Below, piece by piece: positions 1 to 53,715 of a stretch of DNA of 53,715 nucleotides. Positions within the stretch are counted from its first letter, which is position 1, and each line of letters begins with the position of its first letter. The notes beneath the pieces were generated by a model, which was not told the origin of the DNA, ran no database searches, and saw only the letters and a program-made list of their open reading frames with translations. The position numbers and the translations under genes were made by a program. The stretch comes from Centipeda periodontii DSM 2778 (GTDB lineage: Bacteria; Bacillota; Negativicutes; Selenomonadales; Selenomonadaceae), in assembly GCF_000213975.1 (NCBI RefSeq), contig NZ_GL892076.1, positions 1,908,560 to 1,962,274 on the forward strand. The letters run 5' to 3'.

Positions 1-293
1 GTCAACACAACAAAAACACAGATTTCCGCTCTTATTTCATATCTTTCGACGATGGTGCAAGACTGGAAATTATGAAGAAGCCCGAAATGGCAGACGACAC
101 GAAGGCTCTCGCCAGAACAGGTTTTATCCATGTTGCTTTCAGCGTTGGCAGCAAAGACGCAGTGGGTTCCCTTACCTCTCGTATGAAAGCCGACGGCTAT
201 GAGGTCATCAGCGGACCTCGTACCACGGGAGACGGATACTACGAGAGCTGCGTTATCGGTATTGAAGGAAATCAAATCGAAATAACGGTATAG
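1..293 (+). CDS. VOC-family (glyoxalase/bleomycin-resistance fold) protein, 3' end only
   Basis: The reading frame is open from the left edge of the window to a TAG at 291-293, so the gene begins outside the window and the ATG at 72 is probably internal. About 96 C-terminal residues are visible. They show the second half of a vicinal-oxygen-chelate module: a [13 protein letters not shown] strand, a [15 protein letters not shown] strand leading into a helix, and a closing strand with a metal-ligand-like glutamate (NQIEITV). Such proteins are small metal-dependent lyases, isomerases or drug-binding proteins. The substrate cannot be told from this fragment. The family call is fairly safe; the specific role is not. 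Confidence 0.7.
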
Positions 294-324
294 ATTCATG
301 AGCATCGCAGATTTCGCTTTGATT

Positions 325-488
325 ATAGGAATCGCTGATAAAATAGACCCTCAGATTGGCGTAGATTTTTCGTCCGATTGAGGAGGCAAACCAGACGCAT
401 AGCCAAAGCCATGTGGAGGATCGAGAGCGAAAAGCGGGCAAAAAAGATGCGCTAAGATGGCAGTGCTGAATTTATTAGTGCTTCCTAT
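325..488. mobile_element. Miniature inverted-repeat element, copy A
   Basis: A 164-bp non-coding element with near-perfect terminal inverted repeats: ATAGGAATCGCTGATAAA on the left and the complement of ATAGGAAGCACTAATAAA on the right. A second, diverged copy of the same length class lies at 34803-34968. If the core ends are taken as GGAA...TTCC, both copies are flanked by TATA, which may be a target duplication or part of the ends. The interior keeps a short hairpin (CATAGC, CAAA, GCCATG). No protein is encoded. The ends resemble the right end of the IS5-family element at 50.5-51.6 kb, which may supply the transposase. Confidence 0.75.
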
Positions 489-489
489 A

Positions 490-615
490 CGCAAGGAATA
501 TCCACAGGTTCCCCCAAAGGTCAAATACACACTGTCCGATAAAGGAAAAACATTCGTCCCTATCATCAATGCAATGTGCGGTTGGGGAAGAGCGTATCCC
601 ATCAACGACTCATGA
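490..615 (+). pseudogene. HxlR-family transcriptional regulator, C-terminal remnant
   Basis: One frame encodes RKEYPQVPPKVKYTLSDKGK followed by TFVPIINAMCGWGRAYPINDS and a stop. The VPPKVxYxLSDxGKxxxPIxxAMCxWG pattern is the wing and last helix of HxlR-type winged-helix regulators, which often respond to reactive electrophiles. The N-terminal half and start codon are absent. The fragment begins exactly where miniature element copy A ends, so insertion or a linked deletion probably broke the gene. The neighbouring VOC gene may once have been its target, but that is speculation. Confidence 0.65.
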
Positions 616-625
616 AACCAAGACG

Positions 626-715
626 GGCGGGCACTATCTGGACGCTGACGGCGTGACAACACTCCCCCTTGTTGCCGATGTACTGTCTCGCATGATGGAG
701 AATAGTTGCAAATAG
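626..715 (+). other. Short coding-like tail of unknown origin
   Basis: A second open stretch in another frame, GGHYLDADGVTTLPLVADVL and onward to a TAG at 713-715, looks coding by composition and reads like a protein C-terminus. It has no start or upstream domain. It may be debris of a further gene lost next to the HxlR remnant. I do not recognise a family. Confidence 0.25.
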
Positions 716-740
716 AATACCGTGTCCGATGAAGTAGAAA

Positions 741-783
741 AGAGATTCCAAACGCTAGGTAGGGCGAATGGAATCTCTTTTTT
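741..783. terminator. Rho-independent terminator, possibly bidirectional
   Basis: AGAGATTCC at 741-749 pairs with GGAATCTCT at 770-778 and is followed by a T-run. On the minus strand it lies just past the stop of the racemase gene. Confidence 0.65.
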
Positions 784-791
784 TCGCATTT

Positions 792-1484
792 TTATTGTTC
801 CAGTGATTTGAGTGCTGCTTGCTTCGCATGAATGCGTGTGGTATCAAAGAGTGGAATATCGGTATCGGATTGCTGGATAAGAAGTCCGATTTCAGTACAT
901 CCTAGGATGATCCCCTGCGCCCCGTTTCGTGCGAGTTCATGAATAATGTCCAGATATACGGCTTTGGATTCCTCCAAGATTTTCCCAAGACACAGTTCAT
1001 CGTAAATAATGCGATTGACGACATCGACATCAGCATCATTTGGAATGAGAACCTCAATTCCCTGTTCGATCAAAATATTTTTATAGAAATCCTGCTGCAT
1101 AGTGTATTTCGTACCGAGCAGACCGACTTTTCGGATGCCGTGTTTCTTTAGCTGTACCGCGGTCATGTCCGCAATATGCAGGATGGGGATATGAATGTTC
1201 CTGCCGATTTCAGACGCTACCTTGTGCATCGTATTGGTGCAGATTACGATATAATCCGCCCCCGCCCGTTCCAATGCTTGTGCGGCTTCAGACAAAACAT
1301 CTGCGCTCTTATCCCATTCCCCGCTCGCTTGATATTTCTCGATTTCATCAAAATCGACGCTGTATAGAATACATTTTGCAGAGTGCAGACCGCCCAGCTG
1401 CTTTTTTATCGTTTCGTTGATGACCTGATAGTATGTCACGGTGCTTTCCCAGCTCATACCACCGATCAGCCCTATTGTTTTCAT
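792..1484 (-). CDS. Aspartate/glutamate racemase family protein
   Basis: A cytosolic, PLP-independent amino-acid racemase of the Asp/Glu/hydantoin racemase superfamily. The 230-residue product opens with the family signature MKTIGLIGGMSWEST. It carries both catalytic cysteines, one in VICTNTMHKV and one in GCTEIGLLI near the C-terminus. Length fits the YgeA/RacX group, which makes non-canonical D-amino acids or D-Asp. An open frame extends 25 codons upstream, but the methionine at 1484 is preceded by a GAAGAGGTG ribosome site, so that start is preferred. It is followed by a terminator. The exact amino acid is not predictable. Confidence 0.85.
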   Translation of the reverse strand: MKTIGLIGGMSWESTVTYYQVINETIKKQLGGLHSAKCILYSVDFDEIEKYQASGEWDKSADVLSEAAQALERAGADYIVICTNTMHKVASEIGRNIHIPILHIADMTAVQLKKHGIRKVGLLGTKYTMQQDFYKNILIEQGIEVLIPNDADVDVVNRIIYDELCLGKILEESKAVYLDIIHELARNGAQGIILGCTEIGLLIQQSDTDIPLFDTTRIHAKQAALKSLEQ

Positions 1485-1580
1485 CGTATCACCTCTTCCA
1501 TTACGATAGCACCGCCCGTCCGTCATGACAAGGTAAAAATTGTAGGGAGGACAATTCACCCCACTCTGCCTTTATTCTTC

Positions 1581-2987
1581 CTAAAGGATCAATGTCTCCG
1601 TCTGCGGCGGGATCGTATTTTCCTCCATCAGATCATGAACAATGCGCAGTCCGCGCGCCAGCTCCTCATTCGTTGGCGGCGAGCAGAGGGCGAGGCGAAT
1701 AAAGGAATGCTCCGCCTCCCCGCCGACGGCAAAGTGATCCGACGAGAGGACACAAACACCGCGATGCTGTGCCTGCGCCTCAAAATTCGCCCCACCGCAT
1801 CCCACAGGCAGCGGCATCCATTGGAAGAAGCCGCGTGTACTCTCCGTATGTGCAGGGAAGATCCCTCGAAAGATGCGATTGCGCTCCTCTGACATCCGAC
1901 ATTTCTCCCGCATTATACGCTCCGCCGCGCCGCTGGCAATCAGCTCTGATGCGATCTCCGCACTCAGCGGCGGGATCGCCATGCTGATGCTGCGCGCCGC
2001 TCTCCGAATGAGCTGCCTAAAATGCGCTGGAACAAGCATGTATGCAACACGCAGTCCGGGACAGGTAAGTTTTGAAAGACTGTGCAGATAAACGGACTGC
2101 CGCGGGAGGAGCACGGTCATGGGCGCAGCGTTCCCGCGTGCCGTAAAGCCGTAGGCATCGTCCTCAATCAAAAGCATATTGTGCTTACACAGCACCGCTG
2201 CAATCTCCCTGCGCCGTTCCTCAGGCATAACGATACCGGTCGGATTCGTGCAGGATGGCATAAGATAGACGCCCTTGATGTTTATCTGCTGATGCTGCTG
2301 TGCGAGCGCATCCGGCAGCATCCCGTCCACATCCCCCTCGATGGGGATGAGTCGGATGTTCAGCTGTTTTGCAAGGCTGATGAAATTCGCATACGTATAC
2401 CTGTCCACCGCAATTCGATCCCCTGCATCGAACAGCGCAGTGAGTACGATTGCAAGTGCACTCTGCGTGCCAGCAGTAAGAAGGAGATTCGTCGGCTCTG
2501 CCGCAAGAGAAAAACGCGCAAGCCAGCAGCACGCAGTCCGTGCATGACGCTCCTCATCCTCTGCACCGAGAAGCGCAAAGAGGTGCGCTGCATCCCTGCC
2601 GCGCAGGATCTCCCGTGCAGTATCCGCAAGAATCTCGCTAAGTGAATCGTACGGATGAATGCTACCAAGTTCAATAAGAGACTTTTTCGTATCTGCTGTT
2701 GTATTCGACAACGCTGCATTCGGCGAGACAAACGTCCCGCGCCCAATGACCGCATAGATCAGTCCCTTGTCCGTACAGAGACGAAAGGCGCGCGTTACCG
2801 TGCTCAGATTGAGATCGAGGTAGTCGGCAAGCTCCCGCTGCGGCGGGAGTTTTGTATGCGGCGACAGCCGTCCGCTGAGGATATCACGTTCAAGCTGCGC
2901 GGCAAGCGCACGGTAGAACGGAGGATGCAGATAGATACGTTCTGGACGCCACGTCATCGGATAATCATCGAACGAATTGATGGGCAT
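1581..2987 (-). CDS. MocR-type GntR/aminotransferase transcriptional regulator
   Basis: A 468-residue fusion. Residues about 20-90 are a GntR winged helix (LPPQRELADYLDLNLSTVTR, then GRGTFVSP). The rest is a fold-type I PLP aminotransferase domain with MPSCTNPTG and the PLP-lysine motif SLSKLTCPGLRVAYM. MocR proteins use bound PLP or an aldimine to sense vitamin B6 or amino-acid-like effectors. Here the gene is transcribed away from an MFS exporter, and the gap contains a perfect 12-bp inverted repeat, so control of that exporter and of itself is likely. The start is supported by GGGAG upstream. PdxR-like or TauR-like roles are possible, but no vitamin B6 gene is adjacent. Confidence 0.9.
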   Translation of the reverse strand: MPINSFDDYPMTWRPERIYLHPPFYRALAAQLERDILSGRLSPHTKLPPQRELADYLDLNLSTVTRAFRLCTDKGLIYAVIGRGTFVSPNAALSNTTADTKKSLIELGSIHPYDSLSEILADTAREILRGRDAAHLFALLGAEDEERHARTACCWLARFSLAAEPTNLLLTAGTQSALAIVLTALFDAGDRIAVDRYTYANFISLAKQLNIRLIPIEGDVDGMLPDALAQQHQQINIKGVYLMPSCTNPTGIVMPEERRREIAAVLCKHNMLLIEDDAYGFTARGNAAPMTVLLPRQSVYLHSLSKLTCPGLRVAYMLVPAHFRQLIRRAARSISMAIPPLSAEIASELIASGAAERIMREKCRMSEERNRIFRGIFPAHTESTRGFFQWMPLPVGCGGANFEAQAQHRGVCVLSSDHFAVGGEAEHSFIRLALCSPPTNEELARGLRIVHDLMEENTIPPQTETLIL

Positions 2988-3010
2988 AGGACATCTCCCA
3001 CAATATTGTC

Positions 3011-3072
3011 ATACATACAATTTTACTGTTGAAATCACACAATAGGCAGTCTAACATAATAATTGTATGTAT
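3011..3072. promoter_or_regulatory. Perfect 12-bp inverted repeat, candidate MocR operator
   Basis: ATACATACAATT at 3011-3022 and AATTGTATGTAT at 3061-3072 are exact inverted copies 38 bp apart in the divergent regulator/exporter promoter region. The right arm covers the ATG at 3067, which argues that exporter translation starts further downstream. Confidence 0.55.
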
Positions 3073-3099
3073 TATATCACAGGAGAGATGACCATAGAT

Positions 3100-4407
3100 A
3101 TGAAAAACAGCATTGCTTCAACGGGCACAAAGGTATCCGCCTCACTTTATATTCTGCCCTTTATCCTGGTCGGCTCGTTTCTGTCCATCTTCGACCAGTT
3201 CGTTATCAATGTCGCCGCACCCGCCATCATTTCCTCCTTACATCCGTCGGCTGCAGAATTCGAGGGGATTATGAGCGGCTATGCGCTCGTTTACGGCGTG
3301 GGGCTGATTGTCGGCGGACGTCTTGGCGACCGTTTCGGACGGCGACGTATCTACCGTCTCGGGCTTTTTCTTTTTGCCGTGACCTCGCTGCTCTGCGGTG
3401 CTGCTCAGACAGCACTGCAGCTTGTTGTCGCACGCCTTCTGCAGGGGATTTCGGGCGCCATCATGGTGCCGCAGGTACTCGCTCTGATTCGTGTCTCATA
3501 CGAAGATAATGCACGTGTGCAGGCACTATCCGCATTCGGCGTATCCATCGGACTCGGGCAGATCATGGGGCAGGTACTCGGCGGCTGGATTCCCGCATGG
3601 GATTTCCTCGGACTCGGTTGGCGCATGATTTTCCTTGCCAACATGCCAATCTGCCTGATCGCCGGCATTGGCTGCAGGTCGCTGCCCACAAGCCAAAACG
3701 CTGCACATGGGGCACACCAAAAGCAGCTTGGAAATCCTCTTCGGCTCTTTCGTTATCGTGGCTATACGGTCGGAATTTTTCTCAATGTATGCCTGTACGC
3801 CGCCATTGTCCCCTTCTTTGTCGTGCTCGGTCTCTACCTGCAGAATATCTGTGAACTCACACCACAGACGGCGGGGCTCGTCTTTATGGCGGTCGGCACT
3901 GGATTCGTCCTCGCCTCGTCCGCAGGCCCCGCACTCATGCGGAAGTTCGCGCCGCCGCGCGTACTGATCTGCGGAACGATCTGTACCAGCGCGGGTATCC
4001 TCGCCGTGCTGCTTGGTACAATCACGAGCCTGTCCACTGCGATTCCCTTTGTCATCCTCGCGCTGTTTGTCCTCGGTGTCGGCAACGGCACAGTGATTCC
4101 CATTGCGACGGGTATTGTCCTGCGCTATCTGCCGATGGAGGACGCAGGCGTTGGCGGTGCCATCCTGACGACGGGGCAGCAGCTCGCAGGTGCACTCGGG
4201 ATTGTGCTTACGGGTGAGTTTCTCATGGGAGACGGCGCATCTCTCGCCTCGCCCGCCACCTATGTGGACGGTCTCGCACTTCAGGTGTGCGCCGCATCGG
4301 CTGCGCTCTGCTGCGCCGCTCTCCTCAGCCGTATCCCCACCGCCACGCAGAATCCACAGAGGTCATCGAATTTTTCCGCTTGCCACAAATTTCATATCAC
4401 CTTATAA
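3100..4407 (+). CDS. MFS drug-resistance-type exporter (DHA2/EmrB-like)
   Basis: A polytopic inner-membrane proton antiporter of the major facilitator superfamily. The N-terminal half holds the motif-A loop GRLGDRFGRRR and a following RLLQGISGAIMVPQ helix, typical of DHA2/EmrB-QacA exporters. At 435-446 residues it is shorter than 14-helix QacA. In-frame ATGs occur at 3067, 3088 and 3100. The first sits inside the putative operator, and an AGGAG lies at 3081-3085, too close to 3088 and somewhat far from 3100, so the start is uncertain. Divergence from a MocR regulator suggests substrate-induced expression. The substrate is unknown. A 42-bp gap separates it from the ABC exporter genes. Confidence 0.85.
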   Translation: MKNSIASTGTKVSASLYILPFILVGSFLSIFDQFVINVAAPAIISSLHPSAAEFEGIMSGYALVYGVGLIVGGRLGDRFGRRRIYRLGLFLFAVTSLLCGAAQTALQLVVARLLQGISGAIMVPQVLALIRVSYEDNARVQALSAFGVSIGLGQIMGQVLGGWIPAWDFLGLGWRMIFLANMPICLIAGIGCRSLPTSQNAAHGAHQKQLGNPLRLFRYRGYTVGIFLNVCLYAAIVPFFVVLGLYLQNICELTPQTAGLVFMAVGTGFVLASSAGPALMRKFAPPRVLICGTICTSAGILAVLLGTITSLSTAIPFVILALFVLGVGNGTVIPIATGIVLRYLPMEDAGVGGAILTTGQQLAGALGIVLTGEFLMGDGASLASPATYVDGLALQVCAASAALCCAALLSRIPTATQNPQRSSNFSACHKFHITL

Positions 4408-4449
4408 TTGATAACAAAATCCAATCGCGTTTATTATGGAGGTTTTCTT

Positions 4450-6195
4450 ATGGAAAACACAAGCCCTATGCGGCGACTCTGGCAGCTCGCCGCTGCGGAA
4501 CATGGGCGGCTGCGCATGGCGATTGCACTTGCGGCACTCGGCGTACTCGCGGGGATTGTTCCCTACTGGGCGGCGGCAGAGATGATTACAGCACTCCTCT
4601 TTGGCGCAGTGGAGCCGCGCTTCTATCTCATCCTATGCCTTACTGCCTTCGTCGGCTATGCCCTACGCAGCATCCTATATGCACAGGCTCTTGCGCTGTC
4701 GCATCGCGCGGCATTCGCTGTACTGCGCGACATCCGCACGCGCGTCCTCGAGAAGCTGCCAAAGCTCCCGCTCGGTGTCGTGATCGATCACGCAAGCGGT
4801 GCGATGAAGCACACGATTGTCGATCAGGTCGAGAGCATGGAGCGCACGATTGCGCACCTATGGCCGGAGATGACAGCAAATACATTTGGCCCCTTGTGCA
4901 TCTTCATCTATTTGCTCATCCTCGACTGGCGCATGGCGCTGCTCTCTCTCGTCTCGATTCCCGTCGGCATGGTCTTTATGGCGATCGTCATGCGCGACTA
5001 CGAGGAAAAATACGCAGGAGCGGTGCGGACAACGGACGAGATGAACGCCGCCGTTGTCGAGTATATCGGCGGCATCGAGGTTATCAAGGCATTCAACCAA
5101 GGTGCAGCGTCCTATGAAAAGTTCTCGGAAAAGGTTCGCGCAAATGCCTCGTACTACTATCAATGGATGCTGCACTGCCAGCTGCCGATGTCCGTCGGCA
5201 AGGTGGTATCCCCGACCACGCTCATTACGATCCTGCCTGTGGGCTGGCTCTGGTATCAAGACGGTACTCTTCCGATGGATGTCTTTATCCAGACGATCAT
5301 CCTCTCCCTCGGGATCGCGGGTCCGCTGCTCGCCTCAATGTCCTTTATCGATGCACTCGCAAAGGTCGGCACAACCGTCAGTGCTGTCGATTCCATTCTC
5401 TCTGCTGAGGAGCAGCACCATGCGACGACGCCGATTCCCGTTGAGACGACGGACATCTCGGTGGAGCATGTCTCCTTTGCTTACGACGGAACGAACAACG
5501 TCCTAGACGATATCTGTCTCACGATCCCGAGCGGCACGCTGAACGCATTTGTCGGCGCAAGCGGCAGCGGGAAATCGACACTCGCACGTCTGATCGCCGG
5601 CTATTGGGATGTACAGGAGGGCAGCATCCGCATCGGCGGACACGATCTGAAGGATATCCCGCTCACACAGCTCTATGATCTGGTTTCCTTTGTCGCGCAG
5701 GATACCTATCTCTTTGACGACACGATCCGAGAGAACATCCGTCTCGGCAAAACATCGGCGACCGATGCCGAAGTCGAGCATGCGGCAGAGCTTTCGGGCT
5801 GTGCCGACTTCATCCGCAGGCTCGAACGTGGTTATGATACCGTTGTCGGCAGCGGCGGCAGCCATCTCTCGGGCGGCGAGCGCCAGCGCATCGCGATCGC
5901 ACGCGCGATGTTGAAAGACGCCCACATTGTCATCCTCGATGAGGCAACGGCGTACATTGACCCGGAGAACGAGGCCGTCATCCAGCGTGCTGTCGCACGG
6001 CTGATCGCGGGGAAGACGGTCATCATCATCGCGCACCGTCTCTCTACCATCACCGATGCGGATACGATCTTTCTCATCGCGGACGGCACAGTCGCAGCAT
6101 CGGGAACGCACACACAGCTCCTTTCGGACTGCACAGAATACCGCAGCATGTGGCAGGCACACATCAGTGCAAAGGACGGTGATGCAAATGATTGA
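4450..6195 (+). CDS. ABC exporter half-transporter (fused permease-ATPase), subunit 1
   Basis: A 581-residue protein with an N-terminal six-helix exporter domain and a C-terminal nucleotide-binding domain. Visible motifs are Walker A GASGSGKST (about residues 369-377), Q-loop VAQDTYLF, signature LSGGERQRIAIARAM, Walker B VILDEAT and the switch HRLS. GGAGG at 4438-4442 fixes the start at 4450. The downstream gene overlaps its end, so the two probably form a heterodimer like the IrtAB/YbtPQ or TM287/288 pairs. The cargo, possibly a lipid, peptide, drug or siderophore, cannot be told. It follows the MFS gene in the same direction. Confidence 0.88.
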   Translation: MENTSPMRRLWQLAAAEHGRLRMAIALAALGVLAGIVPYWAAAEMITALLFGAVEPRFYLILCLTAFVGYALRSILYAQALALSHRAAFAVLRDIRTRVLEKLPKLPLGVVIDHASGAMKHTIVDQVESMERTIAHLWPEMTANTFGPLCIFIYLLILDWRMALLSLVSIPVGMVFMAIVMRDYEEKYAGAVRTTDEMNAAVVEYIGGIEVIKAFNQGAASYEKFSEKVRANASYYYQWMLHCQLPMSVGKVVSPTTLITILPVGWLWYQDGTLPMDVFIQTIILSLGIAGPLLASMSFIDALAKVGTTVSAVDSILSAEEQHHATTPIPVETTDISVEHVSFAYDGTNNVLDDICLTIPSGTLNAFVGASGSGKSTLARLIAGYWDVQEGSIRIGGHDLKDIPLTQLYDLVSFVAQDTYLFDDTIRENIRLGKTSATDAEVEHAAELSGCADFIRRLERGYDTVVGSGGSHLSGGERQRIAIARAMLKDAHIVILDEATAYIDPENEAVIQRAVARLIAGKTVIIIAHRLSTITDADTIFLIADGTVAASGTHTQLLSDCTEYRSMWQAHISAKDGDAND

Positions 6196-7948
6196 CGCAC
6201 TCAAAAAAATCTGGGCGTTCGCGGGCAGCGAGCGAAAAAATCTCAACCGCTCAGTGCTGCTCGGTGTGCTCTACGCCATATTCCACGCCCTGCAAATTGC
6301 AGCACTCTATGTCGTCCTGAAGGGACTCATGGAGCACGCGGACGGCATGGATACGGCGATGCAGGCACTCGTAATCCTCGCCGTCAGCATCCTCGGTAGA
6401 TCCGTAGTCGAGTATATCTCACAACTGCAGCGCGTCCATGCGGGCTACTTCATGGCGGCGAACAAGCGCATCGCCATCGGAGAGCGTCTCAAGCGCGTCC
6501 CGATGGGCTATTTTAACGAGAGCAGCCTCGGACGGATCACGGGCATCGCAACAACTGTTCTGGGCGATGTGGAGGAAACTGCCTCCATGGTTCTCGTCAA
6601 CACGCTGACCGGCTTCCTGAATACCCTCATCCTCATCCCGATGGTCTTTGTCTTCGATGGGCGCATCGGCGCCGTCTTCATTGTCGGCATCGCCCTCTAT
6701 CTGTGGGTCACAGCGACCATGGAGGAAAAATCCCGCATGCTCGCACCGAAACGGCAGGCGGCACAAGCATCGCTTGTCGAGGCTGTACTTGAGCAGCTGC
6801 ACGGAATGCACGTCATCAAGGCATTCAACCTCACGGGCAAGGGCGATAGACAGGTGCGCGATGCGCTTGCCGAAAGCGAGCGAGCCAACCTTTCGATGGA
6901 GCGTCTCTTTACCCCATACGTGGCTGCACAGGAACTCACCCTGCGCTTTTTCAGCATCCTGATCATCGCCACCGCACTCTATGCACATTGCACAGGAACA
7001 ATGTCCCTGCTCGATGTGATTATGTGCATTGTCTTCTCCTTCATCGCCTATCAGCAGCTCGAATCTGCGGGCAGTGCTCTCTCTTTGCTCCGCGTCGTAT
7101 GCGCCTCCATCGACGAGGCAAACGAAACAGATGCCATTCCACAGCTCGATGAAAGCGGCAGAGATATTGTCCCCACGCATCATGATATCGCATTGGACCG
7201 CATATCCTTTTCCTATGGAGAAAGACCGCTCCTCCGCGACATTTCCGCAGAGATCCCCGAACGCAGTCTGACGGCGATTGTCGGGCCGAGCGGTTCCGGC
7301 AAGACGACGCTGTGCCATCTCATTGCGCGGTTCTGGGATGTCGATGCCGGCACAATTACCATCGGCGGGCACAATGTCAAGGAATACACGCTTGCGTCCC
7401 TGATGGCACAGATCAGCATTGTATTTCAGCGCGTCTACCTCTTCCACGACACCATCGAAAACAACATCCGCTTTGGGCGGTCGCAGGCGAGCCGCGCAGA
7501 GGTCATTGCGGCAGCAAAAAAGGCAGCGTGTCATGATTTCATCATGCAGCTGCCGAACGGGTATGAAACAATGGTCGGCGAGGGTGGCGCAAACCTTTCG
7601 GGCGGCGAAAAACAGCGCATCTCCATCGCCCGTGCCATTCTCAAGGACGCGCCCATCATCATCTTTGACGAGGCGACGGCGAACGTCGATCCGGAGAACG
7701 AGGATCGGCTGCAGCAGGCAATCGAAGCACTGACGCAGGACAAGACCGTCATCATGATCGCCCATCGGCTGAACACGGTTCGAAACGCCGCGCAGATCCT
7801 CGTTGTAGCAGACGGCAGGATCGTTCAGCGCGGAACACACGAAGAACTGATCGCCGAGGATGGCATCTACGCCGACTTCATCGCATCGCGCAGAACAGCC
7901 GTCGGGTGGAGGCTGTCATCTTCGACAGATCCGTCCAAAATCGGATGA
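6182..7948 (+). CDS. ABC exporter half-transporter (fused permease-ATPase), subunit 2
   Basis: A partner of the preceding gene, 588 residues, with the same membrane-domain then ATPase layout. It shows Walker A GPSGSGKTT, Q-loop IVFQRVYLF, signature LSGGEKQRISIARAI, Walker B IIFDEAT and HRLN. Two start codons occur six bases apart (6182, 6188). Either overlaps the end of subunit 1 by 8-14 bp, which implies translational coupling. Both nucleotide sites look intact, unlike heterodimers with one degenerate site. An open frame continues upstream inside subunit 1 but is not used. Confidence 0.88.
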   Translation: MQMIDALKKIWAFAGSERKNLNRSVLLGVLYAIFHALQIAALYVVLKGLMEHADGMDTAMQALVILAVSILGRSVVEYISQLQRVHAGYFMAANKRIAIGERLKRVPMGYFNESSLGRITGIATTVLGDVEETASMVLVNTLTGFLNTLILIPMVFVFDGRIGAVFIVGIALYLWVTATMEEKSRMLAPKRQAAQASLVEAVLEQLHGMHVIKAFNLTGKGDRQVRDALAESERANLSMERLFTPYVAAQELTLRFFSILIIATALYAHCTGTMSLLDVIMCIVFSFIAYQQLESAGSALSLLRVVCASIDEANETDAIPQLDESGRDIVPTHHDIALDRISFSYGERPLLRDISAEIPERSLTAIVGPSGSGKTTLCHLIARFWDVDAGTITIGGHNVKEYTLASLMAQISIVFQRVYLFHDTIENNIRFGRSQASRAEVIAAAKKAACHDFIMQLPNGYETMVGEGGANLSGGEKQRISIARAILKDAPIIIFDEATANVDPENEDRLQQAIEALTQDKTVIMIAHRLNTVRNAAQILVVADGRIVQRGTHEELIAEDGIYADFIASRRTAVGWRLSSSTDPSKIG

Positions 7949-7991
7949 TCGCGGACATAAAGACATCCTCTCGCTCCAACACGTTCGTTGG

Positions 7992-8021
7992 AAATTTGTA
8001 CTCCACTTATGTTACAAATTT
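7992..8021. promoter_or_regulatory. Inverted repeat upstream of BASS transporter
   Basis: AAATTTGTA at 7992-8000 and TACAAATTT at 8013-8021 are perfect inverted arms 12 bp apart in the 130-bp gap before the transporter gene. An operator is more likely than a terminator because no T-run follows. A strong GAGGAGGTG ribosome site precedes the next start. Confidence 0.4.
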
Positions 8022-8078
8022 GCTCGACCATAACAAATTCTCGTATGCAAATCACGTTCTTACAGAGGAGGTGAATGG

Positions 8079-9035
8079 ATGAATTTTGCTGCAATATATC
8101 AGCCGCTGCTCATCATCGCAGCGGCGCTGGCAGGAATTGGCCTCGGATATATGACATCATTCTGCGAGATCGCCTCGCATATCATCACGCCGGCACTCAT
8201 GGCACTCCTCTATATTGTTTTTCTCTCCGCAGACGGCAGTGAGCTGCGTGCGGCGTTCCAGAATGTCCGCTTCACACTGACCGCCACCGCAGTCAATTTC
8301 CTGTGGACACCCGTTTTTTCCTATGGACTGGGACTTCTTTTCTTTCGTGAGAACATCGATATGCAGCTTGGGCTGATGATGCTCCTCGTGACACCATGCA
8401 CAGACTGGTATCTCGTCTTTACGGCGCAGGCACGCGGCAACACGGTACTCGGGGCCTCGATCCTGCCGCTGAACCTCGCACTGCAAATTCTGCTCCTGCC
8501 TGTCGATCTGGCGCTGTTCTACGGCGATGCCATCCGTATAACCGATGCGGAGGTCGTTCGCAGTGCTCTGGTCGTGCTTCTCCTGCCGTTGGGACTCGCG
8601 GCGTGCAGCAATGCACTTGGACGCATCTCCCCGCTTATGGCACGCAGCATCGCTCATCTCCGCACATGGGGAGACGCGTTGCAGCTTGGCTTTCTCATGA
8701 CTGCCGTCCTCGCTATGTTTGCATCGGAAAGTACGGTACTGTTTGCACATTCGAAGCTCTTCGCCGATATGCTCCTCGTCATGCTGATCTTCTTCAGTGT
8801 CAACTACGTGCTCGTACGTCAGCTTGGTGTACGTCTGGGCTTTCGGCGGGCAGACCTCACGGCACTCAGCTTCACCACGCTCGCACGCAACTCGCCTCTT
8901 GCCCTTGCGATTGCCGCCGCTGCATTCCCTGATCGTCCACTGACCATACTCGCACTCATCATTGGGCCGCTGATCGAGCTTCCGGTACTCGCTCTAATTG
9001 CGCAGCGCATCCGAAAGACACAGACCCACGAATGA
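8079..9035 (+). CDS. BASS-family (bile acid:Na+ symporter / arsenite-efflux-like) transporter
   Basis: A 318-residue, very hydrophobic protein with about ten membrane helices. The segment TPCTDWYLVFTAQARGN followed by a GASILPLNLALQ helix resembles the conserved cross-over region of the BASS/ACR3 superfamily. ACR3 arsenite pumps carry a Cys in a similar place (PCT), but the rest of the ACR3 signature is not obvious and no ars gene is nearby. It may therefore move an organic anion instead. It ends just before a shared terminator and is convergent with the feo genes. Confidence 0.7.
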   Translation: MNFAAIYQPLLIIAAALAGIGLGYMTSFCEIASHIITPALMALLYIVFLSADGSELRAAFQNVRFTLTATAVNFLWTPVFSYGLGLLFFRENIDMQLGLMMLLVTPCTDWYLVFTAQARGNTVLGASILPLNLALQILLLPVDLALFYGDAIRITDAEVVRSALVVLLLPLGLAACSNALGRISPLMARSIAHLRTWGDALQLGFLMTAVLAMFASESTVLFAHSKLFADMLLVMLIFFSVNYVLVRQLGVRLGFRRADLTALSFTTLARNSPLALAIAAAAFPDRPLTILALIIGPLIELPVLALIAQRIRKTQTHE

Positions 9036-9110
9036 TATCTGCTTCTCCGGACAGGAGCTTGACGGGTTTTTCAGCGATCACTTCATATATGAGCTCTTGT
9101 AGACAGCAAA

Positions 9111-9145
9111 AAGCGCGCCCCCTAGAGAGCGCGCTTCTCTTATTT
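9111..9145. terminator. Bidirectional terminator between BASS and feo genes
   Basis: AAGCGCGC at 9111-9118 pairs with GCGCGCTT at 9129-9136, with A-rich sequence on the left and a T-run on the right. It serves two convergent units. Confidence 0.7.
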
Positions 9146-9307
9146 TTTCGGTTGTTCCGATGAATGGCAGCAGGAAGGAGGTTCATCACATGACGAGCAG
9201 CTGCTGCCGCAGCAGTCCTTCCTGCCCAAGCGAAAGTTCCGATAGACATGGCGAACGGCAAAAAAGAGTGCAGCCGCCACAAATGCACCGACGACATAGG
9301 TTGCCAT
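9140..9307 (-). CDS. FeoB-associated Cys-rich small membrane protein
   Basis: A 55-residue protein: one N-terminal membrane helix (TYVVGAFVAAALFFAVRHVY), a short basic linker, then a cysteine cluster CCGSSCSSCDEPPSCC. Small proteins of this design commonly follow feoB in Firmicutes and are thought to assist or regulate Fe(II) transport, in place of FeoC. GAGGGGGAG lies upstream of the chosen ATG. It begins 26 bp after feoB and probably shares its transcript. Confidence 0.75.
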   Translation of the reverse strand: MATYVVGAFVAAALFFAVRHVYRNFRLGRKDCCGSSCSSCDEPPSCCHSSEQPKK

Positions 9308-9333
9308 AAGAATCTCCCCCTCAGAGGCGCCTA

Positions 9334-11229
9334 TCAGAAGCCGAGTAACCGACCAATCTGATAGACAAGAAGCGAAACAAACCAAGCAATCGCAAACATA
9401 TAGACGGCAGAGAAGCCGACCCATTTCCACGCGCCCGTCTCTTTCCTAATCGTACCGAGTGACGTGACACACGGCGTATAGAGCTGTGAGAATACCATGA
9501 AGGCAAGCGCTGAAAGACTTGTAAACGCTGCGCCCATACCTGTCTGAAGCATCATGGAAGCCGTATTAGCCGCATCCGCCGCTTCGGTCGAGACATCGGC
9601 AACACCATAGAGAATGCCGATTGTCGCAACGACCGTTTCCTTCGCCATGATACCGGAAAGGACAGCCGCGCCAGCCTCCCACGTTGCAAATCCGTGGAAT
9701 GTGAAGAGCACAGACATCCAGCCGCCGAGCGTCGCGAGGATGCTGTCCTCAATCTCGCACGGACCGCCAAAGTTGTAGTTCGACATAAACCAAAGGATGA
9801 CCGATGCCGCAAAGATAATCGTACCTGCCTTGATGAGGTACCCCTTACCCTTGTCCCACGTCTCCAGGAGAACCGAATTCATATCGGGCATACGGTACGG
9901 CGGGAGCTCCAACAGGAAGGTCGAGCCATGTGCCTTGAACAGCGTCGAACCGAGCACCTTTGCCACGATAATAGCCATGACCATACCGATGATATACATA
10001 AGGAATACAACGTTTGCTGCATTGTTGGGAAAGAACATCGCCGCAAACAGTGCCATGATCGGCAGCTTCGCACCGCACGTCAGGAACGGTGTGACGAGGA
10101 TCGAGATCATGCGATCCTTTTCCGAGTCGAGCGCACGCGCACCCATAATGGACGGAACGGCGCAGCCGAAGCCCATCATCAGCGGCATGATCCCCTTACC
10201 CGTCAGCCCGCAGCGGCGCATGATCGGATCCGTGATAAACGCGATACGCGCCATGTAGCCCGTGCCGTCGAGGAACGAGAGGCAGAAGAACAGGACGAAG
10301 ATGAGCGGAACGAACGTCAGCACTGAGCCGACACCCGCGATGATGCCGTCCGTGACCAGCGAAACCATCCAGTCCGCGACCCCCGCCGCTACAAGCGAAT
10401 CCTTGACAAAGTTCAGGAACTGATCGTTGATGAGCACCTCGAGTTCGTCGGCAATGGGCTGACCGATCCATGTAAACGTGATCTGAAACACGCCATAGAG
10501 AATCAAAAGGAAAATCGGCAGCGCAAGCACACCGTTTGCGAGAAAACGATCAATTTTCTCCGATCGCGTCGCACCGACATTCTGCACCGTTACGGCATGT
10601 CGCACAACCTGATCGATGAGTGCATAGCGCGCCTCGATGATCGCCTCTTCCTTCTCCGCCTCCGTACGCGAACTGCTCTCGATCTCATGGATCTTCGCGA
10701 TATGTGCCTTGACGAGGTCGCTCGGCTGGTACCGTGCCATGACCGTACTCGTAAAGACATCGAGCAGCGTCTTTGTACTCTTGCTGCTGCGCCCCGTCGT
10801 CTCGACGGTGGGCATGCCGAGCGCCTCTTCGAGCTTCGCCGTGTTGATCTTGATGCCGCGCCGCTGCGCATCATCCTGCATATTGAGATCGATGAGGAGC
10901 GGAATCCCCTTCTCAAGAAGCTGCACCGTAAGGAAAAGATTGCGCTCGATGTTCGAGCTGTCCACGACATTCAGGACGAGATCCAGCTTCGTGCTCGTCA
11001 AGTAGTCGATGACGATTTGTTCCTCCGGCGAGCGGGCGTTGATGCTGTACGTCCCTGGAAGGTCGACAATGGAAATCGCCCGCCCCTTGTAATGCGTGTG
11101 ACCGATTTTCTTGTCAACCGTAACCCCCGGCCAGTTTCCGATTTTCTGACGCGCACCCGTCAGTGCGTTGAATATGGTCGATTTACCGGTATTCGGGTTT
11201 CCGGTCAGTGCAACTGCCAATGCTGACAT
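9334..11229 (-). CDS. feoB: Ferrous iron transport protein B
   Basis: An inner-membrane Fe(II) transporter with a cytosolic GTPase domain. G1 is GNPNTGKST (residues 10-18), the switch follows in WPGVTVDKK, G3 is DLPG (56-59), and a G4-like NMQD is at about 116-119. The membrane part contains the FeoB gate motifs around CGAKLPIMALF and the GFGCAVPSIMGAR region. At 631 residues it is full length. feoA lies 15 bp upstream and a Cys-rich small protein lies downstream, so this is a complete three-gene feo operon. A Fur-box-like site precedes feoA. Confidence 0.97.
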   Translation of the reverse strand: MSALAVALTGNPNTGKSTIFNALTGARQKIGNWPGVTVDKKIGHTHYKGRAISIVDLPGTYSINARSPEEQIVIDYLTSTKLDLVLNVVDSSNIERNLFLTVQLLEKGIPLLIDLNMQDDAQRRGIKINTAKLEEALGMPTVETTGRSSKSTKTLLDVFTSTVMARYQPSDLVKAHIAKIHEIESSSRTEAEKEEAIIEARYALIDQVVRHAVTVQNVGATRSEKIDRFLANGVLALPIFLLILYGVFQITFTWIGQPIADELEVLINDQFLNFVKDSLVAAGVADWMVSLVTDGIIAGVGSVLTFVPLIFVLFFCLSFLDGTGYMARIAFITDPIMRRCGLTGKGIMPLMMGFGCAVPSIMGARALDSEKDRMISILVTPFLTCGAKLPIMALFAAMFFPNNAANVVFLMYIIGMVMAIIVAKVLGSTLFKAHGSTFLLELPPYRMPDMNSVLLETWDKGKGYLIKAGTIIFAASVILWFMSNYNFGGPCEIEDSILATLGGWMSVLFTFHGFATWEAGAAVLSGIMAKETVVATIGILYGVADVSTEAADAANTASMMLQTGMGAAFTSLSALAFMVFSQLYTPCVTSLGTIRKETGAWKWVGFSAVYMFAIAWFVSLLVYQIGRLLGF

Positions 11230-11244
11230 ATCTCCGCCCTCCCC

Positions 11245-11469
11245 TTAACCGATCTGCTCGACAGATATGAGTGCTGCGTCCTCGCGCCGCATGGCGAGAT
11301 TATACGAACGAATGCCTATCGCGATCGGATCCCCCATAGGTGCCGAACGCAGAACCGTCACCTTCGTCCCCGGAATCATCCCCATCGACATAAGACGCTG
11401 CTTGAGAGGCGACTCGCTGATTTGCAGAATCTTCAGCGTCATTCCCGTCTTCCCATCCTTCAGTGTCAA
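11245..11469 (-). CDS. feoA: Ferrous iron transport protein A, TTG start
   Basis: A small SH3-like cytosolic protein that supports FeoB. The core LKQRLMSMGMIPGTKVTVLR and the closing AMRREDAALISVE are typical. An ATG-started frame reaches 11493, but an AGGAGG at 11479-11484 lies inside it. That site is 9 bp from an in-frame TTG at 11467-11469, making TTG the best start (74 residues). A later ATG at 11442 has only a weak ribosome site. Confidence 0.9.
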   Translation of the reverse strand: MTLKDGKTGMTLKILQISESPLKQRLMSMGMIPGTKVTVLRSAPMGDPIAIGIRSYNLAMRREDAALISVEQIG

Positions 11470-11498
11470 TACAAGATACCTCCTAAGATCCACATTTT

Positions 11499-11526
11499 TA
11501 TCAATGCAAATGATAATGAAACTATC
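11499..11526 (-). promoter_or_regulatory. Fur-box-like site upstream of feoA
   Basis: The stretch TGCAAATGATAATGAAACTATC upstream of feoA contains TGATAAT and, on the other arm, an ACTATC, partly matching the 7-1-7 Fur consensus TGATAATnATTATCA. Its position fits iron-dependent repression of feoAB. The match is imperfect. Confidence 0.45.
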
Positions 11527-11601
11527 TCTGCACCGTGTATGATACCTTACTTCATATCATTACGTCAAGGGGGTTCATCCAGGGCTGTTTCATAAAATTA
11601 G

Positions 11602-11619
11602 GGAACCACTGATAAATTC
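11602..11619 (+). repeat. Isolated IS5-type end sequence
   Basis: GGAACCACTGATAAATTC matches the right end of the IS5-family element near 51.57 kb at 16 of 18 positions and the miniature-element ends nearly as well. No partner end was found close by. It is probably a relic of an insertion. Confidence 0.45.
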
Positions 11620-11709
11620 TGGTCTTTCGCTGATTCGTGTGGGTAGGAGGTTTCAAGATGATCGGCAGACATGATATAATATCCCGAGAAACAGATTGGA
11701 GAAATCATC

Positions 11710-11790
11710 ATGGATACGTTGTTCTTGTTTTCTGCCGCATTGAATCTTGATGCACCTTTACATCTTGGAATGCGGAAAATTGGATCTTGA
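11710..11790 (+). pseudogene. Possible 5' fragment of an ISL3-like transposase gene
   Basis: Behind a TATAAT at 11675-11680 and a TTGGAGA ribosome-like site, an ATG opens a short frame MDTLFLFSAALNLDAPLHLG before drifting into stops. A frame change after LHLG gives KLDLDVVVAQP, reminiscent of N-termini of ISL3 transposases. The remaining gene is missing. Together with the IS5-like end at 11602 it marks this 340-bp feoA/deacetylase gap as a graveyard of mobile sequence. The assignment is tentative. Confidence 0.3.
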
Positions 11791-11882
11791 TGTCGTCGTT
11801 GCCCAACCGTAGCGGCATCATTGCTTCCTTTACCCACACGAAATAGCGATTAACCTTCTCTAATATAAGAAACATTCTCGTA

Positions 11883-12716
11883 TCAATTACGTGTCCATCC
11901 AAACTGTGTGATATTCGATGTATAGCGCAGGCGATCAACGAAGTCCACGTTCGTCGCACCCGTACGAAAGATAGGTACGCGTTCCAGTGCGTAGATGTTG
12001 CTCTCGCGGTCGACATTGCCATATTTGACTGTGAAACCGCCCTTATACCCCGCTTCCTTCGCAATTCCAACGATGTGCAGATCATGCACACCCGTCGGAT
12101 AGGCAATGAATTCGATGGGATGCCCGAGCTCTTCCTCCGCCTGCCGTTTTGACTCAACAAGCTCCTCGCGGATGCGGTCGTCGGGCAGATCCGGCAAAGG
12201 CGCATGCGTTACGGTATGGGACTGCGCTGTGATGCCGTGCTTTTCCATTTCACGCAGCTGATCCCATGTGAGATATCCCTTCCGCTTGCTCACAAATCCG
12301 GTCACAATGAAGATCGTTGCTTTGAGATTATATTTCTTCAAAATCGGATAGGCATTCGTATAGTTGTCCTCATACCCGTCATCAAAGGTGATCAGCACGG
12401 GACGATCGGGCAGTGTTCCCCGCCCCGCGAGGAAGTCATAGAGTTCATCGGGGGTAATCGAATGATAACCGTGATCGACGAGATATTTCATCTGCCAATC
12501 GAAATCCGACGGCTCAACCGCGAGCGAGATAAACATAGAGTTGACCATGTGATAGTTGAGTACAAGCACCTTTACATCGTTCTCTGCCGGAGACGGGGGC
12601 GCAGGTGCTGCCTCCTCATGCGGATGTCCCACAATCAAGACGACACCGAGGAGAATAAGAAGGGCGGCAAGAAGTGACCAAAACTGCCGCCCGCCGATCA
12701 TCTTCTTCCAGTCCAT
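11883..12716 (-). CDS. Membrane-anchored polysaccharide deacetylase (NodB homology domain)
   Basis: A 277-residue envelope protein. An N-terminal hydrophobic helix (WSLLAALLILLGVVLIVG) anchors a catalytic domain outside the inner membrane. NodB motif 1 is TFDDGYEDN with the catalytic and metal aspartates; motif 2 is SHTVTHAPL with the HxxxH metal ligands; a later AYPTG corresponds to motif 3. The family removes N- or O-acetyl groups from peptidoglycan, chitin-like or exopolysaccharide chains; PgaB/IcaB-like or PdaA-like roles are possible. GGGGAGGG supports the start at 12716, six codons inside the longer frame. No polysaccharide synthesis genes are adjacent. Confidence 0.85.
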   Translation of the reverse strand: MDWKKMIGGRQFWSLLAALLILLGVVLIVGHPHEEAAPAPPSPAENDVKVLVLNYHMVNSMFISLAVEPSDFDWQMKYLVDHGYHSITPDELYDFLAGRGTLPDRPVLITFDDGYEDNYTNAYPILKKYNLKATIFIVTGFVSKRKGYLTWDQLREMEKHGITAQSHTVTHAPLPDLPDDRIREELVESKRQAEEELGHPIEFIAYPTGVHDLHIVGIAKEAGYKGGFTVKYGNVDRESNIYALERVPIFRTGATNVDFVDRLRYTSNITQFGWTRN

Positions 12717-12860
12717 GACATCCCTCCCCTGCACCGTACGTTATCATTACCGCGTATCATTGTACCTAGATTTGAAATGAAAATCAAGCCGAACACCTAC
12801 GTATTTTCATCAAAAAAGACTGCCTCCCGAAAGAAACAGCCTCTCGCAATATTGCTCTCT

Positions 12861-13352
12861 TTAGTCCTTTGCCCAGACCTCAGCCATGAGATCCTCATAC
12901 TCATCCTCAAGCTGCTTCACGAGAATCGGCAGAAGCGTGTTTATCATCCGGCTGTCGAATGTCTCATCGGCAAAAGGAATGCAGATATCAAGGTAGATAT
13001 TGCCGTCCTCACGGAGATAATACTTGAAGATCTTGTACTCCGCATTGAGCTTATTGAGATATCCCTTAATCCGCTCGACATTATTCACATTGATGCCCGT
13101 CGCAACCTGTGTGCGGATAATCGTAAAGAAGCTGTCATCAATGAAGATCGCCATCGGCATAATCTGCTTCTTTGCCTCAATACGCGAGCGAAAGATCGTC
13201 GTATGGAACTCGTCATCAAGCGTCTGAGACTCAAAGAACTCAATCTGGTTCTCCTTCAAGAATTCTTGAAATCTCTCTGCCTTCGAGCGCCCCTCGGGAG
13301 CAGCCGTCTCCACTGCCTCTTCCTGCACGTCTTTCTCCTCATTTTTCGCCAT
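12861..13352 (-). CDS. Conserved hypothetical protein, YbjN-like fold possible
   Basis: A 163-residue soluble protein. A low-complexity acidic, Glu/Ala-rich N-terminus (about residues 1-25) precedes a compact alpha/beta domain with alternating strands such as MPMAIFIDDSFFTIIRTQVA and IYLDICIPFADETFDS, ending in an acidic helix. The layout recalls type III chaperone/YbjN-like sensory proteins, but I see no diagnostic motif. It stands alone, with its own AT-rich promoter region upstream and a weak hairpin with T-run at about 12815-12845 downstream. Function unknown. Confidence 0.7.
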   Translation of the reverse strand: MAKNEEKDVQEEAVETAAPEGRSKAERFQEFLKENQIEFFESQTLDDEFHTTIFRSRIEAKKQIMPMAIFIDDSFFTIIRTQVATGINVNNVERIKGYLNKLNAEYKIFKYYLREDGNIYLDICIPFADETFDSRMINTLLPILVKQLEDEYEDLMAEVWAKD

Positions 13353-13431
13353 TGTGTATTTCCTCCCTTATCGTATGAGAACGGTTACCCGCTCGTATAT
13401 GACTATTGTATCATATATATTTTTTTTTGCA

Positions 13432-13461
13432 AGAAAAACCGCCATGCAAAAGCACGGCGGT
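13432..13461 (-). terminator. Terminator of cstA
   Basis: ACCGCC at 13438-13443 pairs with GGCGGT at 13456-13461 through a longer imperfect stem with an AAAA loop. On the minus strand a T-run follows, just beyond the cstA stop. Confidence 0.7.
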
Positions 13462-13479
13462 CGGTAAAACTAGAATACG

Positions 13480-14916
13480 TTAGAGCGTTCTCTTACGCAA
13501 AATATATGCACGGACGAAGAGTCCTGTAAAGAGAATGGCAAAGCCGATGCCTGCCGGATAGGTGATGCTTGTCGGAAGACCAAACCCCTCGGGAGCCTGC
13601 ATGAGATAGGTCGTCGTGACTGCTGACATGAAGATCGCGGGTACGAGAGCGAAAACATAGGCATACGAACCCGGCTTATGCAGATAGAGGTATGCCGTGC
13701 CCATCCAGAGGGTAATCATCGCAAGCGTCTGATTCGCCCACGAGAAGTAGCGCCAGATGATGGAGAAGTCCATCTGAGAGAGGACAAGACCGATACCGAG
13801 CATCGGAACAGCGATAATAAGGCGCTTCGGTGCCTCCTTCTGCGGGATGTTCAGCCAATCCGCAAGCGTCAGACGTGCAGAGCGGAACGCCGTATCACCG
13901 GAGGTAATCGGGCAGGCAATAACACCGAGCATGGCAAGAATTGCACCGATGCTCACGCCGCCGATCCCAATGGCACCCATAAAGCCGTTACAGACCTCAT
14001 AGACGACACCACCAGGACCCGCCTCCTTGAGTGCCGCACCGAGCCCTGCCGTGCCGTCGTAGAAGGTCGCGCCGGCAGCCGCCCAGCAGAGTGCAATGAT
14101 GCCCTCAGCGACCATTGCACCGTAGAAGACAGGCCGCCCCATGCGCTCATCTTTGAGGCAGCGCGACATGATCGGCGACTGGGTCGCATGGAAGCCCGAA
14201 ACCGCACCGCAGGCAACCGTGATAAAGAGCAGCGGCCAGATCGGCAGCTGTTTCGGATGCAGATTCTCAAGCGTCATCTCAGGCATGACGTGACCGCCGA
14301 CACCAAAGAGCATACCGCCCATGATGCCGAGCGCCATGACGATCAGGCAGATGCCGAAGATCGGATAAAACCGCGCGATGATCTTGTCGATCGGCAGGAG
14401 TGTCGCCATCGTGTAGTAGATGAAGATCACGCCGAGCCACATAAGTACTTCCATGCCCGTGAGCTTTGAAAGCAGCATTGCGGGTCCGGTCATGAACACG
14501 ACACCGACGAGGACGAGCAAGACAATCGAGAAGATACGCATGATCTGGAGCATGATGTGCCCCAGATTCTTGCCGACGATCTCCGAGAGGCTCTTGCCAT
14601 CCTCACGGAAGGAGATCATGCCCGAAAGGTAGTCGTGCACGCCGCCGGCAAAGATCGTACCGAAAACGATCCAGAGATAGACGCTCGGCCCCCAGAGCGC
14701 GCCCGCAAGTGCGCCGAAGATCGGCCCGAGACCTGCGATGTTGAGCAGCTGGATGAGGAACACCTTCCACGTCGGCAGGGGGATGTAGTCCACTCCATCC
14801 TCGAGCCGTATCGCAGGAGCAACCTCCCCCGTACGCCCAAACGCCCGGTCTACGATTGTACCATATACAATGTAGCCCACAATGAGCGTTGCGAGCGCAC
14901 CAAGAAATGTAACCAT
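13480..14916 (-). CDS. cstA: CstA-family carbon starvation / peptide or pyruvate transporter
   Basis: A 478-residue inner-membrane protein with about 13 helices, of the shorter CstA group found in Firmicutes. Family landmarks are LLNIAGLGPIFGALAGALWG near residue 60, the GGVHDYLSGMISFREDGKSL loop, and GVIACPITSGDTAFRSARL. CstA proteins import peptides or pyruvate during carbon limitation. The gene is monocistronic, has its own terminator, and is divergent from a TSUP permease gene. Its ribosome site is modest (GAAAGAAG). Confidence 0.92.
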   Translation of the reverse strand: MVTFLGALATLIVGYIVYGTIVDRAFGRTGEVAPAIRLEDGVDYIPLPTWKVFLIQLLNIAGLGPIFGALAGALWGPSVYLWIVFGTIFAGGVHDYLSGMISFREDGKSLSEIVGKNLGHIMLQIMRIFSIVLLVLVGVVFMTGPAMLLSKLTGMEVLMWLGVIFIYYTMATLLPIDKIIARFYPIFGICLIVMALGIMGGMLFGVGGHVMPEMTLENLHPKQLPIWPLLFITVACGAVSGFHATQSPIMSRCLKDERMGRPVFYGAMVAEGIIALCWAAAGATFYDGTAGLGAALKEAGPGGVVYEVCNGFMGAIGIGGVSIGAILAMLGVIACPITSGDTAFRSARLTLADWLNIPQKEAPKRLIIAVPMLGIGLVLSQMDFSIIWRYFSWANQTLAMITLWMGTAYLYLHKPGSYAYVFALVPAIFMSAVTTTYLMQAPEGFGLPTSITYPAGIGFAILFTGLFVRAYILRKRTL

Positions 14917-15006
14917 GTGTTGTCACTTCTTTCTTTTGTATTTCTAGTAATTACGCACCGATCCGTTCCGGTGCCCCATTCCCTGCCCTCCTTCCTATAA
15001 AGAATC

Positions 15007-15054
15007 AAAGAAGCTCCCCTAAATAAGTCCCTAAAATAGCAAATGGGCTTCTTT
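15007..15054. other. Long-loop inverted repeat in the cstA/TSUP divergent region
   Basis: AAAGAAGC at 15007-15014 and GCTTCTTT at 15047-15054 are perfect arms around a 32-base loop. It lies 90 bp upstream of cstA and 90 bp upstream of the TSUP gene, so it could be an attenuator or operator. Nothing else stands out in this 228-bp gap. Confidence 0.3.
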
Positions 15055-15144
15055 GCGCTCATCATATCACAAACACTGCCCTCTTGTCTAATACTTCCTG
15101 TGTGCTATAATGGGCAATACATTGATACTATGGAGGCATGACTT

Positions 15145-15942
15145 ATGGGACTTGATATTCTGCTCTTTCTCGTACTCGGACTCTTTGTCGGCACGTTCGG
15201 GACGCTCGTCGGCATCGGCGGCGGTCTGATCTGCGTGCCGATCTTCATCTTCTTTCTCTCGGACGGCGGCATCTATCCGTACTTTCACACGGCGGCACAG
15301 ATCACTGGCACATCGCTCGTCATTGTGTTTGCAAACGCCCTCTCGGGGACGCTCGCCTACATCCGCCAGCAGCGCGTCTACTTCCCCGCTGCAATACCGT
15401 TTGCACTCGCGACGCTGCCGGGCGCATTTCTTGGATCGTACATCGTCGACGACTTCACGGGACCGATGCTCTACATCTCATATGGTTCATTCCTGCTTGT
15501 GATGGCACTGCTCATGTATTGGAACGCCACGCACAAGAAACATACGGATGTCCACACGCTCCCTGCAGGCTTCACATTCAACCGCTCGCTCGGCATCGGC
15601 TCGAGCGCAGGCGTCGGCTTCATCTCGAGCATCTTCGGCATCGGCGGCGGCGTGATCCATGTGCCGCTCATGGTCTACCTGCTCGGTTTCCCCGTACACA
15701 TGGCGACGGCGACCTCGCATTTCGTCCTTGCCTGCTCGGCGGCGTTCGGTGTCGTCAGTCACGTCTGGCTCGGGCACGTCGTATGGACGCCCGCCATCTG
15801 CATCTCCATCGGTGCCGCCGTCGGTGCGCAGATCGGCGCTGCCATCTCACAGAAGACGAAGTCCAAGGTCATCCTCGTCCTCCTCTCTCTCGCCATGTTC
15901 GCGCTTGGCGTTCGTCTCATCTGGATGAGCGGGATGCTGTAA
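15145..15942 (+). CDS. TSUP-family (TauE/SafE) sulfite/organosulfur exporter-like permease
   Basis: A 265-residue membrane protein with the duplicated four-helix architecture of TSUP permeases. The repeated glycine-rich signature appears twice, as GTLVGIGGGLICVP (about residues 20-33) and ISSIFGIGGGVIHVPLMV (about 153-170). Members export sulfite, sulfoacetate or other small sulfur or carbon anions; the substrate here is unknown. GGAGG at 15132-15136 supports the start. A strong terminator follows. Confidence 0.88.
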   Translation: MGLDILLFLVLGLFVGTFGTLVGIGGGLICVPIFIFFLSDGGIYPYFHTAAQITGTSLVIVFANALSGTLAYIRQQRVYFPAAIPFALATLPGAFLGSYIVDDFTGPMLYISYGSFLLVMALLMYWNATHKKHTDVHTLPAGFTFNRSLGIGSSAGVGFISSIFGIGGGVIHVPLMVYLLGFPVHMATATSHFVLACSAAFGVVSHVWLGHVVWTPAICISIGAAVGAQIGAAISQKTKSKVILVLLSLAMFALGVRLIWMSGML

Positions 15943-15956
15943 AACAAACCGAACGT

Positions 15957-15992
15957 AAAAAGAATCGCCCCAACATGAGGCGATTCTTTTTT
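15957..15992 (+). terminator. Terminator between TSUP permease and nrfA
   Basis: AGAATCGCC at 15961-15969 pairs with GGCGATTCT at 15979-15987, followed by a T-run. An A-run on the other side makes it usable by the convergent nrf operon. Confidence 0.8.
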
Positions 15993-16010
15993 GGTTTCTT
16001 TGTGCTCCGA

Positions 16011-17315
16011 TCAGAGCGGCTGGAAGCCGTGGCGTGCTCCCTCGGCGGACTCGATTGCCTGATGTGCGAGATCAATCGAAAGCCCAAGGGTACGCATGAT
16101 CTTGTCGGGGTTATGGAAGCCCATGCCGTTCTCGGCGGCAACCCAATCCCAGTACCACTGTGCTTCGCGAATCTTCGCGCGTGCATCTTCAAGTGCTGCA
16201 TCGGGCACGCCCGCATCCATCGCAGCCTTGACCGTGCGGTGTGCGCGTGCAACGGTCTGTCCCGCGATACGCTGGAGTTTGAACGTGTTGTCATGGATGG
16301 TCTTGACGCGTGCAACGAGGGTCTCCTCGCTCTCGTCATGACACTTCAGACAAGACTGCTGCGTGGTCTTCAGCGGGCTCGTCATCCAGTGCGAGGTGTA
16401 CTTCTTGCCGCCGTCACGCATATAGGGCATGTGGCAGTCCACGCAGGTAACACCGGCATCGGCATGGACACTCGTCGCCCACGTCTCGAACTCCGGATGC
16501 TGCGCCTTGAGCATCATCGTCTTGGAGTCGGGGTGCATCCAGTCACCCTTGAATCCGCCTGCCTGTCCGGACTGATAGTACTGATACTCGGACTCGGCAT
16601 CCAGACCGTTCTCGTATGGATGTGCGACACGACCATCCTCGGCGGTGAAGTAGTACTCTGTATGACACTGCGAGCACACATAGGCACGCATCTCGTTATG
16701 CGTCGCCGCATTTACGTCCACACCGCGCTTTGCCATCGACTCAATGAAGCCCTGCTGATATACGCGCAGCTCCATCGTCTCGGGATCGTGGCAGGTCGAG
16801 CAGCCGAACCACTCGTCCATCGTGATGGGAGCCGCAACTTCATCAAACGGCTTCGATGCATACGCCCATCCACCTTCTTTGAAGTACACATCATAAACAT
16901 ACGAACCCTTGCACTGTAGACAACTCCCCTTCTGTCCCGGAAGCCTCTTCGTATGCAGGAGATCGTAGCCCGCATACGTATGCCCGCGGTCATCGTCATA
17001 CTGGATGGCGAACTTGTATCCCTTGAAGTTTTCCAGCATCTCGGGCTGGTGCTCCAGATGACTGTTGCCCTCCATGCTGCCGCCGTAGCCCGTGGGCGAT
17101 GGAGATTCCTCATTATTTTTCATGAACGAGTTGTACTGGAGTGGATAGGCGTCCTTGTACGCCTCTTTGCCGATCTTGGCAGCAGTGTCGCCCTGGATCT
17201 GCACGCGTTTGATGCTGTCATCGTTCGGGTGCGCGCCGATGCGAACGGCGACAAATCCAAAGAACAGGGCACAGACGCCGGCAACACCCGCGATGATTTT
17301 CTTTCTGTTACTCAA
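16011..17315 (-). CDS. nrfA: Ammonia-forming cytochrome c nitrite reductase, catalytic subunit
   Basis: A periplasmic pentaheme enzyme that reduces nitrite to ammonium with six electrons. An N-terminal membrane signal anchor (about residues 6-25) precedes the five heme sites: CLQCK (132-136), the lysine-ligated active-site heme that defines NrfA; then CSTCH (172-176), CSQCH (214-218), CVDCH (291-295) and CLKCH (322-326). At 434 residues it is close to the usual size. The start is a TTG at 17313-17315 whose codon overlaps the nrfH stop, with GGGGGG just upstream, so translation is coupled to nrfH. It is the last gene of the ccm-nrf run and ends at a terminator. Confidence 0.97.
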   Translation of the reverse strand: MSNRKKIIAGVAGVCALFFGFVAVRIGAHPNDDSIKRVQIQGDTAAKIGKEAYKDAYPLQYNSFMKNNEESPSPTGYGGSMEGNSHLEHQPEMLENFKGYKFAIQYDDDRGHTYAGYDLLHTKRLPGQKGSCLQCKGSYVYDVYFKEGGWAYASKPFDEVAAPITMDEWFGCSTCHDPETMELRVYQQGFIESMAKRGVDVNAATHNEMRAYVCSQCHTEYYFTAEDGRVAHPYENGLDAESEYQYYQSGQAGGFKGDWMHPDSKTMMLKAQHPEFETWATSVHADAGVTCVDCHMPYMRDGGKKYTSHWMTSPLKTTQQSCLKCHDESEETLVARVKTIHDNTFKLQRIAGQTVARAHRTVKAAMDAGVPDAALEDARAKIREAQWYWDWVAAENGMGFHNPDKIMRTLGLSIDLAHQAIESAEGARHGFQPL

Positions 17316-17790
17316 CTCTTATCCCCCCTTCTAAAGGATTGGAACCATGCGGCATACCACTGTGACACTTCGTACAGTTTGCATTTCCGTCCTTGCCCCT
17401 GTCCAGACATACCGATCCCATGGTCGATGTATGGCAGCGCAGACAGTTGGCATTCACGATATCCCGTCCGTGATCGGAGATCTTGATGTGTACGGGATAG
17501 TCGTTCAGTACCTGATGGAGCGTGTCATGCATGCCTGTCTTGCCCTTTTCAAAATAGTAAACGGCAATATTGTCGTGCGGCAGATGGCACTCCACACAGG
17601 CGATATCCGCATGTGTGGACATGGCGTGTGTCTTTGCCTCGTGCTGCATGGCATGGCACATGCCGCAGAACTTCGGCGATGCCGATGCCTTGTCCATGAG
17701 CATACCGCCACCGACGGCAAGCAGCCCCACGAGAAACGCACCGATGATACAGCGCAGCGTATGCTCCTTTGCATACTGCTTCAAATTCAT
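17308..17790 (-). CDS. nrfH: NapC/NirT-type tetraheme quinol dehydrogenase, NrfA partner
   Basis: A membrane-anchored tetraheme cytochrome that passes electrons from menaquinol to NrfA. One N-terminal helix (about residues 13-32) is followed by CGMCHAM (42-48), where the CXXCHXM spacing supplies the unusual Met ligand of NrfH heme 1, and then by CVECH (65-69), CLRCH (116-120) and CTKCH (139-143). At 160 residues it fits NrfH. The start at 17790 is backed by GGGAGGAAGG; the frame extends ten codons further without a ribosome site. Its stop overlaps the nrfA start. Confidence 0.96.
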   Translation of the reverse strand: MNLKQYAKEHTLRCIIGAFLVGLLAVGGGMLMDKASASPKFCGMCHAMQHEAKTHAMSTHADIACVECHLPHDNIAVYYFEKGKTGMHDTLHQVLNDYPVHIKISDHGRDIVNANCLRCHTSTMGSVCLDRGKDGNANCTKCHSGMPHGSNPLEGGIRVE

Positions 17791-17838
17791 GTGTCCTTCC
17801 TCCCTTCTATGATTTCTCACTAGGAAATTGGTAATTCC

Positions 17839-19968
17839 CTAAGACCGCTTTTCCGATCCACCTCCTTTGCCCGCATTTACTGCCTGTGCAGCTGCCAGGA
17901 GACCGCCGGCAGTCACGAGAACACAGGCAAGCCAGAGAATGGAGATACCGGGCTTTGTACTGACCGAGGTGGGAACAGGGACTGCCGCCTCCTCTGCCAC
18001 GGAGGGCAGAATCTCTATCCTGACGTCACGTTCATCCGCCGATACACCCGTGAGACGAATGCGGAACTTGCCATTCATCACTTCGATGGGCTGGGATGTC
18101 CCGCCCGTCTCCGTCGCAAGGATCGTGGGGGCTGCATCGTCGACCTCCTCGCCATCCGTCAGCGCAATCTGCGCCGTGACGAGAGTCTTGCCGCCGCCCT
18201 GCGGCTCGAACGCGATGGATTCGTAACGATAGGCATAGTCATTGATGCCCATAACGGTCTTGCTGCGGCGGAGAATCATCTCGTCGCGCTCCGCCGAGGT
18301 CGGCGACGGGGCAATGTAGAGATCGCCCAAGAGGCTCTTTGCAATCGCGGGCTCGCGTGCCGCATCCTCACCATTTGCACGCAGCTTTGTCACTGCCTCA
18401 GCAATCACACCATCCACTTCGTAGCGGTAGAATTTCTCCCTACCGTTTTCGGCAAACACCTGACCGCGATAGACGATCGTGTGACCGTAGATTTTCTGCG
18501 GCTCATCGGGCGTGAGCGTGACCGTTGTCGTCTGACTTCCTGTCCCCGACAGTACGAAGGCAAGGAGGGCAAGCCCTGCACCTACATGAGCGACCATCCC
18601 GCCGAAACCGATCTGACGGAAGCGATATCCCGCAATCGCGGCGGCGACGGCAAGCAGGGAGAAGGTCGATAGCAGAACCGACATGACATCTGTGACATGG
18701 GTGAGTCCCGTGAGTACGCCGCCGCCCACAGAGATCACGAAGATCCAAATCGGGCGTTTCGCCCGCCCGCCGCCATACGGCATGAGTACGCCGAGCGCCA
18801 TCAGCAGCGCAAACGGAATCGCGATCGGCAGGGATGTGCGTACATAGTAGCTCGTATCGACCGCCGCACTCTCTCCAAGCAGCCCCGAGATGAGCGGCAT
18901 AGACATGCCGAAGAAGACAATGACAACGATGAAGACGAGGAGCAGCATTCCGAGCAGAACGAGGAATGCACGACTGCGATGCTCTCCGTAGACCGCGCCC
19001 TTCGGCAGACGCTCGATGCGCGCGATGAGCACGCCAAGCCCTGCGAGGAGAATAAGTGCATTTGCAAGGGCGATGTAGAAGCCGATGTCCGAGCCCGCGA
19101 ACGAGTGCACGGAGAAGTCGCCGAGGATGCCGCTGCGCGTCAGGAATGTCCCGTAGAGGACGAATGCATAGGAGAAAATCGCGGCGAGATGAACAAGGTA
19201 GAATGCCCCGCGCCGCTCGCGTGCAACCGAGATCAGATGCAGCAGAACACAGGCGAGCAGCCACGGCACGAGCGAGGAGTTCTCAACGGGATCCCACCCC
19301 CAGTAGCCGCCCCAGCCGAGTACCTTGTACGCCCAATAGCCGCCGATGAAGATGCCCGCACCGAGAAATGCGGACGCAACGAGCGTCCATCGGCGCATGG
19401 GAGCAAGGAATCCCGCATCCATCGGCGCCTTTATCATGCTCTCAAGCGAATAGACAAAAGGAACGGCGAGAAGTGCATACCCGATGAAGATGATTGGTGG
19501 ATGCACTGCCATCCACGGATCTTGAAGGAGTGGGTTCATCCCGTGCCCGTCCAGCACGATTGTGTCGGCGGGAACGAACGGACTTTTGATGAGGACGAGG
19601 AAGGCGAGGACGGCGGTGAGCACATGATAAATTCCGCGCCCTGTTGCCGTCATGCGCCCATTCTGCACCAAGATCATGCCGACGACGGCATGGATCACTA
19701 GCCAGAGGAGGAACGAGCCCTGCTGCCCTGCCCAAAATGCAGAGATTTTATAGAGGAGCGGCAGATCGATGGACGAGTAGCTGACAACATAGTTGTAGCT
19801 GAAATCATCCGAGAGGATGGCGGCAAAGAGTGCCGCCGCTGCACCGAGCGCAGCAACACTCGTGAGGGCTGCGCAGATTTTCCCTTCGTTCGTTTTCCCC
19901 TGCGTCTCGGCAAATACCGCTGTGAGGGCAAAGAGAAGCACAGCGCCTAAGAGTACCGTCCCGATCAT
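17839..19968 (-). CDS. ccmF: Cytochrome c heme lyase subunit CcmF
   Basis: A 709-residue inner-membrane heme-handling protein that ligates heme from CcmE to apocytochrome c. It contains the heme-binding WWD motif WGGYWGWDPVENSSLVPWL and the preceding conserved loop NPLLQDPWMAVHPP, whose His ligates heme, followed by many helices and a periplasmic C-terminal domain. The start at 19968 forms an ATGA overlap with the ccmE stop. It lies 48 bp upstream of nrfH, so its product probably matures NrfH and NrfA. No ccmG or ccmH follows, matching the reduced System I arrangement. Confidence 0.95.
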   Translation of the reverse strand: MIGTVLLGAVLLFALTAVFAETQGKTNEGKICAALTSVAALGAAAALFAAILSDDFSYNYVVSYSSIDLPLLYKISAFWAGQQGSFLLWLVIHAVVGMILVQNGRMTATGRGIYHVLTAVLAFLVLIKSPFVPADTIVLDGHGMNPLLQDPWMAVHPPIIFIGYALLAVPFVYSLESMIKAPMDAGFLAPMRRWTLVASAFLGAGIFIGGYWAYKVLGWGGYWGWDPVENSSLVPWLLACVLLHLISVARERRGAFYLVHLAAIFSYAFVLYGTFLTRSGILGDFSVHSFAGSDIGFYIALANALILLAGLGVLIARIERLPKGAVYGEHRSRAFLVLLGMLLLVFIVVIVFFGMSMPLISGLLGESAAVDTSYYVRTSLPIAIPFALLMALGVLMPYGGGRAKRPIWIFVISVGGGVLTGLTHVTDVMSVLLSTFSLLAVAAAIAGYRFRQIGFGGMVAHVGAGLALLAFVLSGTGSQTTTVTLTPDEPQKIYGHTIVYRGQVFAENGREKFYRYEVDGVIAEAVTKLRANGEDAAREPAIAKSLLGDLYIAPSPTSAERDEMILRRSKTVMGINDYAYRYESIAFEPQGGGKTLVTAQIALTDGEEVDDAAPTILATETGGTSQPIEVMNGKFRIRLTGVSADERDVRIEILPSVAEEAAVPVPTSVSTKPGISILWLACVLVTAGGLLAAAQAVNAGKGGGSEKRS

Positions 19969-20339
19969 ACCTGAACCTTTCCTTTTTCCGCCTCGTATTT
20001 CGACGGGCACTTGACGAGCAGCTTGTCTGCCGTGAACGCATCACCCGTGTATTTTCCAATCGCGACGATATGATACGCCTCATCGAAGTTGTCGGGCTTC
20101 ACGCCCTTGTAACGCACAAGCATCGTCTCGCCCGTCTCCTCGTCAGCGATGGAGAAGACGAACGTCTCATTCTCCATATGCGGCTCAACGGCATCGTCCG
20201 GGAGTCCCTTCACCTGCACGTTGCGCTGAGAGGCACGCGCATCCGCAATGCTGACGTAGGGTGTCACGGAATAGGCGAAAAAATATCCGGCGTAGCCGAT
20301 AAAGCCAAGAATCAGTACAACAAAGAAGTATTTACGCAT
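19965..20339 (-). CDS. ccmE: Heme chaperone CcmE, Cys-type (CXXXY) variant
   Basis: A 124-residue periplasmic heme carrier with one N-terminal membrane anchor (residues 4-22) and an OB-fold domain. In the common form, heme is held covalently by a histidine in a (H)xxxY motif. Here the matching place reads LLVKCPSKYE, with Cys111 and Tyr115. This is the CXXXY class described in Desulfovibrio and archaea, which work without CcmG and CcmH. It overlaps ccmC upstream by 8 bp and ccmF downstream by 4 bp. The family call is firm; that Cys binds heme here is inferred from those homologues. Confidence 0.93.
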   Translation of the reverse strand: MRKYFFVVLILGFIGYAGYFFAYSVTPYVSIADARASQRNVQVKGLPDDAVEPHMENETFVFSIADEETGETMLVRYKGVKPDNFDEAYHIVAIGKYTGDAFTADKLLVKCPSKYEAEKGKVQV

Positions 20340-20949
20340 GACGATCCCCCCGTTTCATCAGCCAAACATACATAAGTGTCACATCGAGCAGCGACAGCAT
20401 AAGCGTTCCGAGCATCACCGCGTCCATATCGATCTGCCCCGCGCCGTTGAGGACAGGCGACGGATGCAGCGAGAAAAACATGCGCGGCAGAATAAAGACG
20501 AGGAACGGAACCGCGATAAAGGAAAAGAGTGCATAGACCGCCGACGATGAGGCTCGTGCGCGTTCATCCCGCATTGTCATACGAAGTGTAGCGTATGCCC
20601 CATAGATGAGGAGCAGAACAAAAATTGTCGTCTGCCGCGGATCCCAGTTCCAATACGCGCCCCATGTGAGCTTTGAGAAAATTGCCCCGCTCCCCGTCGC
20701 GAGGAGTGTGAAAAGCAATCCGAGAAAAGCGGATCGCGCACTTTTCGCATCATCGTGAAGGTTTCGCGTTTTCAGATAACGCGCCCCCCAGAAAGCGGCG
20801 CAGAAGAACGCAATGACCGAGACCCATGCACACGGAATGTGGAAGAATGCAATGCGTACGTAGTTGCCCAGCCCCTCAGCAGGGGGGACGACGAAGAACA
20901 CGGCGTAGAGCACAGCCACTGTCAGAGCGGCAATCACCCCGGCAAGCAT
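20332..20949 (-). CDS. ccmC: Heme exporter/handling protein CcmC
   Basis: A 205-residue inner-membrane protein with six predicted helices that loads heme onto CcmE. The tryptophan-rich periplasmic motif WGAYWNWDPRQTT is present, flanked by conserved histidines (AFFHIPCAW and FFSLHPSP). The start at 20949 is preceded by GGGGG; the frame is open 25 codons further, into ccmB. It overlaps ccmE. No separate ccmD frame could be recognised between ccmC and ccmE. Confidence 0.95.
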   Translation of the reverse strand: MLAGVIAALTVAVLYAVFFVVPPAEGLGNYVRIAFFHIPCAWVSVIAFFCAAFWGARYLKTRNLHDDAKSARSAFLGLLFTLLATGSGAIFSKLTWGAYWNWDPRQTTIFVLLLIYGAYATLRMTMRDERARASSSAVYALFSFIAVPFLVFILPRMFFSLHPSPVLNGAGQIDMDAVMLGTLMLSLLDVTLMYVWLMKRGDRHA

Positions 20950-20962
20950 GAGACCCCCATCT

Positions 20963-21619
20963 CTAACTCTCAATCCAGAGAGAATCAAACAGCATCGATG
21001 CGCCCACCGTGAGCGCCATATCATAGATTAGCATACCGCCGAGGAGCGCCGGCTCTCCCCCGCCTGCCGAGAGCGAAATCGCGGGCAGAAGAATCGGCAG
21101 CATGGACGGTAGCAACAGGACGGGAACAAGCCCCCCGCGCACGCTCGCATTTGCGGCGACCGCCGCAAGCAGCGTATCCGCCGCAGCCATGCCCCAGAGT
21201 CCTAAAAACAATGTGGCAGCAAAACATCCATTGAGGACAAGCGGCGCATCCATCAAAATGACAACAAGAGGAAAAACGAGTGCGGCAAGCACGACAAGTG
21301 TAATGAAATGTGCCGCCATCTTGCCGAAGAGAACCGCCTGTGCCGGAACGTAGATCCACAAAAAGAGCAGCGTGCCCGCCGCAGCCTCCTCCGCAAAGAG
21401 CCGTTCTCCCTGCAACGTCGCCGCAAAGAAAATCACAATCCAGAGGAGTGCCGACGCAAGGCGGACATCCATTGTCCCCCACGCGAGCGACATACTTAGA
21501 AAGGCGATCACCGTCAGCGCGAACATCCCCATCGTCACATAGCCGGCGCGGAGACGGATGCCGTCGAGGAGTTCTTTACGGACGACGTTGAATGTCGCTC
21601 GTAAGATCGAAGCACGCAT
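20963..21619 (-). CDS. ccmB: Heme exporter permease CcmB
   Basis: A 218-residue integral membrane protein forming the ABC module with CcmA. It begins MRASILRATFNVVRKELLDG, has the LQGERLFAEEAAAGTLLFLW segment typical of CcmB, and about six helices. The start at 21619 is supported by GGAAGGCGG and lies 44 bp inside the end of ccmA, a long overlap that implies coupled translation. With CcmA it drives ATP-dependent release of holo-CcmE from CcmC. Confidence 0.93.
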   Translation of the reverse strand: MRASILRATFNVVRKELLDGIRLRAGYVTMGMFALTVIAFLSMSLAWGTMDVRLASALLWIVIFFAATLQGERLFAEEAAAGTLLFLWIYVPAQAVLFGKMAAHFITLVVLAALVFPLVVILMDAPLVLNGCFAATLFLGLWGMAAADTLLAAVAANASVRGGLVPVLLLPSMLPILLPAISLSAGGGEPALLGGMLIYDMALTVGASMLFDSLWIES

Positions 21620-22217
21620 CCGCCGCCTTCCTTTCCTCTGGTTCATTCGTCGCCCACAGGATGAGCCGCCCCCTCTTCGCCGCTGCACGCGTCTCATGCA
21701 GGAGCAGCGCACGCCCCTGTTCATCGAGAGCAAGCCCCGGCTCATCGAGCAGCCACACCTCAGCGTCCACACCGAGAACGACGGCGAGCCGTACACGCTG
21801 GCGCATCCCTGTCGAGAGCTGCCCCGTCATACGCGGCAGAACCTCTGCGGACAGTCCAACACGTGCGAGAAGCTCCTGCAAATCCGCATCCTCACATCCA
21901 ATACCGCGTGCTACCAAGAGGAATGTGATATTCTCACGCACCGTAAGGCGTGTATACAGTTCCATCTCCGGCGTCGCCATTGCAAGCAGTCTGCGGTAGT
22001 CCGCTCCATTGACAGGAGTACCATCCAGAAGTGTATCAATCGTCCCGGATGTTGGAAGCATGAGCCGTGCCGCAAGACGCAGAAGCGTCGATTTCCCGCT
22101 GCCATTCGCCCCGGTAACAGCAGTCACCCTGCCGCCTTGAAAGGAACACGTAAGTTGGTGTAGGACTTCACGCCCTTCAAACATTTGACTGACATCGTTC
22201 AAACGAATTTCAACCAT
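21576..22217 (-). CDS. ccmA: Heme export ABC ATPase CcmA
   Basis: A 213-residue cytosolic ATPase, the first gene of the ccm-nrf run. It shows Walker A GANGSGKST, a CcmA-like signature LSTGMRQRVRLA (in place of the canonical LSGGQ) and Walker B VWLLDEPGLALD. GGAAGGG precedes the start. A 238-bp gap upstream carries a Crp/Fnr-like palindrome and a hairpin, the likely control region of the whole run. Confidence 0.94.
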   Translation of the reverse strand: MVEIRLNDVSQMFEGREVLHQLTCSFQGGRVTAVTGANGSGKSTLLRLAARLMLPTSGTIDTLLDGTPVNGADYRRLLAMATPEMELYTRLTVRENITFLLVARGIGCEDADLQELLARVGLSAEVLPRMTGQLSTGMRQRVRLAVVLGVDAEVWLLDEPGLALDEQGRALLLHETRAAAKRGRLILWATNEPEERKAADACFDLTSDIQRRP

Positions 22218-22363
22218 AGGCTATCCCTTCCATAACTCTGGTTTATTTTAGCACGGCTATGAAAGAAAAATGAAATACATATTTTATATTAGTCTTTTCT
22301 ATAGCTGTAGGCTATTTCAAAAATGAATGGACTTCATTTCTCTTGATAATTGGGATCTGAACA

Positions 22364-22400
22364 AAGCGGCCGAAATCTCATCACGAAAATCCGACCGCTT
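22364..22400. other. Stem-loop between AKR gene and ccmA
   Basis: AAGCGGCCG at 22364-22372 pairs with CGACCGCTT at 22392-22400 (one G-U). On the plus strand a T-run follows (AGTTTTTAG). It may terminate transcription or be a leader structure for the ccm operon. Confidence 0.35.
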
Positions 22401-22438
22401 CTTCAAGTTTTTAGCATATATAATTTTTATCATTGCGC

Positions 22439-22454
22439 TGTGATCTTTATCACA
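22439..22454. promoter_or_regulatory. Crp/Fnr-family consensus palindrome
   Basis: TGTGATCTTTATCACA is an exact TGTGA-N6-TCACA palindrome. It sits directly after the AKR stop codon and about 220 bp upstream of ccmA, so it may control the ccm-nrf genes. The half-sites fit Crp, HcpR or related Crp/Fnr regulators. Confidence 0.55.
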
Positions 22455-22455
22455 T

Positions 22456-23445
22456 TTAGCGGCGCATGACTCCAAAAACCGCAGACATCGGAATCCTTTC
22501 CAGACACTCGTCAATTCCTGTAATTTCCTCAGCATTGAGAAGAATGTCCGCAGCCCCTGCATTCTCTACGAGGCGTTCGCGCTTGCATGTCCCCGGAATC
22601 GGTACAATGTACGATTTCTTGCAAAGCATCCATGCGAGCGCGATCTGTCCACACGTCGCGCCCTTCTCCTCAGCCAGACCACGGAGGAGCGCGAGGAGCT
22701 GACCATTCTCCTCCATTGCCGCCGCACTGAACTGCGGCATATTCGCACGCATATCCCCCACCTCGAACGCCGTATTCTTGTCATATGCGCCTGTGAGCAC
22801 GCCATTTGCAAACGGCGAGAATGCGACAAAGCCGATGTTCAGCTTCTCGAGCACTGGGAAGAGCGCTTCGTATGCGCGCGCCATCATCGAGTAGCGGTTC
22901 TGCACTGCCGTGAGCGGGCAAACGGTATGCGCTCGGCGAATGTCCTCCTCCGTCGCCTCGGAGATGCCCCAGTGGCGAATCTTTCCCTCCTTTATCAGAT
23001 CACCCATTACACCTGCGACCTCCTCGACGGGGATCTTAGGATCGACGCGATGCTGATAGTAGAGGTCGATATAGTCCGTGCCAAGTCTCTGCAATGACGA
23101 ATCCACAGACGCACGGATCACTTCGGGACGCGCGTCTGGAACGACGGGACTTTTGTTCTCTTTCAGCAGGCTCATATCGAAATGGATACCAAACTTCGTA
23201 GCGAGGATAACCTTGTCCCGATAGGGCGCAAGTGCCGCTCCGACAAGTTTCTCATTGTCATGCGGATCGTCGGGCGTGCCGTATACCTCCGCCGTGTCAA
23301 AGAGCGTTATGCCCATATCCACGGCAGCGGCAATCAGCTCACACATCTCCTTCTTGTCGGCGGGCGCGCCGTAAGACTGACTCATCCCCATACAGCCAAG
23401 TCCGACCGACGAAACGATGAGATTTCCAAGTTTGCGGTAGTTCAT
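22456..23445 (-). CDS. Aldo/keto reductase
   Basis: A cytosolic NADPH-dependent oxidoreductase of the AKR superfamily, 329 residues. The catalytic tetrad is visible: Asp and Tyr in FDTAEVYG, Lys in ILATKFG, His in YYQHRVDP. The C-terminal IPGTCKRERL is the NADP-phosphate-binding loop. The GLGCMGMSQSYG opening resembles the AKR13/YakC group. GGAAAGGAAG marks the start at 23445. It begins 25 bp downstream of the AlbA_2 gene and may share its transcript. The carbonyl substrate is unknown. Confidence 0.9.
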   Translation of the reverse strand: MNYRKLGNLIVSSVGLGCMGMSQSYGAPADKKEMCELIAAAVDMGITLFDTAEVYGTPDDPHDNEKLVGAALAPYRDKVILATKFGIHFDMSLLKENKSPVVPDARPEVIRASVDSSLQRLGTDYIDLYYQHRVDPKIPVEEVAGVMGDLIKEGKIRHWGISEATEEDIRRAHTVCPLTAVQNRYSMMARAYEALFPVLEKLNIGFVAFSPFANGVLTGAYDKNTAFEVGDMRANMPQFSAAAMEENGQLLALLRGLAEEKGATCGQIALAWMLCKKSYIVPIPGTCKRERLVENAGAADILLNAEEITGIDECLERIPMSAVFGVMRR

Positions 23446-23470
23446 GATGCTTCCTTTCCACATCTCCATA

Positions 23471-24937
23471 TTATGCCCAATATGGTATATAACGACGATT
23501 GCGCACCGATGTATCAGCTTCGTCCGCTAGTTTTACCAACCCCTCCTCGCAACTTTCGTTCAGCAGTCGTGAAATCATAGCGCTGTTATGGGATGGAATG
23601 GCAAAACGCTCCCGCAGCGATGCGTTCGTCATATATTCTCGATGAACGCGACGCAGACAAGCATGGAGATAACAGGCGCGCAGTTTATCCACCTTGCTCA
23701 TCTTACTGAAAGGGCGCGATGAAAAAAGTGTAAGCCGCGTCATATTCTCATACACTGTTATTTCCGGCGCAGGAAGCTGATGCACCTCCGTTGCGTGAAC
23801 AATCTTGTCAAAGCCGCTGCCACGCTCCTCACAGACACCGATTCTTCGCATAAATGCCGCCATTTGTTCGTTGCGTGAGATGGGAGGGTAATCCAAAAAA
23901 CGAGTTGTTTCAATGAGCGGCGTACCCGGATTTGTAATTTCCATGCGATCTGAAAAGATCTCAACCATCACACCTGCACCATGAAGGAAGAAGTTTTGGT
24001 GAATCAGTGCATTTGCAAGGCTCTCACGAATTGCCAGTTCCGGATACATCGGCATGTTTTTTCGCAGTGCCCTTCCCATCACCTCGTTCGATGGCAACTG
24101 ATCAGAAACATAGGTGACGAATTGTTCAAAGCCGAATGCGTACCCGGATTTGAAGATACGTTCTTTCCCGGCATATAGGCGTGTATGGTCACTGTATCGG
24201 ATAACACGAAGTGCCTTTCGTTCCAAAGAGGGAAATGCAGATAGATCGTTGGCAAAGAGGATCGCACCAAGGTTGGTAATATTGTAATTTCCTGTCACAT
24301 TCTTGACAATCATACGATCCGCAAGCAGAGCTTCTATCATCCCCCTCTTGTCATTGGGCAGGTCCAGCGAAAGGAGGTCAAAATAAGCTGGATAATTCAG
24401 GAGGCGCAGGACAAAATCCGCTGGAATGTCCTCCATTGCAATCATGCTCTCAAATGGTTTTCGCCCCAAGGTTGCCCATAGCTCGCGCTCCGTGTCCGGA
24501 AAGTCCTTCAACTTCTTTTTATGGGAATCAATACGAATGTAATCAATCCCACGAAATTTTACAGGTGAGGCATTTGCCGAATGGATTTCCAAGAGAACAA
24601 TTATGCAGCCATCAATGTTGACCTCATGAAAGTAGAACTGAACCTGCGGCTCAAGCTGCGTGCTGATAAAGAGCTCTAAGCTCTGATTCCCCTGCTTCGT
24701 CCGCGATGGTCGAAACTCCGTCCCACGGATTGCGTGCGTTTCGTCATCAACCCCCCAAATCATCAGCGCGTGTGTCTTGTTATAAAGGGCTGCTGTATTG
24801 GAAAGTGCGCTGATATATTCCCCAATATCCATGGGCGTCGTCACCTGATTCAGCTTAAATTCGATCCACGGTCTTTCTTCCTCGAACGCACACGCTTCAT
24901 GGATAATCGATGCAATTTGTTCATCAAGAAACGGCAT
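23471..24937 (-). CDS. AlbA_2-domain putative DNA-binding protein with HATPase-like C-terminus
   Basis: A 488-residue protein of the RecG-like/COG2865 type. The N-terminal AlbA_2 (Schlafen) domain is seen in EERPWIEFKLN and in SALSNTAALYNKTHALMIWG, then FRGIDYIRIDSHKKKL. The middle ELAIRESLANALIHQNF through VEIFSDRMEITNPGT matches the HATPase_c_4 ATP-binding lobe. The C-terminus is probably a winged helix. Such proteins are found as regulators and in defence or mobile contexts; the biochemical role is unclear. The start at 24937 follows GAAGAAGGTG. Its base composition is more AT-rich than its neighbours', hinting at acquisition. Confidence 0.8.
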   Translation of the reverse strand: MPFLDEQIASIIHEACAFEEERPWIEFKLNQVTTPMDIGEYISALSNTAALYNKTHALMIWGVDDETHAIRGTEFRPSRTKQGNQSLELFISTQLEPQVQFYFHEVNIDGCIIVLLEIHSANASPVKFRGIDYIRIDSHKKKLKDFPDTERELWATLGRKPFESMIAMEDIPADFVLRLLNYPAYFDLLSLDLPNDKRGMIEALLADRMIVKNVTGNYNITNLGAILFANDLSAFPSLERKALRVIRYSDHTRLYAGKERIFKSGYAFGFEQFVTYVSDQLPSNEVMGRALRKNMPMYPELAIRESLANALIHQNFFLHGAGVMVEIFSDRMEITNPGTPLIETTRFLDYPPISRNEQMAAFMRRIGVCEERGSGFDKIVHATEVHQLPAPEITVYENMTRLTLFSSRPFSKMSKVDKLRACYLHACLRRVHREYMTNASLRERFAIPSHNSAMISRLLNESCEEGLVKLADEADTSVRNRRYIPYWA

Positions 24938-25124
24938 GGTAACACCTTCTTCCAATCAAGATTATAGCATAGGATAATCAATAAAACAATCAATTAAACT
25001 ATCTATATGAAACAAAAGGGATTGATAGATTCCAATGTAATTAATCCAATAGGAGTGTAATATACCAGTCAATAAAATTCATCAATCTGTATCAAGTTTC
25101 TTCGATCATTCCCATTATATGACA

Positions 25125-25164
25125 AAAAGAATCGCGGTACAAAGTTGTACCGCGATTCTTTTTG
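25125..25164. terminator. Strong terminator downstream of mtlD
   Basis: A perfect 17-bp stem (25125-25141 with 25148-25164) around a 6-base loop, with AAAAAG and CTTTTT at its ends, just after the mtlD stop. It works in both directions. The rest of the 230-bp gap is AT-rich, contains the AlbA_2 gene promoter region, and shows no gene. Confidence 0.85.
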
Positions 25165-25171
25165 ATGCAGT

Positions 25172-26323
25172 TTACTTCTTCATCTCTGCATTCTTCTCAA
25201 GAATAAGGTTGAAGAGTTCGGAGCCTGCCGGAATCTCCGTGAAGTGCGTGATCGCCTTCTCAATGCCGTTCTCCTTGATGAAGCTCTGCACCTCAACCGC
25301 CTCTGGATCGTCGGCAAAGTCGAAATGGAGGGCGGCGGCGATGACGGTTGCCAGCGCCTCAGGCTTTCTGCCGCGCTCCATGAGCTGCACAGCGGGAGAG
25401 ACGAGGCGATCCTTCGCGCCGAGCTTGCGCTTCGGTCCGCGTGCGACGCGCGTCACGGCGTCGGAGAGATGCGGATTCTTGAACCGCTCCTCCGCTGTGC
25501 GGATGTATGCCGCAAGCTGCCCACGATCAAAGCCGAACTTCTCGATGAGCAGTTCACTCGACTCCGCCCAGACGCGGCGGACGAACGCGACGATCTCCTC
25601 GTCCTTCATCGCCGTTGCAATGTCCTCAATGCCTTTCAGATACGCCATGTACGCAATCGAGGCATGTCCCGTGTTGACGGAGAAGAGTTTGCGCTCGATG
25701 TAGGCTTCGAGATTGTCCACCCACGTCAGCCCCTCGATCTGCGGCTCTGCGCCGACCACGCCCTTGCGGTCGACATCCCATTCGCAGAACGGCTCGACCT
25801 TCACGAGCAGGGGATCCTCGTTGTGCTGGATGGGCACGATGCGATCGACGGCAGCGTCGGGGAAGCCGATGCAGCGCGTGACTTTCGCCTTCACATCGTC
25901 TGCAAGGTGCTCGTATACGAAGTTCTTGAGAACGGTCGAGCCACCCACCATGTTCTCGCACGCGATGATGTTGAGCGGCGTCTCGTTCTTCTCGACGCGG
26001 CGTGCAAGCCCCTTTGCGATATTCGGCGCAATGAACTTCAAGATGTTCGGACCGATGGCGGTGGTCACGATGCCCGCCGTGACGAATGCATCCAGCAGCT
26101 CCTCAAGCTGCTTATTACTGTTGATCGCCTTCACATACTCGACGTGGATGCTCTTCGGCTCATTGCCAACCACCTCGATGTCATAGGAGCGGCGCGCGTT
26201 GATCTCGTCAACCAGTGTCTCCGCAACATCGACAAATGTAACCTCATAGCCCGAACGCACGAGGAGTTCCCCGATAAAGCCGCGACCGATGTTGCCGCCG
26301 CCGAAATGGATTGCCTGTTTCAT
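25172..26323 (-). CDS. mtlD: Mannitol-1-phosphate 5-dehydrogenase
   Basis: Oxidises mannitol 1-phosphate, delivered by the PTS, to fructose 6-phosphate with NAD+. The 383-residue protein begins with the family Rossmann signature MKQAIHFGGGNIGRGFIGEL and contains ACENMVGGS and the VNTGHASIAYMAYLKG region, whose His and nearby Lys belong to the active site of this polyol dehydrogenase family. It is last in mtlR-mtlA-mtlD, 21 bp after mtlA. Confidence 0.96.
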   Translation of the reverse strand: MKQAIHFGGGNIGRGFIGELLVRSGYEVTFVDVAETLVDEINARRSYDIEVVGNEPKSIHVEYVKAINSNKQLEELLDAFVTAGIVTTAIGPNILKFIAPNIAKGLARRVEKNETPLNIIACENMVGGSTVLKNFVYEHLADDVKAKVTRCIGFPDAAVDRIVPIQHNEDPLLVKVEPFCEWDVDRKGVVGAEPQIEGLTWVDNLEAYIERKLFSVNTGHASIAYMAYLKGIEDIATAMKDEEIVAFVRRVWAESSELLIEKFGFDRGQLAAYIRTAEERFKNPHLSDAVTRVARGPKRKLGAKDRLVSPAVQLMERGRKPEALATVIAAALHFDFADDPEAVEVQSFIKENGIEKAITHFTEIPAGSELFNLILEKNAEMKK

Positions 26324-26344
26324 GGAAATCTCCTTTCAGGTTTT

Positions 26345-28243
26345 TTAATCTGCTTTCGTAAAGACTTCGTAAAGTTCATCGGCACTCTTCGTCTTAAAGA
26401 GCTCTTCGAGCTGTTCATCCGTATAGTCGCCGACCATGGTCGCGATGTTGGCGAGGATGGCGAGGTGGTCGTTGCCGACGCCCGCGATGCCGATGACGAG
26501 ATGTGCCGTTTCATCGCCGAACTGCACACCCTCGGGATACTGGCAGACGACGATGCCCGTCTTCTTGATCGTATCCTTGACGGCGTTCTCACCGTGCGGG
26601 ATCGCAATCCCCTTGCCGATGTAGGTCGAGAGATCCTGTTCACGATTCAACATGCCCTGCACATAGCCCTCGTCGACGTAGCCGCTCGCCACGAGCATCC
26701 TGCCCGCCGCAGTGATTGCGTCCTCGCGGCTGACGGTGGGAAGTCCGACCCGAACGTTTTCTTTCAGCAGGACACCCGCGCTGACCGTATCGGTCGCCTC
26801 TGCCTCTGCGTCGGATGCTGGAGTGCCTGCTTCGACTGCTGCCTCTTTCAGACGTGTCGTGACGATCTCATAGACATTGTTCTGCGTGAAGTCGCGCACC
26901 CAGATGTGCTCTGCCTGCGGCGAGTCTGCAAGCGCACGCTCGGCGAGTTTCTCATGCGAGATGACGAGCTGTGCCTCGCTCGGGATTGCCCCGATGGCGC
27001 AGTTCGTGACGGAGATATCCGTATAGCCGTCCTTCTTGAGCTTCTTGCGCAGTGCCGCTGCACCGAGGGCGGACGAGCCCATGCCCGCGTCGCAGGCGTA
27101 AACGATGACCTTCAGATCCTTGCCCGCAACCTTCTTTTCTGCGGGGAGGTCCTTGCCTCGATTCTTCATGTCCGCCATGCTCTCGCGTGCGGATTCGAGC
27201 GAATCCTCATCAACATCCTTCGACATCTTGATAAAGACGGAGGCAACCGCACAGGATACCGCCGTTGCAACGGCGAACGCCGAGAGGTTTGCAAAGAGTG
27301 CCGAGCCGTTCGGCGTCATGGCAATGATCGCGAAAATCGACCCCGGGGAGGACGGTGCAATCAGACCGCCGCCGAGGAGACCGAGCGTGAACACGCCGGA
27401 CATGCCGCCCGCGATCGCTGCAACGATGAGTGTCGGCTTCATGAGGATGTACGGGAAGTAGATTTCGTGAATACCGCCGAGGACGTGAATGATCATCGCG
27501 CCGGGCGAGGACGACTTCGCCATGCCCTTGCCAAAGAGCCAGTACGCAAGCAAAATACCGAAGCCGGGACCCGGGTTCGCCTCGAGCAGGAAGAACATGG
27601 ACTTGCCGTATTCCTGCGCCTGCTGGATGCCGAGCGGGCTGAGCACGCCGTGGTTGAGTGCGTTGTTGAGAAAGAGCACCTTTGCCGGCTCGATGATGAT
27701 GGATGCGAGCGGCAGAAGCCCCATCGCAACGATTCCCTCCACGCCGCTGCGCAGGATGTCGTTCGCACCGCCGACGACGGGACCGACGACGGCGTAGGCA
27801 ATCATCGCGAGGATGCCGCCGAGAATACCGAGCGAGAAATTGTTGACCAGCATCTCGAAGCCGCCCGGAATGCTGTCGCGAATGGCATCGTCAAACTTCT
27901 TGATGATATAGCCGCCCAGAGGTCCCATAATCATCGCACCGAGGAACATCGGGATATCCGAACCCGCGATGATGCCCGATGTCGCGATCGCCGCCATGAC
28001 GCCGCCGCGATGCCCATAGATTGCTGCGCCGCCGCTGTAGCCGATGAGCAGAGGAATCAGCCACTTGCTCATGGGACCACCGACCTGAGCGAGGTATTCG
28101 TTCGGCATCCATCCCGTCGGGATGAAGAGCGCCGTCAGGAACCCCCATGCGATAAATGCGCCAATATTCGGCATGACCATTCCGGACAGGAAGCGGCCGA
28201 ATTTCTGCATGGCCTCCTGTGCCCCTCCACCTTGCTGACTCAT
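26345..28243 (-). CDS. mtlA: PTS mannitol transporter EIICBA
   Basis: Imports mannitol and phosphorylates it to mannitol 1-phosphate. All three domains sit in one 632-residue chain. The EIIC membrane domain covers about residues 15-340, with the GIHEIYF motif at 257-263. EIIB follows, with the phosphocysteine loop CDAGMGSS (Cys384). EIIA comes last, with the phosphohistidine in GIAIPHGEN (His550). This matches the E. coli MtlA layout. AAGGGGG precedes the start. The 37-bp gap after mtlR is AT-rich. Confidence 0.97.
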   Translation of the reverse strand: MSQQGGGAQEAMQKFGRFLSGMVMPNIGAFIAWGFLTALFIPTGWMPNEYLAQVGGPMSKWLIPLLIGYSGGAAIYGHRGGVMAAIATSGIIAGSDIPMFLGAMIMGPLGGYIIKKFDDAIRDSIPGGFEMLVNNFSLGILGGILAMIAYAVVGPVVGGANDILRSGVEGIVAMGLLPLASIIIEPAKVLFLNNALNHGVLSPLGIQQAQEYGKSMFFLLEANPGPGFGILLAYWLFGKGMAKSSSPGAMIIHVLGGIHEIYFPYILMKPTLIVAAIAGGMSGVFTLGLLGGGLIAPSSPGSIFAIIAMTPNGSALFANLSAFAVATAVSCAVASVFIKMSKDVDEDSLESARESMADMKNRGKDLPAEKKVAGKDLKVIVYACDAGMGSSALGAAALRKKLKKDGYTDISVTNCAIGAIPSEAQLVISHEKLAERALADSPQAEHIWVRDFTQNNVYEIVTTRLKEAAVEAGTPASDAEAEATDTVSAGVLLKENVRVGLPTVSREDAITAAGRMLVASGYVDEGYVQGMLNREQDLSTYIGKGIAIPHGENAVKDTIKKTGIVVCQYPEGVQFGDETAHLVIGIAGVGNDHLAILANIATMVGDYTDEQLEELFKTKSADELYEVFTKAD

Positions 28244-28280
28244 AAAAATCCCCCTTCAAAAATATATCTAAATATTTTAT

Positions 28281-30344
28281 CTACAAGAGCTGTTCCAATC
28301 TTTCCCGGAAATGCTCTTCAAAAACGTATTCCAGTTCGCGGCGCATCTCGTCCGCACCCCCCTGCGCGAGGATGTCTGTAAAGCTCGGATGCTCCGCCAT
28401 ATGTGCCGAGACAGTCCCAAGTATCTGCTTTTCTGTTTCGTCTCCCCCTAAAGACGCGTGCATGACGAGTGCCGTATGCACGGCATCCTCTCCATAGGGA
28501 AGCGGCTCTGCGAGATGAAGAACGCCGAAGCGCGCTTCATCAAGTGCCGTCGATGCCGCATGGAGGAGGAGCATCTGTGGTGCGATCCATGTGGGCGCGA
28601 TTTTCTCACGGCGAACAAGTGCCGCCGCAAATGCTGCCGCAGACGGCTCCTCGGGAATGAGGAGACGCGCCGCCGCCTCTGCCAGCTGCGGGAGCGTCTG
28701 CACCCGCACGTCCCCCTGCAGGCGAAAGCCCACGAGCAGATCGTGAATCACACCGCTCAGACGGTGAATCGCTGCCATCGCCTTTGTGAAATGCGGCTTT
28801 TCCGCTGACTCTGTGACCATATGCGGCGCACAGGCGGCGAGAACGGCGTCGATCCGTGCCCGATCCGATGCGGTCAGAAACGCACTCGCGACGACGACGG
28901 GCACGGGAAGCGGTGGGAGCGGTACGGTCGACACAACAAAATCCGCCGAGCGCTGCGTGATCTCATGCGCTGTGAGCGCAAGGGAGGAGAGTTCCCCGAC
29001 GACGCGAATCCGCTCATAGGCGCGACGAATGCGGCTCGCGAGCAGACGACTCGTACCGAGTCCTGTCGGACACGCGACGAGCACACGCACGATCGAGCGA
29101 TCTCCACCCGCCTCCGTCAGTGCCGCACCGATGTGAATGGCGATGTAGGCAATCTCATCGGCGGGCAGCGGCGCACCCACCTCTTCTTCCATCATGCGCG
29201 TGGCGTATCGCGCAATCTCCATGAGTTCCGGATGCTCCGCCTCCATCTGCGCAAGCAGCGGATTGCGGATGTCCATGCGAAGTTTCAGACGGTGCAGCGC
29301 GGGTGCGAGATGATTGACCAGTCCCGAGAGCAGCGTGCGGCTGCGCAGCAGCGGTGCACCGCTTTTCTCCGATGCAAGACGCATGATCGACTGTGCGATC
29401 TGTACGAGGCGGAAGTTGTCGACGCGCCCCGCCCCTGCCGGAAGCGCCATGCCGCGCGCGCCGAGAAGGTGCATCGTGATGTAGCCGATCTCTGCCTCAG
29501 GAACGGCAAGTTCAAATGCCGCGCCCAGCCGCTCCGCAATCACGCGCGCCGCAGCGAACTCCTCCGTACCGCGAAGCTCCTCAAGCGTCTCTGCATCCAT
29601 CGCAATCGTATCGCGCTGCTGCAAACGCCGCACGGCGAGCGCGAGGTGAACGACAAGGCCGACACGCGCAGTATCTGGAATGTGCCGACCTCGCGTTTCC
29701 TCGGCAACAGCATCGTCGATCATCCGTATCTGTACCCCATCGACAAGCCCGAGCAAAGCCCTGTCCGCCGCATGAGCCGCGCCCTCTCCACCGTCGTCAC
29801 CGACAAGCGCAAGCAGTTCCGTTTCATCCACATGGTCATGAATCATCCGAACAAGTGCGCTGCGGATGTCCCGCTCTGCTCCTTCGACGTAGACACCAAG
29901 TCCCGGACGGCGTACAAGCGCGATCCGCTGCTCTGCAAGATGTGGCTGCAGCCGATCGAGATCGTGACTGACCGTGCTGTCCGTTACGTTCAGGAGACGC
30001 GCAAGAGTAAAAAGCTTGAGCGGTTCATCTGCCATGAGAAGGCGCGTCGTAAGGATGGAGCGCCGCTGATCGGGGGAAAGTTCCCGGTGTGTGTTTCCGT
30101 CCGAGGCGAGATGTTTGCGCAGACGCCTGAGATCCTCCGGATCGCCCGCGAGCATAACCCCCGCGCCCGTGCGCCGCAGCAGCGTAATTCCATACGGCAT
30201 CAGAGCCATCTCGAGTCCATGCAGCTCACGCGCAACAGTGCGTGAGCTGACGCCAATCTCGGAACCAATCCGCTCGGCAGGCACATAGCCGTCTGCAGCA
30301 AGGAGCGCGGACAGAATCGCCCGCATACGCGTCGTCATGTCCAT
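28281..30344 (-). CDS. mtlR: MtlR-type PRD-containing transcriptional activator
   Basis: A 687-residue PTS-controlled activator of mannitol genes. In order: an N-terminal helix-turn-helix (VPAERIGSEIGVSSRTVARE), a second winged helix (LARLLNVTDSTVSHDLDRL), two PRD domains with conserved histidines (GYITMHLLGARG and IAYIAIHIGAAL), an EIIB-like loop VACPTGLGTSR, and an EIIA(Mtl)-like C-terminus (LLLHAAS). Phosphorylation at PRD and EIIA sites couples activity to mannitol and general PTS state in Bacillus homologues. Here it leads the operon and is co-transcribed with mtlA and mtlD. GGGGG lies upstream. Confidence 0.92.
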   Translation of the reverse strand: MDMTTRMRAILSALLAADGYVPAERIGSEIGVSSRTVARELHGLEMALMPYGITLLRRTGAGVMLAGDPEDLRRLRKHLASDGNTHRELSPDQRRSILTTRLLMADEPLKLFTLARLLNVTDSTVSHDLDRLQPHLAEQRIALVRRPGLGVYVEGAERDIRSALVRMIHDHVDETELLALVGDDGGEGAAHAADRALLGLVDGVQIRMIDDAVAEETRGRHIPDTARVGLVVHLALAVRRLQQRDTIAMDAETLEELRGTEEFAAARVIAERLGAAFELAVPEAEIGYITMHLLGARGMALPAGAGRVDNFRLVQIAQSIMRLASEKSGAPLLRSRTLLSGLVNHLAPALHRLKLRMDIRNPLLAQMEAEHPELMEIARYATRMMEEEVGAPLPADEIAYIAIHIGAALTEAGGDRSIVRVLVACPTGLGTSRLLASRIRRAYERIRVVGELSSLALTAHEITQRSADFVVSTVPLPPLPVPVVVASAFLTASDRARIDAVLAACAPHMVTESAEKPHFTKAMAAIHRLSGVIHDLLVGFRLQGDVRVQTLPQLAEAAARLLIPEEPSAAAFAAALVRREKIAPTWIAPQMLLLHAASTALDEARFGVLHLAEPLPYGEDAVHTALVMHASLGGDETEKQILGTVSAHMAEHPSFTDILAQGGADEMRRELEYVFEEHFRERLEQLL

Positions 30345-30437
30345 GCGTCCGCCCCCTTTCGACCTTCATTATAACGAATGGCATTCATATCTGCAATGAA
30401 AAGACCTTGCTCTTTGTCATGAAGGGCTATGGACAAA

Positions 30438-30470
30438 TAAAAAGAGCCGATGCGTCACACATCAGCCCTA
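30438..30470 (-). terminator. Terminator of the tsa operon
   Basis: GAGCCGATG at 30444-30452 pairs with CATCAGCCC at 30460-30468 (two G-U pairs). On the minus strand TTTTT follows, directly after the tsaD stop. Confidence 0.65.
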
Positions 30471-30473
30471 TAG

Positions 30474-31496
30474 TCATGCAAAATCAAGCCCCGGTACGGC
30501 ATTCAGATAGAGGTCGCTGTACCTGCCCGCCTCTGCCTGATACGCTCCGCGACACGCGATCATCGCTGCGTTGTCCGTACAGAGGCGCGGCGGCGGGTAG
30601 AGATAGCGAATCCTCTCTGCCTCTGCCGCCATCCGCAGACGCTTCTCGAGCGCCGCATTCGCCGCAACGCCGCCCGCGAGCACGAGCGTATCACGCCCCG
30701 CTTCGTGAATTGCCTCGAACGCCTTGTGCGCAAGTACCTCGATGACGGCAGACTGGAACGAGGCGGCGATATCCGCCTCGTTCAGCGCGTGCCCCTTCAT
30801 CTTCTCGCTGTTGATGTAGTTCAGTACAGCGGATTTCAGCCCACTGAAGCTGAACTCGTAGTTTCCCTCCTGCGCGAGCGCACGCGGGAAGTCAATCGCA
30901 GCAGGGTCGCCCTCGCGTGCGAGCCGATCGATCTCGGGGCCTCCGGGGTATGGCAGCCCCATCACGCGCGCGACCTTGTCGAACGCCTCGCCCGCCGCAT
31001 CGTCACGCGTCCTGCCCATCTGGCGGAACGTTTCATAATCCGCGACATCGACGAGCGCCGTATGCCCACCCGAAACGACGAGCGCCATAAAGGGCGGCGT
31101 GAGCTGCGGCGTCGCGAGGAAGTTTGCGAAGATATGCCCCTCGAGATGATTCACGCCGATGAGCGGAACGCCGAGCGAAAACGCCAGCGATTTTGCCGCC
31201 GACACGCCGACGAGAAGCGCGCCGACGAGTCCCGGTCCATAGGTAACGGCGATCTGATCGATGTCCGCAAGCCGGACGTTCGCTTCCTCAAGCGCCTGCT
31301 CTACGACGGGCAGGATGCTCAAGATGTGGTTGCGCGAGGCGATCTCAGGCACGACGCCGCCGTATTTTTGATGGATCGGAATCTGCGTTGCGGTGACGCA
31401 CGAGAGGAGTTCGCGCGTTCCGCGCAGCACCGCCGCCGATGTCTCGTCACAGCTCGTTTCAATCCCGAGCGTCAGTTTCTCCTGCACATCTTTCAT
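30474..31496 (-). CDS. tsaD: tRNA t6A37 threonylcarbamoyltransferase TsaD
   Basis: Transfers the threonylcarbamoyl group to A37 of ANN-decoding tRNAs together with TsaB and TsaE. The 340-residue ASKHA-fold protein starts LGIETSCDETS, has the metal ligands in NHLEGH (His117, His121), an ATP-binding VSGGHTAL and the late GGVAAN. Its 5' end overlaps rimI by 38 bp. It is the final gene of tsaE-tsaB-rimI-tsaD. Confidence 0.97.
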   Translation of the reverse strand: MKDVQEKLTLGIETSCDETSAAVLRGTRELLSCVTATQIPIHQKYGGVVPEIASRNHILSILPVVEQALEEANVRLADIDQIAVTYGPGLVGALLVGVSAAKSLAFSLGVPLIGVNHLEGHIFANFLATPQLTPPFMALVVSGGHTALVDVADYETFRQMGRTRDDAAGEAFDKVARVMGLPYPGGPEIDRLAREGDPAAIDFPRALAQEGNYEFSFSGLKSAVLNYINSEKMKGHALNEADIAASFQSAVIEVLAHKAFEAIHEAGRDTLVLAGGVAANAALEKRLRMAAEAERIRYLYPPPRLCTDNAAMIACRGAYQAEAGRYSDLYLNAVPGLDFA

Positions 31497-31947
31497 TTAC
31501 AAATTCCTTTAGCTTTGTATGCCACATGAGGATTGCGTCCTCACCGTTGTCCTGATAGTATTTCCTGCGCACGCCGATCGCCGCAAAGCCCAAACCTTCG
31601 TAAAGGCGGAGGGCAGGTGTATTCGACGGGCGCACCTCAAGCGTCATGCGCTCTGCGCCGCGCTCTGCTGCCGCACGCATGAGCTTTTCCACGAGGACTT
31701 TCCCCAGTCCCCTGCCCCGTTGCGACGTTGTCAGTGCGATATTGGTCACCTGCGCCTCCTCGAACGAGATCCAACACCCGCCGAAGCCGATGATCTCCGC
31801 ATCGTCGAGCGCGACAATATAGCAGGCAAATTCGTTCGACGCCTCGCGCCAGAAGTCCTCACGCGACCACGGCGTCGGAAAACTCTCCGACTCGACGCGC
31901 GCCACCCCCTCTGCATCCGCAGGCAGGAGTTCCCGAAAGTGAATCAC
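31459..31947 (-). CDS. rimI: Ribosomal protein S18 alanine N-acetyltransferase RimI, GTG start
   Basis: A GNAT-fold acetyltransferase of 162 residues. The acetyl-CoA loop is QRGRGLGKVL, preceded by the strand VTNIALTTS; the C-terminal RPSNTPALRLYEGLGF is diagnostic of RimI. The gene starts at a GTG overlapping the tsaB stop (GTGA). The same frame is open far upstream, but that part is antisense-quality sequence inside tsaB. Confidence 0.93.
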   Translation of the reverse strand: MIHFRELLPADAEGVARVESESFPTPWSREDFWREASNEFACYIVALDDAEIIGFGGCWISFEEAQVTNIALTTSQRGRGLGKVLVEKLMRAAAERGAERMTLEVRPSNTPALRLYEGLGFAAIGVRRKYYQDNGEDAILMWHTKLKEFVNERCAGETDARD

Positions 31948-32669
31948 TGCGCCCCCTCCGCGCCGTGCCGCTTCTCCCACAGCACCTCCGCCTCGCTGCG
32001 GCGCAGGTAAAGGGGCTGGATTACCACGGGGTCGTCCACATCTCCACGCGCAAGGCGCGCAAGCCCCGCAAGCCCCACGCACGCCGCACGCGGCATACGT
32101 GCATGAATCGGTGCAAGACGCACATGTGTGGGCAATTCGATTGTGTTTTTCTTCTGCATCGCATCGCCGAGCAGCAGGACGGGCTGCGCCGTTCCCGTGA
32201 GTGCCGCAATGACCTCGATCAACGGCAGAATGGAGAGCGCGTGCATTTCCCGCAGGGTCAGTCCATCCACACCCGCCTCCCACGCAAACTCCTGCACATA
32301 GACATTTCCCTTCTGCGCGTCCATCATGGGAACGAGGCGCACACCCTCACATACATAGTGATGGGCAAGCGCCTCAAGTGTCGGTACTGCGATGAGAGGG
32401 ATGTGCAGTGCATACGCCATCATCTTTGCCGCTGCAAGTCCGATGCGCAGCCCCGTAAACGAACCGGGACCGATGCTGACGGCGAGCCCCTCAAGTTCTT
32501 CCTTTTTCACACGCGCCATATGGAGCGCTGTCTCGATGTGCGGCATCAGCGTCTCCGAGTGTGTCAGCGCGCCCTGCATAGAGATCTCTGCCGCAATGCG
32601 CTCGGCTGAGAGAACGGCGACGCTCGAGACCTGCGAGGAGGTATCAATGCTCAGGATCGACAATCTCAC
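31944..32669 (-). CDS. tsaB: tRNA t6A biosynthesis protein TsaB, GTG start
   Basis: A 241-residue ASKHA-family scaffold that pairs with TsaD. Signatures are ILSIDTSSQVSSVAV and the GPGSFTGLRIGLAAAK motif. The start codon is GTG with GGAGG six bases upstream, inside the last codons of tsaE (26-bp overlap). It lacks the TsaD metal site, as expected. Confidence 0.94.
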   Translation of the reverse strand: MRLSILSIDTSSQVSSVAVLSAERIAAEISMQGALTHSETLMPHIETALHMARVKKEELEGLAVSIGPGSFTGLRIGLAAAKMMAYALHIPLIAVPTLEALAHHYVCEGVRLVPMMDAQKGNVYVQEFAWEAGVDGLTLREMHALSILPLIEVIAALTGTAQPVLLLGDAMQKKNTIELPTHVRLAPIHARMPRAACVGLAGLARLARGDVDDPVVIQPLYLRRSEAEVLWEKRHGAEGAQ

Positions 32670-33120
32670 TCAACTCCTCCAAGAGCCTCGTGCTCTTCTC
32701 CCCCTCGGCGGCAAAGGTGAACTGCCGCCCCTCACCGCCCAGATTTGCAATATTCACTTGAACACGATCCTCTGGCATCGCCTCCGGGAATTTCTCTGCC
32801 CACTCGATCAGCACAATACCCTCCGTTGCCTCCACATACTCATAGAAGCCAATGTCCTCGAGCTCCTCCTCGGACGCGATGCGATAGAGATCAAAATGCA
32901 CGATGGGACATGCCGCCTCATAGATGTTCATGAGGTTGAACGTCGGGCTCGTCACGTCGCTCTCCACACCGAGCGTCCGCGCCAGTGCGCGCACAAAGAG
33001 GGTTTTGCCCACACCAAGCTCTCCATCGAGGCAGATCACCGTCCCCTCATGAATAATTTTACCAATCGTTCCCGCTAAATGCGCAGTCTCCTCGGGAGAA
33101 CGCGTGATACAGGTGAACAT
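32644..33120 (-). CDS. tsaE: tRNA t6A biosynthesis ATPase TsaE
   Basis: A 158-residue P-loop ATPase that drives the TsaBD cycle. Walker A is LDGELGVGKTLFVRAL, followed by VTSPTFNLMNIYE and HFDLYR, then VLIEWAEKFP; all are characteristic of YjeE/TsaE. First gene of the tsa group, separated from rimM by a terminator. Confidence 0.95.
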   Translation of the reverse strand: MFTCITRSPEETAHLAGTIGKIIHEGTVICLDGELGVGKTLFVRALARTLGVESDVTSPTFNLMNIYEAACPIVHFDLYRIASEEELEDIGFYEYVEATEGIVLIEWAEKFPEAMPEDRVQVNIANLGGEGRQFTFAAEGEKSTRLLEELSEIVDPEH

Positions 33121-33190
33121 ATTCTATCCCCTTATGCGTGAAAAAAATAGAAACTTTTGATACATTATAACATGTTACGAGGCTCTCCGC

Positions 33191-33232
33191 AAAGAAAAAG
33201 CGGAACGGAGAGATATTCTCCCCGTCCGCTTA
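33191..33232 (-). terminator. Terminator immediately after rimM
   Basis: AAGCGGA/ACGG/AGAG at about 33198-33212 pairs with CTCC/CCGT/CCGCTT at about 33217-33231, and a T-rich tract follows on the minus strand. The stem starts at the rimM stop codon. Confidence 0.75.
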
Positions 33233-33748
33233 GTTTGGCAGCCGTACCGTCATGCGTCCGCCCGGCACGTCAATTGCAAGCACGACTGCGCGCAGTGCGG
33301 GAATGAGAATCTCACGCCCATCCTCGGCGCGCACAACATAGACATCGTTGCTGCCCGTTTTCAGGACATTCTCAACCGTGCCGAGCTCATGCCCCTCCTC
33401 ATCATAGACCGTGAGCCCCACAATGTCGAAGACGTAGTATTCGCCCTCATCGAGCGGTGCCGCCTCCGCGCGCGTGACCGTGAGGAGCTGCCCCGTCAAT
33501 CGCTGCGCTGCCTCGCGGACGGTGTACTCACGAAAGCGCATGAGGAAATTCTTCCCCTGCTGCTTCATGCTCTCGATGTGCAGGAGCTCATCACCGACCA
33601 TGACCTCACGCAGCGCAGCAAAACGCTCGGGAAAATCCGTCAGTGGAATGATGCGCAGATCGCCGCGAATGCCGTGCGCCGCACCGACACGCCCGATGAC
33701 GATGCGCTCATTGCTCGTATTAGGAACGGATGGCGATAATCTTGTCAT
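33230..33748 (-). CDS. rimM: 16S rRNA processing/maturation factor RimM
   Basis: A 172-residue, two-domain protein that helps assemble the 30S head around S19. The opening IVIGRVGAAHGIRGDLRI and the later EYYVFDIVGLTVYDEEGHELGTV (PRC barrel) are classic. It overlaps ylqD by 29 bp. In many Firmicutes trmD and rplS follow rimM; here a terminator and the tsa genes follow instead. Confidence 0.96.
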   Translation of the reverse strand: MTRLSPSVPNTSNERIVIGRVGAAHGIRGDLRIIPLTDFPERFAALREVMVGDELLHIESMKQQGKNFLMRFREYTVREAAQRLTGQLLTVTRAEAAPLDEGEYYVFDIVGLTVYDEEGHELGTVENVLKTGSNDVYVVRAEDGREILIPALRAVVLAIDVPGGRMTVRLPN

Positions 33749-34130
33749 CTTCCACCAAGATCTCGACGTTCATCAGCTCGCGCATATCGTCGCCAACCTT
33801 CGCCTCGACCTGCCGCTCGAGCGTGCCCTGCACGATCTCCGCGCCCTCGACGAACTTCTGCAGCTCCTCACGGTGTACGTTCGTCTCCTCGATGTAGTCC
33901 AGACGACGCTGGCGCTCCTGACGGATCGTGTTGATATGCTGGATCGCCTGCGGCGTCAGCTCTCCCTGCTCCGCCTCCTGCATGACACGCTTTTCCTGAA
34001 TGCCGAGCTGCTGCACCTCAAGCTCCGCGCGGCTGAGACCTTCCTCCATCTCCTTGAGCATCTTTGCGCGCAGCTTCTCCGTCAGCTTTGCCTTAACGGT
34101 GACAGGCACCTTGATTGAAATAGAATCCAC
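33720..34130 (-). CDS. ylqD: YlqD-family protein
   Basis: A 136-residue, highly charged protein with a long coiled-coil centre rich in Glu, Arg and Gln (about residues 25-100) and a C-terminal small beta segment (VEILVEDDKIIAIRS). The family is conserved in Firmicutes beside khpA and rimM, as here, with no established biochemistry. Its 5' end follows a hairpin that separates it from khpA. Confidence 0.85.
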   Translation of the reverse strand: MDSISIKVPVTVKAKLTEKLRAKMLKEMEEGLSRAELEVQQLGIQEKRVMQEAEQGELTPQAIQHINTIRQERQRRLDYIEETNVHREELQKFVEGAEIVQGTLERQVEAKVGDDMRELMNVEILVEDDKIIAIRS

Positions 34131-34147
34131 CTGTATCTCTCCTTATG

Positions 34148-34180
34148 CAAAAACGGCGACCGTCTGAGACGCACGCCGTT
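34148..34180 (-). terminator. Hairpin with T-run between khpA and ylqD
   Basis: AACGGCG at 34152-34158 pairs with CGCCGTT at 34174-34180; on the minus strand TTTTT follows. It lies inside what is usually one operon, so it may cause partial termination. Confidence 0.6.
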
Positions 34181-34198
34181 GCCATGCTTCCTAAAGGC

Positions 34199-34426
34199 TC
34201 AGCCGATCTCGACCGTTGCCCTCTTATTCTCCTTCGTTGCAGCAGCCTTGACAACACTGCGCAGAGCCTTTGCAATGCGCCCCTGCTTGCCGATGACCTT
34301 GCCCATGTCATCCTCTGCCACACGAAGCCTTAAAATGATCTCCTGATCATCCTGCGTTTCGTCAACGACGACAGCTTCCGGATGATCGACCAAGGATTTT
34401 GCGATAACCTCGACTATCTCTTTCAC
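34199..34426 (-). CDS. khpA: KH-domain RNA-binding protein KhpA, GTG start
   Basis: A 75-residue single KH domain with the GxxG RNA-binding loop in VIGKQGRIAKAL. KhpA pairs with KhpB/Jag in many Firmicutes and affects cell division and sRNA-linked regulation. The start codon is GTG at 34424-34426 with GGAGAG upstream. It lies 79 bp downstream of rpsP. Confidence 0.93.
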   Translation of the reverse strand: MKEIVEVIAKSLVDHPEAVVVDETQDDQEIILRLRVAEDDMGKVIGKQGRIAKALRSVVKAAATKENKRATVEIG

Positions 34427-34505
34427 GCCGGTCGTCTCTCCTCATTGCAATACGCACGCCGCGAGAGATCACCGAGATGAATCCCCCGCTCACGCGCTGT
34501 ATTTG

Positions 34506-34781
34506 TCAATCTTTCTGACGCTTTGCCTCGGCGAATTTCGCCATCGTGCCGTTCTTGCTCAGGAGGTTCCTGACCGTGTCGGTCGGCTGTGCGCCCTTCT
34601 TCATCCAATCGATTGCCTTGTCCTCATCAATGCTGACGACGGCGGGCTGCTTCGACGGATCGTAGTTTCCAAGGATCTCGATGAATCGACCGTCACGCGG
34701 TGCGCGCGAGTCGGCGACCACAATGCGATAAAAGGGATTCTTCTTCGCACCCATGCGGTTCAAACGAATCTTGACTGCCAT
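34506..34781 (-). CDS. rpsP: 30S ribosomal protein S16
   Basis: A 91-residue ribosomal protein: [20 protein letters not shown] is the S16 signature, followed by [29 protein letters not shown] precedes the ATG at 34781; the frame continues upstream into miniature element copy B and is not used. The usual ffh-rpsP-khpA order is kept, but the 188-bp ffh-rpsP spacer is almost filled by the element. Confidence 0.97.
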
Positions 34782-34802
34782 AATTTCACCACCTTTCGTT
34801 GT

Positions 34803-34968
34803 ATAGGAATCGCTGATAAAATGAAGTCTGTCAGATTGGTGCAGAATTTTTGTCCTGCCAAGGAAACAAACCGGACGCATAGCCAAAGCTATGTGGAGGA
34901 TTTGTTGACACAGGCAGGGCGAAAAGAATGCGCCAAGATAATGGGCTGAATTTATCAGTGCTTCCTAT
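34803..34968. mobile_element. Miniature inverted-repeat element, copy B
   Basis: A 166-bp relative of copy A at 325-488. Its terminal repeats are ATAGGAATCGCTGATAAA and, inverted, ATAGGAAGCACTGATAAA. Shared interior blocks include GACGCATAGCCAAAGC and ATGTGGAGGAT, with a CATAGC-CAAA-GCTATG hairpin. It lies between the ffh stop and the rpsP ribosome site, so it is probably transcribed within an essential operon. TATA flanks both core ends. No coding capacity. Confidence 0.8.
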
Positions 34969-34969
34969 A

Positions 34970-36337
34970 TTATTTGAAGAATGGCATCTTCGGAAGTCCC
35001 ATGCCGCCGAGCGACGGCATTCCGCCCTTGCCCTTCATCTTCTTCATTTTCTTCATCATCTTGCGCATCTCGCCAAACTGCTTGAGCAGCTTGTTCACAT
35101 CCTGCACGCGCGTTCCGCTGCCGGCAGCAATGCGTTTGCGGCGGCTACCGTTGATGATTGTGATGTCCGCGCGTTCCTTCGGCGTCATCGCGCGGATGAT
35201 CGCCTCAAGCTGACGCATCTCCTTGCCGTCAAGGTCAAACTCCTGATCACCGAGCTTCTTCTTGAGATTGCCCATCCCCGGAATCATGCCGAGGATACTA
35301 CTTAATGATCCAAGTTTCTTCACCTGCTGCAGCTGATCGAGGAAGTCGTCGAGTGTGAAGTCATTCTTGCGGAGCTTCGCCTCCATCTTCTTCGCATTCT
35401 CGAGGTCGAAGTTCTCCTGTGCCTTCTCCACGAGCGAGAGCACATCGCCCATGCCGAGGATGCGCGATGCCATGCGGTCGGGGTGGAACACCTCGAGCGG
35501 TTCGAGCTTCTCGCCCATACCGACAAATTTCACGGGGCAGCCCGTGACTGCCTTGATCGAGAGTGCCGCGCCGCCACGTGCATCGCCGTCCAGCTTCGTC
35601 ATGATGACGCCGTCAAGTCCGAGCGATTCATCGAAGGACTGCGCGACGCTCACCGCCTCCTGTCCGGTCATCGCATCGACGACGAGCAGAATCTCATGCG
35701 GCTTTACCGCTGCCTTGATGTCGCGCAGCTCCTGCATCAGCGTTTCGTCGATCTGCAGACGTCCCGCCGTGTCGATGATGACGACATCGTTCGCGTGCGA
35801 TGCCGAGTGTGCAATCGCGGCGCGCGCAATGGCAACGGCATCCTCCTGTCCCTGTGAAAAGACGGGAACCTCGACCTTTTCGCCGATCACCTCAAGCTGC
35901 TTGATCGCGGCAGGGCGATAGATGTCGTCTGCGACGAGCAGCGGGCGCTTACCCTGCTTCTTGAGCATGAGCGCGAGCTTGCCCGCCGAGGTGGTCTTAC
36001 CCGAGCCTTGGAGTCCGACAAGCATAATGACCGTCGGCGGATTTGGGCTGATATTCAGACGGCTCTCCGTCCCGCCCATCAGCGCGGTCAGCTCCTCGTC
36101 AACGATCTTGATGACCGCCTGTGCTGCCGTGAGCGTGTCGAGCACCTCCTGCCCGACGGCACGCTCCTTGACGCGTTTGACGAAGTCCTTGACAACCTTG
36201 AAGTTCACATCTGCTTCAAGGAGGGCCATCCGCACCTCGCGCATGGCATCGCTCACATCGTCCTCGGTCAGCTTGCCATGTCCGCGCAGCTTTTTGAATA
36301 TGCCCTGCAAACGATCGGACAGATTCTCAAAGATCAT
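34970..36337 (-). CDS. ffh: Signal recognition particle GTPase Ffh
   Basis: A 455-residue SRP54 homologue that targets nascent membrane proteins to FtsY/SecYEG. The N domain (1-90) is followed by the G domain with GLQGSGKTT (108-116), DTAGRLQ and TKLDGDARGG. The Met-rich M domain ends in MRKMMKKMKKMKG and GGMPSLGGMGLPKMPFF. The start overlaps the ylxM stop by 4 bp (ATGA). The stop codon abuts the end of miniature element copy B. Confidence 0.97.
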   Translation of the reverse strand: MIFENLSDRLQGIFKKLRGHGKLTEDDVSDAMREVRMALLEADVNFKVVKDFVKRVKERAVGQEVLDTLTAAQAVIKIVDEELTALMGGTESRLNISPNPPTVIMLVGLQGSGKTTSAGKLALMLKKQGKRPLLVADDIYRPAAIKQLEVIGEKVEVPVFSQGQEDAVAIARAAIAHSASHANDVVIIDTAGRLQIDETLMQELRDIKAAVKPHEILLVVDAMTGQEAVSVAQSFDESLGLDGVIMTKLDGDARGGAALSIKAVTGCPVKFVGMGEKLEPLEVFHPDRMASRILGMGDVLSLVEKAQENFDLENAKKMEAKLRKNDFTLDDFLDQLQQVKKLGSLSSILGMIPGMGNLKKKLGDQEFDLDGKEMRQLEAIIRAMTPKERADITIINGSRRKRIAAGSGTRVQDVNKLLKQFGEMRKMMKKMKKMKGKGGMPSLGGMGLPKMPFFK

Positions 36338-36699
36338 TCTCCCACCTCCTTCGTATCATCCTGTGATGTGTATTGTTCCAGTTCGTCCGCGATGCGGTGC
36401 ACATCGGCGCACGCAATTGGTTCTCTGAGTGCACGCAGCTTTGCACAGACAATAGCAAGTGCGCGCTCCTGTTCCTGCTGGCGTGCGAGGAAACCGAGTG
36501 TCTCCTCCATCTCCGCAAGCGCACGCTCGGCGCGGCGGATGCTCTCATGCGCCGCTTGGCGTGTGATGCCGAGCTCCTCGCCAATCTCCGCGAGGGAGAA
36601 ATCCTCCGCGATGTGCAGGTGCAGGCAGTCACGCTGCTTACCCGTGAGAAGCCCGCCGTAGAGATCATACAATCTTGCGAGGTAGTAAAGTCGCTCCAT
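36334..36699 (-). CDS. ylxM: YlxM-family helix-turn-helix SRP-associated protein
   Basis: A 121-residue protein. The core LTGKQRDCLHLHIAEDFSLA followed by EIGEELGITRQAAHESIRRA is a sigma-70 region-4-like HTH typical of YlxM/UPF0122, which is coupled to ffh in Firmicutes and modulates SRP. The extended C-terminal helix is rich in Glu and Arg. The start at 36699 is one of three close methionines; the longer frame upstream runs through a terminator and is not used. Confidence 0.88.
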   Translation of the reverse strand: MERLYYLARLYDLYGGLLTGKQRDCLHLHIAEDFSLAEIGEELGITRQAAHESIRRAERALAEMEETLGFLARQQEQERALAIVCAKLRALREPIACADVHRIADELEQYTSQDDTKEVGE

Positions 36700-36739
36700 G
36701 CACATCATCCATTCGTAAACACTTCTGCGATTATAACGG

Positions 36740-36779
36740 CAAACGAAAAGCCTGTCAAGTTTTTTTCTTGACAGGCTTT
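36740..36779 (-). terminator. Terminator of the PARG-like gene
   Basis: AAAGCCTGTCAAG at 36747-36759 pairs perfectly with CTTGACAGGCTTT at 36767-36779, followed on the minus strand by a T-rich tract. It isolates the PARG-like gene from ylxM. Confidence 0.8.
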
Positions 36780-36812
36780 GATCAATATACGTCCGCGTGT
36801 TTTTTGAATGCA

Positions 36813-38213
36813 TTACACCAAACGCAGATGTGTTCTCTTGGAGGACGGATGGTGAAACGGACTCCATGAAAGCGGTGTAGATGCCACCGTCTCCCCCTCT
36901 ATGGTGAGCGATATCGTAATCGCAATCAGATCCTGCCCCGTCACATCCGTCAAGAGAAACGCATACGCATTTTGGAGATCGGTTGAAAATGCAAGTAAAT
37001 TACATTCTTCCAAAAAACTGACATAAGCAAACAGAACGCTTAAATCGTCCACCATGCCGCCGTCCGCCATGCCAACACACAAAGCATGAAACGCCTTCAC
37101 CGGCTTTTGAACAAAAAAGGTCTTCGTATCGGTTTCTTCATTGACAAGCGGCACGCCCTCAAGCTTCATGAAGTCTTCCATAACGGGAAGATAGAATGCC
37201 ACAGCCCGATCTCCATCGGTCTGCTCCCAGATTTCTGCCATAAAGGGAATTCCGTTCTTGGTTGTGCCATAAGAATAACCTTTATTCTCAGGCGAAATGT
37301 TTTCCTGCGAAAAGTCGTATGTGATGAACGGATGATTTGCTTGATAAAATCCCGGCACTGCTGTCACAGCTTTAGATGTATCATTGGTGCATATTGTTCC
37401 AACATCCTGAAATACATCTGCAAATGCGTGAAAATTTTTCTTTTCACCTCTATCAATAATTGCAAATGCTATCGTTTGAAAGTATTTATGATATCCTTCA
37501 TCCATAAGAATATCATAAAAATACTTTGCAACACTGTGTGGATCGTGCCCAAATGCCCCGCATCCCCATGCGCCAAGAACGAGTGACGAATACCCATGCG
37601 CTGCGGCAACGGCAAACATTTTCCTTAGCCTTGATTTCATTACACGGGACAGCACATCGGGAGAAACCTCCCGCGCCGCACCGTTGCGGTTCGGCGCAGG
37701 AATCGTAATGACAGAGGTCAGAAACGGCTCATCCAAAAAAGCATCATGAAGATCCCGAAAGACGCATACATGGGGAGATAGTATCATGTAGTCGGAATCA
37801 CAGGAATTTTTCCGACGATTGTTATAGTCATACATCTCGTATGCCGCATCGCTGCCTATGGAGTGATAAAGCGTACTCTCTCTGCACAAGCATTCTTCCT
37901 GTGCATTTGCGCCGTTTCGAAAGCCGCCGCCGGGTACATGTGCATTGGCGAAATTCATTACGAGTACATTCTCCATTCCCTCGGCACAGGCAAAAGAATC
38001 TGCCTCCAAGACATAGATATCAGGAGTATCTGATATCGAGCAGCTACTTTTTGCAACTTCTCCACAGCGTTTTGCCTCTTTGGCATCTATGAGAATTGCT
38101 ACGCTATAGTCCTCATTGGGAAGAACTATTGTTTTTCCATGCTTTTGGTACCTGCCTTGATGCGTGATCTGTATGGTTTCTTCCGCGATTCGCCTGCGTT
38201 CCTGCCGAGACAT
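36813..38213 (-). CDS. Bacterial-type PARG (TIGR02452-like macrodomain) with extra C-terminal region
   Basis: A 466-residue protein. Residues about 1-290 form a microbial poly(ADP-ribose) glycohydrolase: MNFANAHVPGGGFRNGANAQ is followed by EE, giving GGG at 95-97 and the catalytic QEE at 105-107, and GAWGCGAFG (214-222) matches the phosphate-binding loop. Homologues usually stop at about 270-290 residues. Here about 175 more residues follow, with a possible alpha/beta domain (about 315-445) I do not recognise. The gene is AT-richer than its neighbours and has its own terminator, suggesting horizontal gain. It would remove ADP-ribose chains from proteins or nucleic acids. No ADP-ribosyltransferase gene is adjacent. 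Confidence 0.85.
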   Translation of the reverse strand: MSRQERRRIAEETIQITHQGRYQKHGKTIVLPNEDYSVAILIDAKEAKRCGEVAKSSCSISDTPDIYVLEADSFACAEGMENVLVMNFANAHVPGGGFRNGANAQEECLCRESTLYHSIGSDAAYEMYDYNNRRKNSCDSDYMILSPHVCVFRDLHDAFLDEPFLTSVITIPAPNRNGAAREVSPDVLSRVMKSRLRKMFAVAAAHGYSSLVLGAWGCGAFGHDPHSVAKYFYDILMDEGYHKYFQTIAFAIIDRGEKKNFHAFADVFQDVGTICTNDTSKAVTAVPGFYQANHPFITYDFSQENISPENKGYSYGTTKNGIPFMAEIWEQTDGDRAVAFYLPVMEDFMKLEGVPLVNEETDTKTFFVQKPVKAFHALCVGMADGGMVDDLSVLFAYVSFLEECNLLAFSTDLQNAYAFLLTDVTGQDLIAITISLTIEGETVASTPLSWSPFHHPSSKRTHLRLV

Positions 38214-38294
38214 GGCAGCCCCTCCTTTTTCATCTCATTGCATGGATTTCTTCCTGACCCACTTCCAATCTTCATATCCTTATGTCACGAAAGA

Positions 38295-39740
38295 TCAACG
38301 ACGGAACTTCTCGATCGGCTCTGCGTGATCGGTCACGAACTCGACCGTGCCGATGTACTCACCCGCTGCATCATACATCGCCTGATAGTGCACACGGATC
38401 GGACGCTCGCGGATGTAGCGATGCACGATCATCTGCGTGCGCTTCTTCGCCTTGAAGTCGGCGATCAGATTCCGCACCACGGGAATGATCTCGGGCGGGT
38501 GGCAGTTCATCACGTCCCGCCCGAGCGCGGACAACGGACGCGTGAACACCTGCCCCTCGTTCGTGAAGAAGCGGACAACATCGTCCTTGTCGATGAACGT
38601 GATGTCCACGGGCAGCAGCTGAAGGATCCCCGTTAGCTGCTCCATCGACAGCTCGCCCGTCGGGAACTGGAGCTTCCCGCCCACCTGAGACTGTGCGAGA
38701 CGAGCCGCCTCCTGATCGAGCCACGGCTGCGCCTCTGCCCACGCAGGGATGGGAACACCGAACGAGATGCCCATATCCGGCAGGTCATGATAGCAACGAT
38801 ACCATTCCATCTGCGTGAAATAGCGCAGACTGAGCGGGAAGAGAATCTTCTCCTCCTTGAAGATCATCTCGCGGATGCGCTGCGTGAGTGCACGGATCCG
38901 CGCCTCGTAGAGCGGCAGTGTCTCTGCATCCGCTTTGAGCGCCTTGATAATCATGGCGAGCTCGCGCTTCATCTCATCGTCGATGCCCCACATGACCTGC
39001 GAGGGGCCCGTGACACCGTAATCGTAGAGAATCGGCATCAGCAGCTCTTCCTTCTTGATGTAGTGAGAGCGCACATCGCCGAGTGCGAGAATGTGCTGGA
39101 GCATGACATCCGTTCGCTTTGCGCCGTCCAGCTCGCCCTCAATCGTGTCGAGCAGCGCGTCGAGTGCCGCATTCTCCGCACGCAGGATCGTGAGCGGATG
39201 CCCCTCGGGCAGCGCGTCGATATCGTCGGGATTCACCGATGCCGCCTGTGCGTGAATCTCATCGTGCGAGAGCGCACCCGCCGGCGGCTCGCTCGCCACG
39301 CCGTGAAAGAGTGCCGAATGCACATCGCAGAGACGCTGCACCTCCGTGATCGGCATTCCCTCCTTGATGAGTGTCTGCTCTGCGTCCATAATCTCCTGCG
39401 CCTCGACGTGGCTGAACTCCTGCACGAAGTCCGCACGGACGGAGTCGAGATCCTCGCCGCTCGACAGGCGTTCGATGAAGTTCCGAATGCGTCCCTGCCG
39501 CGACTGTGCATCATCGCTGATCACCTGATATCCGCGCTCCTCGAACGCCGCGATGACCTTCGAGAGTTCAATCCCCTTTACCGCCGCACCGCGTGGAATT
39601 GTCATAATGCGCCCCATCACATTCAGCGCAACGGGGTTTGTAATCTCCTTAAAGCCGATCCCCGCCATGATCTCCTTTACTTCGGGATTCTCCTCCACCA
39701 GCTCGGCGACCGTCTTTTTCAAATCGAGTACCTTTTCCAT
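38295..39740 (-). CDS. DUF1858/DUF438 - hemerythrin - PAS protein
   Basis: A 481-residue cytosolic protein with three parts. The N-terminal DUF1858-like segment is MEKVLDLKKTVAELVEENPE and onward, followed by DUF438 (about residues 90-165). Next is a hemerythrin-type four-helix region with HPLTILRAEN, SHYIKKEELLMPIL and KEEKILFPLSL, which provide His/Glu ligands for a di-iron centre. The C-terminal PAS domain covers about 360-475 (DITFIDKDDVVRFF). Related proteins in anaerobes are linked to O2, NO or peroxide sensing or iron handling. It stands alone, with no output domain visible. Function inferred only at that level. Confidence 0.87.
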   Translation of the reverse strand: MEKVLDLKKTVAELVEENPEVKEIMAGIGFKEITNPVALNVMGRIMTIPRGAAVKGIELSKVIAAFEERGYQVISDDAQSRQGRIRNFIERLSSGEDLDSVRADFVQEFSHVEAQEIMDAEQTLIKEGMPITEVQRLCDVHSALFHGVASEPPAGALSHDEIHAQAASVNPDDIDALPEGHPLTILRAENAALDALLDTIEGELDGAKRTDVMLQHILALGDVRSHYIKKEELLMPILYDYGVTGPSQVMWGIDDEMKRELAMIIKALKADAETLPLYEARIRALTQRIREMIFKEEKILFPLSLRYFTQMEWYRCYHDLPDMGISFGVPIPAWAEAQPWLDQEAARLAQSQVGGKLQFPTGELSMEQLTGILQLLPVDITFIDKDDVVRFFTNEGQVFTRPLSALGRDVMNCHPPEIIPVVRNLIADFKAKKRTQMIVHRYIRERPIRVHYQAMYDAAGEYIGTVEFVTDHAEPIEKFRR

Positions 39741-39834
39741 GGGTTCTCTCCTTTATCTATATTATCGTACATCATCATCTCTGTGTGACGATTATAACGC
39801 AAAGCAATGAAAAAGTACTGTAACCTTTGATACG

Positions 39835-39868
39835 AAAAAAGGGCTGCTCCGAAAAAAGAGCAGTCCCC
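39835..39868 (-). terminator. Terminator of clpB
   Basis: GGGCTGCTC at 39841-39849 pairs with GAGCAGTCCC at 39858-39867 (one G-U), with T-rich sequence beyond on the minus strand, just after the clpB stop. Confidence 0.75.
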
Positions 39869-39873
39869 TATTC

Positions 39874-42447
39874 TTACAGTGTCTTAAACGTAAACTCCCG
39901 CCCGTCGAAGCCAAGTTCCACGGTATCGCCGCCGCGCACATCACCCGCGATGATCTTCTTCGAGAGTGCCGTCTCCACGGTATGCGTGAGCAGGCGACGC
40001 AGCGGACGCGCACCGAAGTCGGGGTCAAAGCCCTCGTCTGCAAGTGCCGTAATCGCCGCATCTTCCCACGTCAACTGAATATCCGCCTGACGCTCAAGAC
40101 GCTTGCTGAGTGCCGCGAGCATGATTGCCGCGATGCGCTTCACATCGTCCTTTGTAAGAGCCTTGAACACAATCGTATCGTCCACGCGGTTCAGGAACTC
40201 AGGGCGGAAATACTCCTTGAGCAGTGCACGCACCGCCGTCTCCGCCTCCGCGTAGTCCTTGCTCAGAATCTCATGCGAGCCGAGATTGCTCGTCATGATG
40301 ATGACGGTGTTCTTGAAGTTCACGACGCGCCCCTTGCCGTCCGTCAGACGCCCGTCGTCGAGAATCTGCAGCAGGACGTTGAACACGTCGCGGTGTGCCT
40401 TCTCGATCTCGTCGAGCAGAATGACGCTGTACGGACGACGGCGCACCGCCTCCGTCAGCTGCCCGCCCTCATCGTAACCGACGTAGCCCGGAGGCGCACC
40501 GATGAGACGCGAGACGCTGTGCTTTTCCATATACTCGCTCATGTCGATGCGGATCATGCTCCGCTCATCATCAAAGAGCGATTCGGCGAGGGTCTTTGCA
40601 AGCTCCGTCTTGCCCACGCCCGTGGGGCCGAGAAAGATAAACGAGCCGATCGGGCGGTTCGGATCCTTGATGCCCGCGCGCGCACGCAGGATTGCCTCGC
40701 TGACGGCGGTCACCGCCTCGTCCTGTCCGACAACGCGCTCGTGCAGCACCTCCTCAAGGCGGAGCAGCTTCTCTCGCTCGCCCGTCATCATCTTCGTCAC
40801 AGGAATGCCCGTCCAACGGCTGACGACACGCGCGATGTCCTCCTCGCCGACCTCCTCCTTGAGCATCCGCTCGCCGTCCGCCTTGGCGGCAATCGCCGCC
40901 TCCTCTTCCGCGAGTTTCTTCTCGAGTTCCGGCATCTTTCCGTATTTCAGCTCCGAGGCGCGCGCAAGGTTCTGGGCACGCTCCGCCGCCTCCATCTCAC
41001 CGCGCAGTTCGTCCATCTCCTTCTTGATGGCGCGTACGCGCAGGATTGCCTGTGTCTCGCTTTCCCATTTCGCTTGGAGTTTCTGCTCCTCATCATGCAG
41101 CTGCTCCTTCTCAGCGACAAGAGCGGCGAGTTTTTCCTTCGATGCCTCATCCGTCTCCTTTTTCAGTGCCTCCTCCTCGATGTCGAGCTGGAGAATCTTG
41201 CGCCGAATCTCGTCAAGCGGTGCGGGCATGGACTCGATCTCCGTGCGCAGCTTTGCCGCCGCCTCATCGACGAGGTCGATTGCCTTGTCGGGCAGGAAAC
41301 GGTCGGAGATGTAGCGGTCGGAGAGCGTCGCTGCCGCCACAAGAGCCGCGTCGCGGATGCGTACGCCGTGATGCACCTCGTACCGCTCCTTCAGACCACG
41401 CAGAATGGAGATCGTATCCTCCACGCTCGGCTCGCCGACCATGACGGGCTGGAAGCGGCGTTCGAGCGCCGTATCCTTCTCGATGTACTTGCGATACTCG
41501 TTCAGCGTCGTTGCACCGATGCAGCGCAGCTCACCGCGCGCAAGGAGCGGTTTCAGCAGGTTACCCGCATCCATCGCCCCCTCTGCCGCGCCCGCACCGA
41601 CGACTGTATGCACCTCGTCGATGAAGAGCAGTATCTGCCCCTCGGACTTTGCGATCTCGTTCAGCACGCCCTTGAGACGTTCCTCGAACTCGCCGCGGAA
41701 TTTCGCGCCCGCGACCAGTGCGCCCATATCGAGCGAGTAGAGCGTCTTGTTCTTCAGCGACTCGGGCACATCCCCCGCCACAATGCGGCGGGCAAGCCCC
41801 TCGACAATCGCTGTCTTGCCGACACCCGGCTCACCGATGAGCACAGGGTTGTTCTTCGTCCGACGTGAGAGAATCTCGATCGAGCGGCGAATCTCCTCAT
41901 CACGCCCGATCACGGGATCGAGCTTGTTCGCACGCGCTGCCGCTGTCAGATCGCGTCCGTATTTCTCAAGTGACTGATAGCCCTCCTCCGGGTTGTCGCT
42001 CGTGACATTCTGCTTGCGATGCTTCTGAATCGCCTCCTGCACCGCGCTCTTCGTCAGACGGAACTCACGCGCGATGCTCTGTACCTCGTCGCTCCCGTCC
42101 GTAATAAGTGCGAGCAGCAGATGCTCGGTCGAGACGTACTCATCCTTCATCGACTTCGCCAATTCCTCGGCACGCCCGAGCACGCGTACCATGTCCATCC
42201 CCATGCCGAGACGATTCGTCCCGCGCACACTGGGGATGGCGGCGAGCTCCTTTTCGAGCCGTGCCTTGAGCAGCGGCAGATCAACACCGCAGACATCAAA
42301 GATGGTTGCGAGCAGCCCCTCCGGCTCCTTCGCGAGTGCGAGCAGTACGTGTACCGATGTGATTTCCTGATGATAGCGCATCGCCGCGATCTGCTGTGCC
42401 GATTGCAGTGCCGCGAGCGTGCGCGCTGTGTATTTATCCTGTTCCAT
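39874..42447 (-). CDS. clpB: ATP-dependent disaggregase ClpB
   Basis: A hexameric AAA+ chaperone that rescues aggregated proteins with DnaK. The 857-residue chain has the Clp N domain, AAA-1 with Walker [10 protein letters not shown] and Walker [10 protein letters not shown], the long coiled-coil middle domain that separates ClpB from ClpA/ClpC, and AAA-2 with GPTGVGKTE and [15 protein letters not shown] supports the start at 42447. The promoter carries TTGACT and TATAAT with tandem GTCAAA repeats across the -35, suggesting heat-shock repression of the CtsR kind. Confidence 0.97.
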
Positions 42448-42485
42448 AATGTGTCCCTCCACAGTTCATTTCATATTTATGAGCT

Positions 42486-42536
42486 TATTATACCAGATAA
42501 AGTCAAATAGTCAAATATAAATTTTGTTTTTTTGAC
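42486..42536 (-). promoter_or_regulatory. clpB promoter with GTCAAA repeats
   Basis: On the minus strand a -10 TATAAT (42486-42491) lies 16 bp from a TTGACT. Two GTCAAA units (42502-42507 and 42510-42515) repeat with an 8-bp period over the -35, and an inverted TTTGAC lies at 42531-42536. They resemble CtsR heptads, but the canonical period is 10 bp. Confidence 0.55.
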
Positions 42537-42544
42537 TTTTATTT

Positions 42545-42580
42545 TTTAGAAGAGGCTCTGCCTTCGTTGAGCAGAGCCTC
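42545..42580 (-). terminator. Hairpin after the glutamine synthetase gene
   Basis: GAGGCTCTGC at 42552-42561 pairs perfectly with GCAGAGCCTC at 42571-42580. The T-tract is weak (TCTTCT) but the stem directly follows the stop. Confidence 0.65.
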
Positions 42581-42586
42581 ATACAT

Positions 42587-44614
42587 TCAGATCATATTCT
42601 TTTTATACGCGTCGTAAAGCTCCTTGAGCTCCTCCATCTTTGCATACATCTCAAGCTGCAGCGCGGATGCCGTCGGATAGTCGCCCTCATTGAGTGCCTT
42701 GATGAGCAGCGTAAAGAGCGCCTTGTCGTCGATCGTGTCCTTCGCGAGATAGATGCGCAGATCGTGGATCTTGTTCCACATATAGGCATCCTGATCCGTC
42801 AGGAAATCACTCTTGATCTCCGTCATGCGGCGCACAATGTTGCGGTTCTCGGGAATGATGCGGCTGATGAGCTCGATCTTCCAGCGCAGGAGTGCTCCCG
42901 TGCGGAACGAGTCGATGATCTGCGGGCGAAGTGTGTTCGCCTGTGTGAGCACCGCCACCTTCTCGGGATAGAGATCAAAGCCGAGCATATTCTCCCAAAC
43001 CGTCGCGGGCGGCTTGCCGAAGCGCGCATCGCGCTCGTCCGCCGTATAGTGCTCGAATACGTCCTCCTCGCTCCGATAGGCACGGTCGGTTTCGAGGTAA
43101 CCCGCAGGTTCCCCCGGCTGCTTCGAGAGTTCCGCGAGCAGCTCATCCGCCGTGCGTCCCTCCGAATACTTGATGCCGTCGAGAATTGCGAGGTACGAAG
43201 CGGCAATGACGAGGTAGGTGTTCGAGTAGGGATTGGTCGCACGCAACTCGAACCGCGTTGCGAGCGGGTTTTTAAGATCGCGGATCAGGCTGACAAGTAC
43301 CGTACGGTTGCGCGACGGGATCGCGGGCGATGCCCCGAACGAGGTAACGACGCAGACCGGCGCCTCAAATCCGGGCTTCAGGCGGTTGAATGCGTCATTC
43401 GTCGCCGAAACAAACGGATTGATCGCCTCATAGTTCTTGAGCAGCCCCATCAGTGCGCTATAGCCGACCGCATTCATATAGTGTGCATTCTGGTCGTCTG
43501 CGGCAAAGAGGCTGTGACGCTTGCCGTCTTTCGTGATCGCCGCGAGACTCAAATGCGTGTGCTCGCCGTTGCCCGCCAACCCGATCAGCGGCTTCGCCTT
43601 GAAGTTGACCTCGAGTCCGTAGAGTCGGAAGATCTCACGAACAAAGGTGCGGACGAAGAGTTCGTTATCTGCCGCCTGCACGGCACTATCATACTGCCAG
43701 TCGATCTCGATCTGCTCGCAGACATGTGTCATGCGCCCGCTCTCGTTGATCTGCGCCTTGAGGCCGCCGACCTCCTTGTGCCCCATCTCCATGTGGAAGC
43801 CGTATTTGTCGAGCTGGATAATGCAGTCCTCAAGTGCCGTACGCACAGCACCGTGCGTACGCTCCCAGTACTGCTCATTCATCACCTGCGAGGCAGACAT
43901 CTCCTCGATGGATGCGTTGTCATCGAGCGGTGTTTTGACCCAGAACTCAAGCTCCGTCGCCGACGTAAAGGCGATGTCCACGATATCCGCGCCGTTCAGA
44001 GAGGGCGCAGCGGAAATCTCAGGATTCCGATGGAAGAAGTCGAGGAGTTCCTTTTTCACATAGGCGAGCGTATCCACGATTACCGCACGCGAGTCGACGC
44101 GCTTCTCCTCATGTATGATGAATGAGGGAATGCGCAGCGTCCCAATCGGCAGCCCCGTCTCCTCATCCGCCCCCTCGGGGTCGTAGTCGACAAACCAGTT
44201 GACCGCAGGATCAATCGGAAGATCCACCTTCGCGTTGTTGATCGTCGCGATCTTCGGCAGGACGACGGAGGAACCATCCGTCTGCACGGCGGTTCCGTTG
44301 TAGAATTTCTCAATGTCCTCAATGAAAATCCGCACGGGAATCTTCTCGTCCGTATCGTTGCCCGCCATATCGATGCCGACAAGCGAGACGAAGCGCACCT
44401 CGGGATGCGCCTTGAGCTGGCGGATAACCTCTTCACGCGGCGTGTTGGCGGGAATCTTATAGAGGAGCTCGTTCATCTTTGCGTACCACCCTTTTTCTAA
44501 AAGAATGCCATGCGGCATAAACTCACGCGCCCATCTTACCATTTTTCGGAGGTTGTTGTAAAGATATTGAGAAGAAGTATTCATTTCCTTAATTTCATAC
44601 ACATTGACGATCAT
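42587..44614 (-). CDS. Glutamine synthetase, long form
   Basis: Makes glutamine from glutamate, ammonia and ATP. The 675-residue chain holds the glutamine synthetase core: DGSS near residue 113, glutamate ligands in ATELEFW (219-225) and GHKEVGG (278-284), the glutamate-binding GNGEHTHLS (348-356), RLKPGFEAP (411-419) and the SRNRT arginine site (434-438). About 200 extra residues, mostly at the C-terminus, separate it from the roughly 450-residue GlnA type, in the size range of long or type III-like enzymes. Several ATGs lie near the 5' end (44614, 44584) with weak ribosome sites, so the start is uncertain. NrfA upstream in the window would generate ammonium for it. Confidence 0.85.
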   Translation of the reverse strand: MIVNVYEIKEMNTSSQYLYNNLRKMVRWAREFMPHGILLEKGWYAKMNELLYKIPANTPREEVIRQLKAHPEVRFVSLVGIDMAGNDTDEKIPVRIFIEDIEKFYNGTAVQTDGSSVVLPKIATINNAKVDLPIDPAVNWFVDYDPEGADEETGLPIGTLRIPSFIIHEEKRVDSRAVIVDTLAYVKKELLDFFHRNPEISAAPSLNGADIVDIAFTSATELEFWVKTPLDDNASIEEMSASQVMNEQYWERTHGAVRTALEDCIIQLDKYGFHMEMGHKEVGGLKAQINESGRMTHVCEQIEIDWQYDSAVQAADNELFVRTFVREIFRLYGLEVNFKAKPLIGLAGNGEHTHLSLAAITKDGKRHSLFAADDQNAHYMNAVGYSALMGLLKNYEAINPFVSATNDAFNRLKPGFEAPVCVVTSFGASPAIPSRNRTVLVSLIRDLKNPLATRFELRATNPYSNTYLVIAASYLAILDGIKYSEGRTADELLAELSKQPGEPAGYLETDRAYRSEEDVFEHYTADERDARFGKPPATVWENMLGFDLYPEKVAVLTQANTLRPQIIDSFRTGALLRWKIELISRIIPENRNIVRRMTEIKSDFLTDQDAYMWNKIHDLRIYLAKDTIDDKALFTLLIKALNEGDYPTASALQLEMYAKMEELKELYDAYKKNMI

Positions 44615-44672
44615 TCCCTATACACATAGAATATAGGAAGACATACATAATAAAGAGAAAGAAGAAGATGCC

Positions 44673-45257
44673 ATGAAAAGCAAGATGGATGTAGATTGGA
44701 CATGGATTCGCTCACACCTGCCGAGAGAGTTTGCAGATCGGGACATCGGATTTTTTGGCGGCTATTACTTGGATGGCAGGAACGTCATGTTGGAGGGTGA
44801 GCGCGGTGAACCGGACACACTGGAGTATGCGGCACGCGACGAGGAGGATCTTCGCCTGTGGCAGTTTGATCACGTTTGTGAGCTGCTCAGCTATGCGTTG
44901 GAACTGGAGCACCGTACGGAAAATTCAAAAAAATGGCGCTATGTAAGAGTACGCGTCGAAAACGGAAAATGGCTCTATGCAGAGCGAAGGTCGTATATCT
45001 ATAACGCCATTGAGGATACACGGCTCGCCGCATTCGAACGGTATCTGCGCCTCATCCACCCCGTCTATTCACCGGAGCACTTTGAGGAGCGCGTACAGGC
45101 GCATGTTCGACTGATGAACCGCTGGTACCGTACGCCGCATTGGGACTTTGACCGAAACGCGCTCTGCTTTGTCGAGGTCAGCGATGCAAAGGAATACGGA
45201 GGCGATGCAGATGACACGGAAGAGCCACGGACAGGATCAGTAATACAAATGCTGTAA
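44673..45257 (+). CDS. Hypothetical protein
   Basis: A 194-residue soluble protein rich in aromatic and charged residues, for example WRYVRVRVENGKWLYAERRS and HVRLMNRWYRTPHWDFDRN. Two Trp-rich beta-like stretches flank helices. I do not recognise a family; the size and the GKWLYAERRS turn faintly recall small immunity-protein folds. AAAGAAGAAG precedes the start. It is divergent from the glutamine synthetase gene and lies 36 bp before the DUF4153 gene, so the two may be co-transcribed. Confidence 0.65.
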   Translation: MKSKMDVDWTWIRSHLPREFADRDIGFFGGYYLDGRNVMLEGERGEPDTLEYAARDEEDLRLWQFDHVCELLSYALELEHRTENSKKWRYVRVRVENGKWLYAERRSYIYNAIEDTRLAAFERYLRLIHPVYSPEHFEERVQAHVRLMNRWYRTPHWDFDRNALCFVEVSDAKEYGGDADDTEEPRTGSVIQML

Positions 45258-45293
45258 CGTAAACGGAAATCGGTCACAGAGAGGATGATGGCT

Positions 45294-46922
45294 ATGAATA
45301 TCACCATTCGCATCTTGCAGCTGAAGGGACGGGCGCATGAACTCATCCACCGTTTCCCCGTCGCCGTCTTTTGGCAGGCAGCCCTGTTTCTCGTCGGTGC
45401 AGGCATTATCCTGCTGCGCCCCGATTTGTATGCGGAGGGTTGGCACAGCGACTATTTCGAGCATCTCGTACGCCTCGCCCCCGCCGTCTTCGGCGCATGG
45501 ATGATGGCGGTCATGTTCCGCCTCTTCACGGATGTATTTCCCGTGAAAAAATCCTTGCTGCTGCATGCGGCATCGTCTGCCGTCCTGTTCCTCCTCCTTG
45601 CCTATGCGTGGTATGGCGTGGAAAATCCGAGCCGCCATCTGATCATTGGAACGCAAGGCATCTATCTCGCACTCGCCTTCCTTGCGCTCTTTCTCCTCGA
45701 ACGAACAAACAAAGCCCCGGGGCTTCCCGCCCTTCTCTTTGCCGCCGCCTTTTCCATCGTGACGAGCATCCTGCTCTCTCTCGGGCTCATCCTCTGTGTC
45801 GCCGCATTCTGGGCACTGATCGTCACCGATGCGGACGGATGGCTGCCCGAGACGACCTATCTCTTCTCCGGTCTGATCGCATACGGCGGCTGGGGACTTG
45901 CCGCATTTCTCGGCGCACTGCCAAGTGCGAACGCACGCTATCAGTTCCCCGCCGCCACGCAGAAGCTGCTCCTCTATCTCTTCTTCCCCGTCTATCTCCT
46001 TCTGCTCATCGTTCTCTACCTCTACGTCGGCAAGATCATCGGCGTGGGCGAGATGCCCGTCGGCACGATGAATTGGTACGCCTCGTTCGCGCTCCTCGGC
46101 TTCGCCTTTTTCTTCGGCACACTTGCCGCGCAGGAGCGTCTTCCCCTCTTTTCCCGCTTTCTGAAATGGGGGCTTCTCCTCTTCCTCCCCATCCTCGCCG
46201 TCCAGCTCTACGGCGTCTATCTCCGCTATGAGGCATACGGACTGACAACGCTGCGCTACACCTCCATGATCTGTACGTTCTGCGGCATCTATGCGCTTGC
46301 CGTCGCCTTCCTTCGGCGAAAACCGCAGCAAGTATACCTCTGCGCCGCCATCCTCGCGCTCATCTTCAGTCTCACCCCGCTCAACGTCGTCGACGTACCG
46401 CTCCGCAGTCAGGAGGCACGGCTCAGTCAGCTGCTCACAGAACACAACCTCATGCAGGATGGACAGATCATAAAGCGTGACGACACGCCGCCCACGGTTG
46501 TGGACGAGATCATCGATATTGCGTTCTACCTCGAACAGGATGCCTCCCCGCTCGCCGCAGAGGTATTCGACACCAAGTTCAACGCGATGCGCGCGTCCTT
46601 TTACTTCTACGGAGAGGACTTTGAAGAACTCTCCATTGCAGGCTATCGCACGCTGCTCCCATTTGATTCGAACAAGATTACGCATGAGGGTGTCCTCGTC
46701 GTTCCGCGCACAGACGGCACGGAGGAACGCATTGACCTGAACCCCTACGCGCACATACTCGTACAATATGGAGAGCAAAACGAAAAATCCATCCTCAGCA
46801 AAGAACTGCAGAACTACGAGACAGGCAACTACCTCCTCCACTTCGACCATATTGCCGTCAGTCGAGCCGAGGACGGCCGTGTTGTCTGGGACAGTGCAAA
46901 GGGATTTGTACTCATACGCTAG
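45294..46922 (+). CDS. DUF4153-domain membrane protein
   Basis: A 542-residue inner-membrane protein. About ten to eleven helices fill residues 20-370, with aromatic-rich loops such as PDLYAEGWHSDYFEH. A soluble domain of about 170 residues follows, predicted outside the membrane and containing alternating strands (AFYLEQDASPLAAEVFDTKF). This matches DUF4153 proteins, which lack a known function. The ATG at 45294 has GAGAGG nine bases upstream and is preferred over two ATGs that abut it. A strong terminator follows. Confidence 0.82.
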   Translation: MNITIRILQLKGRAHELIHRFPVAVFWQAALFLVGAGIILLRPDLYAEGWHSDYFEHLVRLAPAVFGAWMMAVMFRLFTDVFPVKKSLLLHAASSAVLFLLLAYAWYGVENPSRHLIIGTQGIYLALAFLALFLLERTNKAPGLPALLFAAAFSIVTSILLSLGLILCVAAFWALIVTDADGWLPETTYLFSGLIAYGGWGLAAFLGALPSANARYQFPAATQKLLLYLFFPVYLLLLIVLYLYVGKIIGVGEMPVGTMNWYASFALLGFAFFFGTLAAQERLPLFSRFLKWGLLLFLPILAVQLYGVYLRYEAYGLTTLRYTSMICTFCGIYALAVAFLRRKPQQVYLCAAILALIFSLTPLNVVDVPLRSQEARLSQLLTEHNLMQDGQIIKRDDTPPTVVDEIIDIAFYLEQDASPLAAEVFDTKFNAMRASFYFYGEDFEELSIAGYRTLLPFDSNKITHEGVLVVPRTDGTEERIDLNPYAHILVQYGEQNEKSILSKELQNYETGNYLLHFDHIAVSRAEDGRVVWDSAKGFVLIR

Positions 46923-46961
46923 GGAAGCACGCCCTCCCTGTTCAATCTGTGCAATCATGCT

Positions 46962-47060
46962 GTGTTATCAGCGATGCCTAAAAAGGCTGTTGCACAAGGA
47001 CAAAATTGTCTTCGTGCAACAGCCTTTTTCATAGGACAGGATTTATCGGTGCTTCCTCAG
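46962..47060. repeat. Two IS-end-like sequences around a terminator
   Basis: On the minus strand, GGAAGCACCGATAAAT (at about 47044-47059) and TAGGCATCGCTGATAAC (at about 46963-46979) resemble the miniature-element and IS5 ends. Both point the same way, so this is not an intact inverted-repeat element. Confidence 0.4.
46980..47029. terminator. Bidirectional terminator between convergent genes
   Basis: A perfect 16-bp stem: 46980-46995 with 47014-47029, flanked by AAAAA and TTTTT. It lies between the DUF4153 gene and the H-NOX receptor gene. Confidence 0.85.
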
Positions 47061-48850
47061 GTCTTATAGTGATTGATATCTGCCGAGAACGCCGTCGTGA
47101 CATCCTTGAACTGCTTGATTTTTTCCATCATGTCCTGCAGCTTCAGATTATATGTGTGCATCGCAGCGTTGACTTCCTCAGTTGAGGCGGAGTTTTGCTC
47201 CGCCATAGCAGCGATATGCTCGACCTTGCTGAGAACATCTTCCATATTCGTCATCTCGGTCTTGATCTGCTCGATGATGCCCGAAATGCTTCCCGACACG
47301 CCGCGAATGTTGTCGATGTACTGACTGTTCCCCTCGACAACATGGACGAGCTGATTGCTCTCACGCTCCAAGACCTCATATTCCTCATTGACCGAAACGA
47401 CGACCTCGTTGATGATACGCGTGACCGCCATGACATCGGACGTGATGACCTCTGCATGTCCCTGTGACTGCTCGGCAAGTTTGCGGACTTCCTCGGCGAC
47501 GACACTGAACCCTCGCCCCTGCTCCCCTACCCGCGCCGCTTCAATCGCCGCATTGAGGGCGAGCAGGTTTGTCTGACCGGCGATATCCGTCACCAGCCCC
47601 GTGATCGCCATGATCTTCTCCGTCGCCTCTCTGAGGGACTCGACTGCTTCCTTCACCTCAGTGAATTTTTTCATGCTGTGATTGAGGTTCGTACTGGATG
47701 CCCGCACCTTGCTGAACCCCTCGTGAATGCTGTTGACGGCGTAATTCAACTCATCATTGTTCTTGACCTGCTCATTGATGACCGATTGCAGCGCTTTCAT
47801 ATTATCGTTGAGGAACGCAGCCACAGATATGGTATTCTCCGCCCCGGTCGTAGCGCTGTCGGCAATCTCGTTGATCACACCAGCGATATCCTCCGAGGCA
47901 CCCCCCATATTTTCAGCCAACCCGTCAAAGTCAATGCCATATCGCCGCAGTTCGTCCCCTGTCCCCTTGAAGCCCGTAAAGTTCGCCTGCGCCTGCTTGC
48001 GATACTTGATCAGCTTGTCACTCACCCGCTCGAACACGTCGCCTGAGCGAAGTGTCAGTGCGTCGAAATATTTGTTTTCCAACAGCTGATCGATTTCTTT
48101 TTCGATCGCGCCGAGCGGACGCAGGAGCATACCGGCGCCGATTGTAGCAAACATGGCACCGCACGCAGGAAGGACGAACGTCTTCCACGAAATATCGCTG
48201 ATGCTGATCAGCACGGATAAAATCAGAGTCCCTGCAAACGTCAGCAGACCAATGCCGCCCGCCAATGAGCCGGTAAAGGAAACAATCTTATTGATGCCAA
48301 AATTTTTCTCTCGGAAGATCGGTTTTTCAAAGGTGAGCTTCAGCTTCATATGAGTGGCTGTCTGTTCCAGTACCTCGACCCCGAGTTTTTCCTTAAAATA
48401 CTCGGTCGAACCATTGAGCAACCCGCGAAAATAGTCCAGAAGCCCCCGATTCGAGTCATAGGTAAATACCGCCTCGTATTCCGAAATCGGCGTCATAATA
48501 AGCTGAGGCGGTTTTGCGCCCGCAATCTTTTTCACAATCTCGACATGAATATCATACGTCGATGCCAAGAATGTATATAGATTTTTATTCGCGAAAAAAG
48601 ACGGATACACACGCGCAAAGGACTTGATATTATCGCGTCCCATTTCATACCAAATATCTCGAACAGACAGACCATTCGCCTTGCTGAGCGTGTCCATCAG
48701 GCGTTTGATCGTGCCGTCGTCAACGTCCTCAAGCGGCAGAAAGAGCCGATCCGGCTCCCACCCCATCTCCTGCATAACCCTGTCAACCAACGCATTGCCC
48801 CACAGCTCACGCGACGTACTAATCCAAGTTGCTACCACGGTACCTTTCAT
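47057..48850 (-). CDS. H-NOX methyl-accepting chemotaxis protein (heme gas sensor)
   Basis: A 597-residue membrane receptor. Residues 1-180 are an H-NOX heme domain. By residue count it carries Trp9, the proximal heme ligand His102 (DIHVEIV), Pro115 (AKPPQL), the heme-propionate triad Tyr131-x-Ser133-x-Arg135 and the distal Tyr140, all at the positions known from the Thermoanaerobacter Tar4 protein. Two membrane helices (about 185-245) and a HAMP-like linker follow. The methyl-accepting signalling domain has the hairpin tip region [27 protein letters not shown] supports the ATG at 48850. It should pass a gas signal to CheA; no che gene is in the window. Confidence 0.93.
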
Positions 48851-48911
48851 ATGATAGAGCCCTCCCGAACTCATATACACAATCTTCCCTAGTTTATATA
48901 ATAGGACATTT

Positions 48912-48946
48912 GTAGGAAAAAGAAAAGCAATTTTGCAGCTTTTCCT
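48912..48946 (-). terminator. Terminator of the SsuC-like permease gene
   Basis: GAAAAGC at 48922-48928 pairs with GCTTTTC at 48938-48944; on the minus strand TTTTTCC follows. Confidence 0.5.
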
Positions 48947-48989
48947 GTCGGATGGATTACAACGGTAAAAAGATGAGCAAATCGAAACC

Positions 48990-49736
48990 TTATGTCCGAC
49001 TCCATGCACACAGCCGCCGCTCCGCCCAGTCGAGCAGGATGAAGAGCACGAGCCCCATCGCGCTGAGGACGACGATGCCCGCGTACATATCGAGGTAGTT
49101 CACGCGTAGCCATGCATCCATGATGTAATAACCGATGCCATACTGAGTGCCGAATGTCTCCGTGAAGAAGAGGACGGAGATCGCCGTCGCCATCGCTACC
49201 CGAACGGCTGTGATAAACTTCGGCAAGGAGGCGGGCACGATGATGTGCCGCACGATCTGGGCGAATGTTGCGCCGAGGACGCGCAGCGGCGCATAGGTCT
49301 CGGGCGGGATCGCAGCCACGGCGTCGCGCACGGCGACGACGACCTGAAAGACGATGATAAGGAACACGAGGAGCATTTTGCTCGTCTCCCCCACGCCGAA
49401 GAGGAGCATGACAACGGGCAGCAGCGCGATCTTCGGCACGGGATAGGTCAGGTAGAGGATGGGCGCAAGCAGGCGGTTCACACGCGGGAAATAACCCATA
49501 AGCACGCCGACGGGATAGCCGACGGCAACAGCGACAACAAGGCCGAGGACGATGCGCAGGAGGCTGTAACCCGCGTGCACGGCGATCGTGTCGGGGAACT
49601 TCTGCATGAGCCGCAGGAGTACCTGCTCGGGCGACGGGATCACGGGCATCTGGAGAATCTGTGCCGTGACAGCCCAGAGTACAAGACAGAGAAATATGCC
49701 GAACGCAAACATCTGCAGCGAAATCTTGCCCATCAT
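48990..49736 (-). CDS. ABC permease, SsuC/TauC/NrtB type
   Basis: A 248-residue, six-helix inner-membrane permease of the nitrate/sulfonate/taurine importer family. The EAA-loop is [22 protein letters not shown], which contacts the ATPase. The N-terminal [12 protein letters not shown] is also typical. Its start overlaps the ATPase stop (ATGA). The substrate class could be sulfonates, nitrate or a thiamine precursor. No periplasmic binding protein gene is present in the window. Confidence 0.88.
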
Positions 49737-50497
49737 ACACCGCTCCCCGCGATCTTTGCACGCAGTTTTTGTCCCAGCACAAAGAACTCCGGCGTGGAGC
49801 GATTGGTGAGATCGCCCGCAAACGGATTGTCAATGATCTCGGCGATGCGCCCCGGCGTTCCAGTCATGACGGCAATCCGCCCAGCGAGTGCCAGCGCCTC
49901 CTCGACATAGTGTGTCACAAGCATGGTGGTGACGGCGTATTTTTTTCGGAGCGAGAGGAACACCTCCTGCATGGACTCGCGCGTAATCGCATCGAGCGCG
50001 GAGAACGGCTCATCCATCAGCAGGAGATCGGGCGCGAGGAGAAAGACGCGCGCAAGCCCCACACGCTGTTGCTGTCCGCCCGAAAGTTCGTGCGGATAGC
50101 GCGTGAGAAGGTCCTTCAGTCCGAGGTCGGTGACAAGCTCGTCGAAAATAGCCTTTCGCTTTCCATCCCATTCGCCCTTGATCTCTGCGCCGAGGAGGAT
50201 GTTCTCGCGCACGGTCTTCCACGCGAGCAGTCCGTAGTTCTGCGGCAGAAAGCCAATGCGCAACACACGTGGGTCAACGGGCGCACCATCGGCGTGCAGC
50301 GTGCCCGCCGTCGGACGCACAAGCCCTGCCACCACACGCAGCAACGTCGACTTGCCGCAGCCCGATGCACCGATCAGCGCGAGTACTGTCCCCCGCTCGA
50401 CGCAGAGCGAAATATCTGCGAGCGCGTGCACAGCGTCCTCCCCCGTTCCGTAGTCCACGGACACCCCCGAAAAGCACAGCAAACCATCACCCCACAT
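49733..50497 (-). CDS. ABC ATPase, SsuB/TauB type
   Basis: A 254-residue ATPase for the adjacent permease: Walker A GASGCGKSTLL, Q-loop FLPQNYGLL, signature LSGGQQQRVGLARVF, Walker B LLLMDEPFSALD, and THYVEEAL. The ATG at 50497 is preceded by an in-frame TGA and no ribosome site, and the IS5-family transposase stop is only 12 bp away. The insertion probably removed the natural leader and perhaps an upstream binding-protein gene, so expression may now depend on read-through from the insertion element. Confidence 0.88.
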   Translation of the reverse strand: MWGDGLLCFSGVSVDYGTGEDAVHALADISLCVERGTVLALIGASGCGKSTLLRVVAGLVRPTAGTLHADGAPVDPRVLRIGFLPQNYGLLAWKTVRENILLGAEIKGEWDGKRKAIFDELVTDLGLKDLLTRYPHELSGGQQQRVGLARVFLLAPDLLLMDEPFSALDAITRESMQEVFLSLRKKYAVTTMLVTHYVEEALALAGRIAVMTGTPGRIAEIIDNPFAGDLTNRSTPEFFVLGQKLRAKIAGSGV

Positions 50498-50504
50498 TCA
50501 TTTC

Positions 50505-51575
50505 TGTTTTTATATGATGTTCTCAAACTTCGCAGATAAAATAACGAGATTCGCCGACGCAAAGAGCAGATAGTATTGCAGAAGGTTCTTCCTGATACCG
50601 CGATACCGCGTCTTGCCCGCATGAAACAGCCTCTTTACAATCAGAAACGGATGCTCCACCTTGCTGCGAACCGAGGCTTTCGCATGCTCGATCTGCTTGT
50701 CCCAATTCGTTTCTTTGTATTCTTTCGTCATGCGGTTCTGCGAATGTCTTTTGGCAATGCGGTAGTCCACACCTGAAAGATCGGGGTTCTCCCGTATTTC
50801 CGTGCGCTTTTCCACACCGAGATATCCCGAATCCCCATAGACAATATGATCATCTTCGCGGATCAGTTCATGTGTCTTTGCAATGTCGTGCACGTTGGCA
50901 ACGGTCGCTATAATCGTATGGACATAGCCTGTTCCGGCATCCGCACCGGAATGAATCTTCATGCCGAAGTACCACTGATTCCCCTTCTTCGTGGAGTGCA
51001 TCTCAGGATCGCGGGACTTTGTCGCGTTCTTGGTCGAACTCGGTGCATGAATGATCGTTGCATCCACAATCGTACCGCCGTGCATGATGAGTCCAGAGGC
51101 TTCCAACCGCTGTTTCACGTCATCGAACATCTTGCGAGTGATGTCGTGCTTTTCGAGCAGGTGACGAAAGTGGAGAAGCGTCGTGGCATCAGGTGTCTGT
51201 TCTGTGGAAAAATCAATCCGCAGAAAGCGTTTCATGGCGTAGCTGTCATAAATTGCATCCTCGATTCCTTCGTCAGAAAGACCGAACCAGTTCTGCATGA
51301 GGTACATGCGTAGCATCGTTTCCAGTGGAATCAGTTTTCTGCCACGCTCTGGACATAGTACGGCGCGATGAGTGCCATCCATTCGTTCCAAGGAATGATG
51401 GATTCCATGGCTTCCAGAAAGGCTTCACGCCGTGTTGTTCTCTTGCGGTTTGCGTATTCCATGTCCGTAAATGTTTGTTGCACCATTTTGTTTCTCTCCC
51501 TCATCGCGTTGTTTCTTCCTCTTATTGTAATCTTTCGGAGGTGAATCACGCAACAAAAGAATTTATCAGCGTTTC
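50505..51575 (-). mobile_element. IS5-family insertion sequence
   Basis: About 1.07 kb containing one transposase gene. The right end reads, inward, GGAAACGCTGATAAATTC (about 51558-51575). It matches miniature element copy B end at 16 of 18 positions. A clear matching left end was not found; only CGCAGATAAAAT near 50535 is similar, within the transposase 3' end. The left boundary is therefore approximate. Confidence 0.65.
50510..51486 (-). pseudogene. IS5-family transposase, frameshifted
   Basis: The N-terminal frame (from 51486, with GAGGGAGAG upstream) encodes MVQQTFTDMEYANRKRTTRR through WNEWMALIAPYY and then leaves frame. The remaining 290 residues continue in another frame from GRKLIPLETMLRMYLMQNWF. 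The join is near 51350-51357 and implies a one-base loss or two-base gain. The catalytic part keeps DATIIHAPSS, the YGDSGYLG segment and a late VEHPFLIVKRLF. Either the copy is dead or a programmed frameshift is used; no slippery run is obvious at the join. Confidence 0.8.
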
Positions 51576-51599
51576 CTTAACACCTCGTTGCTTTTAATT

Positions 51600-51698
51600 G
51601 TTTCAATCCACGTACCCCGTGCGGGGCGCGACTGTACGGATTGACTTCTCTCGATTGTCAATCCAGTTTCAATCCACGCGCCCCGTGCGGGGCGCGAC
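51600..51698 (-). CRISPR. Type I-C CRISPR remnant: two repeats, one spacer
   Basis: Two 33-bp repeats (51600-51632 and 51666-51698) flank a 33-bp spacer (51633-51665). They begin GTTTCAATCCACG and end GGGGCGCGAC, the type I-C repeat read on the opposite strand, with an internal CGCGCCCC/GGGGCGCG palindrome. The left repeat differs at two positions (TA for CG), as expected for the distal end of an array transcribed leftward. The leader would lie to the right, where an ISL3-family element now begins 36 bp away. No cas gene is in the window. Confidence 0.85.
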
Positions 51699-51734
51699 TT
51701 TCGCGTGCATTACCATGTCAAGTCCTTGGTTTCG

Positions 51735-53040
51735 GCTCTTTGTCAATGCTTGGGGAGAAAAATAATGGAGATTTTTAGGAAAATTTTGTCCGACGGCTTT
51801 TCCGTTCCTCATCGTTGATAATATACATGATGCGACGTCGGAAGTTTGCGAAGTTCCGGAATCCGTAGCAGACTCGTTTTAGGACTTTAATCGTATTGTT
51901 GCAGCCCTCGGTGAATCCGTTGTTATATCCGGTACGGATTCCGTTCCAGATTTCTTCTTTCCACTGTTCGATCGTCTTTAGAACTCTGATGAATGGCGCA
52001 ATATTGGAGGCAAGAACGTGCTCCCTAAAATCCCGCAGCCGCTCCTTAAACATTTTCCGATCACAGCTGTCAAAAATACGACAGTATTCTTCTTTCAAGG
52101 CGTGGGCAACAGCCAATTTGTCGGAGAAGCTGAACATCTGTGAGAGTTTTGCGCGTTCCCCGGAGCTGAGTTTTTGCTGTCGCCGGAGCAGCACACGGCG
52201 TGCATTTTTGAACCATTTCTTATGTGGTTTATCAAGCTCTTTCTGGACTTCTTTTCGGATGCTGTCCAATGCCTCGTTGGCAAGTCGCACTGCATGGAAC
52301 TTGTCGGCTACGATTTCTGCATTGGGAAAAAAATCCTCAACGAGCCGACGAAAGAGCGGAGATAAATCCATGCTGACCATCGCAACACGTTCACGATCCA
52401 CAAGCGGATAGCTTCGGATTCTGTCATAGAATGTTGCAACGCTCCGATCATCGATGATGTCACAGCACCTACGATTCTGCAAATCGTTGAGCACGACCTG
52501 AAATTTTGCACCGGCATTTCCGCGAAACTCATCGATTGAGATGACGGTACTTAAGGTTTTTTCGCTTGCTGTCTCTTTTTCCTCAACACGGTTTATGGCT
52601 CGCTCAAAATGACGCATAATGGTGTTCACTGAAATTCCGTGTCTGCGTGCAATAAGCGCGGACGGAACAAGTTCGTTATGCTCCTTGATGATGTTGTCGA
52701 TTTCACTGCGGGGCATCCGTTGACAAGGATCTATGAACGGATTGTTCTCGGAGAATTTTTTCCCGCAATCTTGGCAACGATATCGCCGTCTATTGTAGAT
52801 ATAATTTGTTTCTGATGGAATCCCGCACAGGTTTTGTTTCCGATAGTCATGTGTATAGGTGTGCTGCGACCCGCAATCAGGGCAGACATGATGCTTACGC
52901 GGCAAATGAAATTGTACGCAGCTCTCAGTGGTTATTTCCTTGCAGTCCTCTGGTAGTTTTAATAAAAAAATGTTAAAATCCTCGTACATGGAGAAAGCCC
53001 CTTTCTGATTGTTTTCGCCAACACACAGTATAGCGGAATT
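51735..53040 (-). mobile_element. ISL3-family insertion sequence
   Basis: The left end is GGCTCTTTGTCAATG, a typical ISL3-family terminus, at 51735. The right end is unclear: CAACACACAGTATAGCGG near 53019-53036 resembles the interior of such ends, but the expected GAAGAGCC-like tip is missing. The element holds one intact transposase gene. It lies against the CRISPR remnant. Confidence 0.7.
51775..52989 (-). CDS. ISL3-family transposase
   Basis: A 404-residue transposase. The N-terminal zinc-finger region has CPDCGSQH and CQDCGKKF pairs. An HTH (IARRHGISVNTIMRHF) and the DDE domain follow: ISIDEFRG, SMDLSPLFRRLVEDFFPNAE, ADKFHAVRLANEALD and the C-terminal NNGFTEGCNNTIKVLKR. These are characteristic of the ISL3 group. 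AAAGGGG precedes the ATG at 52989. The frame is intact, so this copy may be active. Confidence 0.92.
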   Translation of the reverse strand: MYEDFNIFLLKLPEDCKEITTESCVQFHLPRKHHVCPDCGSQHTYTHDYRKQNLCGIPSETNYIYNRRRYRCQDCGKKFSENNPFIDPCQRMPRSEIDNIIKEHNELVPSALIARRHGISVNTIMRHFERAINRVEEKETASEKTLSTVISIDEFRGNAGAKFQVVLNDLQNRRCCDIIDDRSVATFYDRIRSYPLVDRERVAMVSMDLSPLFRRLVEDFFPNAEIVADKFHAVRLANEALDSIRKEVQKELDKPHKKWFKNARRVLLRRQQKLSSGERAKLSQMFSFSDKLAVAHALKEEYCRIFDSCDRKMFKERLRDFREHVLASNIAPFIRVLKTIEQWKEEIWNGIRTGYNNGFTEGCNNTIKVLKRVCYGFRNFANFRRRIMYIINDEERKSRRTKFS

Positions 53041-53049
53041 TCTCCATGA

Positions 53050-53095
53050 AAAAAAGGATGGATGCCAGCATTTGCGGTCATCCATCCTTTTTTTT
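53050..53095. terminator. Terminator after ssb
   Basis: GGATGGATG at 53056-53064 pairs with CATCCATCC at 53079-53087, flanked by an A-run and a T-run. It can stop transcription in both directions. Confidence 0.8.
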
Positions 53096-53110
53096 CATGA
53101 GAAGTATTGG

Positions 53111-53533
53111 TCAAAACGGAATTTCGTCATCATCGACTGCCGGGAACGGTGCTTCGGAAAACGATTCATCCGAAACTGTTTCCGGTATCTCCTCGTTTGT
53201 TTTACCATCTCTCTTTTGAGGTGTCAGGAACTCGATCTCCGTGGCGACAACTTTCGTCTGATACGAAGTATTCCCCTGTTCATCTCGACGGCGATCTGTA
53301 TCAAGACGACCGATCACATTGATTCGATCGCCACGCATCAAATGATCGACACAGGCATCGGCGAGCTTATTCCAAATTTCAATTTGGAAATAATTGACGG
53401 GATACTTCCCCTTCTCGTTTCTTTGAAAACCTTTCCGGACGGCAAGCGGAAAATGAATCACGTGCTTCCCTGTTTTCGTGTAGTGTTCGCGAATGTCCGC
53501 AGCGAGGCGTCCACTCAAAGCTACAATGTTCAT
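53111..53533 (-). CDS. ssb: Single-stranded DNA-binding protein
   Basis: A 140-residue SSB. Residues 1-105 form the OB fold (MNIVALSGRLAADIREHYTK, then FQIEIWNKLADACVDHLMRG and INVIGRLDTDRRRD). An acidic linker leads to the partner-binding tail DDDEIPF. The sequence departs from housekeeping SSB openings and the gene sits among mobile elements, so it may be an accessory copy from a phage, plasmid or integrative element. Its ATG overlaps the stop codon of the upstream frame (TGATG). Confidence 0.92.
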   Translation of the reverse strand: MNIVALSGRLAADIREHYTKTGKHVIHFPLAVRKGFQRNEKGKYPVNYFQIEIWNKLADACVDHLMRGDRINVIGRLDTDRRRDEQGNTSYQTKVVATEIEFLTPQKRDGKTNEEIPETVSDESFSEAPFPAVDDDEIPF

Positions 53534-53715
53534 CAGAATTTCCTCGCTTTCATTGTTGGACGTTTGGGGGCTGCATCCGGTTTTCCATTTTTATCCGGCA
53601 GCGTCGCTCTACCCCAATGCGCCGTAAAGCCCAGCCCTTTAGGGCTGGGGATATAAGGCCCGTCCGCCGAATTTGCGCAAGCATTTGAAGGCGGACAAAT
53701 GTTTTTCGTTTCTTC
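53533..53715 (-). CDS. Partial gene of unknown function, coupled to ssb
   Basis: An open frame enters from the right edge and ends at a TGA sharing its A with the ssb start codon. About 60 C-terminal residues are visible, including SPKGLGFTAHWGRATLPDKN and a basic tail APKRPTMKARKF. The TGATG junction and full openness argue for a real gene in the same operon. The segment contains two palindromes (53630-53649 and 53662-53696). I do not recognise the family. Confidence 0.55.
   Translation of the reverse strand, partial: EETKNICPPSNACANSADGPYIPSPKGLGFTAHWGRATLPDKNGKPDAAPKRPTMKARKF

Follow-up and report, generated by a model that had tools for sequence, protein, structure and literature searches.

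The bacterium Centipeda periodontii DSM 2778 possesses a gene for a chemoreceptor in which an H-NOX domain of the O2-binding type is fused to a chemotaxis transducer. The gene is located at positions 47057-48850 (minus strand) of the window, which is the whole stretch of 53,715 nucleotides that was analysed. By strong homology, the protein is predicted to bind heme and O2, and it represents an ordinary case of the H-NOX-MCP receptors of the O2-binding type. We estimate a probability of roughly 0.8 that it acts as a membrane-anchored heme chemoreceptor of the same kind as the H-NOX protein from Thermoanaerobacter tengcongensis (Tt) and that O2 is the signal, irrespective of whether the cells are attracted or repelled. 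In the literature it is the accepted view that H-NOX-MCP fusions of strict anaerobes bind O2 through a Tyr residue and that O2 chemotaxis is their probable role (PMC8738867; PMC9814294).

The coordinates of a preliminary description of the gene were confirmed by translation, which yielded 597 residues and a stop codon; the strand had been omitted there. Mechanically, the open reading frame extends to a GTG codon at 49009, corresponding to a protein of 650 amino acids. This longer start was rejected because the homologues start at MKGT. In the four other carriers within the genus (L002-L005), just 8-9 codons of open frame precede the same Met, which supports the MKGT start at 48850. A promoter scan of the minus strand from 46800 to 49200 listed a single site inside the H-NOX-MCP gene and none upstream of its start. 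Moreover, a hairpin with A and T runs (46980-47029, no strand assigned) is present between the convergent genes encoding a DUF4153 protein and the H-NOX-MCP. Folding of the region 46975-47040 gave -35.5 kcal/mol with a z-score of -7.72, and the hairpin is probably a two-way terminator for both genes. It was not listed by a simple terminator scan. The H-NOX-MCP gene looks like a separate transcription unit, and some members of the genus seem to have lost it.

The protein consists of a sensor, a hydrophobic region and a transducer. The H-NOX domain (HNOB, Pfam PF07700) comprises residues 2-159 (48374-48847, minus strand) and scores 143.2 bits against a curated cut-off of 25.5, with positions 1-162 of the 163 profile positions being covered. 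It is followed by hydrophobic stretches at about residues 195-243 (48122-48268, minus strand), where 19-residue hydropathy windows exceeding 1.6 are centred at residues 204-212, 218 and 233-234. From this hydropathy profile, the stretches are read as two putative membrane helices joining the sensor to the transducer. The MCP signalling domain (MCPsignal, Pfam PF00015) spans residues 383-545 (47216-47704, minus strand) and scores 105.3 bits against a cut-off of 34.6. A third Pfam match, to ATG17_like, stays below its cut-off. No NCBIfam model reached its cut-off for the protein; the highest score, 84.7 against a cut-off of 1200, came from Aer2 and covered the MCP portion.

Sequence comparisons place the sensor domain next to Tt H-NOX. 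The domain matches 26 distinct PDB sequences (E 1.8e-49 to PDB 1U4H), and the best ten matches (E 1.4e-49 to 4.6e-48) are Tt H-NOX and its single and double mutants, as judged from five alignments and the entry titles. A MAFFT alignment revealed 78 identities over 182 columns (43%). Each of the 12 positions that were checked aligns with its counterpart in Tt H-NOX, and ten are identical, namely W9, N74, F78, H102, P115, Y131, S133, R135, Y140 and L144, which share both residue and number. Thus, the numbering that had been proposed for Trp9, His102, Pro115, Tyr131/Ser133/Arg135 and Tyr140 is exact. The proximal His102 and the YxSxR heme motif (Y131, S133, R135) are present. At the two other positions, Ile5 of Tt H-NOX is replaced by Val and Phe82 by Tyr. 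The earlier assignment to the distal-Tyr type of H-NOX fused to a transducer agrees with the alignment of Y140, W9 and N74 with Tt and with the MCP domain at residues 383-545. A structural model of the H-NOX domain generated with AlphaFold2 from this sequence and two relatives (L006, L007) had a mean pLDDT of 64.2, with values below 50 at residues 103-115 around the heme site. In Foldseek, this low-confidence model ranked Tt H-NOX first (E 3.5e-15, TM 0.38), but it superposed poorly on 1U4H (TM 0.38, E 4.4e-15) and was too poor to locate Tyr140.

To put these residues into context, 97 distinct HNOB-matching genomes were sorted into 85 with complete fusions, six with alignable stand-alone H-NOX proteins and six that were left out. 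The latter comprise L060 (in-frame stop), L097 and L098 (domain split over frames), G525 (below cut-off), and L092 and L096, which are short frames of 179 and 204 amino acids showing no tblastn match to the C. periodontii domain. L001, L006 and L007 were removed as copies of the C. periodontii sequence, L003 and L004. All 85 complete fusions, including that of C. periodontii, have the nine residues W9, N74, F78, H102, P115, Y131, S133, R135 and Y140. In total, 42 positions of the C. periodontii sequence are invariant over the fusions, including W9, N74, H102 and Y140, and position 82 is occupied by Tyr in 65 and by Phe in 20 of them. The six stand-alone proteins from the phylum sample retain H102, P115 and YxSxR, whereas none of them has W9, N74 or Y140; at position 140, four carry Leu and two Ile. 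The stand-alone proteins form a single group in the tree (100/99); the program flagged long branches in the deepest part of this tree. The difference between the fusions and the stand-alone proteins therefore counts as one deep, old split of the family and not as 85 independent tests.

NO-selective H-NOX proteins share the proximal His and the YxSxR motif. The H-NOX fold is common to the C. periodontii protein and to the NO-selective group, which includes the proteins from Shewanella oneidensis and Vibrio cholerae, those of the Caulobacter type and sGC. However, the NO-selective proteins reportedly differ from the Tyr type in lacking the distal Tyr and a stable O2 complex, and they act on kinases or c-di-GMP enzymes and are not fused to an MCP (PMC9814294). 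The protein of Thermoanaerobacter (Caldanaerobacter) tengcongensis (PDB 1U4H, 1U55, 1XBN) is likewise fused to an MCP, and our comparison with it covers the H-NOX domain (PMC9814294). In air, Ct H-NOX shows a Soret band near 416 nm and Q bands near 555 and 590 nm (PMC9814294). According to the same source, this organism is a thermophile that grows best at 75-86 C, whereas C. periodontii is a relative of the selenomonads. Clostridium botulinum, an obligate anaerobe, also has an H-NOX protein with a distal Tyr and is likened here by description (PMC7356049, in part); a cited title indicates that its H-NOX binds O2 and has a less stable oxy form (PMC8738867). Counting against the main reading, Cb and Cs H-NOX are described as having the same residues nearest to the bound ligand and a "characteristically differing" behaviour, so that more than the distal pocket must be decisive according to that study (PMC7356049).

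By analogy with the family, the N-terminal domain, which is taken as cytoplasmic, would hold a ferrous heme via His102 and the residues Tyr131, Ser133 and Arg135. O2 would bind on the distal side, where Tyr140 would hold it through a hydrogen bond with the help of Trp9 and Asn74. A shift of the heme and the domain might then be transmitted through the membrane hairpin to the coiled coil of the MCP and change the activity of CheA, a signal path likewise borrowed from the family. The altered CheA activity would bias the flagella. For an anaerobe, this would probably serve to steer relative to O2, and more likely away from it, although the sign is a guess. C. periodontii itself is presumably an anaerobe, judging from its relatives.

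The genomic context provides the partners for such a pathway. Matches to flagellin families and to the CheA dimerisation domain were found in all 14 genus genomes searched, C. periodontii included; the genome of C. periodontii has three of the former, one of which is weak (E 3.8e-7), and one of the latter. It also contains 11 MCPsignal matches, two of which have a stop inside the match. Among the ten other MCP frames, Pfam recognises sensor domains of the extracytoplasmic type above cut-off in five, namely dCache in L101, L102 and L106, sCache_3_3 in L104 and 4HB in L110. A 4HB match in L103 is below the cut-off, and neither L105 nor L107 gave a sensor-domain match in Pfam; the scans of L106 and L109 began after the first 45-47 residues. 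None of the ten frames has an HNOB domain according to Pfam. Therefore, the H-NOX-MCP is the sole receptor for heme-bound gases that Pfam recognises among the MCP frames of this genome. The remaining two of the ten frames carry other domains. L109 (G000:C1:1101264-1101539, plus strand) combines a FIST domain with an MCP signalling domain. L111 (G000:C1:2042263-2042685, minus strand) is an Aer-like PAS_3-MCP frame ended by a TAA stop inside its MCP match, and is possibly a second redox or aerotaxis receptor that has been lost.

The supply of heme was also considered. No ferrochelatase above the family cut-off was detected in the genome of C. periodontii (18.8 bits versus 27), and one of the 14 genus genomes has a match above it. 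A model for AhbD matches a tandem pair of radical-SAM proteins in all 14 genus genomes; the scores of 348-357 and 225-237 bits fall short of the curated cut-off of 500, and this model also picks up weaker radical-SAM proteins and matches in 14 of 14 control genomes, one of them above the cut-off. In C. periodontii, the AhbD-like tandem is located at G000:C1:248931-251170 (352 and 235 bits). The AhbD-like pair and the lack of a ferrochelatase above cut-off suggest a siroheme-dependent route, which is the likely mode of heme synthesis as judged from sequence matches.

The preliminary description had proposed aerotaxis away from oxygen, and this proposal stands in part. It agrees with the O2-type H-NOX-MCP, with the presence of flagellin and CheA and with the selenomonad relatives. 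It is less secure in its choice of O2 over NO as the ligand and in the avoidance, given the distribution of cytochrome bd, the binding of NO by H-NOX proteins of the Tyr type and the presence of the gene in only five of 14 genus genomes. Avoidance of O2 is a guess that we put slightly above even odds. Cytochrome bd subunit I is encoded in all 14 genus genomes, that of C. periodontii included, which makes O2 reduction by this organism probable and an attraction to O2 traces conceivable. As a variant of the main reading, the receptor could thus sense O2 as an attractant or a set-point, guiding the cells toward traces and away from larger amounts. We regard this variant as rather unlikely: cytochrome bd may merely remove O2, and the occurrence of the H-NOX domain does not track that of the oxidase.

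The physiological signal could also be NO that host cells or nitrate reducers nearby release, with the binding of O2 being a side effect of the pocket. Tt H-NOX binds NO and CO as well, and the H-NOX of C. botulinum has been titled an NO sensor with femtomolar sensitivity (both as stated in parts of PMC9814294). Moreover, the title of PDB entry 1XBN refers to a bacterial nitric oxide sensor, and one of the named relatives is designated an "oral taxon", which suggests a host setting. However, the presence of the Tyr in the 85 fusions and its absence from the six stand-alone proteins are in keeping with selection of a hydrogen-bond donor on the distal side, and the literature, in the passages cited here, favours O2 for the MCP-fused group (PMC8738867; PMC9814294). 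An NO signal is improbable in our judgement, and O2 is retained as the signal of the main reading, even though its role in chemotaxis is described as only likely or presumed even for well-studied members (PMC8738867; PMC9814294) and the O2-sensor function as yet to be demonstrated (PMC9814294). A heme-free redox sensor based on cysteines, as reported in part of a study for the V. cholerae H-NOX (PMC7108781), has next to no probability and was rejected because the H-NOX domain lacks Cys and the sole Cys of the whole protein is residue 230 in the hydrophobic segment.

The genome of C. periodontii (2.76 Mb, eight contigs) harbours a single copy of HNOB. The domain was found in five of 14 genus genomes (C. 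periodontii included), 17 of 151 family genomes, 56 of 300 class genomes and 40 of 398 genomes of the phylum sample, one of the last being below cut-off; these samples overlap. The 14 control genomes contained one match, in Caulobacter vibrioides. The domain shares 97% identity with that of Selenomonas infelix ATCC 43532, which is now Centipeda infelix of the class Negativicutes (NCBI taxonomy), and 94% with that of Selenomonas sp. oral taxon 892. On the basis of this relationship, the class that was searched is taken to be the Negativicutes. In C. periodontii and three other carriers (G005, G002 and G011), the receptor gene adjoins an ABC permease/ATPase pair, and genes for a glutamine synthetase (Gln-synt_C), which by our reading of its length is of type III, and for a Clp-type ATPase are located nearby. 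In C. periodontii, G005 and G002, a DUF4153 gene (a partial match in G002) separates the synthetase from the receptor; none was found in G011. In the fifth carrier (G010), the receptor and DUF4153 are on different contigs, and no other compared neighbour gene occurs within 15 kb around the receptor. In two genomes without HNOB, G012 (L129) and G007 (L130), the matches to DUF4153 and the ABC permease are about 60 bases apart, as compared with 45285-49736 in the window, and this junction is the empty site for a single gene.

In the tree, the 59 sequences of the class cluster together (100/99), and the five from the genus form a cluster of their own (99/97). These groups and the shared site in four of the five carriers do not favour a horizontal gain within the genus, and losses fit the pattern better, a gain at one site being conceivable but less likely. 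Beyond the ABC pair, the window contains two transposase genes of the DDE_Tnp_1 and ISL3 types (50510-53085, minus strand); no match to them was found when eight stretches from sister species were compared. At the other end of the window, ARAGORN called a tmRNA with an odd tag peptide (2028-2421, minus strand); the call is probably false since Rfam finds none at the gathering score.

The H-NOX-MCP is dispensable, since all 14 genus genomes have flagellin, CheA and cytochrome bd matches and yet nine do without the receptor gene. We tentatively suggest, while considering it somewhat doubtful, that in selenomonads of the Centipeda type the receptor gene is optional and tied to particular niches, forming a single-gene module that resides in most carriers at one fixed chromosomal site and is kept or lost between sister species. 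Neighbouring species in a biofilm would then differ in whether they steer by O2 (or by NO from the host), and the Tyr82 variant of the pocket might shift the O2 affinity to suit the niche. The molecular idea of an H-NOX-MCP as an O2 receptor is about twenty years old and thus not new. Among the open-licence papers listed for H-NOX or HNOB in Selenomonas, Veillonella and the Negativicutes and for aerotaxis of Selenomonas, no title or beginning of an abstract describes this receptor. Our analysis extends a well-studied receptor type to Negativicutes of the Centipeda/Selenomonas type, in which sister species without the gene serve as natural controls and one carrier, S. infelix ATCC 43532, is held in a culture collection. 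Such species could make the presumed steering of anaerobes by O2 via an H-NOX-MCP testable.
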